DNA of 64,000 bases from Prosthecobacter debontii (GTDB lineage Bacteria; Verrucomicrobiota; Verrucomicrobiia; Verrucomicrobiales; Akkermansiaceae). Where the stretch lies: positions 23,473 through 87,472 of the forward strand of contig CAMBPB010000004.1 in NCBI GenBank assembly GCA_945869465.1. Reading direction: 5' to 3'. Made by a program: the position numbers and the translations under genes. Shown one piece after another: positions 1 through 64,000 of the stretch. How positions within the stretch are numbered: position 1 is the first letter of the stretch; every line of letters starts with the position of its first letter. The notes below the pieces were generated by a model, which saw only the letters and a list, made by a program, of their open reading frames with translations, was not told where the DNA came from and did no database searches.

Positions 1-1
1 A

Positions 2-283
2 AATCTCCGCCGTGTGTTTGTCCTGATCGATTCCCGCCACCCGCCGCAGCGCATCGACGTGGATTTCACCGTCTGGCTCGGCGGCACCGGTCGGCCCTTT
101 TCACTGGTCTTCACCAAGGTGGACAAACAATCCGACGCCAAGACCGAGGCCAATATCGCCCTGTTCCAGGAAACCCTCGCCCGCTCCCTGGTGCTCTCCC
201 CGGAAGTCCTCACCAGCTCCGTCAAAACCCGCGATGGCCGACAGCAAATCCTCCGCGCGATCAGCCACTCGCTCGGTGCTTGA
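2..283 (+). CDS. Ribosome biogenesis GTP-binding protein EngB/YsxC family, C-terminal part (5' truncated by window edge)
   Basis: LIDSRHPPQRIDVDFTVWL...PFSLVFTKVDK resembles the EngB G4 (TKxD) region; frame open to window start. Confidence 0.8.
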   Translation, partial: NLRRVFVLIDSRHPPQRIDVDFTVWLGGTGRPFSLVFTKVDKQSDAKTEANIALFQETLARSLVLSPEVLTSSVKTRDGRQQILRAISHSLGA

Positions 284-372
284 ATGCTCCGGCCCGTCGC
301 CGCCCGTTTCCTTCGCTTCGTCCATCATTTTGCCATTGGCCACACATCGCCTCCCGTTGGTCCATGATCAAG

Positions 373-443
373 TAGCCTCACTAGGGCTCGAACCTAGAAT
401 AACGGAATCAGAATCCGGTGTGTTACCATTACACTATGAGGCT
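373..443 (-). tRNA. tRNA-Gln (anticodon CTG)
   Basis: Reverse strand agcctcatagtgtaatggtaacac..ccgga-ttctgat-tccgt..ctaggttcgagccctag..tgaggct: 7-bp acceptor stem, TTCGA T-loop, anticodon loop TTCTGAT. Confidence 0.93.
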
Positions 444-548
444 CTTCACGGGGCGGATCTAAACCAACATCCCGGCGTTTGGCAACTTCCTTTCGATAGA
501 TAACCCATGATCTGAAGCGGCCTCCGTCCAGCTCTCGTTCCAATACCC

Positions 549-2903
549 ATGAAACAATCCTCCCGCCGCGCGTTCATCAAACAAAGCAGTGCCGCGGCAT
601 TGGCTGCCGCCACGCCACGGGGATCCGCGGCCCCACCGCAGGCGGAACCCGTCACCGAAGCGTCCGCCGAAATTCCACCACACCGGGCGCTGCATCTTCC
701 CGGCATTCATGCGTATCCCGATTCGCAGAGCGTGGCGGCGGGGGAGGCGATTCGATTTCACGTCAGCGGCACGGAACCCTATCAACTATCGATCTATCGG
801 CTTGGACCGACCATCGACGACCCGGCGGGCAACGAATTGATGCAGGCTTTCGAAACATCGGCCGCCAGCCCTCAACCGATTCATCCCGGATCTTATGTCC
901 ATGTGGAAAACGGCCTGCGCGATCCTCTTGGCGCGCTGACCTTGGAATGTTGGGTGCGGCCATGGCGCCTCGCCCGCCCGCAAGGACTGATCAGCCAGGG
1001 AGACAAGGATGATCCACGCGCGCTCGCGCTGACCGCAGGGCCGGGAGGGTGCATCGGATTTTACATCGGCAACGGCGTATCCCCTGGCCAGTCGGTGATG
1101 CATCAGACCAAGCCCGGCGTTCTGGCGGAAAACAACTGGCACCATGTCCTGGCCCTCTGGGACGGTGCGGTGAAGGAGGTCTGGGTGAATGGAAAACGGA
1201 TCGATGGTTGGCCGTTCGCCGGCGGGTGGGTTCCCGGGCCTCATCCGCTCCGGCTTGGAGCGGTGTCGGATAGGGGATTGGCCAACCACTTTCTCGATGG
1301 CGACCTGGCCGGGCCGGTGATCTATCAGAGATCGCTGGCTCCGGAGGAAATCGCGCGTCGCTTCGAGGCGAAGGGAACGCCAGACGATTCGGGTGCCGGC
1401 GTTTTGGCATGCTGGCCGTTCAGCGAGGAACGCGGGGACCACGTCGCGGACAAGAGTGGCGGCGAACGGCATGGCCGCATCATCAATCACGCGACATGGA
1501 TGATCGGCGGTCCGGCGTTTGACGGCGCCAAAGTCCCGCGCTACGGCGACTATGATCCAGCCAGGGACGCCTCGCGCGGACACGGACTCCGCTTCGCGTC
1601 CGACGATCTGTATGATTGCCGCTGGCGGGCGACCCACGAATGGCTGGCACCCGCAACGGCTCGTTCGGGGCTCTACATCGCGCGGATTCGTCAGGATCCC
1701 GCTGGCAAACCCGGCGATTATTTCGTGACCTTCATCGTCCGCAAAGCCCGTTCCGGTTCGAAGGCGCCCATGCTGGTACTGTGTTCCTCAAGCACTTGGC
1801 TGGCATACAACTCGGCACCCTTTTCGCAGACCATTCCGCGGGGTGCCAATTTCGGTACCGAGGGTTACAGGAACTCACATCCCGAGGCCCCCGCCTGGTC
1901 GTGTTATGTCAATCACCACGCCGGCCAGCCCGGCTATCAGTTCGGTCTGCGGATGCCGTGGCCTTCGGCGGGCCCCTACCTGCTCTACAGTGCGCCCGCC
2001 ACCGGCTACAGCCACCTCATGCGCGCCGAACGGTTTCTTCATGTGTGGCTGGATCAGGCGGGTTATGAATACGATGTAGTTTCGGATCTGGACCTGCATC
2101 GCGATCCGGACTTGCTGAAGGGCTACCGCACGCTCGTGATCAACGGCCACAGCGAATACTGGTCGAAAGAGGCATACGAGGGCGTTGACCGCTTTCTCAG
2201 CGAGGGCGGCACCGCGGTCGTGTTGTCCGGCAACACCATGTTCTGGCGAACCTCGTTCAATGCCGACGGCACGGTGATGGAGTGCCGCAAACACGGCGAG
2301 AGCATCGGAGGTCGCAGCGGCGCCCGGATCGGTGAACTCTATCATAGCCATGACGGGCGGCGCGGCAGTCTGATGCGCGAGTGCGGTTACCCCGCATGGA
2401 AAAACATCGGTCTGGAATGCGTCGGCTGGGGTGGAACCACTCCCAACGAGATGGGAATCTATCAGACCGACGCGCCGGATCATTTCCTCTTCAACGAGCC
2501 TGAGAAAACCGGACTAACAAAAGACGCGGCCTTTGGTCATGCGCCAGGCGGCGGCGTGCCCAGGGCGATCGGTCATGAATGGGACGTGCGGCTGGGCAGG
2601 CTGAAGCTCATGACCGCGAGCATTCCGCCGGGAGCGTCGCTGCCGGACGAGCCGTCTGGAATCGTGACCCTCGCGCGGGGAATTCGCAAAGGCGGCGGTG
2701 GCACGCTCGATTATTTCACCGCGCCGGCCAAGGCCATCGATGATGTGTGCGCTGAAATGATTTATTGGGAGCGACCAAACGGCGGCCGGGTGTTTCACGC
2801 CGGCGCGATTGGGGCGGGCTGGGCGATCTCGGCGGATCCCAAACTTCAGGCGCTGATGCGCAACGTGCTGCATCATTTTGGAGTGAAGCCCACCCCAAGG
2901 TAG
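549..2903 (+). CDS. Tat-exported N,N-dimethylformamidase beta-subunit-like protein with LamG-like insert
   Basis: Twin-arginine leader SSRRAFIKQ; LTLECWVRPWR LamG-like segment; YRTLVINGHSEYWSKEAYEGVDRFLSEGGTAVVLSGNTMFWR typical of the DMFase large-subunit C-terminal domain. Confidence 0.75.
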   Translation: MKQSSRRAFIKQSSAAALAAATPRGSAAPPQAEPVTEASAEIPPHRALHLPGIHAYPDSQSVAAGEAIRFHVSGTEPYQLSIYRLGPTIDDPAGNELMQAFETSAASPQPIHPGSYVHVENGLRDPLGALTLECWVRPWRLARPQGLISQGDKDDPRALALTAGPGGCIGFYIGNGVSPGQSVMHQTKPGVLAENNWHHVLALWDGAVKEVWVNGKRIDGWPFAGGWVPGPHPLRLGAVSDRGLANHFLDGDLAGPVIYQRSLAPEEIARRFEAKGTPDDSGAGVLACWPFSEERGDHVADKSGGERHGRIINHATWMIGGPAFDGAKVPRYGDYDPARDASRGHGLRFASDDLYDCRWRATHEWLAPATARSGLYIARIRQDPAGKPGDYFVTFIVRKARSGSKAPMLVLCSSSTWLAYNSAPFSQTIPRGANFGTEGYRNSHPEAPAWSCYVNHHAGQPGYQFGLRMPWPSAGPYLLYSAPATGYSHLMRAERFLHVWLDQAGYEYDVVSDLDLHRDPDLLKGYRTLVINGHSEYWSKEAYEGVDRFLSEGGTAVVLSGNTMFWRTSFNADGTVMECRKHGESIGGRSGARIGELYHSHDGRRGSLMRECGYPAWKNIGLECVGWGGTTPNEMGIYQTDAPDHFLFNEPEKTGLTKDAAFGHAPGGGVPRAIGHEWDVRLGRLKLMTASIPPGASLPDEPSGIVTLARGIRKGGGGTLDYFTAPAKAIDDVCAEMIYWERPNGGRVFHAGAIGAGWAISADPKLQALMRNVLHHFGVKPTPR

Positions 2904-3163
2904 GTGCTGGCCAAGCTCACGCGGGTCACCCAAAAGCCGGTGGATATGGATGCCAAAACGGCGGCAGCTTGCGCGATCGACGCGATTTTAACCCCACCGC
3001 GCCAAGAGCAAACCCGGCATGGCCGTGATGGATTGCCGGCAAATCGTCCTGGTCCCGGTGCGGCAGGATACCCGGAGTCGTGAGCCGGATCGAAGTTTTT
3101 CAGCCTACTTGCCGGATTGGCGAAACAAGGCGTGAAACAGCGCGTTATCATACAATCCATACC

Positions 3164-4426
3164 ATGATGAAAACCTTAGTCATTACCCAACTCGCCGCCA
3201 TCCTGATCTCGACGGTGATCCCCGCCGGTGCGGCGGAGCCGAAGCGCATCATCCCGTGGGATGTTGCCGCACTTTCACAGCCACCGAAGATTCACCCAGC
3301 CACGGAACGTCCGGCGAAGGAGATGCGCTCATTGTTCTATGAAGGCGCGGATTACAAGGGCAAGCCGACACGGGTGTTTGCCTACTACGCGGCCCCGCAA
3401 GGAACACCACCCGAAGGCGGTTGGCCGGCAGTGGTGTGCGCGCACGGCGGCGGCGGCACCGCCTATCCGGGATGGGTGAGGAACTGGAACAGCCACGGCT
3501 ACGCGGCCATCGCCATGGATCTCGAAGGCCACTTGCCGGGCGGGCGCGATCATGGCATCGAAGGCAATCTTCCGGCCGGGACCGGACATGAAAACGCCGG
3601 GCCGGCGCGCAAGGATTGGTTCGGCGACCGCGATCTGCCCGACAAGGAGCAGTGGTTCTATCATGCGGTGGCCGATGTGATCCGCGCCAACTCGCTGTTG
3701 CGCTCGTTCCCGGAGATCAATCCCAAAAAGATCGGACTAACAGGAATTTCGTGGGGCGGGACGATCGTGAGCGCGGTGGCGGGCGTGGATCCGCGCTTCG
3801 CCTTTGTGATTCCCGTGTATGGTGGCGGCTTCATCCACGAGAGTGACAACCCGGGTCTCGCCCAATGGTTCCCGCCGACGAACATGGATGAAGCGCAGTT
3901 CGCTGACTACCGCACGAAGTGGGATCCCTCCGCGCATCTGCCTTTGGCGAAAATGCCGATGCTGTGGGTGACCGGCGTGGCTGATCCGGTGTTTCAAATC
4001 GATATCTTTTCGAAGTCGTCCAAGACGGCGGGCGGGCCTAGCAGTTTGTGCCTGCGGCCTTTTTTGGCCCACGGTCATGGCAACGGTTGGGAGGATGCGC
4101 CTGAAATTTGGGACTTCGCCAATCACATCGTGAAAGCGGGGCCGGCCCTGCCGAAAATCGAACGTCCGGAGGGCAATTCCGGTGCCGTCGTTCGCGCGAA
4201 ATACAGCGGGGAGTTCTCGGAGGCCTGGGTTTACTGCACGACCTCCGGCGGCCTGTGGAAGGATCGGAAATGGAACTTCATCCAGTGCAATCTTGAGAAG
4301 GGCGAACTGGTATCCCGCAACGCAATTCCCGCTGAAACCACGGCCTTTCTGATCTACGGCTTCCGCACGGTCGGTGGCGGCCGCAACAACCATGCCGCTT
4401 CCGAAGTGGTGGTGATCAAGAAGTGA
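3164..4426 (+). CDS. Secreted alpha/beta hydrolase (acetyl-xylan-esterase/dienelactone hydrolase-like)
   Basis: Signal peptide MMKTLVITQLAAILISTVIPAGAAE; VVCAHGGGG, GLTGISWGG nucleophile elbow. Confidence 0.75.
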   Translation: MMKTLVITQLAAILISTVIPAGAAEPKRIIPWDVAALSQPPKIHPATERPAKEMRSLFYEGADYKGKPTRVFAYYAAPQGTPPEGGWPAVVCAHGGGGTAYPGWVRNWNSHGYAAIAMDLEGHLPGGRDHGIEGNLPAGTGHENAGPARKDWFGDRDLPDKEQWFYHAVADVIRANSLLRSFPEINPKKIGLTGISWGGTIVSAVAGVDPRFAFVIPVYGGGFIHESDNPGLAQWFPPTNMDEAQFADYRTKWDPSAHLPLAKMPMLWVTGVADPVFQIDIFSKSSKTAGGPSSLCLRPFLAHGHGNGWEDAPEIWDFANHIVKAGPALPKIERPEGNSGAVVRAKYSGEFSEAWVYCTTSGGLWKDRKWNFIQCNLEKGELVSRNAIPAETTAFLIYGFRTVGGGRNNHAASEVVVIKK

Positions 4427-4670
4427 GTGGCGGGCGGGAAGGGGATTACTCATGGCACATCCCGCTTCCACCAAGGCGACTGTGCTCCTGGTCTGGCTGT
4501 GTTATTTTCCGCTGCGCAGAGTCCGCCCGTCCCCATGGAAAAGCTAACCCTGGATTCGGGAATGAGCAAAGCAGCAATAGAGGAACAGACTGTCGGAGCG
4601 CGCTGGAAGATTCCTGTGGTGGAACCACGCTCCCGTTGAAGTGATTCCGCCACCTGTCCATCCACAAGAA

Positions 4671-4700
4671 AAACGGGGCTTTCCGCAGAAAGCCCCGTTT
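4671..4700 (-). terminator. Rho-independent terminator for bamA
   Basis: 12-bp stem aaacggggcttt/aaagccccgttt, loop ccgcag, T-run on minus strand. Confidence 0.8.
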
Positions 4701-4744
4701 GGGAAGGAATGACGGATGCGGAATGATTGGATAGCGCCGCCGGA

Positions 4745-7120
4745 TCAATACTGATAGTTCAAATAGAAGTTGAACTGGCCGCCCTTGTCCGCCTGGTCGT
4801 CAGGCGTGGCGATCGGAATCGCGTAGTCGAGCGCCAATGGCAAGGGGCTGATCGGCAGTTTCAGGCGGATGCCCACCCCCACGTCGCTGTAAAGATCGGC
4901 CGGATTCGGGTCCCAACTGTCCGCATTGACGAAGCCCGTGTCGGAAAACACCGCGGCGCGCACCGTTTCGATGATGGGCACGGTGTATTCCAAGGTCACG
5001 TAGCCGAGCGAATTGCCGCCAAACACCTCGTTGGTGTAGCCGACATCGCGGGGCCCGACATCGCGGAACTCGAACCCGCGCAAGGTGCGGCCGCCGCCGA
5101 GGAACAAGCGTTCGAAGATCGGGACTTCCTCGCCACCCATGCCGTCCACAAAGGCCAATTCCCCGCTCACCGAAAGGATCGAGTCCCACTTCATGTTCCA
5201 GTATTTCTGGCCTTGGGCGGAGAAGGTCAGGGCATCGACATCCCCGCCCATTCCCGCGTAGGTGAGGCCGAGATCGATCTTGTGACCACTGCGGGGCAGG
5301 ATACTGCTGTCCCGGCCGTCATAAACGTAGTTCACGCTGAGCGCGCTGCGCAGGAAGTCCCCGCCGATGTTTTTCTGGGAAAGCTCGGAGTTGTCTCCAT
5401 TGCCTCCAGAATTATTCACATAATCGAGGAAATTGACCTCGGAATCGATCTCCACGTTTTCCAGACGAAGCTCGCCCTTGATCGAACTCTTCTTGCCCAG
5501 CGGCTTGCGCAGCGAGATCGCCCCGCCCGCATTGGTTTGTTCGTAGTAGTCGCTGAAATACGTCGATTGTTTGTAGAACAGCTCACCGCCCAGGGCGAGT
5601 TGCTGATCCAGGAACCATGGTTCCACCAGCGAGATGCTGGCCTCGGAACGTTCGGAACCCGCGCGCAGGCTCATCGAAAAACGCTGGCCGCCACCGGTGA
5701 AATTCCACGGATTGAACAAATCGAAGTTCGACTGCTCCAGCGTGAGGAAACCCACAATACTGTCGATCGAGCTGAAGCCCATGCCCACGCCCACGGAACC
5801 GGTCGCCTTTTCTTCGACGAGCACAGTCACGTCGCGATAGCCGGAGCCGCCGGGAACACCGCTCACCTGCACATCGCTGAAATACTGGAGGTTTTCGAGA
5901 CGCGCCTTGGTGGTGTCGAGTTCCACGGAATTGAACATGTCGCCTGGCTTGAGCGGGACTTCACGGCGGATCACCTTGTCCTTGGTCTTGGTGTTGCCCG
6001 CGATGTTCACCCGGCCCACCTTGAAGCGCGAACCCTCGGTGATGCGGTAAACGATGCTCACCCGGTTCGGGCCCGCGTCGCGGATGTCGGGTGTCACCAG
6101 TGCGTCGGCATAACCGCGGGAGCCATAGAAACTGCGGATCATCGTGATGTCGGCGCGCATCTTTTTCGAGGAATACGCGGTGTTGGTGTTGAGCGTGAGG
6201 GACGGATAGAGTTCCTCGGGTTTGAAAATCGTCATTTTACCGAAGCCGACGCCCGCCACCGTGTATTTTTCGCCTTCGTTGATTTGAATCACCAAATCCA
6301 CCCGGCCGTCCTTCACCGGCTCGCGGCGGATTCCCGGGCTGCTGGCACGCAGGTAGCCTTTGCTGCGGTAGTAATCGAGAATCGCGTCGAGGTCGGAATC
6401 AAGCTGGTTGGATTCGAAGCGGCCGGACTTGGTGAGCCATGAGAACCAGCCCTTTTCCTTGACCTTCATTTCCTTGCGGAGTTCGGGATCGGTGAAGCTG
6501 TGATTGCCCTCGAAGCGGATCTTGCGCACTTCATTCTTGGCACCTTCATCGATCACGAATATCAGGTCGGACCGACCCTCCTGCGCGGTCGCCTGAATGC
6601 GGTGGGTCACGGTGACGTCCGGATATCCGTAGCCCTGATAATATTTCTCGATGTTGCGGCTGGCTTCCAGCACTTCGGCATCGCTCATCACACCGCCGGA
6701 CTTCAACTTGGTTTCCTTCGCCAGTTTCTGATCCGTAAACACCGTGTTGCCGACGAATCCCACGCCATCAACGACCGAACGGGTTGTCACCTCGGCGATC
6801 AACCTCACGCCCGCGTCCACCGGCTCGGCCAGGAAACGCACGTCGTCCACCAACCCGGACTCGTAAAGGGACTTGATATCCTTGTCCAAATTCTCCGCGC
6901 GGTATGGCGAGCCGGCCTTGGAGGACATCAGGTTCCGCAGTTGGGTTTCATCCACCGTTTTCACCCCGCGGTAGCGCACCGCCACCTCGGAAATGTTTTT
7001 TCCTTCGAAATCCTGCGCGTGCAGGGTGCCGGAGGCGGTGACCATCGCGATCGCGGCGAGGGCGATCAATTGCCCCATGCCACGCGGCATCAGGGAGGTG
7101 GGAAAAATCGGGAAGTGCAT
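4745..7120 (-). CDS. bamA: Outer membrane protein assembly factor BamA (POTRA repeats + Omp85 barrel)
   Basis: VRYRGVKTVDETQLRNLM, repeated POTRA motifs, FLGGGRTLRGFEFRDVGP, C-terminal QFNFYLNYQY; start chosen at MHFPIFP (track start 7441 looks over-extended). Confidence 0.92.
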   Translation of the reverse strand: MHFPIFPTSLMPRGMGQLIALAAIAMVTASGTLHAQDFEGKNISEVAVRYRGVKTVDETQLRNLMSSKAGSPYRAENLDKDIKSLYESGLVDDVRFLAEPVDAGVRLIAEVTTRSVVDGVGFVGNTVFTDQKLAKETKLKSGGVMSDAEVLEASRNIEKYYQGYGYPDVTVTHRIQATAQEGRSDLIFVIDEGAKNEVRKIRFEGNHSFTDPELRKEMKVKEKGWFSWLTKSGRFESNQLDSDLDAILDYYRSKGYLRASSPGIRREPVKDGRVDLVIQINEGEKYTVAGVGFGKMTIFKPEELYPSLTLNTNTAYSSKKMRADITMIRSFYGSRGYADALVTPDIRDAGPNRVSIVYRITEGSRFKVGRVNIAGNTKTKDKVIRREVPLKPGDMFNSVELDTTKARLENLQYFSDVQVSGVPGGSGYRDVTVLVEEKATGSVGVGMGFSSIDSIVGFLTLEQSNFDLFNPWNFTGGGQRFSMSLRAGSERSEASISLVEPWFLDQQLALGGELFYKQSTYFSDYYEQTNAGGAISLRKPLGKKSSIKGELRLENVEIDSEVNFLDYVNNSGGNGDNSELSQKNIGGDFLRSALSVNYVYDGRDSSILPRSGHKIDLGLTYAGMGGDVDALTFSAQGQKYWNMKWDSILSVSGELAFVDGMGGEEVPIFERLFLGGGRTLRGFEFRDVGPRDVGYTNEVFGGNSLGYVTLEYTVPIIETVRAAVFSDTGFVNADSWDPNPADLYSDVGVGIRLKLPISPLPLALDYAIPIATPDDQADKGGQFNFYLNYQY

Positions 7121-7430
7121 GCGGCTTTGAAGGATGCGCCTATCAAGCCCGCCCATCCCCCACCGCGTCAAGGGCAATCGCGGGTGATTGGTTTGCCTTT
7201 CCTGAAAATCAAGCACCAAACAACCCCGCATGGACTTTCCGGATCCGCCGCTTGGCCAAGGCTCACGAGCGGAAGATACGAGGACCGCGCCGTATCCGGT
7301 GATCGCGGTGGTCAGGTTCAGCGCGCCACTCAGGCCACCGAGGGTCGGTGTGGGGTTGATGATGCCTGCGGTGGTTTCAGCGGGCCCGGTGTGGAAGGGC
7401 TGAAACCAACCGCGCGCCAGGGGCTCTACT

Positions 7431-8297
7431 CTAACGGGCACTCGGCGCCGCCGTGTGTTTCAACACGAAGTCCACGATGGGAGCGGGGTCCTTGAGGCTG
7501 TGCGGATGATGGTCGCAGTTCGGCTTGGCGATGACCACGATCTCACCACCGAGTTCCTTGTAGCGCTTCTCAACAATGCGCGTGTTTTCATCGATGGGCA
7601 CCACCCTGTCGGCTTCTCCGCAGACGCTGAGGATCGGGATTTTCGCTTTGGCCAGCGGCGCGAGATTGTCCACTGGATTGAGCTTGTAGGCCAGCGCCTG
7701 CTCTTCGGTTAGGTTATACACCGCCAGCACCCGCTTCCAATCGCCGCCGGATCCCTGGCCCTTCCCCTTGCCCCCCGGCCAGCTCTTGAAATCGCAGACG
7801 GGCGCGTCCACATAAATGGCGGCCACCTTGTCGGGATTGCGGGCGGCCCAGTTGAATGCGAACAAGCCGCCGCGGCTGAAGCCCTCCAGCACCGTCTTCG
7901 GGGCGAGGCCGAACTCCTTGGTCAGGTGCGCGTGAAACTTGTCCATGTGATCGAGCGCGACCGGGGCGCCATACATGTTCTGCACATCCATGAAGGCGAC
8001 GTGAAATCCCTTGCCCAGCAGCGCGATATCGCCCTGCGGCTCGTGGCCGAAAAACTCGGTGCGCCAGATCCACGGCTTGCCTGCGGCCGGCGTCTTCGGC
8101 AGGACTAACAAACAATTGCGTCCATCCACCACGAAGTCGCGTTTCTCGAATCCGTTCCAGTCCGCGGCCGTCGCGGTGGCAAGGGCCATCATGCAAACGG
8201 CGGCACCTGCGATCCGCTGGCGGAGTCGCGCTCCGCTGCGGCGCGCGGCTTTCGACGGGATGGCGGACGCGGAGGGTTCTGCGAGGTTGGATTTCAT
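7431..8297 (-). CDS. Exported alpha/beta hydrolase
   Basis: GFSRGGLFAFNWAARNPDKVAAIY nucleophile motif, CGEADRVVPIDE, terminal NCDHHPHSL. Confidence 0.7.
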   Translation of the reverse strand: MKSNLAEPSASAIPSKAARRSGARLRQRIAGAAVCMMALATATAADWNGFEKRDFVVDGRNCLLVLPKTPAAGKPWIWRTEFFGHEPQGDIALLGKGFHVAFMDVQNMYGAPVALDHMDKFHAHLTKEFGLAPKTVLEGFSRGGLFAFNWAARNPDKVAAIYVDAPVCDFKSWPGGKGKGQGSGGDWKRVLAVYNLTEEQALAYKLNPVDNLAPLAKAKIPILSVCGEADRVVPIDENTRIVEKRYKELGGEIVVIAKPNCDHHPHSLKDPAPIVDFVLKHTAAPSAR

Positions 8298-8415
8298 GGC
8301 GAGGAGTCGGTTGGGTTTCCTCCGGGGCTGCCGGGCACGCGCGCACCGAGACATGACTAGGTGAAGGGCTTCGAGCGGGCAAGCAGGATCTAGTTTCAAG
8401 GCCAGTTGATCCCGA

Positions 8416-9330
8416 TCACAGGCCGCGGAACTCCGTCGCCAGCTTCTTCGCGGTGGCGATGGTGTTGCGGTGGAGTTTGGCGGTGAACTCGGGCTGGCGG
8501 TTGTAGCCGCCGCCGTAGAGCACGGCCACCGGGATGCGGTTGCGGATGAAGGCTCCTAACAAAACCTCGTCGCGGCGCTGGATGTCCTTGAGGGAAAGAT
8601 ACATTTGGCCGAAGCGGTCGTTGCGGTGGCTGTCCGCGCCGGAAATCCAGATGACCAGATCCGGCGCGAAGGCATCCAGCGCGCCGGCGAGGCTGCTGAA
8701 AAGCTGTTTGAGATACATCTCGCCCTCGACGTAGCGCACGGTCTCGATGTCGAGCGAGCCGAGGACTTTTTTCGTCGGATCGTTGCGTCCGACGTGGATC
8801 GAGTAGGTGAACACGCGCGGATCGCCGGCGAGCAGGGCGGCGGTGCCGTTGCCCTGGTGGGCGTCGGTGTCCACCACCATGATTTTGATGTTCGGCTGTT
8901 TGTCCTGGAGATCGCGGATGGCGATGGCGACATCGTTAAAGACGCAATAGCCCTCGCCGTGTTCGCGGAAGGCGTGGTGGGTGCCGCCCGCGAGGCAGAC
9001 TCCGACGCCTTCCGCCAGGGCCGCGTGGCACGCGAGGCGGGTGGCTTCGACTTCGGTGGCGCTGCGCTGATAGAGCTGCGGGGTGACGGGCAGGCCAAGC
9101 AGGATTTCCTCTTTGCGGCCGAGCAGTCCGGATTCGATGTTGCGGATGTAATCGCGCTCGTGAACGCGCTGGAGCAGGTGGTTGTCCGCCGCGCGGACCT
9201 CGACGATTTCCTCGGGCCGGAGGATTCCGCTCTCCAGCAGCATGTCCTTGGAGACACGGAACTTCTCCATCGGAAACGGGTGGCCCGACGGCAGTTCAAG
9301 TTCCAGTTTCTCCGAATAAAAACAGCGCAT
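8416..9330 (-). CDS. Histone deacetylase superfamily protein (class II/AcuC-like)
   Basis: GGTHHAFREHGEGYCVFNDVAIAIRDL, VDTDAHQGNGTAALL, GADSHRNDRFGQM; start at MRCFYSEK. Confidence 0.88.
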   Translation of the reverse strand: MRCFYSEKLELELPSGHPFPMEKFRVSKDMLLESGILRPEEIVEVRAADNHLLQRVHERDYIRNIESGLLGRKEEILLGLPVTPQLYQRSATEVEATRLACHAALAEGVGVCLAGGTHHAFREHGEGYCVFNDVAIAIRDLQDKQPNIKIMVVDTDAHQGNGTAALLAGDPRVFTYSIHVGRNDPTKKVLGSLDIETVRYVEGEMYLKQLFSSLAGALDAFAPDLVIWISGADSHRNDRFGQMYLSLKDIQRRDEVLLGAFIRNRIPVAVLYGGGYNRQPEFTAKLHRNTIATAKKLATEFRGL

Positions 9331-9377
9331 GCTCCCGCAGCCAAGGAACAATGGAAAAGGCGGGGTGGGAAGGGCAA

Positions 9378-9446
9378 AGATTGGAGATTGGAGATTGGAG
9401 ATTGGAGATTGGAGATTGGAGATTGGAGATTGGAGATTGGAGATTG
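9378..9446. repeat. Tandem heptamer array (AGATTGG) x9 plus partial
   Basis: Direct reading agattgg agattgg ... Confidence 0.97.
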
Positions 9447-9523
9447 CTGCCCTCTGCCCTCTGCCCTCTGCCCTCTGCCCTCTGCCCTCTGCCCTCTGCC
9501 CTCTGCCCTCTGCCCTCTGCCCC
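9447..9523. repeat. Tandem heptamer array (CTGCCCT) x10 plus one imperfect
   Basis: Direct reading ctgccct ctgccct ... abutting the previous array. Confidence 0.97.
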
Positions 9524-9533
9524 CTCGGCATGA

Positions 9534-9568
9534 AAAAATCCCCGCCACGCGGACGTGACGGGGATTTT
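9534..9568 (-). terminator. Terminator downstream of mdh
   Basis: aaaatcccc...ggggatttt stem with T-run on minus strand. Confidence 0.7.
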
Positions 9569-9593
9569 CAATGATGGTATCCGGCGAGATCGA

Positions 9594-10583
9594 TCAGCCG
9601 GGCAGGAGGTTTTTCACGGCATCGCGCTCTTCCTTGAGCTCGTTGATGGTGGTGTCGATCTTGGATTGGCTGAAGGCATCGATGGGCAGGCCTTGCACGA
9701 CCTCCCACTTGCCGCCTTCGAGGGAGCGGATCGGCATGGAGGCCATCAGGCCTTTTTCAATGCCGTAGGAACCATCGGAACACACTGCCACGGAAGTCCA
9801 ATCGCCGGCGGGAGTCGGGGTGATGAGGCTGCGCACGGTGTCCATGGCGGCATTGGCGGCGGAAGCGGCGGAGGAAAGGCCGCGGGCCTTGAGGATGGCT
9901 GCACCGCGTTGTTGCACGGTGGTGATGAACTCGCCCTTGAGCCATTCCACGTGGGAGATGACATCGGTGACCGGGCGGCCCTGGATTTTGGCATTGGTGA
10001 AATCCGGGTATTGAGTGGCGGAGTGGTTGCCCCAGATGCACATGTTGGTGACTTGGGAAACATGCACGCTGGCCTTTTTGGCGAGCTGGCTTTTCGCGCG
10101 GTTTTCATCGAGGCGGGTCATGGCGAAGAAGCGGTCCTTCGGCACGCCGTCGGCGTTGTTCATGGCGATGAGGGCGTTGGTGTTGCAGGGATTGCCGACG
10201 ACCAGCACGCGCACGTCCCTGGCGGCGTTGCGGGCGATGGCCTTGCCCTGGCCGGTGAAAATCTTGCCGTTGATGCCGAGCAGGTCGGCGCGTTCCATTC
10301 CGGCTTTGCGGGGCACGGAACCGACGAGCAGCGCCCAGTTGGTTCCTTTGAAGCCTTCGTTGAGATCGGCAGTGCCGACCACGTCGTTAAGGAGCGGGAA
10401 AGCGCAGTCATCAAGCTCCATCATCACCCCTTCGAGCGCGGCCATGCCGGGTTCGATTTCGATCAGGCGGAGGTTGACCGGTTGGTCGGGTCCGAAGACG
10501 AAGCCGGAAGCGATGCGGAAAAGGAGGGCATAGCCGATTTGGCCAGCCGCGCCGGTGACGGAGACGGTAATTGGTGCTTTCAT
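9594..10583 (-). CDS. mdh: Malate dehydrogenase
   Basis: [61 protein letters not shown]. Confidence 0.95.
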
Positions 10584-10690
10584 AGGATTGGATGCGGGAG
10601 GCGGCGAGGCTAGGGGACTTGGCGCGGGTGGTCAACTGGCAAGCCACGGGATGAGCAATCCTGCGCGGGTTTTCTGAATCGGTGCGCGGG

Positions 10691-10860
10691 CACAAAGAGC
10701 AATTAACCGCAAAGACGCAAAGTGGCGCAAAGATTTGAAATGGATAATGGGCAGGCAAATCGCATCCATCGGAAACACTTTCGAAACAGGGATTCCTTTT
10801 TCCCTGCGTTCCTTTGCGTTCCTTCGCGACCTTTGCGGTAAACTCTTCTCGCTGTGCGGG
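10691..10860. repeat. Imperfect inverted repeat with accgcaaag..gcaaag / ctttgcg..ctttgcggt arms
   Basis: Left arm cacaaagagcaattaaccgcaaagacgcaaagtggcgcaaag; right arm cgttcctttgcgttccttcgcgacctttgcggtaaactcttctcgctgtgcg. Confidence 0.65.
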
Positions 10861-10906
10861 AAATCCAGACTTCCCGCCGCGCCCGGCTCGCGCTTGACTC
10901 GCCCCC

Positions 10907-11377
10907 ATGATCGACATGCTGGTGCGTCTCTATGCCTTGCCGGAATCGGCGGCCCTCTATGAACAGGTGGCGACCCGCGGCGTGACGCTGCGGCGGGCGC
11001 GGGCCTTTGAAAAACACACGGTGGCGGCATTCGTGCGGGCACATTTTTCCGAAAAGTGGGTGAGCGAAATCGAGGTGGCGGTGACCCGTGAGCCGGTGGC
11101 TTGTTTCATCGCCACGCGGGACAAGCAGATTCTCGGTTGCGCCTGTTATGACACGACTCTGCGCGGTTTTTTTGGTCCGACCGGGGTTGCGGAGGAAGCC
11201 CGCGGGCTGGGGTTGGGAAAAGCCCTGCTGCTGAAATCGCTCGAAGCCATGCGCGAACTCGGCCACGCCTATGCAATCATCGGCGGGGTGGGGCCGAAGG
11301 AGTTCTATGCAAACGCCTGTGGCGCGATTGAAATTCCCGACAGCGATCCGGGAACTTACACGGATCTGTTGCCGTAG
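10907..11377 (+). CDS. GNAT-family N-acetyltransferase
   Basis: GFFGPTGVAEEARGLGLGKALLLKSLEAMRELGHAYAIIGG. Confidence 0.82.
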   Translation: MIDMLVRLYALPESAALYEQVATRGVTLRRARAFEKHTVAAFVRAHFSEKWVSEIEVAVTREPVACFIATRDKQILGCACYDTTLRGFFGPTGVAEEARGLGLGKALLLKSLEAMRELGHAYAIIGGVGPKEFYANACGAIEIPDSDPGTYTDLLP

Positions 11378-11412
11378 CCGCACAGTGGTGGCGGCTGGAA
11401 ACCGCCGCCACG

Positions 11413-13533
11413 TTATTTGCGCAGCGCTTCCTCGCGCTCCTTGGCCTTGGCGATGACGTCTTCCGCCACGTTTTTCGGACAAGGCGCGTAGTGGCTGAAC
11501 TCCATGGAGAACTGGCCGCGGCCGGAGGTCATGGTGCGCAGGTCGCCGATGTAGCCGAACATGGCGCTCAGCGGCGCATCGGCCTTGACGCGCACGCCAC
11601 CGTGGGTGGTCATCTGCTCCTTGATCATGCCACGGCGGCGGTTGAGGTCGCCGATGACGTCACCGACTTGCGCGTCGGGAGTGAAGACGTCGATCTTCAT
11701 GATGGGCTCGAGGATTTGCGGACCGCATTTCTGCATGGTTTGGCGATAGGCGGCCTTGGCGGCGATTTCGAAGGCGATGGACGACGAGTCCACGGCGTGG
11801 AAACCACCGTCCTTGAGCGTGACCTTGAAGTCCAGACAGGGATAACCGGCGAGCGGTCCCTTATGGATTGAGGTTTTGAAGCCTTTTTCGACGGCCGGGA
11901 TGAATTCCTTCGGCACGTTGCCACCGACGACGCCGGATTCGAAGATGAAACCGGAACCCGCTTCCAAGGGCTCGATGACGTAGTCGATCTTCGCGTATTG
12001 GCCGGAACCACCGGACTGTTTCTTGTGGGTATAGCTGTCGGTGACGGCCTTGGTGATGGTTTCGCGATAGGCCACTTGGGGGGCACCGACGGTGACCTCG
12101 ACCTTGTGGGTGCGCTTGAGGATATCGATCTTGATGTCGAGGTGAAGCTCGCCCATGCCCTTGAGGATCAGCTCGTTGGTTTCCTCGTCGGTTTCGACGC
12201 GGAAGGATGGGTCTTCCTGCACCATCTTGCCGATGGCGACACCGAGTTTCTCGGCGTTGACCTTGTCCTTCGGCGCGACGGCGATGGAAATGACAGGCTC
12301 CGGGAACACCATCGGTTCGAGGGTGGCCGGATGGTTTTCATCACAGAGAGTGTGGCCGGTCTGCACGTTCTTCAGGCCGATGATGGCGACGATGTCGCCA
12401 GCTTGGGCGGTATCGATTTCCGCGCGGTCATCGGCGTGCATTTCCACCATGCGGCTGACCCGCTCGGTCTTGCCGGTAAAGGTGTTCAGCACGGTCGTGC
12501 CCTTCTTGATGGTCCCCGAGTAGATGCGGGTGAAAGTGAGCGCACCATACTTGTCGTCCATGATTTTGAACGCCAGCGCGCGGAACGGCTTGGAGGCATC
12601 CACCACCGCAAATTCGCCGGTCGGATTGCCTTCGAGGTCCACTTCCGGCTGGGGTTTCACTTCGGTCGGGTTGGGCAGGTAATCGATGACGGCATCGAGC
12701 ACGTTTTGCACGCCCTTGTTTTTGAAAGCGGAACCGCAATAGGTCGGGAAAAACTTGAGGTCGATCGTGCCCTTGCGGATGCAGCGCTTGATCGTGGCCA
12801 GGTCGGGCTCGGTGCCGTCGAGGTAGAGTTCCATCGCAGCGTCGTCCATTTCGACCGCGGTTTCGAGCAATTCGGCGCGGAATTGCTCGACCTTGTCCTC
12901 CATGCCGGCGGGAATCTCGCCGATGGTGAAGTTTTCCGGTTTGCCGGAATCGTCCCAGATGTAGGACTTGCGGGTGAGCAGATCGACCACGCCGACGAAG
13001 CCGATTTCCTCGCCGATGGGCAGCACCATGACCAGCGGTTTGGCACCGAGGATGGTTTTGACCTGTTCGACAACCTTGTAAAAGTTCGCGCCGATACGGT
13101 CCATTTTATTGACGTAAATAACCCGCGAGACACCCGAATCATCCGCATAACGCCAGTTGGTTTCGGACTGGGGTTCGACGCCGCCGGAAGCGCAAAACAC
13201 GCCGACGCCGCCATCGAGCACCTTGAGCGAGCGATACACCTCGATGGTGAAGTCCACGTGGCCCGGGGTGTCGATGATGTTGAATTGATGGTCGCGCCAG
13301 AAGCAGGTGGTGGCGGCGGATTGGATAGTGATGCCGCGTTCCGCTTCCTGTTCCATGAAGTCCATGGTGGAGGCACCGTCGTGAACTTCACCGATCTTGT
13401 GGATCTTGCCGGTGAGTTTGAGAATGCGCTCCGTGGTGGTGGTCTTGCCCGCATCGACGTGGGCGAAAATGCCGATGTTGCGGTATTTGGTGAGGTCCTT
13501 CATGCCTGAGGTTTGCTGCTGAGTTGCCGACAA
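11413..13533 (-). CDS. fusA: Elongation factor G (start at 13533 or 13503)
   Basis: [57 protein letters not shown]. Confidence 0.96.
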
Positions 13534-13714
13534 CGAATTCGCGCCGGGGGCGCATATCTAGTCGGAGAAACCGGTTTGGCAATCCTAGAGTCGCAGATTT
13601 TCCCACGAACTTGCGGATTCCGGGGGAATTTCGCCGGATTTCGGCTTGCTTCGGGCAGCCAGCACGCTGCGCAGCCCGGAACCGCCCGGCGGTTGGGCAT
13701 GAGAATGGCACTGC

Positions 13715-14320
13715 CTACAAGGCGGCGATGGCGGTCATGATCCGTTTGGCGATGCGCTCATAGTCCTGCTTGCCGTTGGCGGCCGCGAGTTCCTCGGGTG
13801 TGAGGCGGATCGGCGGGCCGACGCTAACAATGATACGGGCGAAGCGGATGCGGCTGGATCCGCGGGGCAGCGCCTCGCGGGCGCCGGAGATGCGGACTGG
13901 CTGGATCGTGGCTCCGGACTTGACGGCGATCAGGCCGATGCCGGGCGCGGCCGCACCGAGTTGTCCATCGCTGGTGCGTTCGCCTTCGGGGAAAACGAGC
14001 ACCCGGTGGCCTTCCTTGAGTTTGCGGATGATGGTTTTCAGGCTGGCCATGTCCGGCCGGTCCTGATCCACCGGGATCGCATTCCATTGGGTGTAAAGCC
14101 ACCGGGAGAAGCCCGTAAACAGCGTCTTGCGGGCGAGATAAACCATCTCGTCCTTGTAGAGGTTGCCGATGAGCGGGGGATCGAGAAAACTCTGGTGATT
14201 GGATGCCACCAAAACCGGCCCTTCCGTGATCAGGTTTTCCCCGCCAATGATTCGCAGGCCGAACAGCGTCCGGAACGCGGCTCCGAACGACATCCAGCCC
14301 AGCCAGTAGATCCATTTCAT
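13715..14320 (-). CDS. Lysophospholipid (1-acyl-sn-glycerol-3-phosphate) acyltransferase, PlsC family
   Basis: SNHQSFLDPPLIG (NHxxxxD) and VFPEGERTSDG. Confidence 0.85.
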   Translation of the reverse strand: MKWIYWLGWMSFGAAFRTLFGLRIIGGENLITEGPVLVASNHQSFLDPPLIGNLYKDEMVYLARKTLFTGFSRWLYTQWNAIPVDQDRPDMASLKTIIRKLKEGHRVLVFPEGERTSDGQLGAAAPGIGLIAVKSGATIQPVRISGAREALPRGSSRIRFARIIVSVGPPIRLTPEELAAANGKQDYERIAKRIMTAIAAL

Positions 14321-14534
14321 GGGAGTTGCGCCACCCGCGCGCGCCGCTATCGGACCATCAGGTGACAGGCGCGACTTTCCGCTCCCGCCCCAACTCAGCG
14401 CAACCGCAATTTTCCGGAACTTTGTCACGCCGCTCAGGCCGGTCTCTCGCCGGATGGTCATGCCGCCGGAATCCGGCTGTGGCTTGGGAATTTTTTTTCC
14501 TAGAGGTGGCAGCAAGATGCGCTACACCCTAGCC

Positions 14535-14855
14535 ATGCACGACGCCACCCGCGATCACGGAGCCCAGCCACTCGATGAATTGATGAACCGGTGGGAATTG
14601 GCGAATCATCAATTGGTCGAGGCATCCGCCGAACAATTGAATCACAAACAGATCCAACGGGCTCGCAAAGGACGGCAACTGACCTTGCATCTGATGCAAA
14701 AACTGACGGGGACCTTGAACGACGCCCTCGCTGCCAGACTCCCCAAGGAAGAGCGGGCGAATTTCCTGCCCTATTCCCACAAGCACCTGTTCAATTATGC
14801 CAAGGGTCACGATGGGACGCGGAGCGATCCGAATGAAGCCCTGATGCCGAAGTGA
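14535..14855 (+). CDS. Conserved hypothetical protein
   Basis: Compact ORF MHDATRDHGAQPLDELMNRWELANHQLVEAS...; stop overlaps next start (GTGA). Confidence 0.6.
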   Translation: MHDATRDHGAQPLDELMNRWELANHQLVEASAEQLNHKQIQRARKGRQLTLHLMQKLTGTLNDALAARLPKEERANFLPYSHKHLFNYAKGHDGTRSDPNEALMPK

Positions 14856-15856
14856 ACGCGGGACAAACACGCTGGACTCTCGTGGGGCAAGGGCTGGCGG
14901 GAACCTGCCTCGCCTGGGAGCTATGGAACCGTGGCACGGCCTTTTCCCTGGTGGACAGCGAACGAGGCGGCAGCTCGCGGGTGGCCGCGGGACTGGTCAA
15001 TCCGGTCACCGGCAAAAACTTCGAACCAAGCTCGCGCATCGGCGAATTTCTGCCAGATGCGCTTGGCTTCTATCATCAGGTGGAACAACAGCTCGGCAAA
15101 ACTCTCTGGCACCCGTTGCCCATGCTCCGTCTGGCGGACACGGACAAGGAATGGCACAAGATGGTTGCCAAATCCACCCGGCCGGAAGTGGCACGGTGGC
15201 TGGCCAATGCCGGTGCTCCGGTGACGGTGGCGGGCTGGGCCGGCGCGTTGGAAGTCACGGGCGGCGGTCGTCTGGACACCCGCACCTTTCTCGATGAATC
15301 CCGAGAGTTCTTCCGGCAGCTCGGTTGCTATCAAAAGGCGGAGATCCCGGCGGATCACCCGGCGGGAAACCGAATCTGGTGTGAGGGAGCCGTCGGTTTG
15401 ATCCGCGGGCGTTTCGGGCCGCACCGCTGCGCCAAGGGTGAGATTCTAACAATCAGCGCCGACGGCTGGGACGAGTCACGGATCCGGGTTGGCGCGGGCG
15501 GCTGGCTTGTTCCGTTAGGAAACGGGAGATTCAAGGCGGGCTCGACCTATGAATGGAACGATCTGAACAACACCCCGAGTACGGTGGGCGGGGCACGGGT
15601 CGGAGCGATCATCCGGCGGCTTGGCGGAGCTGACTTCGAAGTCATCGCCCACGAAGCGGGAGTGCGGCCGATCCTGCGCCGGAGCGAACCGTTGATCGGT
15701 CCCATCGGCGATGCGGATTGGATGTTCAACGCGCTCGGCTCGAAGGGAAGCCTCTATGCACCGGGAATGGCCCGCCGGCTCGCCCGCTGGCTAACCGAGG
15801 GAATCGAACCCGAACCCGAGGTGGACTTCCGGCATTTCTCCGAAAACCAAAGTTGA
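14852..15856 (+). CDS. FAD-dependent oxidoreductase (DAO family), GTG start
   Basis: WTLVGQGLAGTCLAWELWNRG Rossmann GxGxxG; VAAGLVNPVTG; GVRPILRRSEPLIGP. Confidence 0.82.
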   Translation: MNAGQTRWTLVGQGLAGTCLAWELWNRGTAFSLVDSERGGSSRVAAGLVNPVTGKNFEPSSRIGEFLPDALGFYHQVEQQLGKTLWHPLPMLRLADTDKEWHKMVAKSTRPEVARWLANAGAPVTVAGWAGALEVTGGGRLDTRTFLDESREFFRQLGCYQKAEIPADHPAGNRIWCEGAVGLIRGRFGPHRCAKGEILTISADGWDESRIRVGAGGWLVPLGNGRFKAGSTYEWNDLNNTPSTVGGARVGAIIRRLGGADFEVIAHEAGVRPILRRSEPLIGPIGDADWMFNALGSKGSLYAPGMARRLARWLTEGIEPEPEVDFRHFSENQS

Positions 15857-15890
15857 GAGGCGCGTTGCTCGGGGAAAACCCGGCGAGTGG

Positions 15891-17498
15891 TTAGTCCGGG
15901 CGTGATTGCGAACGATCCGCGGCTGGAATGCTCTGCGACGCGCGCTTTTCGCTTTCGGCAAGCTGGCGGATCCACTTGCCATAGGTCCAAATCAAGGCGG
16001 CGGAGATCATGCCGACGATGGCAAAGAAGTACCAGGTGGCTCCGACATTGTGAGTCTGATAGAGCAGCCGGGTCAGCGCCTCCGGAGTCTCGCCGGTGAA
16101 ATCGACGAGCTTGCGGAATGCCTCGCCGACCGGCAGCGCGGCTTCGGTGACCTGGGACGCGTCCAGGCCTCGGGATACGAGCAGTTCCCGCGCGAAAACG
16201 TCCTTGGATGAGAATGTATGATAGATCTGCGGGCCGATTTTTCCTTCGAGCGTCCAGCCGATGAGGATCGGAGCCTGCGAGAAGCCGATCCACATCGCCT
16301 TCTTGTCAGGTGGGGCGATGTTGCCGAGAAATTCGCTGAATTTCGGACTGGCAAGCATCTCACCCACACTGAAGACCGCCATCGCGGCGACACAGAGCCA
16401 CGCCAGATTGAACAGGCCGAACAAGGTGAGCGCCGTCACCACTAGGATCGTGCCGACGAGCAGGCTGGTGGTGGCGCGCATCCTCGCGCTCAGGCCGGCC
16501 AACGCGAAGCAGGTGAGCATGATCAGGCCGGAGTTGATGTTCACGATGCCCTCGGGTTCGATGGTCATGCCATCCTCCTTCATCCCTAGCAGGAAATGGG
16601 CGATGGGGTTACGGGTGCCATCCGCACCGAACAGAGTTTGCACAATGGCCCCGGTGTCCACCCAATCCTCGATGTATTTTGGAAGCACGTCCCAGAGCAT
16701 TGGAAACATGAACCACCAAACCGAAAAGATGAGGAGATAGAGATAGAGGTGGGGCTTCCTGAGCTCCTTTAGCGATTCCTTGAACAGGCTCGACTCCGCG
16801 ACCCTTCCGGACCTGACCAAGGCGCGGTGTTTCAGGCGTTCGTCTTTGCCGGGCTCCTTGTAGAGCAGGAGCAGGATGAAGTTCAGACAGATGAAGGCGG
16901 CATTGGTGTAGAACACCCATGTCCATGACATGTGGCGCATCTGCAGGGCGATTAACGGGCCGATCCAGCCGCCGATGTTGACTGTTTGATAGAACACCCC
17001 CCAGGCCACCGAGCTGTTGCGGCGGTTGCTGACCTTGATCAGAGTGCCCTGAATGCCCGGCTTGAAGATGGCGGTGCCGAGGGCGAGAAACATCGCCCCG
17101 GCGAAGAACCCCCAGTAGCTGTGAAACCATGCCATGAGAAGATAGCCAAAACACTTGATCACCGTCGCGGCAAAGATGGTTTCCTTGTAGCCATGGCGGT
17201 CCGCGAGTCCGCCGATAAAGATCGGGACCAACGACTGCACAAGGTTCCAACTGAGAAGCAGCCAGCCAAAGGTGGCCATCGTCACTCCAAGTCCGCCCTC
17301 CGATTCGGCTCGGGTCGCATAGAGTGTGGAGACCGCCCGCACGCCGTAAAACGCCAGCCGCTCGATCATCTCCATGCCGCCGACCACCCAGAACACATAA
17401 CCCAGACTTCCCAGCGCGGCCCACAACCCGAGTTGTTTGACGTCATCAAGGGTCGATTCGTCATGTTTTTGCCCGGGATCATCTGGTTCTTGGTTCAT
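15891..17498 (-). CDS. POT/MFS-type transporter
   Basis: Multiple hydrophobic spans; ERLAFYGVRAVSTLY, GLADRHGYK, GTAIFKPGIQGTLIKVS. Confidence 0.78.
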   Translation of the reverse strand: MNQEPDDPGQKHDESTLDDVKQLGLWAALGSLGYVFWVVGGMEMIERLAFYGVRAVSTLYATRAESEGGLGVTMATFGWLLLSWNLVQSLVPIFIGGLADRHGYKETIFAATVIKCFGYLLMAWFHSYWGFFAGAMFLALGTAIFKPGIQGTLIKVSNRRNSSVAWGVFYQTVNIGGWIGPLIALQMRHMSWTWVFYTNAAFICLNFILLLLYKEPGKDERLKHRALVRSGRVAESSLFKESLKELRKPHLYLYLLIFSVWWFMFPMLWDVLPKYIEDWVDTGAIVQTLFGADGTRNPIAHFLLGMKEDGMTIEPEGIVNINSGLIMLTCFALAGLSARMRATTSLLVGTILVVTALTLFGLFNLAWLCVAAMAVFSVGEMLASPKFSEFLGNIAPPDKKAMWIGFSQAPILIGWTLEGKIGPQIYHTFSSKDVFARELLVSRGLDASQVTEAALPVGEAFRKLVDFTGETPEALTRLLYQTHNVGATWYFFAIVGMISAALIWTYGKWIRQLAESEKRASQSIPAADRSQSRPD

Positions 17499-17544
17499 GG
17501 GTGGTGATTGGCTGAAAACAAGGTTGGGAATATCGATCGGATAT

Positions 17545-19407
17545 CTATTTCGGCAGCGGATCGCGCTGGATTTCCAACAGCCCGGCGGGTGGCACCTCCC
17601 AGGCATGCGGTCCGGCCCCTAGGTCCTGCTTCTGCTCGCTGACCTGGGTGCCGCGGCAGTCCCGGATCCGGACAGTGGCGGGACCGAACGCCTGGTCGAG
17701 GCGCAGCACCACGGATTGCCCGGGCTTGGCATTGACCACATCGATGCGCGGCGGAGCCTGCGGACCCGGTGCGACGACGATGTCCTGATAGATCGCGGCC
17801 ACCAGCTTGTCGGGCGTGCGCGCGAGCACCATCGGATAGTTCTGGGCGGGAGAGAGGGGCCGGAACTCGCCGTCCAACAGAACGCCGCGGTTGTCCTTCC
17901 AGTAGCGCATCCAGAAACCAATCATCCGGCGGTGTTCCGGCGAGACCTCCGCCAGCTTGACCGACAATTGCGGAACGCTGAACAGCACGTTGAGGATTTG
18001 CAGCGCGGCGCATTCCACCGGTTCGGTGGAATGCCACACAATCATGTCGCTGTGCACGGCGGTGTGGTCGGCCAACAGGCGCAGATCGACGATTTCCTTG
18101 CGGTTGACCGGGCCGGCGTTGGGGCAATCCACTCCGCGCAGCATGTTGCCGTATTTGCGCATCAGCGGGCCGTTGTAGGGCTGGCGGAATTCGATGGCAA
18201 TGTCCGGCTTGATCGCCCGCAGGCGCTTCATGATGTCGGTGAAGAAACGATCCACGGCCTCGTCAACCGAGGCGTAATCGCGGCCGTCCTCTGCGGTGAG
18301 AACGGTGTTGCCCTGCGGCGCGAACAGTTCGATGAAATCCAGCTTGAGACCGTCCACGCCCCATTCGCGCACGGCGGCTTCATAGAGCCCGATGAGATAC
18401 TCGCGAACTTCCGGATAGCGGGGATCGAGGATATGTGCGCGGAGGCCGGCGCTGAAGCCCAGCGTTTTTCCCTTGAAGCGTTTCGCGGCCTCGGAGTGCT
18501 CGCCGGCCAGCGGCACCGAATACCATAGGATGAACTTCTGATTGAGCGCGTGAACCCGATCGACAAAGCCCTTGAAATCCGCAATGCGCTCCGGTTTCCA
18601 GTCGCCCGTATAGGCATAACCGCGGCTGCTATCAAGGGTCTGCCAGCCGTCATCGACGATCACGCCTTCGAGGCCGATCTCGCGGCCGAGGCGGCATTCT
18701 TCGACGATCGCATCGGCGGTGATGCCCTGATGATAGCCATACCACGTGGAGTAAAGCGGAACACGCGCCGCCTCCGGCACCGGTGCCGGGGTGTAGCCGT
18801 CCTGCGCCGCCCACCAGCGCGCCGTTTCGCGCAGAATCTGATAGAACGGCTGCGGCCGGGAGTCGATGCGTAAGGTGATGCTGTATTCCTTCATCGGCGG
18901 TTGTTTGCCGGCGAACAATTTCACCGCAACGTGCATATTGACATCCTCCTCCTTGACTCCGCCGCTGATTTTGAGCGGACGCAAGGTGTCGGAGCAGGCG
19001 ATGGTGAGACGGTTGCCGTCGTCCGGGCCGAGAAACGTCGCCAGCGGCGCGCGCAACACGGCCCGCGATTCGACGCCGAATCCCTGGTGGTCGAAGTTCT
19101 GCTTGCCGATATCCGAAGTCCAAACCCCGGCAAGATCAACGGATGGAAATTTCCACTTCACCTCGATGGCAGGCGGGACGGCTGGTTCCGGTGCCGCGAG
19201 TGTCAGGGTTGCCAACATCAGGTGCGCCTCGGGCCGCTGGATTTTCCATGAGGCGCGGAAAGAGCCGAGTTCGCCCTCAATGGCAAGGTCGTTGTCCCCG
19301 ATAACGATGGGAGGCGCGGCGGCCCGGGCGAGGTTGAATGATGCGGCAAGAGCCAGCCCTGCGACGATGGCGATGCGGGGAAATGGGGAGCTTCGACGGT
19401 GGCTCAT
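17545..19407 (-). CDS. GH-D clan (GH36/GH27-like) alpha-galactosidase-family glycoside hydrolase, exported
   Basis: EGVIVDDGWQTLDSSRG, GVDGLKLDFIELF, signal peptide. Confidence 0.78.
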   Translation of the reverse strand: MSHRRSSPFPRIAIVAGLALAASFNLARAAAPPIVIGDNDLAIEGELGSFRASWKIQRPEAHLMLATLTLAAPEPAVPPAIEVKWKFPSVDLAGVWTSDIGKQNFDHQGFGVESRAVLRAPLATFLGPDDGNRLTIACSDTLRPLKISGGVKEEDVNMHVAVKLFAGKQPPMKEYSITLRIDSRPQPFYQILRETARWWAAQDGYTPAPVPEAARVPLYSTWYGYHQGITADAIVEECRLGREIGLEGVIVDDGWQTLDSSRGYAYTGDWKPERIADFKGFVDRVHALNQKFILWYSVPLAGEHSEAAKRFKGKTLGFSAGLRAHILDPRYPEVREYLIGLYEAAVREWGVDGLKLDFIELFAPQGNTVLTAEDGRDYASVDEAVDRFFTDIMKRLRAIKPDIAIEFRQPYNGPLMRKYGNMLRGVDCPNAGPVNRKEIVDLRLLADHTAVHSDMIVWHSTEPVECAALQILNVLFSVPQLSVKLAEVSPEHRRMIGFWMRYWKDNRGVLLDGEFRPLSPAQNYPMVLARTPDKLVAAIYQDIVVAPGPQAPPRIDVVNAKPGQSVVLRLDQAFGPATVRIRDCRGTQVSEQKQDLGAGPHAWEVPPAGLLEIQRDPLPK

Positions 19408-19522
19408 CGGTGGATGGAATGGTGAAATCCGCCGGAAATCCCGCCCGGCATTCGGACGAAGGGAGGATCTGCGGGCTGCGACATTCGAACCGTTGCGGCC
19501 CCCAAGCGCAAGACCGATTCTC

Positions 19523-20404
19523 TCAGCCCGCTCCCTGCCGCATCCGGTAGTCCCGCGGCGAGAATCCGGTCACCTTGCGGAATTGGCGGGTGAAATAGTT
19601 GCTGTCGTTGAAGCCCATTTCGAAGGCGATTTCGGTGACTCGCTTGTCGGTGTGGCGCAGCAGGGCGCAGGCGCGGCTGATGCGCTGGTCGATTTGCCAG
19701 GCGAGCGGCGAGGTGCCGGTGGCGGATTGGAAAACCCGCAGGAAACTCCGGCGGGACATCTGGGCGATGCTGGCCAGTTCCTCCAGATTCACCGCGCAAT
19801 GAATGTTGCGTTCCAGATGGGAAAGCGCCTCCCCGATCCGCAGCAGGGCGCGGCCATCGGAGGAGGGGCTGCGGCCGTAATAGCGGGATAACAGGCCGAT
19901 GATCTGCATGAAGGCTGCCGTCGCCATGAAGCCGAAGCCGGGTTCACGGGCTTTCAACTCGCCTTCCAGCCGGTCCACGAGTCCGGTGATCTGGGCCATT
20001 TCCTTGCCGTTGAGTCGCAGTCGTCCCCCGGCGGGTTGGCGCTGACGGCGCTTGGGTTCCAGCGTGAAGAGCGCGTGGTAGCCGGCCACCGACGGCAGGT
20101 CTAGCAGGCGCATTTGCAACTGGCTCGGCTGATAGAGGATGTTCACCAGCCGCAGGTCCCGCAACTCCCGGTATTCATGCTCGCGCGGCCCGGCCATCAC
20201 AAAAACGTCGCCCGCGGCAAGTTCCCACGAATCCTGGACCGTCACATGCAGACCCTTGCCGCCGGTGACGATCACCAACTCCGCGAACTCATGGGCGTGG
20301 GGTTCGAAATCCTCTTGCGGCTCCCGCCGCTCGATGCTGATCGGGAAGCCGTCCGGGTGGAACCAGTCGTCGATTTTTAAAACGCGTTTCACTGGCGTGA
20401 TCAT
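19523..20404 (-). CDS. AraC-family transcriptional regulator
   Basis: Cupin-like N-terminus [15 protein letters not shown]-terminal [32 protein letters not shown]. Confidence 0.9.
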
Positions 20405-20488
20405 GCTGGTTTTTGGCAATACTGTGGAGGTTTTTTTCCGGAATCGGTGGTCACACTCCACCCCCCTGAAGCTCAACATTCCCCAGTC

Positions 20489-21757
20489 ATGGCCAAGTCA
20501 TCGAAATTGATCGCGCAATCGTATTCATCCGCCAAAGCCCGCTACGCCGAAACGCGTGTCGATACCGAGGCCGCGATGGCCGCGCTCGCCCGCATTCCGA
20601 TCTCCCTGCACTGCTGGCAGGGCGATGACGTGGGCGGATTCGAAAATTCCGGCGCAGGTCTCAGCGGCGGCATCGCCGTGACCGGCAACTACCCCGGCAA
20701 GGCGCGCACGCCGGACGAACTCCGCGCCGATCTCGACCAGGCGCTCTCGCTCATCCCCGGCAAACACCGGCTGAACCTCCACGCGTTCTACGGCGAGTTC
20801 GGCGGCAACAAGGTCGACCGCAACGAGATCCGCCCGGAGCATTTCAGCGGCTGGATCGATTGGGCGAAGGTAAACGGCATCGGCATGGATTTCAACCCGA
20901 CCTGCTTTTCCCACCCGCAAGCGGCGGAGGGTTTCACGCTCTCTCATCCGAAAAAGGCGATCCGCGATTTCTGGATCGAACACTGCATTGCCTGCCGCGA
21001 AATCGGCGCGGTGATGGGCAAGGCGCTCGGATCTCCCACCGTCACCAATATTTGGATTCCGGACGGCTTCAAGGACACTCCGGTGGACCGGCTCTCGCCG
21101 CGGCAGCGTCTATCCGATTCGCTGGACAGGGTGTTCGCGAAAAAGCTCAACCCGAAACACCATCTCGATGCCATCGAGAGCAAGCTGTTCGGAATCGGCA
21201 GCGAGAGTTATGTGGTTGGCTCGCATGAGTTTTACCTGGGATATGCGATCAAAAACCAGAAGGTGCTCTGTCTCGATGCCGGCCATTTCCATCCCACCGA
21301 GGGCATCGCCGACAAACTCAGCTCGGCGTTGATGTTCGTGCCGGAAATCCTCCTGCACGTCAGCCGCGGCGTGCGCTGGGACAGCGACCACGTGGTCATC
21401 CTCGACGACGCGCTCCAGGCGATCGCCAACGAACTGGTGCGCAACAAGCTGTTGTCCCGGACTCACATCGGCCTTGATTTCTTCGATGCCAGCATCAACC
21501 GGATCGCCGCATGGACAATCGGCACGCGCAACACGCTCAAGTCGCTGCTCATCGCGCTGTTGGAACCGCCGGCGCTGCGGGAGGCGGAAAAATCCGGCGA
21601 TTACACCTCGCGACTCGCGCTGATGGAGGAGGCGAAGGGCCTGCCATGGGGCGCCGTTTGGGACGCCTACTGCGAGTCCCAACATGTTCCCGCGGGCTCG
21701 GCCTGGCTCGATCAGGTGAAGAGCTATGAAAATTCAGTCTTGAGCAAGCGCGCCTAA
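20489..21757 (+). CDS. rhaA: L-rhamnose isomerase
   Basis: [68 protein letters not shown]. Confidence 0.93.
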
Positions 21758-21788
21758 TAAGAAGAGTTCAACCCGCGAACACGATGGT

Positions 21789-23294
21789 TTGAAACCTCTT
21801 CTCCAACTCACTGACATCCGGAAATCCTTTGGTGCCGTGCGCGCCTTGAAGGGAGTTTCGTTTGAGCTCCAGCCGGGGGAGGTTCATGCATTGTTAGGCG
21901 AAAATGGCGCCGGCAAGTCCACGCTCATCAAGGTCATCACCGGTGCCCATCAAGCTGACGGTGGCAGTCTGTTCGTTGCCGGCGGGGAGGTCGTTCATCT
22001 GACTCCCTCGAAGGCGCGTGAATTGGGCATCGCCTGCATTTACCAGCAGCCCTCGCTGTTTCCCGATCTCAGCGTTGCGGAAAACATCGGCCTCCGTTTG
22101 CAAAAAACCGGCGCGTTCAGCCGGGTCCGCTGGGGCAGGCAACGGAGCCGGGCCATCGATCTGCTTCAGCGCATCGGCGCGGAGATTTCACCGGATGCCG
22201 AGGTGCGCTCGCTGTCGATGCCGGAACAACAGTTGGTGGAAATCGCCTGTGCGCTGGGTTCGGGCGCGCGCATCGTCATCATGGACGAACCGACGGCCTC
22301 GCTCACCCAGAAGGAACAACACCTGCTCTTCAAAATCATCCGCGACCTGCGGCAGGGCGGGGTGGGGGTGATCTATATCTCACACCGGTTAGAGGAGATT
22401 TTAGCGCTCGCCGACCGGGTCACGGTGTTGCGCGATGGCGAAAGCGTCGGCACCAACCCGGTCGATGAGCTGACGGAATCCCAGTTGATCAAACTGATGG
22501 TCGGTCGCGAGGTTTCATCGATCTATCCGCCGTCTGAAGGCGAACCCGGCGAGGTCGTGCTGTCCTTGGAGGGGCTTGGCTGTTCCGCCAGCGGCGTGGG
22601 CGGGGTGACGATGGATGTTAGGGCCGGGGAAATTGTCGGGGTGGCGGGATTGATCGGCGCGGGCCGCAGCGAACTTGCGCGGATTCTCTTCGGCATCACT
22701 CCTGCGGATACCGGCGGGATTGTGTTGAATGGAGAGCGGATTTCCATCACTTGTCCGCGAGAGGCGATTGCCCGAGGCATCGCTTATGTTCCGGAAGATC
22801 GCCGCCGCCATGGCGTGATCCTTGAAATGCCGAGCGCCCATAACATGACGATGGCGAGTCATCCGCGGTTGTTCCCGGGCAACTGGCTGCGCTTCAATGC
22901 TGAGAGTCTGTTAGCCAGGGAGTTCATCCGCGATCTCGGCATCAAGGCTTCCGGACCTGAGGCTCCCGGCGGCAGCCTGAGCGGCGGCAATCAGCAGAAA
23001 GTCAGCGTGGCCCGCTGGCTGGCGACCCGTCCGAAACTGCTCATCCTCGACGAACCGACCCAGGGCGTCGATGTCGGTGCTAAGAGCGAAATTCACCGGA
23101 TCATCCGTCGCCTGGCCAGGGAAGGTCTCGCCGTGCTGATGATTTCCAGCGATCTGGGAGAAGTGCTGGGCATGAGCGACCGCATCGCCGTGATGCGTGG
23201 CGGCAGGCTGGTGGAGTGGATCGGAAGGGAACAAGCCGATGCGCATTCGGTCATGGCCGCCGCCCTCGGAACTAACGGAAAGGATGCAGCGTGA
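21789..23294 (+). CDS. Sugar (rhamnose-type) ABC transporter ATP-binding protein, tandem ABC domains, TTG start
   Basis: GENGAGKSTLIKVI, LSMPEQQLVEIACALG, C-terminal SLSGGNQQKVSVARWLATRPKLLILDEPTQGVDVGAKSEI. Confidence 0.9.
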   Translation: MKPLLQLTDIRKSFGAVRALKGVSFELQPGEVHALLGENGAGKSTLIKVITGAHQADGGSLFVAGGEVVHLTPSKARELGIACIYQQPSLFPDLSVAENIGLRLQKTGAFSRVRWGRQRSRAIDLLQRIGAEISPDAEVRSLSMPEQQLVEIACALGSGARIVIMDEPTASLTQKEQHLLFKIIRDLRQGGVGVIYISHRLEEILALADRVTVLRDGESVGTNPVDELTESQLIKLMVGREVSSIYPPSEGEPGEVVLSLEGLGCSASGVGGVTMDVRAGEIVGVAGLIGAGRSELARILFGITPADTGGIVLNGERISITCPREAIARGIAYVPEDRRRHGVILEMPSAHNMTMASHPRLFPGNWLRFNAESLLAREFIRDLGIKASGPEAPGGSLSGGNQQKVSVARWLATRPKLLILDEPTQGVDVGAKSEIHRIIRRLAREGLAVLMISSDLGEVLGMSDRIAVMRGGRLVEWIGREQADAHSVMAAALGTNGKDAA

Positions 23295-24223
23295 TGAGCC
23301 GGTTTTCGCGGGAGCTCACCGTGGCTGGCGCTCTCGGCTTGCTGCTGTTGATCCTGGCGGTTTTCGCGCCGAACTTCTACCATCTACAACCGTTCATTTC
23401 GCGGCTCACCTCGCAGATGCCCGCGCTGGTGGCGGCGGTCGGCATCGCCCTTGTGATCATCTCCCGGCAAATTGATATTTCAATCGGAGCGCAGTTGAGC
23501 ATGTGCGCCATTATCGCGAGTGTCGCCGCGGGGTCCGGGCTGCCGCTGGGCGCGGTTATTCTAACATCCATGGGGGCCGGGGTGTTGATGGGGGCTCTCA
23601 ATGGCGTGCTCGTGGCCTGGGTCGGACTGCCGAGCATCGTGGTCACGCTGGCCACGATGGTGGCCTGGCAGGAAACGCTGCGGCTCTGGCAGCAAGGCCG
23701 CATGCTGGCACTTCCAGAGGGCATCCAGTGGTTCGGCCTCAGTCAGGCGGCCGGGCAAACCGCGGTGATTTCAGTTAGCCTGACGATCGTGATCGCCGCC
23801 GCATGGGCGATGAAGAATCTAGCGCTGGGTCGTTTCATTTACGCCGTGGGTTCCGATGCGGAGGCCGCCCGTCTCGCGGGTATCGATCCCAGGCGCACAA
23901 CCTTCGGTGTTTTTGTCCTGATGGGGGTTCTGGCAGGACTCGCCGCCGTTTTGAACCTCGTCCAGTCGCCTCAGGTGCAGCCGAATTGTGGCGATGGACT
24001 CGAACTCAAGGCCATCGCCGCCGCAGTCGTCGGAGGCGTGGCGATCAACGGCGGCCGCGGCACGCTGTGGGGAGTGTTGCTGGGACTGCTGCTGCTCGCC
24101 AATGTGAACCCGGCCCTCACGCACTTCCATCTGCCGCCATACTGGGAGAAAGCCATTCAGGGTTTGGTGATCCTGCTTGCCGTCCTGGCTGACGGGCTGG
24201 GCCGCCGGAAACGTCCACGATAA
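23294..24223 (+). CDS. Sugar ABC transporter permease
   Basis: RbsC-like: ISRQIDISIGAQLSMCA, AIAAAVVGGVAINGGRGTLWGVLLG; TGATG overlap with upstream gene. Confidence 0.88.
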   Translation: MSRFSRELTVAGALGLLLLILAVFAPNFYHLQPFISRLTSQMPALVAAVGIALVIISRQIDISIGAQLSMCAIIASVAAGSGLPLGAVILTSMGAGVLMGALNGVLVAWVGLPSIVVTLATMVAWQETLRLWQQGRMLALPEGIQWFGLSQAAGQTAVISVSLTIVIAAAWAMKNLALGRFIYAVGSDAEAARLAGIDPRRTTFGVFVLMGVLAGLAAVLNLVQSPQVQPNCGDGLELKAIAAAVVGGVAINGGRGTLWGVLLGLLLLANVNPALTHFHLPPYWEKAIQGLVILLAVLADGLGRRKRPR

Positions 24224-24235
24224 TCCTCCGTCCAC

Positions 24236-25288
24236 ATGTTTGCTTCTATCAGATTACCCGTCAAATCCGTACTCGCCCGCCATGAGATGGTGTTGTTGCT
24301 GGTGATTGTGCTGGAGGTGATTCTGTTCAACTCGCTCGGCCGGCGGTTTCTATCCGGAGGAAACATTTCCAATGTCTTCCGTCACTCGGTGGAGATCGGG
24401 CTGCTCGCGCTCGCCATGACGCCGGTGATCCTAACGGGCGGGATCGATCTGTCGGTGGGTTCGATGATGGGCCTGAGCGCGGTGTTGTTCGGCATGATGG
24501 TGAACAGCTTTGGTGTGGATCCATGGCTGGCGGGACTGGCGGCTATCGGTTTCGGAGCACTGGGCGGCGGTCTCAACGCGCTGCTCATCACGCGCTTGAA
24601 TCTGCCTCCGCTGATTGTCACGCTCGGCACGTTTTCGCTGTTCCGGGGCCTCGCGGAAGCGCTCACCAAGGGCGCGGAATCCTACTCGGCTTTTCCGAAA
24701 TCGTTTCTCGCATTGGGAAATTCCGACGTCGCGGGACTTCCCGCACAGATCTGGGTGTTCCTAATGGTTGCCGCCGGGATCTGGTTGTTAGTCCACCGGA
24801 CGACCTTCGGCCGGTCATTCCGCGCCATCGGTTACTCGGCCGAAGGCGCCTGTTACGCCGGCATACCGGTTGCCCGCAACACCAGCCTCGCCTACATCAT
24901 CGCCGGAGCGGTGGCCGGGCTTGCCGCCGTGATCCTGGTCGCCCGTTTGGGCGAAGCGCGCGCCAATGCGGGAATTGGATATGAATTGTTAGCTGTCACG
25001 GCGGTGGTGCTCGGCGGCGTGAGCATCTTCGGTGGTTCCGGCACCGTGTCCGGCACGTTGCTCGGCTGGGTTTCCCTGGCGATGCTCAACAACGGACTCA
25101 CCCGCATTTCCGACTACCGGATCATGGATCAAACGGTGGCCAGCGTCGCGCGCGAGTTGTCCGGCCTGCTGACCGGGCTGTTGCTGCTCGCCGCCCTCGC
25201 CATCGGCGCATGGACGAAAAATCTCGCCACCCGCCGGGCGCGCGGACAGTCTCACCCGGAAAATCCACCACGCTCCTCACCTCCATGA
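24236..25288 (+). CDS. Sugar ABC transporter permease
   Basis: ILTGGIDLSVGSMMGLSAVLFG, AVTAVVLGGVSIFGGSGTVSGTLLG. Confidence 0.88.
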   Translation: MFASIRLPVKSVLARHEMVLLLVIVLEVILFNSLGRRFLSGGNISNVFRHSVEIGLLALAMTPVILTGGIDLSVGSMMGLSAVLFGMMVNSFGVDPWLAGLAAIGFGALGGGLNALLITRLNLPPLIVTLGTFSLFRGLAEALTKGAESYSAFPKSFLALGNSDVAGLPAQIWVFLMVAAGIWLLVHRTTFGRSFRAIGYSAEGACYAGIPVARNTSLAYIIAGAVAGLAAVILVARLGEARANAGIGYELLAVTAVVLGGVSIFGGSGTVSGTLLGWVSLAMLNNGLTRISDYRIMDQTVASVARELSGLLTGLLLLAALAIGAWTKNLATRRARGQSHPENPPRSSPP

Positions 25289-26274
25289 AACGCAAATCCT
25301 TCATCACCACACTCGCCCTGTTCGCCACGCTGCCCTTCGTCTCCTGCAGCAAGTCGGAATCCAAGGGCAAACTGACCATCGCCCTGTTGCTCAAGAGCAA
25401 GGGCAACCAATACTTCGTGACCTGCGAAAAAGGAGCCCGCATCGCCGCCGCCCAGATCAATGCCGAGCTGAAAGTGGACGGCCCGATCAATTCCGATCCC
25501 GCCAAGCAGAATGAAATCGTCGAGAACTGGATCACCGATGGCGTCGATGTAATCGTTGCCGCCTGTGAAAACAAGGATTCGATTTCCACCGCGCTGAGGA
25601 AAGCCCGGGCCGCCGGCATCAAGGTGGTGACCTACGATGCGGACGCCCAGCCCGACGCGCGTTCGTTTTTCGTCAATCAGGCCACCGCGCAGGGCATCGG
25701 CGAGCAGCTCATCGACACCGCGGCCACCCTAACCGGAAGCGAGGGGGAATTCGCGATCATCACCGGCACCCTGACGTCGGCCAACCTCAACGAGTGGATC
25801 AAGCATATCAAGGCACGGCACGCCGCGAAGTATCCTAACATGAAACTCGTGGATATCAAACCCTGCGATGACCAGAAGGACAAGGCCCAGCAGGAAACCA
25901 CCAATCTTCTCAGCACCTATCCCGACCTCAAGGTGATCGTCTCGGTGACCTCACCCGGTGTTCCCGGCGCGGCCGAAGCTGTGAAACAAGCCGGTAAAAC
26001 CGGCAAGGTCAAAGTGGTTGGTCTAGGCTTGCCGAGCGAGAACAATGCCTACGTCAAGGAAGGCGTGACCCAGGGCGTCATCCTTTGGAACGTGGAGAAT
26101 CTCGGTTACCTCGCAATCATGGCCGGAGCCGCCGTCGCGAAAGGAGACCTCGTTGCGGGTGCCACTGAGTTCGATGGCGGCAAGCTCGGCACGATGGAAG
26201 TCACGGGCGATCAAATCATCCTCGGCAAACCCGTCGTGTTCACCAGGGAGAACATCGACCAGTTCAAATTCTAG
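25285..26274 (+). CDS. Sugar ABC transporter substrate-binding lipoprotein (rhamnose-type)
   Basis: Lipobox LPFVSCSKS; periplasmic-binding-protein-4-like GKLTIALLLKSKGNQYFVTCEKGARIAAAQ; ATGA overlap with permease. Confidence 0.87.
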   Translation: MKRKSFITTLALFATLPFVSCSKSESKGKLTIALLLKSKGNQYFVTCEKGARIAAAQINAELKVDGPINSDPAKQNEIVENWITDGVDVIVAACENKDSISTALRKARAAGIKVVTYDADAQPDARSFFVNQATAQGIGEQLIDTAATLTGSEGEFAIITGTLTSANLNEWIKHIKARHAAKYPNMKLVDIKPCDDQKDKAQQETTNLLSTYPDLKVIVSVTSPGVPGAAEAVKQAGKTGKVKVVGLGLPSENNAYVKEGVTQGVILWNVENLGYLAIMAGAAVAKGDLVAGATEFDGGKLGTMEVTGDQIILGKPVVFTRENIDQFKF

Positions 26275-26306
26275 CAACATCCAATCGTTCCATAAAATCA
26301 TTCCCA

Positions 26307-26570
26307 TTGATTTTCGCGGCGGTCACCCTCGCCGCCTCGCTCCGCGGTTGCTGCGGTGGATCCGTCGCGGAAACCATGGCTAACATCGGCGAGCGGCTGA
26401 ACAGATCTGGGAGACCGGCGCCTACCCCACGCCGAAAAGACCGATCCATGTCCGCCACGACATGCAGGCGGATGGCAGCATCAAATCGACGATCAAACTG
26501 CCGGAGGGTGTCGAGCCGGTCATCGGGCCCGGGAAGAGAGTGCCCGGGAAGAGAGTGCCCGGGAAGCATC
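26307..26570 (+). pseudogene. Possible frameshifted small exported-protein remnant
   Basis: FAAVTLAASLRGCCGGSVAETMANIGERL continues in another frame as EQIWETGAYPTPKRPIHVRHDMQADGSIKSTIKLPEGVEPVIG. Confidence 0.35.
26528..26568. repeat. 15-bp tandem repeat cccgggaagagagtg, ~2.7 copies
   Basis: Direct reading. Confidence 0.9.
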
Positions 26571-26687
26571 CCGGCCGCTGGCGTTTCATGCCGCTGAAGT
26601 TCCCAACAGCCGGTTCTTGCCCTATTGGCGGCGGTCACTATCCTGTCGCACGTCGTGACTGCCGCCGCCCGCCCGCTTTTGCAATCA

Positions 26688-27272
26688 ATGAAGGAACCCG
26701 CCGTGTTGCTGTTCGGGTTGCTGGCGGTCATGTGGGCCGCCGAGGTGGTGGATTTCCTGCTGCCGGTGGTGGATCTGGACCGGTTCGGGATCCGCCCGCG
26801 GACAGCGCGTGGTTTGTTAGGAATCATGTTCTCGCCGTTCCTGCACGCCGGTTTCGGCCATCTCCTCGCGAACTCGCTGCCGTTCCTCCTGCTAGGCGGA
26901 CTGGTGATGACCGGCGGACGCCGTCCATTCCTCCGGCTCAGCCTGTGGGTGACCGTCATCGGCGGCGGCGGCGTATGGCTGTTAGGCGGCGGTCGGACGG
27001 TGCATCTGGGGGCCAGCCTGCTGATCTTCGGCTACCTCGGGTTTCTCCTCAGCCGGGGAATCGTGGCGCGCGGCTTTGGCAGCGTGCTGATTGCGTTAGG
27101 GGTTCTGTTCGGCTACGGCGGGATGCTTCTGGGTGTCCTCCCCGGCCAGCCCGGCATCTCCTGGCTCGGCCACCTGTGCGGTTTCCTCGCCGGTATCGCG
27201 GGAGCCAGGGTCGTCCGCGGGAGTGACCCGCCGGACGCAACCGCGACTACAGGGCGAAATCATCGTAAGTGA
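26688..27272 (+). CDS. Rhomboid-family intramembrane serine protease (start 26688 or upstream TTG 26625)
   Basis: FLHAGFGHLLANSLPFLLLGG, VHLGASLLIFGYLGFLLSRG (GxS), WLGHLCGFLAGI. Confidence 0.8.
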   Translation: MKEPAVLLFGLLAVMWAAEVVDFLLPVVDLDRFGIRPRTARGLLGIMFSPFLHAGFGHLLANSLPFLLLGGLVMTGGRRPFLRLSLWVTVIGGGGVWLLGGGRTVHLGASLLIFGYLGFLLSRGIVARGFGSVLIALGVLFGYGGMLLGVLPGQPGISWLGHLCGFLAGIAGARVVRGSDPPDATATTGRNHRK

Positions 27273-27504
27273 GGAAAAACCCGGCGTTCTGCGGCTCGTT
27301 GAGCGAAGCAGCGGCCGTGCGGTATTGAGGCAAGATGCTCAATACTGTTGCTTTAGCACCGTTCTTGGCAGGAAGGCAGGGACCGTTTTGCTCAATGCTA
27401 GCTTGGGCATCATGAATGCCGGAGTGGTCTTTGCAACCTCTCAGCAGGATGATGGCTTGGGTAATGAACTCCCGAATGTCAGCCACCCATCTTGAAAATC
27501 CAGT

Positions 27505-27975
27505 TCACTGCCAGAGATAGGACCGGCGGGTTGCCAGTTCCCGCGCGCCGCGCCGCAGGGTGGCCTTCCACGCCAGCACCTTGCCGCCATCGAAATAGGA
27601 ATCGCCGATGACGGCAAACTCCGCAATGCCTTGCGAAGCGGACGCGGGAAATTCCTTGCTCACGCGGTTCACGAGGCTGGCGGTGGCGCCCTGTTGGTAT
27701 TGGAACACGACTTCCACTGGGCCCTGGCCGACCCCCGCGGCATCGTGCCACACCAGGGTGTAGTATTGGCCGAGTCGTTGGCGTCGCTCGGCCATGCTGA
27801 CGGCGCCGCGGAGGTGGCGCTCTTTCTCCATCCGCACCATCGGATCATCGCCGGGGTTCCGGGTCTGATCGCGCAGTTGAAATTGTTTGACGATCAGCGG
27901 TTGTGGCGGACCCGCACAAGCACCGAGGAACAACACCACCAGAAGGCTGGACATGGCTTTCACGGCGCGATTCAA
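27505..27975 (-). CDS. Hypothetical lipoprotein
   Basis: Lipobox LVVLFLGACAGPP; secreted-protein composition. Confidence 0.65.
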   Translation of the reverse strand: MNRAVKAMSSLLVVLFLGACAGPPQPLIVKQFQLRDQTRNPGDDPMVRMEKERHLRGAVSMAERRQRLGQYYTLVWHDAAGVGQGPVEVVFQYQQGATASLVNRVSKEFPASASQGIAEFAVIGDSYFDGGKVLAWKATLRRGARELATRRSYLWQ

Positions 27976-28022
27976 GCAGGGCCGGCACGGGATTCAAGGA
28001 ACAACCGGCCGCGCGCCGATTT

Positions 28023-28802
28023 TCACCCTTCACGCTCCGGAGAATCCTGCGCAGAATGGCGATGGCGATAGACGCCGTCTTTCACGCGGACCTCCGGTGG
28101 CAGCTTGCTCCGCTCGAAGTGTTCGTAGCCTTCGCGAAGATGGCTCCAGAAACCGAACCATTCGCTAGCAGTCTCGCGTGCCATGCGTTGTCCGGTCATA
28201 CGGAAGGGAAAAAGATGGACGCGGAAAAACTTCTGGCCGCCATTCAGAGCCGCGTCACACAGGGTGTAGATTTCCTCGATTTTTTCGTCCGTCATGGCGA
28301 GGCAGCCGACGGAAACGTGGTTGCCATGAATCATGATGAAGCTGCCGGTGCGTCCGTGATAGCGGTCATGGTCGTTAGGATATCCGAGGTTGAAGGCAAG
28401 GTGGAAATGGCTGTCGGGTTTCATGCCGGCGGGCGGGACAGCGTAAAAACCCTCCGGTACCTGGCCGTCGCCTTCGGCGAGCTTCGGGCCGGGCTTGCCG
28501 GACAGTGCGGCGATGGCCCAAGTGCGAAAGAGCTCGTATTTGCCGGTATCGCGGCGGCGGACCCAGAGTTCCAGTTGGCGCTCCTCCTTGAAGGCGCGCA
28601 GGAAGACCGGATCGCCGAAGTGCAGGCCCTTTTTCGTTAGGTCGCGTTCCAACCCCGGGCGCACGCGTTTGGCGGCGGCCCTGGCGCGGGCGGGGCCGGG
28701 AAGGGAGGCGCGGGTTTCTGCCACGGCGGCATCCTGTGCCGAACCGGGTTCTCCCGGGCAAGGCAAAAACACGAGCAAGGCGATGGTCAAAAAACGGCGC
28801 AT
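28023..28802 (-). CDS. L,D-transpeptidase (YkuD/YafK family)
   Basis: GSFIMIHGNHVSVGCLAMTDEKIEEIY (HGxxxSxGCxxM). Confidence 0.87.
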   Translation of the reverse strand: MRRFLTIALLVFLPCPGEPGSAQDAAVAETRASLPGPARARAAAKRVRPGLERDLTKKGLHFGDPVFLRAFKEERQLELWVRRRDTGKYELFRTWAIAALSGKPGPKLAEGDGQVPEGFYAVPPAGMKPDSHFHLAFNLGYPNDHDRYHGRTGSFIMIHGNHVSVGCLAMTDEKIEEIYTLCDAALNGGQKFFRVHLFPFRMTGQRMARETASEWFGFWSHLREGYEHFERSKLPPEVRVKDGVYRHRHSAQDSPEREG

Positions 28803-28984
28803 GTTAAAACGGCGGATTTGCAGGTTCCCGGTGAATCCGAACGAGGGGACCCGATTGGTAACCCGGCGTGATCGAAATGCATACCCGCGTTTTGTGAAAA
28901 ACCGGTGAATCCGCGCCGATCTGACGCCGCCGCGGATTTGCGGTTTCAAATCGCCGGAATGCAGCCTAGATTGCCTCGTAAGAC

Positions 28985-29365
28985 ATGATCACCATCAGCT
29001 CCAAAGCCGCCGAAGAACTCGCCAAACTGCTCGCCAGCCGGGCTCCCTCGGCCGTTGCGGGCCTGCGTCTCGCCGTCCGCCGGGGCGGTTGCGCCGGCTG
29101 GCAATACGAAATGAACGTGGCCGATCCGGAACCCGGCGACCTGGTGGTGGTGGCCGGCGGTGCCCGGGTGATCGTGGCGGCCGACAGCACCGAGCGCCTG
29201 CGGGGCTGCGAGGTGGATTACTCGGATGACCTTACCGACGCCGGATTCAGGGTCAACAATCCGAACGCGGCACGCTCGTGCGGCTGCGGCACATCCTTTG
29301 AACCGGCCGATGAGCCGCCCGGAGCCCATGCGGTGGCTGATGGCGAAGCCTGTGGATCTCCCTAA
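28985..29365 (+). CDS. HesB/IscA/ErpA-family iron-sulfur cluster protein
   Basis: RLAVRRGGCAGWQYEM...RSCGCGTSFEP conserved cysteines. Confidence 0.88.
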   Translation: MITISSKAAEELAKLLASRAPSAVAGLRLAVRRGGCAGWQYEMNVADPEPGDLVVVAGGARVIVAADSTERLRGCEVDYSDDLTDAGFRVNNPNAARSCGCGTSFEPADEPPGAHAVADGEACGSP

Positions 29366-29383
29366 CAACCTAGCGAATCCACC

Positions 29384-30124
29384 GTGCCCCGCGTCGTCGA
29401 AGAACCCGCTCCCCAGCGCCCCAGTTATTTCTGGTGGCTGCTGGCCAATGCGCTCGCCTTGTGTTTCGCGATCGTTAGCTGGGTGGTCTGCCTGGAGGTT
29501 TTCGGCAATCCGGAGGTCCCGCGGAATTACGAAATCCTCCGCAAACTCGGCCGCCTGCCTGATTTGAAGCGCTACACCGTGCTCGACGTTCCCGACGGAA
29601 ATCTGTTGGATCCCAAGGGCCTCTACAAGAAGTTCCTCTCGCTCTCCGACGAGCAGATCGACAGCTTCAACAAGCAGTTCATTCGAAACTACCTGACCAA
29701 TTTCACCCAACCGCTGGCGCTCACCTACGTTGAGGGCGACTATCAGGTAATCAAGCTACGAGAACTCGGCGAGTCCGACTTCCTCAGACATGGATTTGCC
29801 ATCCGTGCCCGGGCACTCATCAAACCCGATGACTTCACCAAACCCGCTCCCTACCCGGTGATCATCGAATACCTGTTTCCCACCAAGGAAACCGCCGCCG
29901 CGCGGGAATTCCGGCCGGGCGACACCCTCGCTGTGAAAAAAAGCCCGAACTGCGCGGCCATCGTGCATGCCGAGCGGGTGATGGAGGGCGATGAGCAGGT
30001 TGTCAGTCTAACGGTCATACCGATCGCCTACGGACCCTACCGCGTGGGCGATAACCACACCTTCGGCATCGAGCCGCCCGCGGAGGTCCGGCCCGCCGCC
30101 GGCTTCCCGGTGTTCAAACCCTGA
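29384..30124 (+). CDS. Conserved hypothetical protein with N-terminal membrane anchor (GTG start)
   Basis: FWWLLANALALCFAIVSWVVCLEVF transmembrane segment, soluble C-terminal domain. Confidence 0.6.
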   Translation: MPRVVEEPAPQRPSYFWWLLANALALCFAIVSWVVCLEVFGNPEVPRNYEILRKLGRLPDLKRYTVLDVPDGNLLDPKGLYKKFLSLSDEQIDSFNKQFIRNYLTNFTQPLALTYVEGDYQVIKLRELGESDFLRHGFAIRARALIKPDDFTKPAPYPVIIEYLFPTKETAAAREFRPGDTLAVKKSPNCAAIVHAERVMEGDEQVVSLTVIPIAYGPYRVGDNHTFGIEPPAEVRPAAGFPVFKP

Positions 30125-30482
30125 TCTCTCAGAACTTCGCGCTCATCCCGGCGTTTCTGGGTGCCGGGCTGACGCTCGCGGGTTCCACCGGCTGGCGTGG
30201 GCTGGCCATCCTGCGTTCCAAAATGCCTTGGAACAAAGTGGATTGTGTGAGGCGGCCCCAAGGTGACCTCCTGCTCGACCTGATACACCAACCGTTGCTC
30301 GTCCCGACGGGACGCGATCTAACAAATGTGTGGCGGGTGCGGGGTTTGGAATTCCATCTGGAATCCGAGTCCTGAAAGGACGCCTCATCCGGGGATTGCC
30401 CAAGCCACTGGATTTCAAAACTTTTTAAATCATGGGGTTAGCCTTCATGACAGTTGGAGAATCTGAGGCGGTCCCCCGGGAT

Positions 30483-31172
30483 TCAGGCCGGTTCCGCGAT
30501 GGTGCGGATGGTGCAGACCCCGTCCATCACGGTGAAACGCACGTTGCGCCCGCAGAGCATGGCTCCGAAGATTCGGGCGGAGTCCTGCGCTTGAACCGGC
30601 GGGCGGGGATCGAGGGCGAGGGCTTCGCGAATCACGGCTTGGGCGCGCTGCGGCAGCGTGTGGAATGCCGCCTCCGACTCGCTGGCAACCTCGACCTGGA
30701 GGCGCGGGATTTCATCCCGGGCGAATCCCGCGTCGGCGTCGGGGATGGACTCCGCGTAGGGCAGATAGGGTTTGATGTCGTAAACCGGCGTGCCGTCCAA
30801 CAGGTCCAGTCCGCCTAACCGAAGGATCGGTCCGTCCTTCGCGACGGTATCGATTGCCTCAAGGCGGACCAGCGAGAGGCCGAGTCCGTTAGGACGGAAG
30901 GTCGAGCGGCTGGCGAACACGCCGACGCGTTGGTTGCCACCCAAGCGGGGCGGACGGACGGTGGGTTTCCAGCCCTGGCCGAGGGTTTCATGAAATCCGA
31001 AAATGAGCCACAAATGCGAGAATCCTCCGATGCCGCGAATCGCCTCGGGACTTCGATAGGCATCGTGGAAAACCAATTCGCCCCAGGCGCTTGGGCAGAG
31101 TCCCGGTTGCCGGGGGACACCGAATTTTCCTCCGAAACAGGAGCGGACCGTGCCGATCGGAGCGAGAGTCAT
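30483..31172 (-). CDS. trmO: tRNA (N6-threonylcarbamoyladenosine37-N6)-methyltransferase TrmO
   Basis: PIGTVRSCFGGKFGVPRQPGL, FSHLWLIFGFH, GVFASRSTFRPNGLGLSLVRL. Confidence 0.87.
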   Translation of the reverse strand: MTLAPIGTVRSCFGGKFGVPRQPGLCPSAWGELVFHDAYRSPEAIRGIGGFSHLWLIFGFHETLGQGWKPTVRPPRLGGNQRVGVFASRSTFRPNGLGLSLVRLEAIDTVAKDGPILRLGGLDLLDGTPVYDIKPYLPYAESIPDADAGFARDEIPRLQVEVASESEAAFHTLPQRAQAVIREALALDPRPPVQAQDSARIFGAMLCGRNVRFTVMDGVCTIRTIAEPA

Positions 31173-31183
31173 CGGGTGAAAAA

Positions 31184-31211
31184 AGAGGGGCGCTGAAGTC
31201 ACCGCCCCTCT
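31184..31211 (-). terminator. Terminator of the 31224-33527 gene
   Basis: agaggggcg...cgcccctct stem with T-run on minus strand. Confidence 0.7.
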
Positions 31212-31223
31212 CTGAGTGAAGGC

Positions 31224-33527
31224 TCAGCGCGTTTTGAAGTGAACGCTCGAACGCAGCACGCCGCCTTCCCGGCGGGCGTGGACGGTGAGTTTGTCCATCG
31301 CGTCCATCGCGGAGATGAGATCGGCCGCGTTTTTCAACTGGTCAGGGGACATTCCTTCCTCGCCGAAGATGGCGGTGGAGTTTTTCTCAACCACTTTGAG
31401 AGTTTCACGGGAGAACTTCTGCATGGCCTTGAAGTTCATCGCGAACCACAAGCCGGTGCGGGTTTCTCCGCCCTTGGCGGCCTTGGTGATGAGATCGAGC
31501 GCCTGATTTTTTGAGGTGGAGGCGGCGAACCACTTGTCGCCCACGGTCACTGAGGGCATGAAGTCATCGTTAAAAAACGGCATCGAGAAAAACCAGGTGG
31601 TGTTGCCGTCTTTTTCCGAACTGATCGGCTTTAGCATCGGGATTTTCTCACCGGTCATTTCGCTGATCTTGGCCAGCACGCTGGTGGCGCTGGTGTTCAT
31701 CTTGTCCCATGAGGCGGCCAGCTTGGCACGATCCGTGACCGGAGAAATCACCGAAATCCGCGGGAATTTCCCTTCATCGACGACCGCTTGCGGGATGCCC
31801 GGAATTGCCGGAACCGTGCCGTTGAGATCGACGACCCATGCGCTTTCGTGGCCGAGGCTGTCGCGGAAACCCTCGCTGAAGGCATCCCACAGCGCGACCG
31901 CGTCGCGGCGGAACTTGCTGTCGAACATCTTGGACATTTCCTTGAACTGGGTCAGGTCCTCATCCTTCATCGGGAGTTCGGAAACCTTCATGGCAATCGC
32001 ATAGGCGGTTTCCGTCAGCGCTTCGAGATAGGCGCGGGTTTTTTCGTCATAGGCGGCTTCCGTGGTCATGTTGGCGAACATCACCACGTCTTCCGCGTCG
32101 CCGAGCGAGGCCAGTTTGTTCGGCGTTTTCCAATCAACCGCGCCATTGTCGGTGCCGCCGTAGGATTCGATTTTGAGGCCGTCTTCGAAAAACACGGCCA
32201 TGCCGAGGGATTCGGTGCCTGCGAGTTTGCGGAGTGCGGTTTGGCGTTCGGCCACCATGCGCAGCAGCGCCTCAAGGTCGCGGGTGTCACCGAGGCCTGC
32301 GGAGCCGGCCAGTCCGTCGCGGATACCGCTGGCGATGTCCGACAGGCCGCCGACCGATTGGATGAGCTGGTCCATCGCACCCTTCTGGCCATAGATCACG
32401 GCGGCAAGGTCCTTGGAGGCGTGGGCATCGCAGAAGGCGAGGGCGTCGGAACCCACCAGCGATTGAGCGGGGCTGGCGGCGAAATTCAGATCGTCCACCG
32501 ATGCGCCGACGAAGAGCAGGGCATAATCGCCAATGATTCCCGAGACGACCACGAGGTCCTTTTTCGCGATGGCGGCGAGGAGTTTATCCACGGCCGCAGG
32601 TTCCATTATTTTCTCCATACTCGCGCGCTCTTCTGCCATGGCCGCGGAGATTTTCGCGCCGGAAATCTTGTGGCCGGCGAATTTTTGGCCGGCTTTTTCG
32701 ATGGCGATCGGTTCGACCATTTCGCCCATCATGCCGATATTTTCAGTCATGGCTGCGAGTTGTTGGGCGGCGGAGTCGCGCTCGGCGGCGCTGGTCCGGA
32801 AGGCGAGGTAGATCGGGGGCATTTTCATGCGATCCACCAAGGCAATGCCGGATTCCGGGTCGGCAAGCAGGTCCTTGATCAGTTCCTGACCGTATTGATC
32901 CGCAAACGCATCGTTCAAGCGGGAGAAATCCTCCGCTTGGGCAGCCGCCACGAACGCCTTGGCCAGTGAGCGCATTTGGAAGTAACTCATGCGGCGGTAA
33001 GCGGTGAGCAGATTGGCGGTTTGTGCGCCGGTGGTTTTGCCGAGGGCAATGGTAAACTCCGTGGCAAACAGCCCCGAGAGGCCCATGGGTTCCGCTTCGT
33101 CAGGCGCGGCTGGCTCTTCGGCGGCATCCTGCTCGCCTTCCGGCAATTGGAAATCCTCGTCATCCATTTCCTCGCCGCCGGGTTCCAGGTCCCTGCCTTC
33201 TCCCATCATTCCCATGCCCATTTGAGCTTCGAAGAGTTTCCAGAGTTTGCTGGATTTGATGCGATTCACGGACTTGCTGCCGTTGTGGAAAGCCATCACC
33301 ACTTCCGTGTCCTGCGGCAGGTGTTTGACGAATCCGAGTTTGGCGGCGCGTTCGTCAGTGGTCAGCGTGACAGCCTTCTCCACCGGTGCGGGTGGGGGAG
33401 GAGGCGCGTCGGTAGGCGTTTCCACCGCCACCGGTGATGCGGGCACCTTGGGCTCTTCCTTTTTCTTGCAGGCTCCGAGGCAAAGCGCCACGGCGGGGAA
33501 CACCAACCAACTCACTCGAATTTTCAT
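31224..33527 (-). CDS. Large hypothetical lipoprotein
   Basis: Lipobox ALCLGACKKKEE, proline-rich linker, acidic hinge EEMDDEDFQLPEGEQDAAEEPAAPDEAE. Confidence 0.7.
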   Translation of the reverse strand: MKIRVSWLVFPAVALCLGACKKKEEPKVPASPVAVETPTDAPPPPPAPVEKAVTLTTDERAAKLGFVKHLPQDTEVVMAFHNGSKSVNRIKSSKLWKLFEAQMGMGMMGEGRDLEPGGEEMDDEDFQLPEGEQDAAEEPAAPDEAEPMGLSGLFATEFTIALGKTTGAQTANLLTAYRRMSYFQMRSLAKAFVAAAQAEDFSRLNDAFADQYGQELIKDLLADPESGIALVDRMKMPPIYLAFRTSAAERDSAAQQLAAMTENIGMMGEMVEPIAIEKAGQKFAGHKISGAKISAAMAEERASMEKIMEPAAVDKLLAAIAKKDLVVVSGIIGDYALLFVGASVDDLNFAASPAQSLVGSDALAFCDAHASKDLAAVIYGQKGAMDQLIQSVGGLSDIASGIRDGLAGSAGLGDTRDLEALLRMVAERQTALRKLAGTESLGMAVFFEDGLKIESYGGTDNGAVDWKTPNKLASLGDAEDVVMFANMTTEAAYDEKTRAYLEALTETAYAIAMKVSELPMKDEDLTQFKEMSKMFDSKFRRDAVALWDAFSEGFRDSLGHESAWVVDLNGTVPAIPGIPQAVVDEGKFPRISVISPVTDRAKLAASWDKMNTSATSVLAKISEMTGEKIPMLKPISSEKDGNTTWFFSMPFFNDDFMPSVTVGDKWFAASTSKNQALDLITKAAKGGETRTGLWFAMNFKAMQKFSRETLKVVEKNSTAIFGEEGMSPDQLKNAADLISAMDAMDKLTVHARREGGVLRSSVHFKTR

Positions 33528-33605
33528 AGGGGCCGACAACTAGACCAAGCGCGAACCCTCTAGCAAGCAGATTGGTCGGGATTGGCCGAAAAATCGTCGT
33601 TGCGT

Positions 33606-34385
33606 CTAGTCACGCTTGCCGAGCGGGCGCACCCAGATATTCCGGTATTCCATGGGATCGCCATGGAATTGCAGCGAGATCGGACCGGTCTCGGGGTGTT
33701 TGGCGGGATAACTCGCGAGTTTCCGCCACACGGTGGGGCCTTGGTAAGATTCGCCATGTTGCAGCACCACGCCGTTTTGAATCACCGTGGCCTTGGCTGG
33801 CTTGACGACTTTTTCCCCTTCGTAAACCGGCGGCTCGAAGGCGATGTCGAAGCTCTGCCATTCGCCCTGGGGCAGTGTCGCATTCACCAGCGGCGGAAGC
33901 TGGCCATACAGCGCTCCCGCAGTGCCGTCGGCATAGGTCGGGTTGTTCTGGCTTTGCAGCACTTGCACTTCATACAAACCCATCAGGAAAACGCCGCTGT
34001 TGCCGCCTTGCTGCCCTGAAACCGGCCGTCCCGCGGGCAGCCGCCACTCGAAATGGAGTTGGATCGCCCCGAACGATTCCTTGGTCTGGGTGTTCTTGCC
34101 GGATGCCACCATCACCCCGTCCTTAAGCTGAAATGTCGGCGCTCCGCCGTTGGTGGTCCAGGCATCCAGCGAACTTCCGTCGAAAAGCACTTTGGCGTCG
34201 GAAGGTGGTTTCACCGCAAGCGCAGCGCCCGGGATCACCACCGGCGGCTGCGGGCGCTTGCCGTCATGCACATGATAGGGGCTGCCCGGAAGCTGCGGCG
34301 TGCCGGGCTCGCCCTTGACCTCCGCCCAGGCGGTCCCGCAGGCCGCCGCCAGCGACAACATCATCATTATTGGTTCGAGTTTCAT
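33606..34385 (-). CDS. DUF1080 (3-keto-disaccharide hydrolase-like) exported protein
   Basis: VLFDGSSLDAWTTNGGAPTFQLKDGVMVA, HFEWRLPAG, GNSGVFLMGLYEVQVLQS. Confidence 0.87.
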   Translation of the reverse strand: MKLEPIMMMLSLAAACGTAWAEVKGEPGTPQLPGSPYHVHDGKRPQPPVVIPGAALAVKPPSDAKVLFDGSSLDAWTTNGGAPTFQLKDGVMVASGKNTQTKESFGAIQLHFEWRLPAGRPVSGQQGGNSGVFLMGLYEVQVLQSQNNPTYADGTAGALYGQLPPLVNATLPQGEWQSFDIAFEPPVYEGEKVVKPAKATVIQNGVVLQHGESYQGPTVWRKLASYPAKHPETGPISLQFHGDPMEYRNIWVRPLGKRD

Positions 34386-34483
34386 CAGTCTCCGGGAACG
34401 CGATTTTCGTCCGGTTCTTGCAAGCGATCGGAAAATATCCGGGTTGCGGGCAGCGCCGGATTGTGGATGCTTGTTTCCGTCCC

Positions 34484-35494
34484 ATGACCACGGCCAGCAC
34501 CTTCCCACCCACCCGCGGCGATCTTTTCCCCTTTGAACTCGTCCGCCCGGAACTCGAACGCGTGGAAGTCTCCATCCGCGAACAAGTCCGGGGTTTCGAT
34601 CCCGCCATCGAGCCGTATGTCGCCTACATCTGCAACACATCCGGCAAACGCATCCGTCCCGCCCTCGCCATCCTCGTCGGCGGTGCCGCGGGCGGGGTCA
34701 CCGGGGATCACCTGAAAATCGGTGTCATTCTGGAACTCATCCACATGGCGACGCTGGTCCACGACGATATCATGGACGGCGCCAACACCCGCCGCATGGT
34801 GCCCACCGCCAACGCCAAGTGGGGCAACGCCCTCTCGGTCCTGCTAGGTGACGCGCTGTTCTCCCACGCCCTGACACTCGCCACCGATTTCAACAGCATC
34901 GACATCTGCCGCAAGGTCGGCAACGCCGCACGCGAAGTGTGCCAGGGGGAAATCATCCAGACCCAGCGCCGCTTCGATCTCACCTTCACCAAGGCCGAGT
35001 ATTTCCGGGTCATCGGCATGAAAACCGGCGCACTGTTCGCCGCCGCCACAGGCATCGCCGGTAAACTCTCCGGCCTTGACTCGGAATCCGAGGCGCGTCT
35101 CGCCGCCTACGGCATGAAACTTGGCACCGCCTATCAGATCTACGACGACTGCCTCGACCTCGTCGGCTCCGAGGAAGTAGTGGGCAAGACCCTCCGCACC
35201 GATCTGGTCAAGGGCAAGCTCACCCTGCCGATCCTCAACCTGCTGGAAACCGCCTCCGAACCCCAGCGCATCAAGCTCAACAAACGCATTCTCGATCAGG
35301 AACCACTGGATCTGCCGGTGTTGTTAGGCATCGCCGAATACGAAGGCGCCATCGAAAGCGCGGTGGACACCGCGCTGGACATGCTCGTCCAGAGCCGCGA
35401 GGACCTCGCCCCGCTCGGCAAGTCCGTGCACGCCGATGCGCTCGTGCAAATCACCCGCTTCCTCGCCGGGCTGTTGGAAACGTGCCGGAGGTAG
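34484..35494 (+). CDS. Polyprenyl diphosphate synthase
   Basis: GKRIRPALAIL, LIHMATLVHDDIMDGANTRR, YQIYDDCLDLVG. Confidence 0.92.
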   Translation: MTTASTFPPTRGDLFPFELVRPELERVEVSIREQVRGFDPAIEPYVAYICNTSGKRIRPALAILVGGAAGGVTGDHLKIGVILELIHMATLVHDDIMDGANTRRMVPTANAKWGNALSVLLGDALFSHALTLATDFNSIDICRKVGNAAREVCQGEIIQTQRRFDLTFTKAEYFRVIGMKTGALFAAATGIAGKLSGLDSESEARLAAYGMKLGTAYQIYDDCLDLVGSEEVVGKTLRTDLVKGKLTLPILNLLETASEPQRIKLNKRILDQEPLDLPVLLGIAEYEGAIESAVDTALDMLVQSREDLAPLGKSVHADALVQITRFLAGLLETCRR

Positions 35495-35534
35495 AACCTC
35501 GATCCTGCCCGCCGCTCCGGAGTCCAACCGGACG

Positions 35535-35635
35535 GCGAGTCTCCAGACTCGCCCGCTTGTGATAGGGAGGGCAAAGAGGGGTGGCCTGGCGCCCTTGCTT
35601 TGACGCTTCATGCGCGGGCGAGTCTGGAGACTCGC
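35535..35635. repeat. 22-bp perfect inverted repeat (gcgagtctccagactcgcccgc / gcgggcgagtctggagactcgc), each arm itself palindromic; REP/BIME-like
   Basis: Arms read at 35535-35556 and 35614-35635. Confidence 0.9.
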
Positions 35636-35664
35636 GGTCCTTTGATGCTCGCGGTCCTTTGATG
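35631..35664. repeat. 17-bp direct repeat ctcgcggtcctttgatg x2
   Basis: Direct reading adjacent to the inverted repeat. Confidence 0.9.
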
Positions 35665-35706
35665 CGCGCTTGCGGCGACGGGAGGGCGGCGCTACAACCA
35701 CCGGAC

Positions 35707-36192
35707 TTGAAAACACACCTTACCGCCATCGTCGCCATGACTCCCGGGCGGGTCATCGGCCGGGCCGGTTCGTTGCCGTGGCATTTGCCGGAGGATCTGG
35801 CGTTTTTCAAGCGTGTGACTTCCGGCCATCCGATCGTGATGGGGAGAAAAACCTTTGAATCCATCGGCCGGCCGCTGCCAAAGCGCCGGAACATCGTGAT
35901 GACGAGGGACTTGGAGTGGTCGGCTCCGGGAGTGGAGGTGATTCATCGGGCGGAGGATCTGCAACGCCTGCCAGGGCTGGAGGGGCGGGTGTTCGTCATC
36001 GGCGGCGCGGAAATCTACGCGGCGTTTTTGCCGGAACTCGAAGATCTGTTAGTGAGTCATGTGTTTGCCGAATACGCGGGCGACACCCGGTTTCCGGAGT
36101 TCGCGGGCGTGTTTGCGCAGTCCGAGTTGTTGGAAACCCACGGGGCCTTCGAGGTGCGGCGGTGGACCCGGCGGTTAGGCGCGCGGTCCTGA
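35707..36192 (+). CDS. folA: Dihydrofolate reductase (probable TTG start)
   Basis: LTAIVAMTPGRVIGRAGSLPWHLPEDLAFFKRVTSGHPIVMGRKTFESIGRPLPKRRNIVMTR, FVIGGAEIYA. Confidence 0.92.
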   Translation: MKTHLTAIVAMTPGRVIGRAGSLPWHLPEDLAFFKRVTSGHPIVMGRKTFESIGRPLPKRRNIVMTRDLEWSAPGVEVIHRAEDLQRLPGLEGRVFVIGGAEIYAAFLPELEDLLVSHVFAEYAGDTRFPEFAGVFAQSELLETHGAFEVRRWTRRLGARS

Positions 36193-36199
36193 ACCGCCA

Positions 36200-37033
36200 T
36201 CAATGGCGCCGCGGAAGGTGCCAGGGCGGATTCTTTTCGAGCTGCTCCTTCAGCGTGGGGAAGGTTTTGGCGGCGTTTTCCATGACGTAGGGAGCCACGA
36301 CGATCATTTGAAGCTGGAGGGCGGTGAAGAGAAAAATCACATAGAAAACGATGCGCAACGGGTGCAGCGGCGCGGCCGTGACGCGATGCCCACCGGCGTG
36401 GTCCCAGAGCGGGCGACCAAGGCGTTTCGTGTTGAAATACGCCATAATCTGGCAGATCAGCGCGAGTAGCCCCCAGCCGAAACCAAGCCCGATGAACAGG
36501 ACGCGCGCGGAACGCCTGGTGGCCTCCCCGAGGCTGAGCAGCGAGCCGTCGTTGTTGACGAGCGTGAGGCCTAACAGCCATTTGCCGGGAGTGGTGGCGA
36601 AGCGATGCAGGAGGAAGGTTTCCAACACGAACCACGGGACGTATTGCAGCAGGATCACCCACGGACTGGTCAGTGTTGCCCCGATGTCGCGGCCGGAGGA
36701 GTACATGGCGATCCACCAGATGCCGGCAAACAGATAGAGGTCGAACCAGCGCGCCCAGAAACGCCGGATCGCAAAGGATTGGTTCGGCGGGATGGGCTCG
36801 GCGGGTGCGTCCGGCCCTTGTTCCGGTGCAGCGTAGGGCGTGTCGCGGTGCTCGATGGGGCGATCGAATTCCCGCTCGAACAGGCCGATTTCCACCAGCG
36901 GTTTCCAAGCGGGCAGTCCTTCGTGCCATGCGGGAGTGGAGGCTGGCAATTCGCCGGCCTCGATTTTCCTGCGAATTTCGAAGTCGTGGATGGGGCCGGT
37001 TTTTTCGCCGTTTTGAATGATCCAGATGTCCAT
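36200..37033 (-). CDS. GYF_2 + RDD-domain membrane protein
   Basis: IWIIQNGEKTGPIHDFEIRRKI...PAW; RRFWARWFDLYLFAGIWW; TTPGKWLLGLTLVNNDG. Confidence 0.82.
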   Translation of the reverse strand: MDIWIIQNGEKTGPIHDFEIRRKIEAGELPASTPAWHEGLPAWKPLVEIGLFEREFDRPIEHRDTPYAAPEQGPDAPAEPIPPNQSFAIRRFWARWFDLYLFAGIWWIAMYSSGRDIGATLTSPWVILLQYVPWFVLETFLLHRFATTPGKWLLGLTLVNNDGSLLSLGEATRRSARVLFIGLGFGWGLLALICQIMAYFNTKRLGRPLWDHAGGHRVTAAPLHPLRIVFYVIFLFTALQLQMIVVAPYVMENAAKTFPTLKEQLEKNPPWHLPRRH

Positions 37034-37036
37034 GAT

Positions 37037-38596
37037 TCAGAGGTTGCGCAGGGATTTGGCCGCATCGCTGCGGGCGGCGAAGAAGGCCGGAACAAGGGCG
37101 GCGAGCGAACAAAGAATGAAGGCCATCACGCCGATGACGGCTTGCTCGACCGGATTGTTGTGGGCGGGAAGCACATCAAAGCCGGTGAACGAGGAGGAAA
37201 AAGGATCGAATTTGAGCGTCCGGAAGATCTCCTGAATCGGGCCGCGGAAATGGATCACCACCCGCCCGAGGCCGACGCCGAGCGCCGCGCCTAGCAGGCC
37301 GAGAATCATTCCCTGATAGAGGAACACCCGCACGATCTGGCTGGGGGCCGCGCCAAGCGCTTTCATCACGCCGATTTCCTGGCGTTTCTGGATCGTGACA
37401 GTGAACATCACCGCCATCATCGAAAACGCCGACACCAGCACGATGAACGAGAGCGCGAAATACATCATCATGCGCTGCTGGTTGATCAGGGCGAAGAACG
37501 CCTGGTATTGATCGCCCCAGGTGAGGAGCGACCATTCCGGGCCGAGGGATTGGCGGGACAACGCGGCGACTTGTTCCGCGGCGTAGGCGTCATCCAGCCG
37601 CAACGCGATGCCTTGCACGGCCTCACCCAAGCCGGCGAGGTCCTGGGCGAGTGGCAGTGGCACGAAGAGATCCGGGGTGACGGCCATCTGCGAGGCCTGA
37701 TAGATGCCGATCACCGTGGCCTCCTTCGGCAGCACGATGTTTTTCAACCCTTTGAGCGTCTCGCCGTCCATTTTTTCCGGATCGGTGGAGTTGAGGTCGG
37801 CGATGGCTTTTTCGATGGCGGTGTGGGTCTGGGTGGCGAAACGGAACACCCCGGCGGCTTCGTCCTTCTTGCCGGCCTCCATGGCAACGAGCAGTGCTTC
37901 CAGCAGTTCCCTTTCAGGCTCGCGGATGTCTTCGGCGCGGAGGGTGTCCAGCGATTGATAGATTCCAGACAGGCTGTCGATGGCGATGATCGCTTGATCG
38001 CCGTCGAGTTTCCAGGCGGCGGCGAGGGTGGTGGTGGATTGATTCCAGGCCTCGGCCAAGGCCTCCCGCAAGGGTGGTTTTTCGGTCGCCTTGTAGGCCC
38101 GCATGACCGCCTCGAAGTTGCGCGTCGAGTAGAGCCGGATGGTGTCGCCCACGCCGAGGGCGAGTTGGTCGGCGAGGATTGAGGAAACCACCGCCCGGTC
38201 ATCGATGCCGAGATCCGCGGAGGAATCCGGGTGTTTCTCCAGATCGAGCATTTGGGTGATGCCTTCGACTTGGGCGGGATCCGAGGTATCGATGCCGCGG
38301 AACATGACGGGCCGTTGCCAGGAGGCGACGTCGATGATGACGTTGTCCGACACAAACGCGGTGGCGGCCTCGACGCGTGGCAGGGTTCGCGCTTTGGCTG
38401 CCGCGTCCTGCCAGTCGGCCATGGGTGCCTCGCCCAACCCGGCGGGTTGGTGGCGCAGCAGGATGTGCGGGGTGAACCCGAGAATCCGGCTTTTGACCTG
38501 GCGTTCCAAGCCGGCGTAAACGGCCATCACGACCACCAGCACCAGCACGCCAAGCATCACGCCGATGAGCGATATCAGGGTGAACGAGGAAAGCAC
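37037..38596 (-). CDS. LolC/E-FtsX-type ABC transporter permease (real start probably upstream of 38596)
   Basis: FTLISLIGVMLGVLVLVVVMAVYAGLE N-terminal TM; C-terminal FtsX-like TM block KRQEIGVMKALGAAPSQIVRVFLYQG. Confidence 0.82.
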   Translation of the reverse strand: MLSSFTLISLIGVMLGVLVLVVVMAVYAGLERQVKSRILGFTPHILLRHQPAGLGEAPMADWQDAAAKARTLPRVEAATAFVSDNVIIDVASWQRPVMFRGIDTSDPAQVEGITQMLDLEKHPDSSADLGIDDRAVVSSILADQLALGVGDTIRLYSTRNFEAVMRAYKATEKPPLREALAEAWNQSTTTLAAAWKLDGDQAIIAIDSLSGIYQSLDTLRAEDIREPERELLEALLVAMEAGKKDEAAGVFRFATQTHTAIEKAIADLNSTDPEKMDGETLKGLKNIVLPKEATVIGIYQASQMAVTPDLFVPLPLAQDLAGLGEAVQGIALRLDDAYAAEQVAALSRQSLGPEWSLLTWGDQYQAFFALINQQRMMMYFALSFIVLVSAFSMMAVMFTVTIQKRQEIGVMKALGAAPSQIVRVFLYQGMILGLLGAALGVGLGRVVIHFRGPIQEIFRTLKFDPFSSSFTGFDVLPAHNNPVEQAVIGVMAFILCSLAALVPAFFAARSDAAKSLRNL

Positions 38597-38710
38597 CGCC
38601 CGGCGCGGATTGAGATACCGCCGGGCAAGAAGAAAGCTGAAGGAACGTCGTTTGATGCCGCTTGCTAGCGTCAGATCGGCGCTTGGGCAAGTGATACCCG
38701 CTGACGGTGG

Positions 38711-38734
38711 ATTGGAAATTGGAAATTGGAAATT
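38711..38734. repeat. Heptamer tandem repeat attggaa x3
   Basis: Direct reading attggaa attggaa attggaa att. Confidence 0.9.
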
Positions 38735-38744
38735 TAAGATTCCT

Positions 38745-39647
38745 TTATTCCGAGGCTTTCAGGCCGATCAGATCGAGCAGACGCTGGAGGTCGTCGTCGC
38801 CGTAGTATTCGATCTCGATTTTGCCTTTTTTCGCCGAATGCTGGACGGCCACATGGGTGGCGAGGTGTTCGCGAAGGCGGTTGGTGATGGCGCGGATATG
38901 GATGTCCAACTCGCGGGTGGCGGCGGCTTTTTTCGCCTCGCCGTTGGGTTCGGATGTTCCATTCAGGAACGATTGGGCCAGTTTTTCCGCGGCGCGCACC
39001 GTGAGTTGGCGGCGGAGCACCTGGTCGGAAGCGAGAAGTTGGGTGTCCTGATCCTTGATGGAGAGGATCGCCTTGGCATGGCCGACAGTTAGACGGCCGT
39101 GGGCGACGAGCAATTGCACGTCGGCGTGGAGATCGAGCAGGCGCATCGCGTTGGCGACGCTGGCGCGGGATTTGCCGACGCGACTGGCGATTTCATCCTG
39201 CTTCATGGAGAATTCCTTGGCCAGGCGGACGTAACCGGCGGCCTCTTCCATCGGGTTGAGATCCTCACGCTGGAGGTTCTCGATGAGGGCCATTTCAAGC
39301 ACGTCGCGGTCGGAGGCTTCGCGTTCGATGACCGGCACGGTGGCGAGGCCGAGTTTGCCGCAAGCGCGCCAGCGGCGCTCGCCGGCGATGAGCTCGAGCT
39401 TGCCGTTGACCGCGCGGACGATGAGCGGTTGGATGATGCCGTGCTGGCGGATCGATTCGACGAGGTCGTCGAGCGGGGACTCACCGAACTGCATGCGCGG
39501 CTGCAGCGGGCTGGGAACGACGTGGTCGTGGGGCACGTCGCGGACCCGTTTGAAATCGCCGGCAGTGGTTTCGGAATCGAGGGTTGGCGCGGGCACGCTT
39601 TTCCTGATGAGTGCGCCGAGTCCTTTTCCGAGTGCCTGTTTCGCCAT
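38745..39647 (-). CDS. parB: ParB/Spo0J-family chromosome partitioning protein
   Basis: KQALGKGLGALI, PLQPRMQFGESPLDDLVESIRQHGIIQPLIVR, IAGERRWRA, ALIENLQREDLNPMEEA. Confidence 0.93.
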   Translation of the reverse strand: MAKQALGKGLGALIRKSVPAPTLDSETTAGDFKRVRDVPHDHVVPSPLQPRMQFGESPLDDLVESIRQHGIIQPLIVRAVNGKLELIAGERRWRACGKLGLATVPVIEREASDRDVLEMALIENLQREDLNPMEEAAGYVRLAKEFSMKQDEIASRVGKSRASVANAMRLLDLHADVQLLVAHGRLTVGHAKAILSIKDQDTQLLASDQVLRRQLTVRAAEKLAQSFLNGTSEPNGEAKKAAATRELDIHIRAITNRLREHLATHVAVQHSAKKGKIEIEYYGDDDLQRLLDLIGLKASE

Positions 39648-39737
39648 GGGGAAGGGAGCATTACGCAAAGCCGACGGCAATTCCAAGCGGATTTACCGGA
39701 GACTTCGATGAGAGTGAATTCGATCGTGTCGTGAAGC

Positions 39738-40445
39738 TTGACGCAGACGGGAGTGGAGGGCATCCATTGGCTTGTGAATCTGACGTTATTCCACCTCTTG
39801 ATCGCAGCCATGATTCTGGCCTGCGGTTCTGCCGTCGCCCAGCAGGCGGTGCCGCCGGAGCCGCCGCCCTCGGAATCCGAGGTGATGACCGAAGGGGTGC
39901 CGCCCGAGGTGGTGACATCGGCGGTGGCGGCGGTGGCGAGACTGGGTGAGGAAGTGGTGCTCGGGCGCTATCAAGTGGCGGTGGAGCGGATGTATCCGGT
40001 GTGGAAGGAACGCACCGCGAAGCGCATGGGAGGCATGGCCGCTCTGGAGAAAAAACTCGCCGGTGTGGGCATCTCGATGGTTCAGCAGGGGATCAGCATT
40101 ATTTCCTGCAAGCCCCAGGGATTGCCGCGGGCGTATGAGGTAGCTCCCGGCACGAAAGTGGTGAAGGAGGACGGAGTGAATGTCGGGAAGCTGGTTTTCA
40201 CCAAGTGGTTGGTGTTGGTGCCCACGGTGAGGAAGATCCGGATGATGCACGGCGAACCGGGCCAGCCGCCGAAGATTATAACCATCGAGAGCATCAGCTA
40301 TCAGGTGGCCATTTCCGACAAGGGAAAGAACGACTGGACCTTCATTGACGGCTCGGAACTCAAGCCGAACGACCTGCGGGGGCTGTTCATTACCCTGCCG
40401 CAGAATCTGGAACTGCCGCCGGTGGAGAAACGGGAGTCACGTTAG
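39738..40445 (+). CDS. Hypothetical exported protein (start uncertain)
   Basis: Signal-peptide-like LFHLLIAAMILACGSAVAQQ followed by a soluble domain. Confidence 0.55.
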   Translation: MTQTGVEGIHWLVNLTLFHLLIAAMILACGSAVAQQAVPPEPPPSESEVMTEGVPPEVVTSAVAAVARLGEEVVLGRYQVAVERMYPVWKERTAKRMGGMAALEKKLAGVGISMVQQGISIISCKPQGLPRAYEVAPGTKVVKEDGVNVGKLVFTKWLVLVPTVRKIRMMHGEPGQPPKIITIESISYQVAISDKGKNDWTFIDGSELKPNDLRGLFITLPQNLELPPVEKRESR

Positions 40446-40453
40446 AAAAAATC

Positions 40454-41020
40454 ATGATATCGAGGAAAAAGGGAGTCCCGCAGGCGCAGATCCTGCATCG
40501 CAAACTGATGGAACTGTGGCAGCGGGGACAGAGCGAATTCTGTGAGGTCCGCGGTTCTGAAATTCACGGACGCGGCGTGTATGCGCGGTGTTTCATCTCT
40601 AGGGAAAAGCGCATTATCGAATATGTCGGCGAGCTGATTGACAAGAAGATGAGTGAGCGCCGGGGGCTGTCCCAGCACGCGAAGTCGTTGAAAACCGGCG
40701 ATGCGGCGGTCTATATTTTCACGCTTTCGAAAAACTTCGACATCGACGGCAACGTGCCGTGGAACACGGCGCGGCTGATCAACCATTCGTGCGCTCCCAA
40801 TTGCGAGGCCTGGGTCGAGGGCCGGAGGATTTTCATCCACGCCTTGCGCGATATCGGTCCGGGTGAGGAACTCACGTTCGATTACGGCTTCGACGTGGAT
40901 ACCTTCGAAGACCATCCCTGCCTGTGCGGCACCCCGGAATGTGTCGGCTACATCGTGAGCCGCGAGCAGTGGCCGGAACTGGATGCACGGGTGAAAGCCA
41001 AGAACGGCAAGCGCGGTTAG
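40454..41020 (+). CDS. SET-domain protein lysine methyltransferase-like protein with post-SET-like cysteines
   Basis: GRGVYARCFISREKRIIEYVGE, ARLINHSCAPNCEAW, GEELTFDYGF, CLCGTPECVGYI. Confidence 0.88.
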   Translation: MISRKKGVPQAQILHRKLMELWQRGQSEFCEVRGSEIHGRGVYARCFISREKRIIEYVGELIDKKMSERRGLSQHAKSLKTGDAAVYIFTLSKNFDIDGNVPWNTARLINHSCAPNCEAWVEGRRIFIHALRDIGPGEELTFDYGFDVDTFEDHPCLCGTPECVGYIVSREQWPELDARVKAKNGKRG

Positions 41021-41024
41021 TCCG

Positions 41025-41933
41025 TCACCAGGCCTTGAGGCGCAGGCTGATGATGCCGAACAGCGCCTCGTCGGCATCCAGCTCGAGGAGTTTGCCGCCA
41101 TTGGGCCGGGTATAAGCGATTTCATTGCCGACGGTGGCGCCCGCTCCCGCGGTGAGCCAGAGATCCCCTGTCAGGTGGCGGCTGGCGTAAAGACCAAGCT
41201 GATAGGACGTGAGATCTATCGAACGCGATTGGCCGGCGTCGCCGGTGACGTTCCAGACACCGCCGCCGGGATCGCCGCGAAAACTGAACGCCCACTGGGC
41301 GGACGGGGTGTAGGCCGCGACGAATATCGGGCCGTACATGCCGACACGGAACTGGTCGCTGACGACCCAATCGAAGTTGATTCCGGGAATGAGAGTGTCA
41401 TCGCCATTCAGGTTGATGAGGGCGGCGCCAATGGCGACAGTGAGATGATCGCTGACGCGGTAGCCGGCGCCTGCGGCGAGATCGAACGTGAAATCGTCGC
41501 CGTTGATGTGTTGGAAGTCGGATGCGAGTTCCGCACGCGCCCAACCCCCGAAAATCCAGGGCGAACCTTGCCGCATCGAGATAACACAGGTGCTGAGGCT
41601 GAGGGAATGAAGGTCCTCGTCATGGATCGGAAATGCGGCGGGGGTGCCGTCGATGTTAAGGCTTGTTAGCTCGTATTCGAAGAGCGGAACGATGTACATT
41701 CCCTCGGCCGGCGAGATCGGACGGGACAGGAGCGAGCCGATTTCAAAACGGGTGACGTCCATGTCGCCCTGGGCGTTTTCCAGGTCCATGGAGCCGGTTT
41801 GACTCAACGCTGTGCGGGCGGAGGCGAATGCCGGGATGATGAACTGCGTGGCCGCTGTGAGCGGCGCGGTCGTTTGGGCGAAGGAGGGGAGCGGGAGAAG
41901 CGACAGGACGGCGACGGTGAGGCGGTGGGTCAT
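41025..41933 (-). CDS. Outer-membrane/autotransporter-like hypothetical protein
   Basis: Signal peptide; repeated amphipathic segments; ends in hydrophobic/aromatic ISLRLKAW. Confidence 0.55.
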   Translation of the reverse strand: MTHRLTVAVLSLLPLPSFAQTTAPLTAATQFIIPAFASARTALSQTGSMDLENAQGDMDVTRFEIGSLLSRPISPAEGMYIVPLFEYELTSLNIDGTPAAFPIHDEDLHSLSLSTCVISMRQGSPWIFGGWARAELASDFQHINGDDFTFDLAAGAGYRVSDHLTVAIGAALINLNGDDTLIPGINFDWVVSDQFRVGMYGPIFVAAYTPSAQWAFSFRGDPGGGVWNVTGDAGQSRSIDLTSYQLGLYASRHLTGDLWLTAGAGATVGNEIAYTRPNGGKLLELDADEALFGIISLRLKAW

Positions 41934-41997
41934 TTGCAACTATGCTTCAGATGCATGCGTGTGCAAGTCCGGGACTGAGCGGCGTCTTGTGGGGCGG

Positions 41998-42321
41998 TCA
42001 ACCGCCCTGCATGAGCCGCATGCCCCACCAAACGAGTGAGCAGGTGGCGGCGACGAGCAGCACTAGCAACAGCATGCTGTAGTTCTGGGTGCGGCGTTCG
42101 TTTTTGACTTCGCCGCGTGAGACGATCTGCTCGTGCTGTTTGCGCTGCTTGCGGTCCTGGACTTCCTCCAGCGGCGGCATGGTGGTCTCCCGTTCGCTGC
42201 GTTGCTGGGCGAGTCGCCGGCGGTGCTCCGCGGATTCGCGCTCCCGTTTGGCGAGGTGCTGCTCCGTTTCGCGGATTTGATCCAGCTCCATTTCCTCTTT
42301 GAAGAACGTGTTGTGGCTCAT
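41998..42321 (-). CDS. Hypothetical tail-anchored coiled-coil protein
   Basis: Charged N-terminal helix then C-terminal YSMLLLVLLVAATCSLVWWGM. Confidence 0.6.
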   Translation of the reverse strand: MSHNTFFKEEMELDQIRETEQHLAKRERESAEHRRRLAQQRSERETTMPPLEEVQDRKQRKQHEQIVSRGEVKNERRTQNYSMLLLVLLVAATCSLVWWGMRLMQGG

Positions 42322-42336
42322 GGCGTTGGGTGGCTG

Positions 42337-42969
42337 TTATTTCAACAGATAGACGAGCAGTGCCAGGCCGCCGAGGACCAGCACTGATAGATTGAAGGCG
42401 AAACCGTTGCGGAGGTTTGCCATGAATTCGGAGGCGGCGCCCTGTCGTTTGCCGGCGCGCCCGCGCTTCGCCGCCCGTCCGAAAACCGCCCCGCTGCGGG
42501 TTCCTTCAAAATGAGCGGCTGCCTGGTCGTATTCGTCGGCGGCGATGTCGGCGATCATGGTCGCGCGTTCGAGTTTTTCCGAGAGATTCTCGCGGGTCCA
42601 GTTTTCCGGATTGTTTTTCTGGATTTTGTCGAGATGGGCGGCGAAGCAGGACCGGCACTGTTCGAGATCTTCGGCTTCGTTGCGGATTTCGAACAGTTCG
42701 CGGTCGATCAGGGTGAGCGAGGAGGTGAGCTTTTCACCCAGCTCGACCTGTTGGGAAATGAAGGCGCGCTTGCGGCTGGTCAGTTCCTCGAGTTCGGTCT
42801 TTTTGCGTTCCAGTTCCTCGCGTTGCTGTTGGATGCGCTCCAACTCGGTATCGGCGTCCTTGAGTTTGCGGTCGAAATCCTCGGTGCGGCCGGCAAGGCC
42901 GGAGGAGGCCATCTCCATCTGCGTCGAGCGGATTTTGATGTGGTGGGTGTGTTCAGAAGGGGCGGCCAT
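42337..42969 (-). CDS. Hypothetical tail-anchored coiled-coil protein
   Basis: DFDRKLKDADTELERIQQQREELERKKTELEEL coiled coil; C-terminal FNLSVLVLGGLALLVYLLK. Confidence 0.6.
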   Translation of the reverse strand: MAAPSEHTHHIKIRSTQMEMASSGLAGRTEDFDRKLKDADTELERIQQQREELERKKTELEELTSRKRAFISQQVELGEKLTSSLTLIDRELFEIRNEAEDLEQCRSCFAAHLDKIQKNNPENWTRENLSEKLERATMIADIAADEYDQAAAHFEGTRSGAVFGRAAKRGRAGKRQGAASEFMANLRNGFAFNLSVLVLGGLALLVYLLK

Positions 42970-43077
42970 GGGCAAGGGTGGTGTAAAGACTCCAGTTCCT
43001 TTAGCCAAAACCAGTTCATTCAGCCAGCGAAATATTTTACTTTTCTTGACAAATCTCCGGCGCGTTTAGGTGCGGTC

Positions 43078-43491
43078 TCAAATGTAAAACATCGGGCCGC
43101 CCGGGTTGCTGGCGAGGGTTTCCACCGTGATTTTTTCAAGGGCCTGCCGGAGGCTCGAGGAAACCTGATCCCAGGCGTGGTGCACGGATTGGCCCGATTC
43201 GCCTTCGCGGGCCACCGAGCACTGGAGCAATGAGGGATCCACAGCCTCCACCACTTGGCGAAGGGTGATCGCTTCCGGCGCGCGACCGAGCAGGTAGCCT
43301 CCGGATTTGCCGCGACGGCTGTCGATGAGCCCGGCGCGGCGCAAATCATTGAGAATTTGCACCAGAAAGTTTCCCGAGACGGCTTCACGTTGCGCCAAGT
43401 CCTCAAGGCGTGTAAGAGTCCGCCCGTCATGGTGCTTCGCGAGCTGGGCCAACGCCCGGCACGCGTACTCCAACTTCTGCGAAATCTTCAT
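43078..43491 (-). CDS. Rrf2-family transcriptional regulator
   Basis: MKISQKLEYACRALAQLA, NFLVQILNDLRRAGLIDSRRGKSGGYLL. Confidence 0.9.
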   Translation of the reverse strand: MKISQKLEYACRALAQLAKHHDGRTLTRLEDLAQREAVSGNFLVQILNDLRRAGLIDSRRGKSGGYLLGRAPEAITLRQVVEAVDPSLLQCSVAREGESGQSVHHAWDQVSSSLRQALEKITVETLASNPGGPMFYI

Positions 43492-44353
43492 GAGCGAATC
43501 CCAACAGACTGGAACCCTCCCGGCGAGCAAGAACGCCGACAAGCTGTGCGCCGGCAAAACCGCGGACGTCCAGGACGTCTGGCAAACCTTGCGCCGCGAT
43601 GCCCGGCGGGTGATCGCCGAAGAACCAACGCTCCGGCCTCTGGTGGACGACGTGATCCTTTCGCGGAAAACTCCGGCGGCGGCCTTGGGTGCCCGCCTGG
43701 CCCGCCGTTTGGCACGCGAGGACATGCCGCGCGGAGCCATGGAACCGCTTCTCGCCGGCGTATTTGAAAACCATCCGCACATCGTTCACAGCGCGATGCG
43801 CGACCAGATCGCCATGTTTGAACGGGATCCGGCTTGTTTTTCCCTGCTTGAGCCCTTGCTCTTTTTCAAAGGGTTCCTCGCCTTGACGACTTACCGGGCT
43901 TCCCACCAACTCTGGCATGACGGGCGGCGCTGGCTGGCGCTCTATCTGCAAAGCATCGCCAGCGAGGCCTTCGCCGTGGACATCCACCCGGCCGCCCGCA
44001 TCGGCTGCGGCATCCTATTGGACCACGCCACTTCCTTCGTGGTGGGGGAAACCGCGATTATCGAGGACGACGTGTCCATTCTCCACGAAGTCACGCTCGG
44101 CGGCACCGGCAAGGCATCTGGAGACCGCCATCCAATCATCCGTTCCGGGGTGCTGATCGGTGCCGGTGCCAAAATCCTCGGCCGGGTGGAAATTGGATCC
44201 GGCGCGAAAGTGGGTGCCGGCAGCGTGGTTCTCAACGATGTGCCACCCCATACCACCGTCGCAGGAGTTCCCGCCGTCATCGTCGGCGAATCCAGCGAAC
44301 AGAATCCGGCCATTGAAATGAACCAGACGCTCGACTGCGGCGGAATGATCTAA
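43490..44353 (+). CDS. cysE: Serine O-acetyltransferase
   Basis: FKGFLALTTYRASHQLW, VDIHPAARIGCGILLDHATSFVVGETAIIEDDVSILHEVTLGGTGK hexapeptide repeats. Confidence 0.92.
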   Translation: MSESQQTGTLPASKNADKLCAGKTADVQDVWQTLRRDARRVIAEEPTLRPLVDDVILSRKTPAAALGARLARRLAREDMPRGAMEPLLAGVFENHPHIVHSAMRDQIAMFERDPACFSLLEPLLFFKGFLALTTYRASHQLWHDGRRWLALYLQSIASEAFAVDIHPAARIGCGILLDHATSFVVGETAIIEDDVSILHEVTLGGTGKASGDRHPIIRSGVLIGAGAKILGRVEIGSGAKVGAGSVVLNDVPPHTTVAGVPAVIVGESSEQNPAIEMNQTLDCGGMI

Positions 44354-44520
44354 CATCATGATGCATGCACGTCCTCTCGCCGTCCCGCTTCTTGTCCTCG
44401 CCCTCGTTGCGTGCGACCGGGTGAAACATTAGGCCACAGACACTAAGCCAGACTAAGCCACAGACAAATTATAGAAGATGGGGCTTGCGTCCGGGGCGGT
44501 GGATGGCTAGGGTGGCAGCC

Positions 44521-45645
44521 ATGAGACGATCCCAAGGCATGGTGAAGGGCACGCGGTGGCTGGCGCCGTGGAAGGATTCGTTTGAGCGGCCGGTGATTTA
44601 CCACTGCGTGACGCGAGTGGTGGAGCGGCGGTTGGCGTTCGGCCAGGAGGAGAAGGAAAAACTGCGGACGTTCATGCGGATGTATGAAAATTTCTCGGGC
44701 TGCCGGGTGCTGGCTTACTGCCTGATGTGCAACCACGTGCACTTGTTATTGGAAGTGCCGCCGATGGTGGAGGGTGGCTTGTCCGACGCGGATTTGCTGA
44801 AACGCCTGAGGGCGATTCACGGCGAAGCGCTGGTGGCAGAGATTGCGAAGGAGTTGGCGGAAGCTCGGAAAAAGGTGCGGGATGGCCTAGCGGATGAGTC
44901 GCTGGTGTCACGGATTCACGAGCGCTTCACCTATCGGATGCACGATCTGGGAGAGTTCATGAAAGCGCTGCTGCAGCGCTTCACGCGGTGGTTCAATGTG
45001 AAACACGAACGAACGGGCACCTTGTGGGAAAGCCGGTTCAAGAGCGTGCTGGTGGAGGACGGTATTGCGGCGAAGACGATGGCGGCGTACATCGATTTGA
45101 ATCCTGTGAGAGCGGGGATGGTGACGGACCCGGCGGAATATCGCTGGAGCAGCTACGGAGAAGCGATGGGCGGCGGGCCGAAAGGCAACGGAAAGAAAGC
45201 CCGCGCCGGATTGGTGCGGGCGATCACGGCGCACAAGGGAGGTGAGGCGGATGCGCGGCACTGGGCGGGCCGGGTTTCGAAGGAATACCGAATGCTGTTG
45301 CTAGAAGAGGGGCAGGAACAGCTCAAGGAGGTGGTGACGGAGGCGGGTAAACGGGTTGTGAAGGTGGTGCGCAAGGGTCTGAACAAAGCCGCTGTGAACG
45401 TCGAGTTGGCGCAACTCCAGCGGAGCCGGGACGTGGCGATGAGCCGGATGCTGCGGAGCCGGGTGAGGTATTTTACCGACGGTGCGGTGATTGGGAGCCG
45501 GGAGTTTGTGGACGATGTTTTCAGGAAATGCCGCCAGCGATTCGGCTCGAAGCGAGAGAATGGTGCTCGAAAGTGGCGTGGCAGTGGAGCTGCGGCGGCG
45601 GGGATGCTGTGGAGTGCGCGGGATTTACAGAAGGGGATCGGCTGA
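44521..45645 (+). mobile_element. REP-associated tyrosine transposase (RAYT; Y1 HUH, IS200-like fold)
   Basis: YHCVTRVVERR, YCLMCNHVHLLLEVP (HUH), GTLWESRFKSVLVED, YIDLNPVRAGMV. Confidence 0.88.
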
Positions 45646-45740
45646 CGCGCGGATCTGCGCCTCAGAGTATGAGGCATGCCGTGGGTTGGACCCGATCAGC
45701 GCTTTGCAAGCATCACCAGAAGCATCACGATCAGGATCGC

Positions 45741-46325
45741 CGTGAGTTCCGAGTAACGCGAGGCGACATCAAGCGCGGGAACACCACACGAGGCGAGTGC
45801 CTCACTGAAGACACTGACGATGCGGGAGCGCATGGTCTCGGCGAATTCATCGAGGCGGAAGTGGTGGTCGGTGCCGGCGACTTCCTTGAGGAAAACCGGC
45901 GGGTTGGTGATCCTGAAATCGAAGGTCCCGAAGGCTCGTAGCCGGACGATGCCGAAGTCCTTGTCGCGCATCATCACCGGGTTGGCGGTGCCCCACTTGT
46001 TGCCGGTGAAGAGGCGCGTGGTGACGAAATAGACGTCCGCCTTGAAGGGCGATTTGAAGCCGTATTTCCAGCCCTTGATTTTCGTTAGAACAGGGATGTT
46101 GTCCCTGACGAGCGCGTGTTTGCCCGGCGCGAAAAAATCGCCGTATTGGCCGAGATAGACGAACTACGCGGCATGGCTTTATCTAACAATCAGTTGTGCG
46201 TCGTTCTTGATCGCCTTGCCGTCATCGGGAAACCGCCACGACAGCGTGTCGCGCGAGTCGTCGGTGAATTCGATAATTTCCAGCAGTTCGCCTTTGATGA
46301 AGGGCGGAGAATGTCCATGGTTTTG
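45741..46325 (-). pseudogene. SPFH-domain/virion-core-like protein remnant: two in-frame stops, no clear start, C-terminus missing
   Basis: FIKGELLEIIEFTDDSRDTLSWRFPDDGKAIKNDAQLIVR*SHAA*FVYLGQYGDFFAPGKHALVRDNIPVLTKIKGWKYGFKSPFKADVYFVTTRLFTGNKWGTANPVMMRDKDFGIVRLRAFGTFDFRI...DVASRYSEL; stops at 46179-46181 and 46164-46166. Confidence 0.82.
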
Positions 46326-46512
46326 TGGCAGTGATGCCACTGTGGTTATCCGGGTTCGGCCAAGAGAGAAAGCAAAAACATGGGGAGATTGCCGCCCTAT
46401 AACAAATCAAGCCGCCAACCCAATTCATGTCGCCTTGAAAAAGAGCGACACTCCGTGGGAAAGCGGCTTGGTGAGGGATTGGCGGCGGGCAGGGATGTCC
46501 CTGCGCCACGCG

Positions 46513-47529
46513 TCAGGGTGTGGGGACCGTCGAGATGGTCTTGAGAATCCGTGAGGCGATCTGATAGGGATCGCCCTGGGAATTCGGGCGGCGGTCTTCC
46601 AGGTAGCCACGGTAGTTGTCGTTGATAAAACTGTGCGGCATCCGGACTGACGATCCGCGGTCGGCAAGCCCGTAGGTGAACTTGTCGATCGACTGGGTTT
46701 CGTGGAGACCGGTCAGGCGCAGGTGGTTGTCCGGGCCATACACGGCGATATGTTCCTCGACGTTTTCGGCGAAGGCGGCCATCAGGGCTTCGAAGTAGGC
46801 CTTGCCGCCCATCTCGCGAAGATAGGTGGTCGAGAAGTTGGCGTGCATGCCGGAACCGTTCCAATCGCCCCTGATCGGTTTGCAGTGGTATTCCACATCG
46901 ATGCCGTATTTTTCGCAAAGGCGGTTGAGGATATAGCGTGCTACCCAGACCTCGTCGGCGGCGCGCTTGGAGCCCTTGCCGAAGATCTGGAATTCCCACT
47001 GGCCTTTGGCCACCTCGGCATTGATGCCTTCGTGGTTGATGCCGGCGTCGAGACAGAGATCGAGATGTTCCTCGACGATCTGGCGGGCGAGGTCACCGAC
47101 GGCTTTGAAGCCGGCGCCGCAGTAGTAGGGGCCTTGCGGGGCGGGGTATCCTTCGGCGGGGAAGCCGAGCGGACGACCGTCCTGATAGAGAAAGTATTCC
47201 TGTTCGAAGCCGAACCAGGCGCCGGGATCGTCGAGCACGGTGGCGCGGCCGTTGGACGGATGCGGGGTGGTGCCGTCGGGCATCATCACTTCGCACATGA
47301 CCAGCACGCCGTTGCGGCGGGTGCTGTCCGGGAAAACGGCGACGGGTTTGAGCATGCAATCCGAGCTGCGGCCCTCGGCCTGTTGGGTCGAACTGCCGTC
47401 AAAACCCCACAGCGGAAGCTGGTCGAGAGTCGGAAAACTGCCGAATTCCTTGATTTGGGTTTTGCTGCGAAGGTTCGGCACGGGCGTGTAACCGTCGAGC
47501 CAGATGTATTCCAGTTTGTATTTGGCCAT
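46513..47529 (-). CDS. Glutamine synthetase, GSII (eukaryotic-like) type
   Basis: ~339 aa; YIWLDGYTPVPNLRSKT, PLWGFDGSSTQQAEG, WEFQIFG, GDWNGSGMHANFST. Confidence 0.92.
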   Translation of the reverse strand: MAKYKLEYIWLDGYTPVPNLRSKTQIKEFGSFPTLDQLPLWGFDGSSTQQAEGRSSDCMLKPVAVFPDSTRRNGVLVMCEVMMPDGTTPHPSNGRATVLDDPGAWFGFEQEYFLYQDGRPLGFPAEGYPAPQGPYYCGAGFKAVGDLARQIVEEHLDLCLDAGINHEGINAEVAKGQWEFQIFGKGSKRAADEVWVARYILNRLCEKYGIDVEYHCKPIRGDWNGSGMHANFSTTYLREMGGKAYFEALMAAFAENVEEHIAVYGPDNHLRLTGLHETQSIDKFTYGLADRGSSVRMPHSFINDNYRGYLEDRRPNSQGDPYQIASRILKTISTVPTP

Positions 47530-47637
47530 GTGTTGTTCAGTGGTTTGGGATGAGAGGATTTGGAGTGGGCCCGCTGTGGGCAAGGCAGAATTGCCCGGAG
47601 GTGCAAAGCACCATGCGTGCCAAGCGTCGGGGATTTT

Positions 47638-48438
47638 TCAGATGATTGGATTTTCAGGCGGGGAGGGTTCGTTGACGTGGACGACGATGAGGGTTGTATC
47701 GTCGATTCCGGAGTTGTCGATGGCGCGTTTGAGAAGAGTGCGGGAGGTCTCGCCGGGGGAGAGGGGAGCTGCGAGGGCGTTGGCGATGTGGCGTTCCCAG
47801 ACACCGTCGATGAGGCCGTCCGAGCAGATGAGGAAACGGTCGTCCGCCTGGTAGGGGACCGCGGCGAAGTGGGGGCAGACATTGAGGTGGCAGCCGCCGA
47901 TGACTTCGTAGAGGGCGGAGCGCCGCGGGTGGGAGCGATATTCGATTTCCGAGATTTCGCCGCGTTTCCACTGGCCCCAGGCGGCGGTGTGGTCGCGGGT
48001 GAGTTGTTTGAGTTCGCCGCCGCGCGAAAGGTAGATGCGCGAATCGCCGGCGTTGGCAAGGTAGAGGTTGTCCGGAGTGAACCAGGCGAGCGCGAGGGTG
48101 GCGGCCATGCCGTGATTGTGGTCGCAGGCGGCCTCGTTGATGTGGCCGTGGACCGAGCGGATCGCCTCGGCGAGGTGATCGAGGCAATCCGGGAAAAACC
48201 CGGAGGCGGCGATTTTGAAGGTTTCCGGGATGATTTCCGACATCTTCTGCAACAAGAGCGAGGAGGCGAGGTCGCCGGCGTTGCCGCCACCCATGCCATC
48301 GGAGACGGCGAAGACCAAATCGTGGCGTTCCAGCGAGCGGGCCCCGAATTCCGGCAGGGTTTGTGCGCCTGAAGGACCGGAGGCGAAGGCGATGAGCGAA
48401 TCGTCGTTGCGGGGCTTGCGGGAGCCGCTGTGGGTCAT
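47638..48438 (-). CDS. PP2C-family Ser/Thr protein phosphatase
   Basis: LVFAVSDGMGGGNAGDLAS, LYLANAGDSRIYL, RFLICSDGLID, GIDDTTLIVVHV. Confidence 0.9.
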   Translation of the reverse strand: MTHSGSRKPRNDDSLIAFASGPSGAQTLPEFGARSLERHDLVFAVSDGMGGGNAGDLASSLLLQKMSEIIPETFKIAASGFFPDCLDHLAEAIRSVHGHINEAACDHNHGMAATLALAWFTPDNLYLANAGDSRIYLSRGGELKQLTRDHTAAWGQWKRGEISEIEYRSHPRRSALYEVIGGCHLNVCPHFAAVPYQADDRFLICSDGLIDGVWERHIANALAAPLSPGETSRTLLKRAIDNSGIDDTTLIVVHVNEPSPPENPII

Positions 48439-48478
48439 GGAGGCCCACTGGAGGATCAAGGGGACGGGCACGGTGAAA

Positions 48479-48907
48479 TCAGGTGTTCGGTTGGGGCGCG
48501 GGCGGCATCACCAGACCCGGCGGTGGCGGCAGGATGTCGGCGAGTTCGAAGTCGATGATGCAGAAGCAGCCCAGTTTGTCCGAGTAGGTGATGTTGCGCG
48601 GTTCGGCGTCGAGGTGGCGCACGCCGTATTCCTTTTCGAGTTTGGCGAAGAGTTTGTCGGCTTTTTCCTTGGAGAGCTGCGGCGCGGGTTTGCCGCAATT
48701 GGTGGAAACGAAGTAAAGCTCCTCCGGGTGTTCTGCCAGCAGCCTGGGGACGTAGGGGCAGCCGCGTTCCCCGAGCACCTTGAGCACGGCCACCTCGGTG
48801 GCGTAGCGTTTGTCGGCATCGGTGCCGCGGAGTTTTTTGTGGACGTTGCCGTAGAAATCGATTCGCACGTGGGAACGAATGCCGTCTTTGAGTGGATCGA
48901 TGGCCAT
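48479..48907 (-). CDS. Small (142 aa) protein-kinase-like/RIO-like protein
   Basis: GVRHLDAEPRNITYSDKLGCFCIIDFELADIL (HxDxxxxN...DFE catalytic-loop-like). Confidence 0.6.
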   Translation of the reverse strand: MAIDPLKDGIRSHVRIDFYGNVHKKLRGTDADKRYATEVAVLKVLGERGCPYVPRLLAEHPEELYFVSTNCGKPAPQLSKEKADKLFAKLEKEYGVRHLDAEPRNITYSDKLGCFCIIDFELADILPPPPGLVMPPAPQPNT

Positions 48908-49093
48908 GGCGAGCGGATGCGGGGGCGACGAAACGCGCAGGCAAGCTCGCTGTCACGCTTTTGTTGCCAGGGAGGGATACTATTGGCATCGCCCAGGTCA
49001 TTCCAGGTGGCGGGAAACCCCAGCGGATTCCCCCGCGCGAATTTTTCCAAAAACTCCGTTGCCAGTCCCGGCTTGCAAGGGTATTCAGCGGCC

Positions 49094-49552
49094 ATGTCCA
49101 TCATTGCCGCAGATTCCACCGTGATCGTGAAAACCCGGGAGTTGTGCGCCCAAATCGCCAGCGACCCCGTGTTTCTCCAGCTCCAGGAGAACGTCGAACG
49201 TTTCCTCAGCGACGACGCCGCCCGCCTCCAATATCAGAGTGTGCATGAACGCGGCGAGGACTTGCATCACAAGCAGCACGCCGGGGTCGAACTGGGTGCG
49301 ACGGAAATCCGCGAGTTCGAGGCGGCGCGTGAGGCGTTGTTCGACAACGAGGTGGCGCGGGAGTTTCTAACCGCCCAACAGGAGTTGGAGCGCTTGCAGA
49401 AGGAAATCAGCAAATACATCAGCCTGACATTGGAGTCCGGCAAGGTTCCCACGGCGGAAGACATCGCGGCGGCCAGCGGTGGCGGATGCTGTGGTGGCGG
49501 CGGTGGCGGTGGCGGTGGCGGTGGCGGTGGCGGTGGCTGCTGCTCGCACTGA
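49094..49552 (+). CDS. YlbF/YmcA-family-like protein with Gly-rich Cys-bracketed tail
   Basis: All-helical VIVKTRELCAQIASDPVFLQLQENVERFLSDDAARLQYQSV...; C-terminus GGGCCGGGGGGGGGGGGGGGCCSH. Confidence 0.7.
   Translation: MSIIAADSTVIVKTRELCAQIASDPVFLQLQENVERFLSDDAARLQYQSVHERGEDLHHKQHAGVELGATEIREFEAAREALFDNEVAREFLTAQQELERLQKEISKYISLTLESGKVPTAEDIAAASGGGCCGGGGGGGGGGGGGGGCCSH
49501..49536 (+). repeat. Hexanucleotide cggtgg repeat encoding poly-Gly
   Basis: Direct reading. Confidence 0.9.
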
Positions 49553-49612
49553 CCGAGTCGCATCAAAGGCTTCCGCGCCCGAGATTTACTTCGAGTTTCT
49601 TAATAATCAAGG

Positions 49613-49652
49613 AAGTCCGAAACCCACGATTTTTCGAGGTTTCGGACTTTTT
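49613..49652 (+). terminator. Rho-independent terminator after the YlbF-like gene
   Basis: aagtccgaaacc...ggtttcggactt then ttt. Confidence 0.8.
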
Positions 49653-49728
49653 GTTAAGTTGCGGGAGGCCAGGCGAAACCCGGCGGGCTTTTAGCCCGGC
49701 AATTTTTCGGATCCCTAGCAAAAAAATC

Positions 49729-49757
49729 TTGCCCACCGCAAAACGGGCTGATATGGT
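49729..49757 (+). promoter_or_regulatory. Putative sigma-70-like promoter TTGCCC-N17-TATGGT upstream of the giant gene
   Basis: Spacing and hexamers read directly; located just after two hairpins and before the leader ORF. Confidence 0.45.
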
Positions 49758-49789
49758 TCGCGAGTATTTGATGGAAGGAGGTTGATTTC

Positions 49790-49834
49790 ATGACGCTTGC
49801 GCCATGGTTTATCCATCCAACACCCTTCCGTTAA
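49790..49834 (+). CDS. Putative 14-aa leader peptide MTLAPWFIHPTPFR
   Basis: Strong Shine-Dalgarno aaggagg with ~8-nt spacing before ATG; stop TAA 58 nt before the giant ORF start. Confidence 0.45.
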   Translation: MTLAPWFIHPTPFR

Positions 49835-49892
49835 GTCAAACCCACCCAAACCCATTCGTTTTCCTGTCGCCGCTCCGACCGCCACCACCAAC

Positions 49893-52800
49893 ATGAAACC
49901 TAAATCCGTCATTCGTCTTGTTCGCAACGGTTCGCAATCCGCCCGCCTGCTCGCGATTTCGATCGCCACCCTGCTTGCTCCATACTCCGCGCAGGCTGCC
50001 AGCGCAACGTGGAACGGCACCACCGATGCCACCTGGGCCACCGGCACCAACTGGAGCACCACCCCAGTCCCCGGCACGGGTGACACCGCCACGTTCAATA
50101 ATGCGGGCGGGACGCTTGACATCATTGATCTTGGAACGGGCGTCACGATCAATACCATCAGCTTCGAGACATCGAGTGCTGCGGCTTACACGATTGGTTC
50201 GGGCGGGATCGGCATCCAGACTCTCACGCTGGACAACGGCGGTGCGATTACCGTCAACTCTGCCGTTGCCCAACAGGAGATATTCAACGCCAACATCGTT
50301 TTGGGCACCGACGGCGCTGCGAGTGACTTCACCATCACCAACAACAGAGTCGGTGCGCTCAACGCTGTCCCTTATTTGCAGTTTAGCGGCACCTTCACCG
50401 GTTCGGCAGGTTCGGGGCTCAAGACTCTGACCTTCGACGCCAACGGCACATCTGCGACCAACTCCATCAGCGCTCTGGGCAACATCAGTAATGGCACTTC
50501 CGGCACGGTCAAGCTCGTCAAGCAAGGTGCCGGCATTATGACGTTGGGATTGAACGGGGGCACGATGACCTATACGGGTGGGACTTACCTTGATGCCGGC
50601 ACACTCCAAATCGTAGGCTCCGTAAACAACCTCCAGGCAGGGTCTTCTCTCTACATCGCGGGTGGCACTAATCTGAACAGCATCAACCAATCTGGCGGCA
50701 ACTATTCGAGCATCGTCCAGCAATGGAACGGTGATTTCAGCTTCAACGACAGCGCAAAGTCTGTTGGAGCGGGTCTGCAGCAGATGACATTCACCGGCGG
50801 CACGGTGGATCTAGGAGCGACCGGGACGGATACGGTGCGCACGATCAATGCGTTGGCGAACACGCTGACTATCGGCAGCATCATCTCCAATGGCACGAAT
50901 ACCACCACCACCGGTCTCACCAAGACCGGTGCGGGCACGATGGTGCTGGGCGGCAACAACACCTACACCGGCACCACTACGGTGAACGCTGGCACATTGA
51001 CGATTACCGGTGGGCCTGCGGGCGGCGGCGCATATGCTGCGCTCGGCAGTGGCAAGTTGGAAATCAGCGGAGCCGCTGGCACGATCAATACCTCCTCCGT
51101 AATCACCATCGCGGGCGGCAACCTCCAGTTGACCAACACGAGCACTGCGGAAGGCTCGGTGAATCGCCTCAACAACGCCACGGCCATCACCTCCAACGGC
51201 GGCACGCTTACTTACAATAACACCAGCGGTAACACCTACGCCGAGAACATCGGCAATGTGACGCTCAACGGTGGGCAGTTTAATACCGTGCTGTCCACTA
51301 ACATGGCGACTGGCATCCAGACGCTGACCCTGAACAGCCTGACGCAAAACAACCGTTCCACCGCCACTTTCTCTGCGGCCACCACCGCACCAAACGCGAC
51401 GACGAACATCATCAAAGTCGCCGGTGTCACTGCCACCCCGGCCGGACAGATCATTGGGCCTTGGGCGACCACCGGCACCTCGGCCACCGTCCAGACCGAT
51501 TATGCCGTGTATGACGCCTCCGGCAACATCGTCGCCGCCAACATCGCCGGATCGCTGGATTCCACATGGACCGATTCGACCAAGGCTTACACCAGCAACT
51601 TCCTCGGCGGCGGTGCCGCTAACGTCCTCAGTGCGACGACGCACAACATGGCCGCCCTGCGCAATCTCCCGGCGTTTGGTAACGCCAACACCGCCACCAC
51701 CATCGCCATCCCGACAGGTGGTAATTTGAATACCTTCGGGCTTTTGAATGCCAACCAGGGACTCTGGACCATTAATCAGGTCACTGGCAGCACGGGCGCA
51801 CTGAGCACGCCCACGGGCGGCGGCAGCATTTATATCAACACCGGCAACGGCACGTCAGGCGGCAACGGCGCCATCACCATCGGTGCGCCGATCAATGACA
51901 ACGGCGGCGCGGTTTCCATCGTGAAGACCGGAACCGGCAACACCGTGGCGGTCGGTCAGGGCGTGCTCACGCTCTCCAACGTCACCAGCAATTTCACCGG
52001 CGCAACGGTCATCAATGGCGGCTCGATTGTGCTGAACACAGCCGGTGCGCTGGCAAACGGTGGCCTCGCCAGTTCACTCGGTGCAGCCTCCACTTCTGCA
52101 GACAATCTCGTCATCAACGGCGGCTTCCTGCAATACGGCACTGCGACGACGGCCGTCTCGACCAACCGCCTTTTCAGCATCAGTGCCATGGGCGGCACGA
52201 TTGATTCCTCATCGGGCACTGCGGCCGCCACGATGAACTTCATCGGCACGGGCGCGATGGGCTTCGCCAGCCAGACCGGTCCGCGCACGCTGACCCTGCA
52301 AGGCTCGAACGTCGGCGTCGCGGCCTCGACCAGCGGCAGCAACACGAGCCAAAGCACCCTGGCCCTGCTCATTGGCGACAACAGCGGCGCGACCAGCCTC
52401 ACCAAGACCGGTATCGGCACATGGGCGCTCACCAACTCCGCCAGCACCTACACGGGCCCGACCACGATTTCGCAGGGCATCCTGAATGTTGGCACCTTCG
52501 CCGCCGTCAACACGGCCAGCAGCATTGGAAGGGGCTCGGTCGCCGGCTCCGCCGCTGACTTGATCCTCAACGGAGGGACCCTGCAATACAGCAACAACAC
52601 CGCTGCCACGACCAACCGTCTCTTTGGCGTCGGCACCAGCGGCGGCACGCTTGATTCCTCGGCTGCCGGCCCGAACAACACCTTGAGCTTCACCAGCACC
52701 GACCTCATTGGCTTCAACAACCAGAGCGGCGCTCGCACCCTCACTTTGGCTGGCACCAACGTCGGGGCCAACAGCATGGGCCTCCGCCTCGATGACTTAG

Positions 52801-55800
52801 GCGGCCTGACCAACCTGACCAAGTCAGATAAAGGCACATGGGCACCCGCCAACGCCGGCAACACCTACACCGGCATCACGACGATCAACGCCGGCATCCT
52901 CTCCGTCGGCAAACTCGCCAACGGCGGTGTTGCCAGCAGCATTGGCGCGTCCACCAATGCGGCCGCCAATCTGGTGTTCAATGCGGGCAGCAGCGGGGCG
53001 CAAACCACCATTGCAGCGCTGGTCAACGCGATCATCCCCAATACCGGCTCTAACGCGCCGATTTTGAAATACACCGGCTCCGGTGACAGCACAGATCGAC
53101 TCATCAACTTCAACTTGGGCGGAGGCAACGCCAACCGGTTTGCGGTGCTCGACGCCTCCGGCAGTGCCGCAATCAACTTCACCAACGCCGGCAGCCCGAC
53201 CTTCGCCAACGCCGATCAGTTGTTCACGCTCGTTCTTTCCGGCAGCAACGCTAACAACAATACCTTCGCGGGCATCATTCCCAACAATGGCAACAAGGGC
53301 GTCAGTGTTGTCAAAGACGGCGTCGGCACTTGGATCCTCTCCGGCAACAACACTTACAGCGATGCAGCCGGCACGGTCAGCACCTTCGGCACGACGGTGA
53401 ATCAAGGCACCCTGGTCCTCTCCGGTTCGCCCACCGCCGCCACCGCCCTCAAGACCACGGTCAACGCGGGCGGCACGCTGAAACTCGACTATTCAACTAA
53501 CAACACTTCCAAGCTGAGCGATCATGCCACCCTCGGGATGCTCACCCTCGGCGGCGGCACGCTGAACCTCAGTGGTGGCTCGCACACCGAAGTGGTCACC
53601 AACACCACCCTGAGCCCCGGTGCCTCCAGTGTCATCCAGAGCGGCGGTGGGTCTTCCATCCTCCGGATGAACGCCATCACGCGCAACCCCGGTGCCATGC
53701 TTGACTTTGGCGCGGCAAGCATCGCTGACACCGACAACAATAACGCAACCAGCGTTGGCATCCTCGGCGCTTATGCCACGGTTGCTGGTGCGAACTGGGC
53801 CAAGTCCGTGGACGCCGCTGCCGCCAACACTGCCATCACGGCATACACTTCCGGCTACACGGATATAGACGCGCTCGGCTCCACGATAACCAATGGATCT
53901 ACAACAAATGTGCGCTTGAACAGTGCGTCGGGCTCCGGCGACATCACTCTGGGATCCACCACCACTGCGATCAACACGCTGCTTCAAAACACGACCACCG
54001 CCGCAACGATCGATACCACCGGCAAGACTTTGCAGACCACTGGCATCATGATTGGTGCCGGTAAGGAATCGCTGACCATCGGTCTATCTGCTGGCACCGG
54101 CTCGTTGCAAGCGGCTGCATCCGCAGGCGACCTCGTCCTGAACAATGCGAGCAATTACAGCGGCACGAATTCCGGCAAGACCCTGACTGTTAATGTGCCC
54201 GTCATCCTGAACGGTGCCTCCACCTTGACCACCGCAGGAAACGTCACCCTCAACGGCGTCAACACCTACACCGGTGCCACCTTCGTCAACGCCGGCACGC
54301 TCACCATTTCCGGAACTGGCAACTTGAACAGCGGCAACTACGCCGGTGCGATCACCATCGCACAGGGAGCGACCCTGAACTACACCAGCAGCGCCAATCA
54401 AACCCTCAGCGGAGGCACGAGTGGCTTCGGTAATTTCATCTGGAACCCAAGCAGCAGCTCCGCTGTCTTGGTCACAGGTGCGCGCGGTGCGACGCCCGCT
54501 GTTCTGACGATTATGAGCGGCATCGTATCTGGTGTTGTGGGAAATCTAGGCACCGGCCCCGCTTCCGATCTGATCCTTGATGGCGGAATCCTTCGCACGA
54601 AGGACGGCGGCGGCGGCGCGGATCAGACCAGTCGCCTCTTCACGCTCGGCGCGGGTGGCGGCACCATTCAGATTGACGACCTCTCGATTCAGGGAACTAC
54701 GACCCGGCCTACTGAATTCACCGGCACCGGTGCTATCGCCTTCACAGGATCGGGTGCTCGGACGTTGAAATTTGAAAGCGCCATCATGAACGTCAATAAG
54801 TTCTCACCTGCGCTTGGAGACGGATCCGGCGGCGCAACGAGCGTGATCATGGGCGGCACGGCAGGTGCCTATGGCGTATGGGCTCTCGACGGCGCCAACA
54901 CCTACACCGGCACGACCACTGTCAACGGTGGTCATTTGAGCATCCGCAAGACGCAATCGGTCAACGGAGGCGTCGCCTACTTCACTCCAGCGAATATCAC
55001 GGTCACGCCCGGGGCTGGTGTAGCCGGCATTGCCATCGGCGTTGGCGCAGGCCCGACTTATTTTGATTCCACGGCGATCGCCACCATTCTCGACAGCTCG
55101 CACTTGGGTGCAAGCACCACCACCACCGGCTTGAAGGGCGGTGCGCAGTTCGGTTTGGACACCACCGCAGGCGATTTTACTTACACTGGCACGCTTGCCG
55201 ACTTCACGGCTGGCGACAGTAATGTCTTCAATCTCGCCAAACACGGCGTCGGCACACTGACCCTTACCGGCAACAATACCTACACCGGCACCACCACGAT
55301 CTACGGCAGTGGGATTGGTCACAGCACAGGCACCAGCATCCTTCGCGCAGGCAGTTCGACGGCGTTCGGCCAGCCCACGACCGCCAACCTCGTTTTTGAT
55401 CAGGGAGCCTTTTCACTCATCAATAAACTGCAGCTCTTTGGGAACAGTGTGACCGTCATTGGGCTTAATTCTCCGGTTGCAAACCATCGCGACGGCAAGG
55501 GTGAAAACTACATCGAAAGCGGCAGCAGTGACACCAGCGGCACCGGCACCGATATCCTGACGATCAACAACACGACCACCAGCACATGGAACAACGGTGC
55601 AGCTTCCAACACTGGCAAGAGCATCATTCAGGACGGCGGTGCCCGTAGGCTCGGTATCACCAAGAGCGGCGCAGGCACGATGGAACTCGGCGGCACGAAT
55701 ACCTACACCGGCGGCACGATCATCAACGAGGGTGTCTTGCGGTTGCTCAACACTCAGGCGTTGGGCGGCGCAGCAGGCGCGGCGGGCACCGTGAGCTTTG

Positions 55801-58800
55801 GCGCAGGCAGCACTGGCACTTTACGGCTCAATGCGAACAACATCACCATCGCCAATCTGGACACCAACGCCACCGTCGGCACGCCGGTTGTCGAAAACGG
55901 CACGGCTGGCAACGCCACACTCACCGTCAACAACACGGCGAACAGCACGTTTGCGGGCGTCCTGCAGAATGGCGCTGCGGGCACGTTGTTGCTCACCAAG
56001 ACCGGTGCTGGCACGTTAACGCTCTCGGGCGACAACACCTACACGGGTGCGACCGCCGTCAACGGCGGCAAGTTGGTCCTTTCCGGCAACAACACCGCGG
56101 CCACCGGCGACATCGCTGTCAACAGCGGCGGTATCGTGCAGTTCAATGGTAACAGCTCTATCAATGGCGATGCCTCCAACGTCCTGAATCGCGATGTCAC
56201 GATCAACGCCGGTGGCACGGCGGTGTTTGGCGCGTCCTTCGGAATCGGTATCACCGATGTCCAGACCGCGCTGGCCAACCGCGTCGTGGCGGCCTCCGCC
56301 GGCGCCATCGCTGCGGACAACTACGCGGGCGACAACTTCGACTTCGCAGCCGCCGGCCTCACGAACGCGTCCCTTGGCGCAGTCGGCATTGTGAACTACA
56401 CCGGCACCCTGACGCCCAATGGCACCACCTATCGCCTCGGGGGCGGCGGGGGTACGCTCACCTATCCCACTCTGATCACCGGCAGCGACCTCGCCATCAC
56501 CGGAGCCAGCACCGGCTCGGTTGTGTTGAGCAACGCCGGCAATACTCTGGGCGCGCTGACCGTTTCCAGCGGCATCCTCGATCTGAACGCCACCACCCAG
56601 ACGGCCACCACCGTTACACTGGCCGGCGGCACGCTGCAAAATGGTACGCTCACCGGCACCGCCTACAGCGGCACTGGTGGCACTTCGACGGCCATCCTCG
56701 CCGGAATCGGCATCGTGTTCACCAACACGTCTGGCACGACGACCCTCAACGCCAGCAACACCTATGACGGCGGCACCAACATCACCGGCGGCACGCTGAA
56801 GGCCGTCGCGGCGGGCTCCCTCGGCTCCGGCCTGGTCACGATCAGCAACGGTGCCGCGCTCGCCCTGGCCAGCGACGGCACTGGCACGGGGCTCGGCAAC
56901 AGCAAGCTCGAAAGCATCAACTACGGCAATGACATCGCGCTCAGCGGTGCGGCCCAGACCATCACCGTCGGACAATTCACCGCCGGCGCCGGCACGCTCA
57001 ACGCCGCTAACAAGACGCTCCAGCTCGACTCCCTCGACATCGGCTCCCAAACGCTAACCGTAACCAACAGCAATGGCTTCGGCCTGGAGTTCACCGGCGC
57101 CACCACCTTCAGCGCCGCACCGACCTTCAGCGTCACGAACCCGTCGCTCGTCCTTGGGAATGCGCCGATCGTCCAGGGCCTGACTCTCTCGGGGGTGGTT
57201 TCCGGGGGCTTTGGCTTCACCAAAACCGGCACCGGCACCATGGTGCTGACCAACGCCGGCAACACCTTCGGCACCGGTGGCAGCACGCTCACCATCAGCA
57301 ACGGCCTCCTCAGCGTGACTTCGGATGGTGCCTTGGGCGACAGCGGCAACATCATCTCCCTCAATCTAATCGGTTCGGGCCTTCAGGCGGACGGCACCTT
57401 CAGCACCGCCCGCCGGATCAACACCAGCGCAGCCAATGGAGTGATCGACGTGACCCAGGGCAATGTCCTCACCCTCGACACCACCGCGTTGAACAACGGC
57501 ACCGCCTCGACAAACGCCCTCAGAAAGAACGGCAACGGCGTGTTCAACATCAACGTGGACAACACCTCCAGCTATACCGGCGTGATCACCGTCAATGCCG
57601 GTGCCATCCGCGTCTCCAACGCCGGTGCCTTGGGGGCGCCGGGCACCAACACCACCGTCTCCAATGCCGTCGGCTCCGCCGTGCAGATTAATGGCGTCAA
57701 CACCGCCGAGTTGTTCAATCTCACCGGCTCCGGCATCAACAGCGGCGGCGCGCTGGAAAACTTCAGCGGCACGAACGCCCTCAGCGGCGCGATCACCCTC
57801 GGTGGCGCGGCGACGATCGGCTCCACCTCCGGCACGTTGACCCTGAGCGGCGGCATCAGCGGCGGGCAGGCCCTGACCTTCTCCGGCGCTGGCGGCATTG
57901 CCGTCACCACCACCGCGATCGGGGCTGTCAGCAGCATCACCAAGATCGGCAGCGGCACCACGACGCTTAGCGTGGCAAGCACCGGCTTCATCCTGCCATT
58001 TGCGGTCAACGCAGGAACCTTCAAATTGGATTCAGCTGGGAAGCTTGGCAACGCCAGCACCACCACCGTGAACCCCGGTGCCATCCTGACGCTCGACAAC
58101 ACCAGCACAAGCACCGCCAGTCGCCTCGGCGGCTCCACGCGAACCCTGACGCTTTCCGGCGGCACCTTGAATTTCACCGGCAACGGCACCACCGAGGCTA
58201 TTGGTGCGCTTACTCCAAGTGCTGGTCTCGATGTGATCAATCTGTCGGGCACCGGCACGCTCAGCTTCGCCAGTCTCGGCACCCGCGCTGCAGGCGGTGT
58301 CGTGAGTTTCTCTGGTTCCGGTCCCGCCGTGCAGTTTGTGGCCCCGACCACCGTCACCGACAGCCTGCTCATGGGCGGCACGATGCCGCTCTTCTACGGC
58401 AATGACTTCGCCACCAGCACCGGCTTGGCCAATGCCCCGATCAGCGCCTATGCGGGCTACACCACGGGCGACTTCGGTGCGCAAGCCACTTCCACTGCGA
58501 TCAACTTCAATCCGACTGGCGCGCAGACCAACGTGACCGCCACCAAGACGATCAACAAGCTCAAGCTGACCGGTCAGGGAGTTACCATCAACTCCGGGCA
58601 AGTCCTGACTTTGGACGCTGCCGCCGTAATCAACAATGGCGGTGGAAACATCACGGGCGGCTACCTGGTCACGACGAGCAATGCGGAACTGGTGATCAAC
58701 AACGCCAGCGACATGAGCATCGCCAGCGTGATCGGCAGCAGCAGCAGCAACGTCAGCGCTGCCCTTAACAAAGTCGGTGCGGGCAACCTCACACTCAGCG

Positions 58801-61800
58801 CCCTGAATAACTATACCGGCATTACTTACGTCAATCAGGGCACTCTGACCCTCGGCGGCGGGAACAATACCTTGGCGGTCAACAAGGCGATGGTGCTCAA
58901 TAACGGCAGCACGCTCGCCCTCGGCAGCAACAACCAGTATCTCGGATCACTCACCAGCACCGGCTTAGTCGAAGGCTCCGGCGGAAACATCACGGGCACC
59001 GGCACGCTGACCGTTAATACCGGAGCGGCCACCTTCGCCGGCAACATCGGCTCCGACGGCGGGGCGTTCAACTTCGTCAAGACGGGCGGCACCACCTCAT
59101 TGACCCTGGTCAGCGCCAACAGCACCACTGGCACGGTGAGCGTGCTCGGAGGCCGACTGAGCGCCAACGGTAGCGCCTCGGGCCCTAGTGGCGTATTCGG
59201 CTTGGCCCTAAAGGACGGCGGCACCCTGGCTGCCACGACCGGGATCACCCTGAATGGCTCCGCGCTGATCATTGACAATACCGGCACCAAGGACATGGCC
59301 GATCGCGTCAACAACGCGGCTTCGATCACGCTGAATAGCGGCATGATCGGCTATTATGGCCGTGCGCAATACAACTCGACGGAAACCCTTGGCGATTTGA
59401 CGCATGGAGTGACGCTGAACTCGGGCTTAAACATGCTCGTTGCCAATCCTGGCGGCACTGGTGTGAACAGCGCCCAGTTGACGCTCGCCAGCCTCACCCG
59501 CAACACCGGAGCGATCGTCAACGTGGCTGGTGACAGCCAATGGAACGGCGGAAACAACAACCTTGGGCAGATCGGCAACGCCGCGCGCGTCGTGGTCTCC
59601 GGCACGCAAACCGGCCTCACCCCGATCAATGGCGTCGTTCCGGGCGCATTCAACACTTACACCGTCGATCAGTTTCACTTTGTGGGCTACGTGCCCGGCT
59701 TGGGCTTCGGTCCGTTGGGAACCGCCGGCTTCCCGGCCAATTACACCGGCACCTTTGCGGCGGCGTTGCCCACTAGTAACCTGAATAGCGTTTCGGGAGC
59801 GGTTACGGCCAACATGACCATCAATTCCTTCAATCAAGGCGCCATTACTTTCACGAATGGGACCACAACCGGGGGGAGCGATCTTCTGACTGTGGATAGC
59901 GGCATGATGGTTATCACCGGCACCACCCCGATGGGAACCGCGGCTAACCGCGGGCGGATTACCTCCGGAACGTCACAAGAACTCTTCCTTATCAAGAGAG
60001 ACGGCAACAACGGCAGCATTAACCCCATCCATTCCGTGATCGTGGATAACGGAAACCCTGTCAGCCTGATCGTCGCGGTCGGTAAAAACGACGGGAATGC
60101 CTTGCTGAGCTTGACTGCCCCGAATACCTATACGGGTGGGACATATGTCAGCAGCAAGAACACCGGCGGGCTTTCACTGGATGCCACCAACCCCGGCGTC
60201 ATCACTGTTCCTTACGCATTGGCGAGTTCCGGGGCTAACGGCCTCATCATCAACAACGGCAGCGTCGTGACGATGGCGACCAACGCCGGCCAGATCGATC
60301 CGCGGAACACCGTGACCCTCAATGGTGGTGCGACCATGACCTATGTCGGCAACAACACGCAGGCCAACCTAGTCTTTAACAGCAACGGCGGCACTGTCAC
60401 GCCCACCATCGCTGTCGGCAACATCCTGACCCTCACCGGCAACATCACTTCGACGCCCACCAACGTGGCGGTCGTCCCGACTATCAGCGGCACGACGCTC
60501 GACCTGAACAACTCGACCAGCCACAACATCACGGTGGATGGCGGGGCCACGACGGCCTCGCTCTTCCACGCTGGCAACGGTGCGACGGTCACCGGTCTGA
60601 CCATCAGTTCGATCATCAACAGCCTCACCCCCGCCAGCGGCGGCTTCACCAAGCTCGGCACGGGTGTGCTGAGCTTGACCGGCGCCAACGTGTTCACCGG
60701 CGGCCTAAATATCAACGCCGGTGCCGTCATTGCCGGCAATGCCGCGGCTCTCGGCGGCAGCGGCAACGTAGTCACGCTCAATAACGCGGCTCTGTGGCTC
60801 AACGGAACCAACCCCAACAGCGGCGCGATCATTACAGCCGGTGCGACTGGCGGCACGATTGCCATGACGGCGGACACCAGCGTCGATGGCAACATCGTCC
60901 TCAACGGGGCGCTGACCGTCAGCCTCGCCGACCCGACGCTCAATAACACCGACCGCACCCTCAATTTCAACAGCGCGGCTGGCAACCGGTTTGGGATGTC
61001 GGGTGCTGGCTCGCTGGTGGTCTCGGGCAACGCCAACAACAACTTCAACGCCACACCCAAGTTTCTGTTCATGCAGCAGAACGCGGTCACCAACACCTAC
61101 ACCGGCGGCACCACGATCAACTCCGGCGGGCGCATCAAGATGGGCGCCGCCAGTGCCGTGGGTGCCACCAACGTGGTCGGGCTTGGTAACTTGGGCGCCA
61201 CGAACAACACGCTGACGGTCAATGCCGGGGGTGCGCTCGACCTGAACAACTTCGACCAGACTGTTGGCAACTTTACCGGCACGGGCGGTCAGATTGTCAA
61301 CACCACCGGCGGCACGAAAACCCTGACCATTGGCAACGGCAACACCGGCGGCGGGACTTTTGCAGGCATCTTCGCCACAGGCACAGGCCAGGTCACCCTC
61401 AACAAGGTCGGCACCGGCACCATCACGCTCAGCGGCAGCAGCACCTCGACTGGTGGCACCACCGTCTCAAATGGCACGCTGGCCCTTGACTTCACGACAG
61501 CGACCACGGCAGCCCCCGTGCTCGCCAGCGGCGGTGTGCTCACCCTTGGCGGCGGCACACTCGACATCCGCAACGGCACGGCTCAAGTCCAAACCGTGGC
61601 CTCCACCACCCTCACCGGCGGTTTGAGTAATGTCACGCAGTCCAGCGGTTCCTCCATCCTGCGCATGAATGTCATCACTCCCGGCGTGGGCGTGGTCAAT
61701 TTCGGTGAGGACAGCATCGCCAGCACGACCACCGCGAACAACGGCGGGGGCATCCTCGGTGCCTGGGCCACGGTGGGCGGCACGGATTGGGCGGTCAACT

Positions 61801-64000
61801 CCGGCAGCGTCGAGAACGGATCGAACAATTACATCGTCGCCCTCACGGCCGGTGGATACACCGACATCGACGTCCGCGGTGTCAGCACCATCGCCGACGG
61901 TTCCACCACAAACGTGCGGCTCGATGGCGACGGCACGAGCGGCAACATTGACCTCGGTGCTGCGACCACGACCGTCAACACCCTGCTGCAAAACAACGCG
62001 AGCTTTGCAGGCACGGTGGATACAGTCGGCAAGGCCCTCGTGACCAACGGCATCATGATCGGCAGCGGCAAAGAGGCGCTGACCATCGGTGTGGCAGTCG
62101 GCGACGGCAGCTTGACCACCGCCACGGTCGGCAATCTGGCCCTGATCAATAACAACGCCAGCAGGACACTCACCGTGAATGCACCGATCCTCGTGAACTC
62201 AACTTCCGGTTTGAGCACTGCGGGCAATGTGCTCTTGAATGGAGTGAACACATTCACCGGTAATACGGGCATCGGCAACGGCACGCTGGAAATCGGCGGG
62301 GCTGGGCAGTTGGGTGGAGGCAGCTATAGCAATGACATCTTGATCGGCACTGGTGGCACACTGAAATACAACAGCAGCGCGAACCAGACCTTCAGTGGTA
62401 ACCTCACCGGGGCAGGCGGCTTGGTGAAGGATGGCATTAGCAATCTGACCCTCACCGGCAACCCAAACAGTTACGCGGGAGGCACTATTGTGAACGGAGG
62501 AAAGCTGATTCTCAATACACCCAACGACTCGCAGGCGAACCAGGGGGCGCTGACGATCAACTCCGCTGGCACGGTTGAGATACTGGGCGGTAACCCGCTT
62601 TACAATGGCACCGCGCTGAATCGCACGATCACCATTAACGGTGGAACGCTGAGCAGGACGAGCGGCGGCGGGGGCAACCAAGACTACCGGGTGAAGTCCA
62701 TCGACATGACCGCGGGTCTCATCTCGTCAACGTCGGTTGGGTATATGGAGTTCTTCAATGACGCCTACGGTTCGAGTGTGCCCGTCAATACACATGCCAG
62801 CGCCAGCGAAGCGGTGATTTCCGCAAATTGGGCTGCTCGCAACAACGTAGGAACCACCACGTTCGTGTTCACGACGGAAGTCGGCACGACGGCATCCGGT
62901 GTGGATCTCCTCTTCAGCGGGAACTTGGCTGGCAACACTGTCTATAACGTGACCAAGGCGGGCGCTGGCGTCATGGCGATCTCGGCCAACTATCACACGA
63001 CCACCGTTTACGGCACAGGCACCTTTGCTGGTTACTCCGGCATCACCACCATCAACGGCGGCACGCTGCAACTGGGCAATGGCGGTGCGGCTGGCACGTT
63101 GAACCCACTTAGCACCATCGTGAATAATGGTAATTTGGCCTTCAATCGTGATGCCACGACCAACCTCACTCAAGGAACTCACTTCAACAGTGTCATCTCC
63201 GGCACGGGCGGCGTCTCGCAACTCGGCAGCGGCACCACGATTCTGAACGGCGCGAACACCTACGGCGGCGGCACCACGGTTGCTAACGGAACGCTCCTCG
63301 TCAACAACACCACGGGCTCCGGCACCGGCACCGGCTCGGTCACCGTGGACGGCGGCGCGACCCTCGGCGGCACCGGCACCATCGGTGGTTCGACCAGCAT
63401 CAGCGGCGACCACGCCCCGGGCCTCAGCGCGGGAGTCCAGTCGTTTTCCAACAGTCTGGCCTATCTCGCCGCTGCGAACCTCAAGTGGGAGCTCAATGAC
63501 GATGTTTCCACCGCCACCACCGGCGTCCGCGGCACGGACTTCGATGGCGTGGATGTCACCGGCGGCACCTTCGCCGTCACCAGCGGCGCCACGCTCGATC
63601 TTAGCTTCGGCGGCGCGGTGGACTTCCTGGACAGCTTCTGGGGCAGCAACCGCTCCTGGACGGTGGTCGATCTAACCAGTGGCGTCACCGGCACGGGTGG
63701 CACCAACCTCTTTAGCGTGGGGACGCTCACCGGCGGCAGCAATTACAGCGGCTCGCTCGGCACCTTCACCGTCACCCGGCCGACCGATGGCAACGGCAAG
63801 AACGACGTCCAGTTGAACTGGACCTCCGGTGTGGTGCTGAGTCCCTATCAAACCTGGGCGTCCGGCTTCAGCAGCCCCGCTCTATCCAATCAGGCTGCCG
63901 ATGCCGATCCCGACGAGGACGGTCTGGATAACGGCGTCGAATATGTGCTGGGCACTGATCCGCGCTTCACCAACCAGGGCGGCCCCACCGGCTCGGTGGT
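49893..64000 (+). CDS. Giant autotransporter-associated beta-strand repeat (PATR) protein, 3' end beyond window
   Basis: MKPKSVIRLVRNGSQSARLLAISIATLLAPYSAQAASATWNGTTDATWATGTNWS; dozens of NTYTGxTTVNAGTLxxxG repeats in one frame; near the edge DPDEDGLDNGVEYVLGTDPRF. No terminated + ORF in frame 0 is listed here, consistent with one uninterrupted frame. Confidence 0.9.
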   Translation, partial: MKPKSVIRLVRNGSQSARLLAISIATLLAPYSAQAASATWNGTTDATWATGTNWSTTPVPGTGDTATFNNAGGTLDIIDLGTGVTINTISFETSSAAAYTIGSGGIGIQTLTLDNGGAITVNSAVAQQEIFNANIVLGTDGAASDFTITNNRVGALNAVPYLQFSGTFTGSAGSGLKTLTFDANGTSATNSISALGNISNGTSGTVKLVKQGAGIMTLGLNGGTMTYTGGTYLDAGTLQIVGSVNNLQAGSSLYIAGGTNLNSINQSGGNYSSIVQQWNGDFSFNDSAKSVGAGLQQMTFTGGTVDLGATGTDTVRTINALANTLTIGSIISNGTNTTTTGLTKTGAGTMVLGGNNTYTGTTTVNAGTLTITGGPAGGGAYAALGSGKLEISGAAGTINTSSVITIAGGNLQLTNTSTAEGSVNRLNNATAITSNGGTLTYNNTSGNTYAENIGNVTLNGGQFNTVLSTNMATGIQTLTLNSLTQNNRSTATFSAATTAPNATTNIIKVAGVTATPAGQIIGPWATTGTSATVQTDYAVYDASGNIVAANIAGSLDSTWTDSTKAYTSNFLGGGAANVLSATTHNMAALRNLPAFGNANTATTIAIPTGGNLNTFGLLNANQGLWTINQVTGSTGALSTPTGGGSIYINTGNGTSGGNGAITIGAPINDNGGAVSIVKTGTGNTVAVGQGVLTLSNVTSNFTGATVINGGSIVLNTAGALANGGLASSLGAASTSADNLVINGGFLQYGTATTAVSTNRLFSISAMGGTIDSSSGTAAATMNFIGTGAMGFASQTGPRTLTLQGSNVGVAASTSGSNTSQSTLALLIGDNSGATSLTKTGIGTWALTNSASTYTGPTTISQGILNVGTFAAVNTASSIGRGSVAGSAADLILNGGTLQYSNNTAATTNRLFGVGTSGGTLDSSAAGPNNTLSFTSTDLIGFNNQSGARTLTLAGTNVGANSMGLRLDDLGGLTNLTKSDKGTWAPANAGNTYTGITTINAGILSVGKLANGGVASSIGASTNAAANLVFNAGSSGAQTTIAALVNAIIPNTGSNAPILKYTGSGDSTDRLINFNLGGGNANRFAVLDASGSAAINFTNAGSPTFANADQLFTLVLSGSNANNNTFAGIIPNNGNKGVSVVKDGVGTWILSGNNTYSDAAGTVSTFGTTVNQGTLVLSGSPTAATALKTTVNAGGTLKLDYSTNNTSKLSDHATLGMLTLGGGTLNLSGGSHTEVVTNTTLSPGASSVIQSGGGSSILRMNAITRNPGAMLDFGAASIADTDNNNATSVGILGAYATVAGANWAKSVDAAAANTAITAYTSGYTDIDALGSTITNGSTTNVRLNSASGSGDITLGSTTTAINTLLQNTTTAATIDTTGKTLQTTGIMIGAGKESLTIGLSAGTGSLQAAASAGDLVLNNASNYSGTNSGKTLTVNVPVILNGASTLTTAGNVTLNGVNTYTGATFVNAGTLTISGTGNLNSGNYAGAITIAQGATLNYTSSANQTLSGGTSGFGNFIWNPSSSSAVLVTGARGATPAVLTIMSGIVSGVVGNLGTGPASDLILDGGILRTKDGGGGADQTSRLFTLGAGGGTIQIDDLSIQGTTTRPTEFTGTGAIAFTGSGARTLKFESAIMNVNKFSPALGDGSGGATSVIMGGTAGAYGVWALDGANTYTGTTTVNGGHLSIRKTQSVNGGVAYFTPANITVTPGAGVAGIAIGVGAGPTYFDSTAIATILDSSHLGASTTTTGLKGGAQFGLDTTAGDFTYTGTLADFTAGDSNVFNLAKHGVGTLTLTGNNTYTGTTTIYGSGIGHSTGTSILRAGSSTAFGQPTTANLVFDQGAFSLINKLQLFGNSVTVIGLNSPVANHRDGKGENYIESGSSDTSGTGTDILTINNTTTSTWNNGAASNTGKSIIQDGGARRLGITKSGAGTMELGGTNTYTGGTIINEGVLRLLNTQALGGAAGAAGTVSFGAGSTGTLRLNANNITIANLDTNATVGTPVVENGTAGNATLTVNNTANSTFAGVLQNGAAGTLLLTKTGAGTLTLSGDNTYTGATAVNGGKLVLSGNNTAATGDIAVNSGGIVQFNGNSSINGDASNVLNRDVTINAGGTAVFGASFGIGITDVQTALANRVVAASAGAIAADNYAGDNFDFAAAGLTNASLGAVGIVNYTGTLTPNGTTYRLGGGGGTLTYPTLITGSDLAITGASTGSVVLSNAGNTLGALTVSSGILDLNATTQTATTVTLAGGTLQNGTLTGTAYSGTGGTSTAILAGIGIVFTNTSGTTTLNASNTYDGGTNITGGTLKAVAAGSLGSGLVTISNGAALALASDGTGTGLGNSKLESINYGNDIALSGAAQTITVGQFTAGAGTLNAANKTLQLDSLDIGSQTLTVTNSNGFGLEFTGATTFSAAPTFSVTNPSLVLGNAPIVQGLTLSGVVSGGFGFTKTGTGTMVLTNAGNTFGTGGSTLTISNGLLSVTSDGALGDSGNIISLNLIGSGLQADGTFSTARRINTSAANGVIDVTQGNVLTLDTTALNNGTASTNALRKNGNGVFNINVDNTSSYTGVITVNAGAIRVSNAGALGAPGTNTTVSNAVGSAVQINGVNTAELFNLTGSGINSGGALENFSGTNALSGAITLGGAATIGSTSGTLTLSGGISGGQALTFSGAGGIAVTTTAIGAVSSITKIGSGTTTLSVASTGFILPFAVNAGTFKLDSAGKLGNASTTTVNPGAILTLDNTSTSTASRLGGSTRTLTLSGGTLNFTGNGTTEAIGALTPSAGLDVINLSGTGTLSFASLGTRAAGGVVSFSGSGPAVQFVAPTTVTDSLLMGGTMPLFYGNDFATSTGLANAPISAYAGYTTGDFGAQATSTAINFNPTGAQTNVTATKTINKLKLTGQGVTINSGQVLTLDAAAVINNGGGNITGGYLVTTSNAELVINNASDMSIASVIGSSSSNVSAALNKVGAGNLTLSALNNYTGITYVNQGTLTLGGGNNTLAVNKAMVLNNGSTLALGSNNQYLGSLTSTGLVEGSGGNITGTGTLTVNTGAATFAGNIGSDGGAFNFVKTGGTTSLTLVSANSTTGTVSVLGGRLSANGSASGPSGVFGLALKDGGTLAATTGITLNGSALIIDNTGTKDMADRVNNAASITLNSGMIGYYGRAQYNSTETLGDLTHGVTLNSGLNMLVANPGGTGVNSAQLTLASLTRNTGAIVNVAGDSQWNGGNNNLGQIGNAARVVVSGTQTGLTPINGVVPGAFNTYTVDQFHFVGYVPGLGFGPLGTAGFPANYTGTFAAALPTSNLNSVSGAVTANMTINSFNQGAITFTNGTTTGGSDLLTVDSGMMVITGTTPMGTAANRGRITSGTSQELFLIKRDGNNGSINPIHSVIVDNGNPVSLIVAVGKNDGNALLSLTAPNTYTGGTYVSSKNTGGLSLDATNPGVITVPYALASSGANGLIINNGSVVTMATNAGQIDPRNTVTLNGGATMTYVGNNTQANLVFNSNGGTVTPTIAVGNILTLTGNITSTPTNVAVVPTISGTTLDLNNSTSHNITVDGGATTASLFHAGNGATVTGLTISSIINSLTPASGGFTKLGTGVLSLTGANVFTGGLNINAGAVIAGNAAALGGSGNVVTLNNAALWLNGTNPNSGAIITAGATGGTIAMTADTSVDGNIVLNGALTVSLADPTLNNTDRTLNFNSAAGNRFGMSGAGSLVVSGNANNNFNATPKFLFMQQNAVTNTYTGGTTINSGGRIKMGAASAVGATNVVGLGNLGATNNTLTVNAGGALDLNNFDQTVGNFTGTGGQIVNTTGGTKTLTIGNGNTGGGTFAGIFATGTGQVTLNKVGTGTITLSGSSTSTGGTTVSNGTLALDFTTATTAAPVLASGGVLTLGGGTLDIRNGTAQVQTVASTTLTGGLSNVTQSSGSSILRMNVITPGVGVVNFGEDSIASTTTANNGGGILGAWATVGGTDWAVNSGSVENGSNNYIVALTAGGYTDIDVRGVSTIADGSTTNVRLDGDGTSGNIDLGAATTTVNTLLQNNASFAGTVDTVGKALVTNGIMIGSGKEALTIGVAVGDGSLTTATVGNLALINNNASRTLTVNAPILVNSTSGLSTAGNVLLNGVNTFTGNTGIGNGTLEIGGAGQLGGGSYSNDILIGTGGTLKYNSSANQTFSGNLTGAGGLVKDGISNLTLTGNPNSYAGGTIVNGGKLILNTPNDSQANQGALTINSAGTVEILGGNPLYNGTALNRTITINGGTLSRTSGGGGNQDYRVKSIDMTAGLISSTSVGYMEFFNDAYGSSVPVNTHASASEAVISANWAARNNVGTTTFVFTTEVGTTASGVDLLFSGNLAGNTVYNVTKAGAGVMAISANYHTTTVYGTGTFAGYSGITTINGGTLQLGNGGAAGTLNPLSTIVNNGNLAFNRDATTNLTQGTHFNSVISGTGGVSQLGSGTTILNGANTYGGGTTVANGTLLVNNTTGSGTGTGSVTVDGGATLGGTGTIGGSTSISGDHAPGLSAGVQSFSNSLAYLAAANLKWELNDDVSTATTGVRGTDFDGVDVTGGTFAVTSGATLDLSFGGAVDFLDSFWGSNRSWTVVDLTSGVTGTGGTNLFSVGTLTGGSNYSGSLGTFTVTRPTDGNGKNDVQLNWTSGVVLSPYQTWASGFSSPALSNQAADADPDEDGLDNGVEYVLGTDPRFTNQGGPTGSV

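Follow-up and report, generated by a model that had tools for sequence, protein, structure and literature searches.

A giant PATR-repeat protein of Prosthecobacter debontii ends in a C-terminal module widespread in the Verrucomicrobiota

Very long genes encoding proteins of secreted type are common in the PVC group, according to two papers that give counts and classes of such genes (PMC5177795, PMC11573180). The gene described here, from a draft Prosthecobacter debontii genome of 161 contigs, is likewise very long and of the secreted type, whereas the C-terminal module in which its product ends is not described in those passages. The protein resembles the PATR / TIGR02601 proteins (PF12951) in having repeats that score over the curated cut-offs and a solenoid-type sequence rich in Gly, Thr, Asn and Ser, but differs in its great length, in the absence of a fused autotransporter barrel and in the presence of a separate C-terminal module. 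If the module is a tag, it would share the logic of the PEP-CTERM / exosortase system, in which many unrelated exported proteins carry a tag at the C terminus, although it is around 120-145 residues long rather than around 25, and lacks the PEP motif, the transmembrane helix and the basic tail. The C-terminal domains of type IX secretion (T9SS; TIGR04183, TIGR04131) are similarly found at the extreme C terminus of diverse secreted proteins and are also probable beta-sandwiches; however, the module does not match them in sequence and has motifs of its own (YxxW, a D-x-D-x-DG loop and an FxRLxV end). Its D-rich loop is similar to one unit of the bacterial TSP3 repeat (PF18884), but there is only a single loop, followed by a conserved beta domain that lies outside the coverage of PF18884.

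The window, by which we mean the whole 64,000 nt stretch that was analysed, contains a stop-free frame running from the ATG at 49893 to its final base, 4,702 codons in all, in agreement with a preliminary description of an uninterrupted ORF of more than 14.1 kb and more than 4,700 residues. The other two forward frames contain 174 and 103 stops over the same interval, and the three reverse frames 30, 97 and 362; the probability of a random frame of equal composition remaining open is approximately 1e-57. Third-position GC content has a mean of 0.78, compared with 0.51 and 0.56 at the first and second positions, and lies between 0.68 and 0.88 in all 900 bp blocks; as it is raised in every block, signs of frameshifting are absent. 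An ORF finder reports the gene only when open ends are permitted, as a 4,734 aa frame that starts from a TTG and is open at its 3' end (49797..63998). The ATG at 49893 is taken as the start on the basis of paralogues with an equivalent beginning (MKPxSxxRL...). The N terminus that follows was thought to be a signal peptide, and a Sec signal peptide is indeed plausible, both by eye and by comparison with these paralogues, which begin alike. No obvious ribosome binding site precedes the gene, which is also the case for the PATR paralogues.

Table 1. Features of the giant PATR protein gene, in window coordinates.
Feature	Position	Strand	Basis or remark
Coding part of the giant PATR protein gene, 4,702 codons	49893..64000	+	Translation, both 3' continuations; stop 260 bp beyond contig end
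Signal-peptide-like N terminus, MKPKSVIRLVRNGSQSARLLAISIATLLAPYSAQA	49893..49997	+	Sequence; like start in paralogues; cleavage site placed by eye
Region of PATR / TIGR02601 repeats, predicted to form a right-handed beta-solenoid	50013..63188	+	Family models; fold inferred from family
Tandem internal duplication, residues 662-896 vs 822-1033, 43% identical	51876..52991	+	
Dispersed internal duplication, first copy (residues 1194-1588), with 43-52% identity to the second	53472..54656	+	
Dispersed internal duplication, second copy (residues 3861-4275)	61473..62717	+	43-52% identical to first copy
Conserved end of the repeat passenger	63189..63845	+	Matches in own-genome paralogues and G006
DNA repeat	63838..64000	+	98.8% identical to C54 end; last 136 bp identical to C103 / C75 ends
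Start of C-terminal module: YQTW, then loop DADPDEDGLDNGVEYVLGTDP	63846..64000	+	Remainder on C103 or C75

The identification of the product as a giant PATR protein is upheld by matches to PF12951 (E 1.1e-53, 179 bits against a cut-off of 27, in 17 stretches along the protein) and to the NCBIfam model TIGR02601 (E 1.2e-72, 239 bits against a cut-off of 19.85, in 20 stretches). Within the repeat region are both dispersed and tandem internal duplications (Table 1). A single-sequence AlphaFold2 model of residues 1970-2569 had a pLDDT of 45, and is hence uninformative as to the fold of this region. The conserved stretch that closes the repeats, taken together with the hinge after it, is found at 54-57% identity in paralogues from the same genome and in a relative, genome G006. 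The gene is the longest of around 25 open frames in the genome that match PATR; its length is not remarkable, as relatives contain matching segments within open frames of 5,000 to 9,993 aa.

That the frame is open at the edge of the window, as originally reported, is true insofar as no stop lies inside it; however, this is not merely a consequence of the size of the window, the final base of which is also the last base of contig C4, which itself ends in a duplicated tail. The last 163 bp of C4 match the end of C54, part of a different PATR gene, and the very end is shared exactly with the outer ends of both C103 and C75 (Table 1). The assembly breaks at this point because the tail is almost exactly duplicated elsewhere in the genome. 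C103 and C75 share 97.7% identity for 487 bp, a stretch that takes in the stop codon and a strong hairpin, and are unrelated beyond; taken with the shared ends of C4 and C54, this implies a single repeat with two genes leading into it and two flanks leading out. Both contigs are compatible with being the continuation of C4, and with either the stop is reached 87 codons past the contig end (64260-64262 in extended coordinates), giving a full protein of 4,789 aa ending ...FARLRVIVTP, the two versions of the tail having four differences in the 131 residues compared. Hence the C terminus does lie just beyond the edge, as had been anticipated, and the tail ('DPDEDGLDNGVEYVLGTDP') is of the secreted-protein type proposed, but the PEP-CTERM or beta-barrel end that was predicted is replaced by the C-terminal module on both continuations. 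This is one genuine gene, encoding 4,789 residues, and the identity of its product as a secretory PATR protein is solid.

The module consists of around 120-145 residues. It opens with a Y-x-x-W motif, followed by a D-x-D-x-D-G loop of the Ca-binding type that resembles those of EF-hands and TSP3 repeats, and is completed by a predicted beta domain with F-x-R-[L/V]-x-[V/A] at its end. The tails of paralogues in the same genome align with one another at the YxxW, the acidic loop and the terminal F-x-R-[LV]. Eleven of these tails were used to build a first profile, and 57 tails a larger one; as the founding alignment contains the continuations of the giant PATR protein itself, its own match to the profile is not independent. 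With the 11-tail profile, 129 of the 195 genomes sampled from the phylum have the module, representing 80 of 109 genera, and the other 66 have no match, whilst the 57-tail profile identifies 41 places in the P. debontii genome alone. In 68 of the 70 matches sampled (all but one of 29 best-of-genome loci and all but one of 41 further matches), the module ends between zero and ten residues from the stop codon. There are a few internal or tandem copies (L034, L035 and L077): two of these loci, L034 in G006 and L035 in G019, encode proteins with a tandem pair of modules. A further locus in the same genome as the giant gene (L188, C1:61500-66000) has a 3,057-aa frame that carries the C-terminal module twice in succession and contains highly similar (87-91%) tandem DNA repeats of around 285 bp.

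None of the Pfam or NCBIfam models spans the whole module in the 57 tails scanned. The loop is similar to those of TSP3 repeats and EF-hands, and the beta part is weakly like Ig/Fn3-like and discoidin-type domains; PF18884 (TSP3_bac) scores 13.7 bits on the giant protein, below its cut-off of 25, and matches eight of the 57 tails weakly (best E 2.9e-5). A weak match of ten tails to the NCBIfam model Amuc_1099 (best 1.8e-4) was considered and rejected: as a link to a secretion machine it was dropped because, among ten tails, there was one match, covering around 30 residues surrounding the loop with an E value of 0.048. No relatives of the tail were detected in plasmid records, nor was any description of it found in the literature searched, the journal coverage of which is incomplete.

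The sequences to which the module is attached are diverse. Scanning the 39 passengers directly preceding it gave matches to 56 Pfam families in total, mostly of surface or degradative types, including PATR, Ig, laminin-G, PL8 lyase, GH32, sulfatase, M4 and C25 peptidase and beta-propeller domains. A crude signal-peptide rule was satisfied by 27 of 34 carriers, compared with nine of 72 control frames, although both rule and sample are rough and the carriers were drawn from high-scoring matches. One 699-aa PATR paralogue (L024:4557-6653, on C92) has a PEP-CTERM end (IPEPASALLGGLGMLTLLRRRRSA) in place of the shared tail, such that the two are alternatives on one type of passenger. Another PATR gene, on C39 (L023:1131-5479), is split into two overlapping frames, has a damaged second tail, and represents either a pseudogene or an assembly error.

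Three pairs of loci within the genome exhibit strong DNA identity that begins at, or within around 20 bp of, the start of the module and extends to the stop codon or contig edge. These are C4/C54 (continued as C103/C75), a pair of neighbouring genes on C70, and C35/C41, in which one passenger is of the PATR kind and the other of the DUF642/Ig kind. Upstream of the module, identity is at the level expected by chance in the C35/C41 and C70 pairs, and C4/C54 retains no more than a distant similarity. Such a pattern is what would be left by a tag moving between genes through recombination, although the pairs are few. Elsewhere, 179 bp upstream of the tails of two neighbouring PATR genes on C54 (L012:14916-15094 and 9440-9618) are 99.4% identical, which points to a recent exchange between the two genes.

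We consider it probable that the single 4,789-residue gene product is a Sec-exported surface solenoid that carries a phylum-wide C-terminal sorting tag. Export by the Sec pathway would depend on the N-terminal signal peptide, judging by its sequence and that of the paralogues, after which the repeat region may fold into a beta-solenoid rod roughly 100 nm long, a figure suggested by knowledge of the PATR family and the length of the region. The polypeptide then ends in a module that is found across the phylum, nearly always C-terminally, on unrelated secreted passengers, and that is exchanged as a unit of DNA. The module would serve as a sorting tag for a putative export or attachment machine, and the rod, although lacking a fused barrel, would thereby be placed on the outer membrane or outside it, where it would probably function as an adhesin or matrix fibre. 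In a broader and more tentative proposal, to which we give somewhat less than an even chance, an undescribed sorting or secretion route operating across most of the phylum would recognise its substrates by the tail. The tail would pass between genes as a cassette of 3' DNA, and several dozen proteins of this cell, the giant PATR protein among them, would be clients of the route. Giant proteins of the PATR type are common in these genomes and would be unsurprising alone; it is the tail that is the surprising part. If it is a sorting tag, it would mark many of the secreted enzymes, lectins and adhesins of the phylum in one step, and the shared export route would be testable, with phylogenetic profiling, given the 66 of 195 genomes without a match to the first profile, providing a handle on the machine.

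The main rival to a sorting tag, which we think rather unlikely, holds that many secreted proteins share the tail as a C-terminal folding cap, or as a calcium-dependent domain binding carbohydrate or matrix. Its beta part faintly resembles Ig/Fn3-like and discoidin-type domains, and its loop those of EF-hands and TSP3 repeats, which is congruent with this, as is the existence of proteins with tandem copies, and a stabilising cap or binding domain might equally be C-terminal and shuffled between genes. However, binding domains usually vary in both position and copy number, unlike this module with its near-invariable placement beside the stop codon, and its passengers have no common substrate. 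A divergent T9SS C-terminal domain would account for a probable Ig-like domain on diverse secreted passengers. C25 peptidases are a family of known T9SS proteins, and one of the passengers of the module is a C25 peptidase. Nevertheless, none of the 57 tails matches the NCBIfam T9SS C-terminal models at E 0.1, and SprA_N has no match in this genome or the 195 genomes of the phylum, in a search run without a positive control; we regard a T9SS substrate as very improbable.

The two export systems suggested by the wider genome, which encodes an exosortase (C57), a few PEP-CTERM proteins and one autotransporter barrel (C15), are already contradicted as explanations for the giant protein. PATR repeats are named after autotransporter passengers, and the gene could be imagined as encoding a type Va autotransporter that lost its C-terminal barrel to the assembly break, were it not that C103 and C75 both close it 87 residues on without a barrel, and that intact paralogues on unbroken contigs (C13, C95, C48 and others) carry the same type of tail; PF03797 is found in the polypeptide with neither continuation, the sole barrel gene of the genome being that on C15, and this origin is hardly credible. 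The chance that the protein is a PEP-CTERM substrate of the exosortase is just as slight, despite the PEP-CTERM end of the C92 paralogue, as its tail lacks the PEP motif, transmembrane stretch and basic end, and none of the 57 tails matches any PEP-CTERM model. The genome is a repeat-rich draft containing the broken paralogue on C39, so the frame might alternatively be an assembly chimaera, joining pieces of different repeat genes, or a decayed gene. This too is highly unlikely, marginally more so than a T9SS substrate, since the codon-position signal is uniform and stops are absent over 14.1 kb, whilst comparable intact giants are found amongst the paralogues and in relatives.

Several other features lie upstream of the giant gene. 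A possible 14-residue leader ORF (MTLAPWFIHPTPFR; 49790-49834), with a strong AAGGAGG site, ends 58 bp before it, but is not conserved upstream of the PATR paralogues. The gene directly upstream (48215-49552) encodes a YlbF/YmcA-family protein with a C-terminal glycine run flanked by cysteines (GGGCCGG(G)nCCSH). Further from the giant gene is an IS200-like (Y1) transposase gene (44485-45645), a second copy of which, 88% identical over 1.19 kb, is found on C48 (L019:178-1364), a contig that also has a PATR gene.
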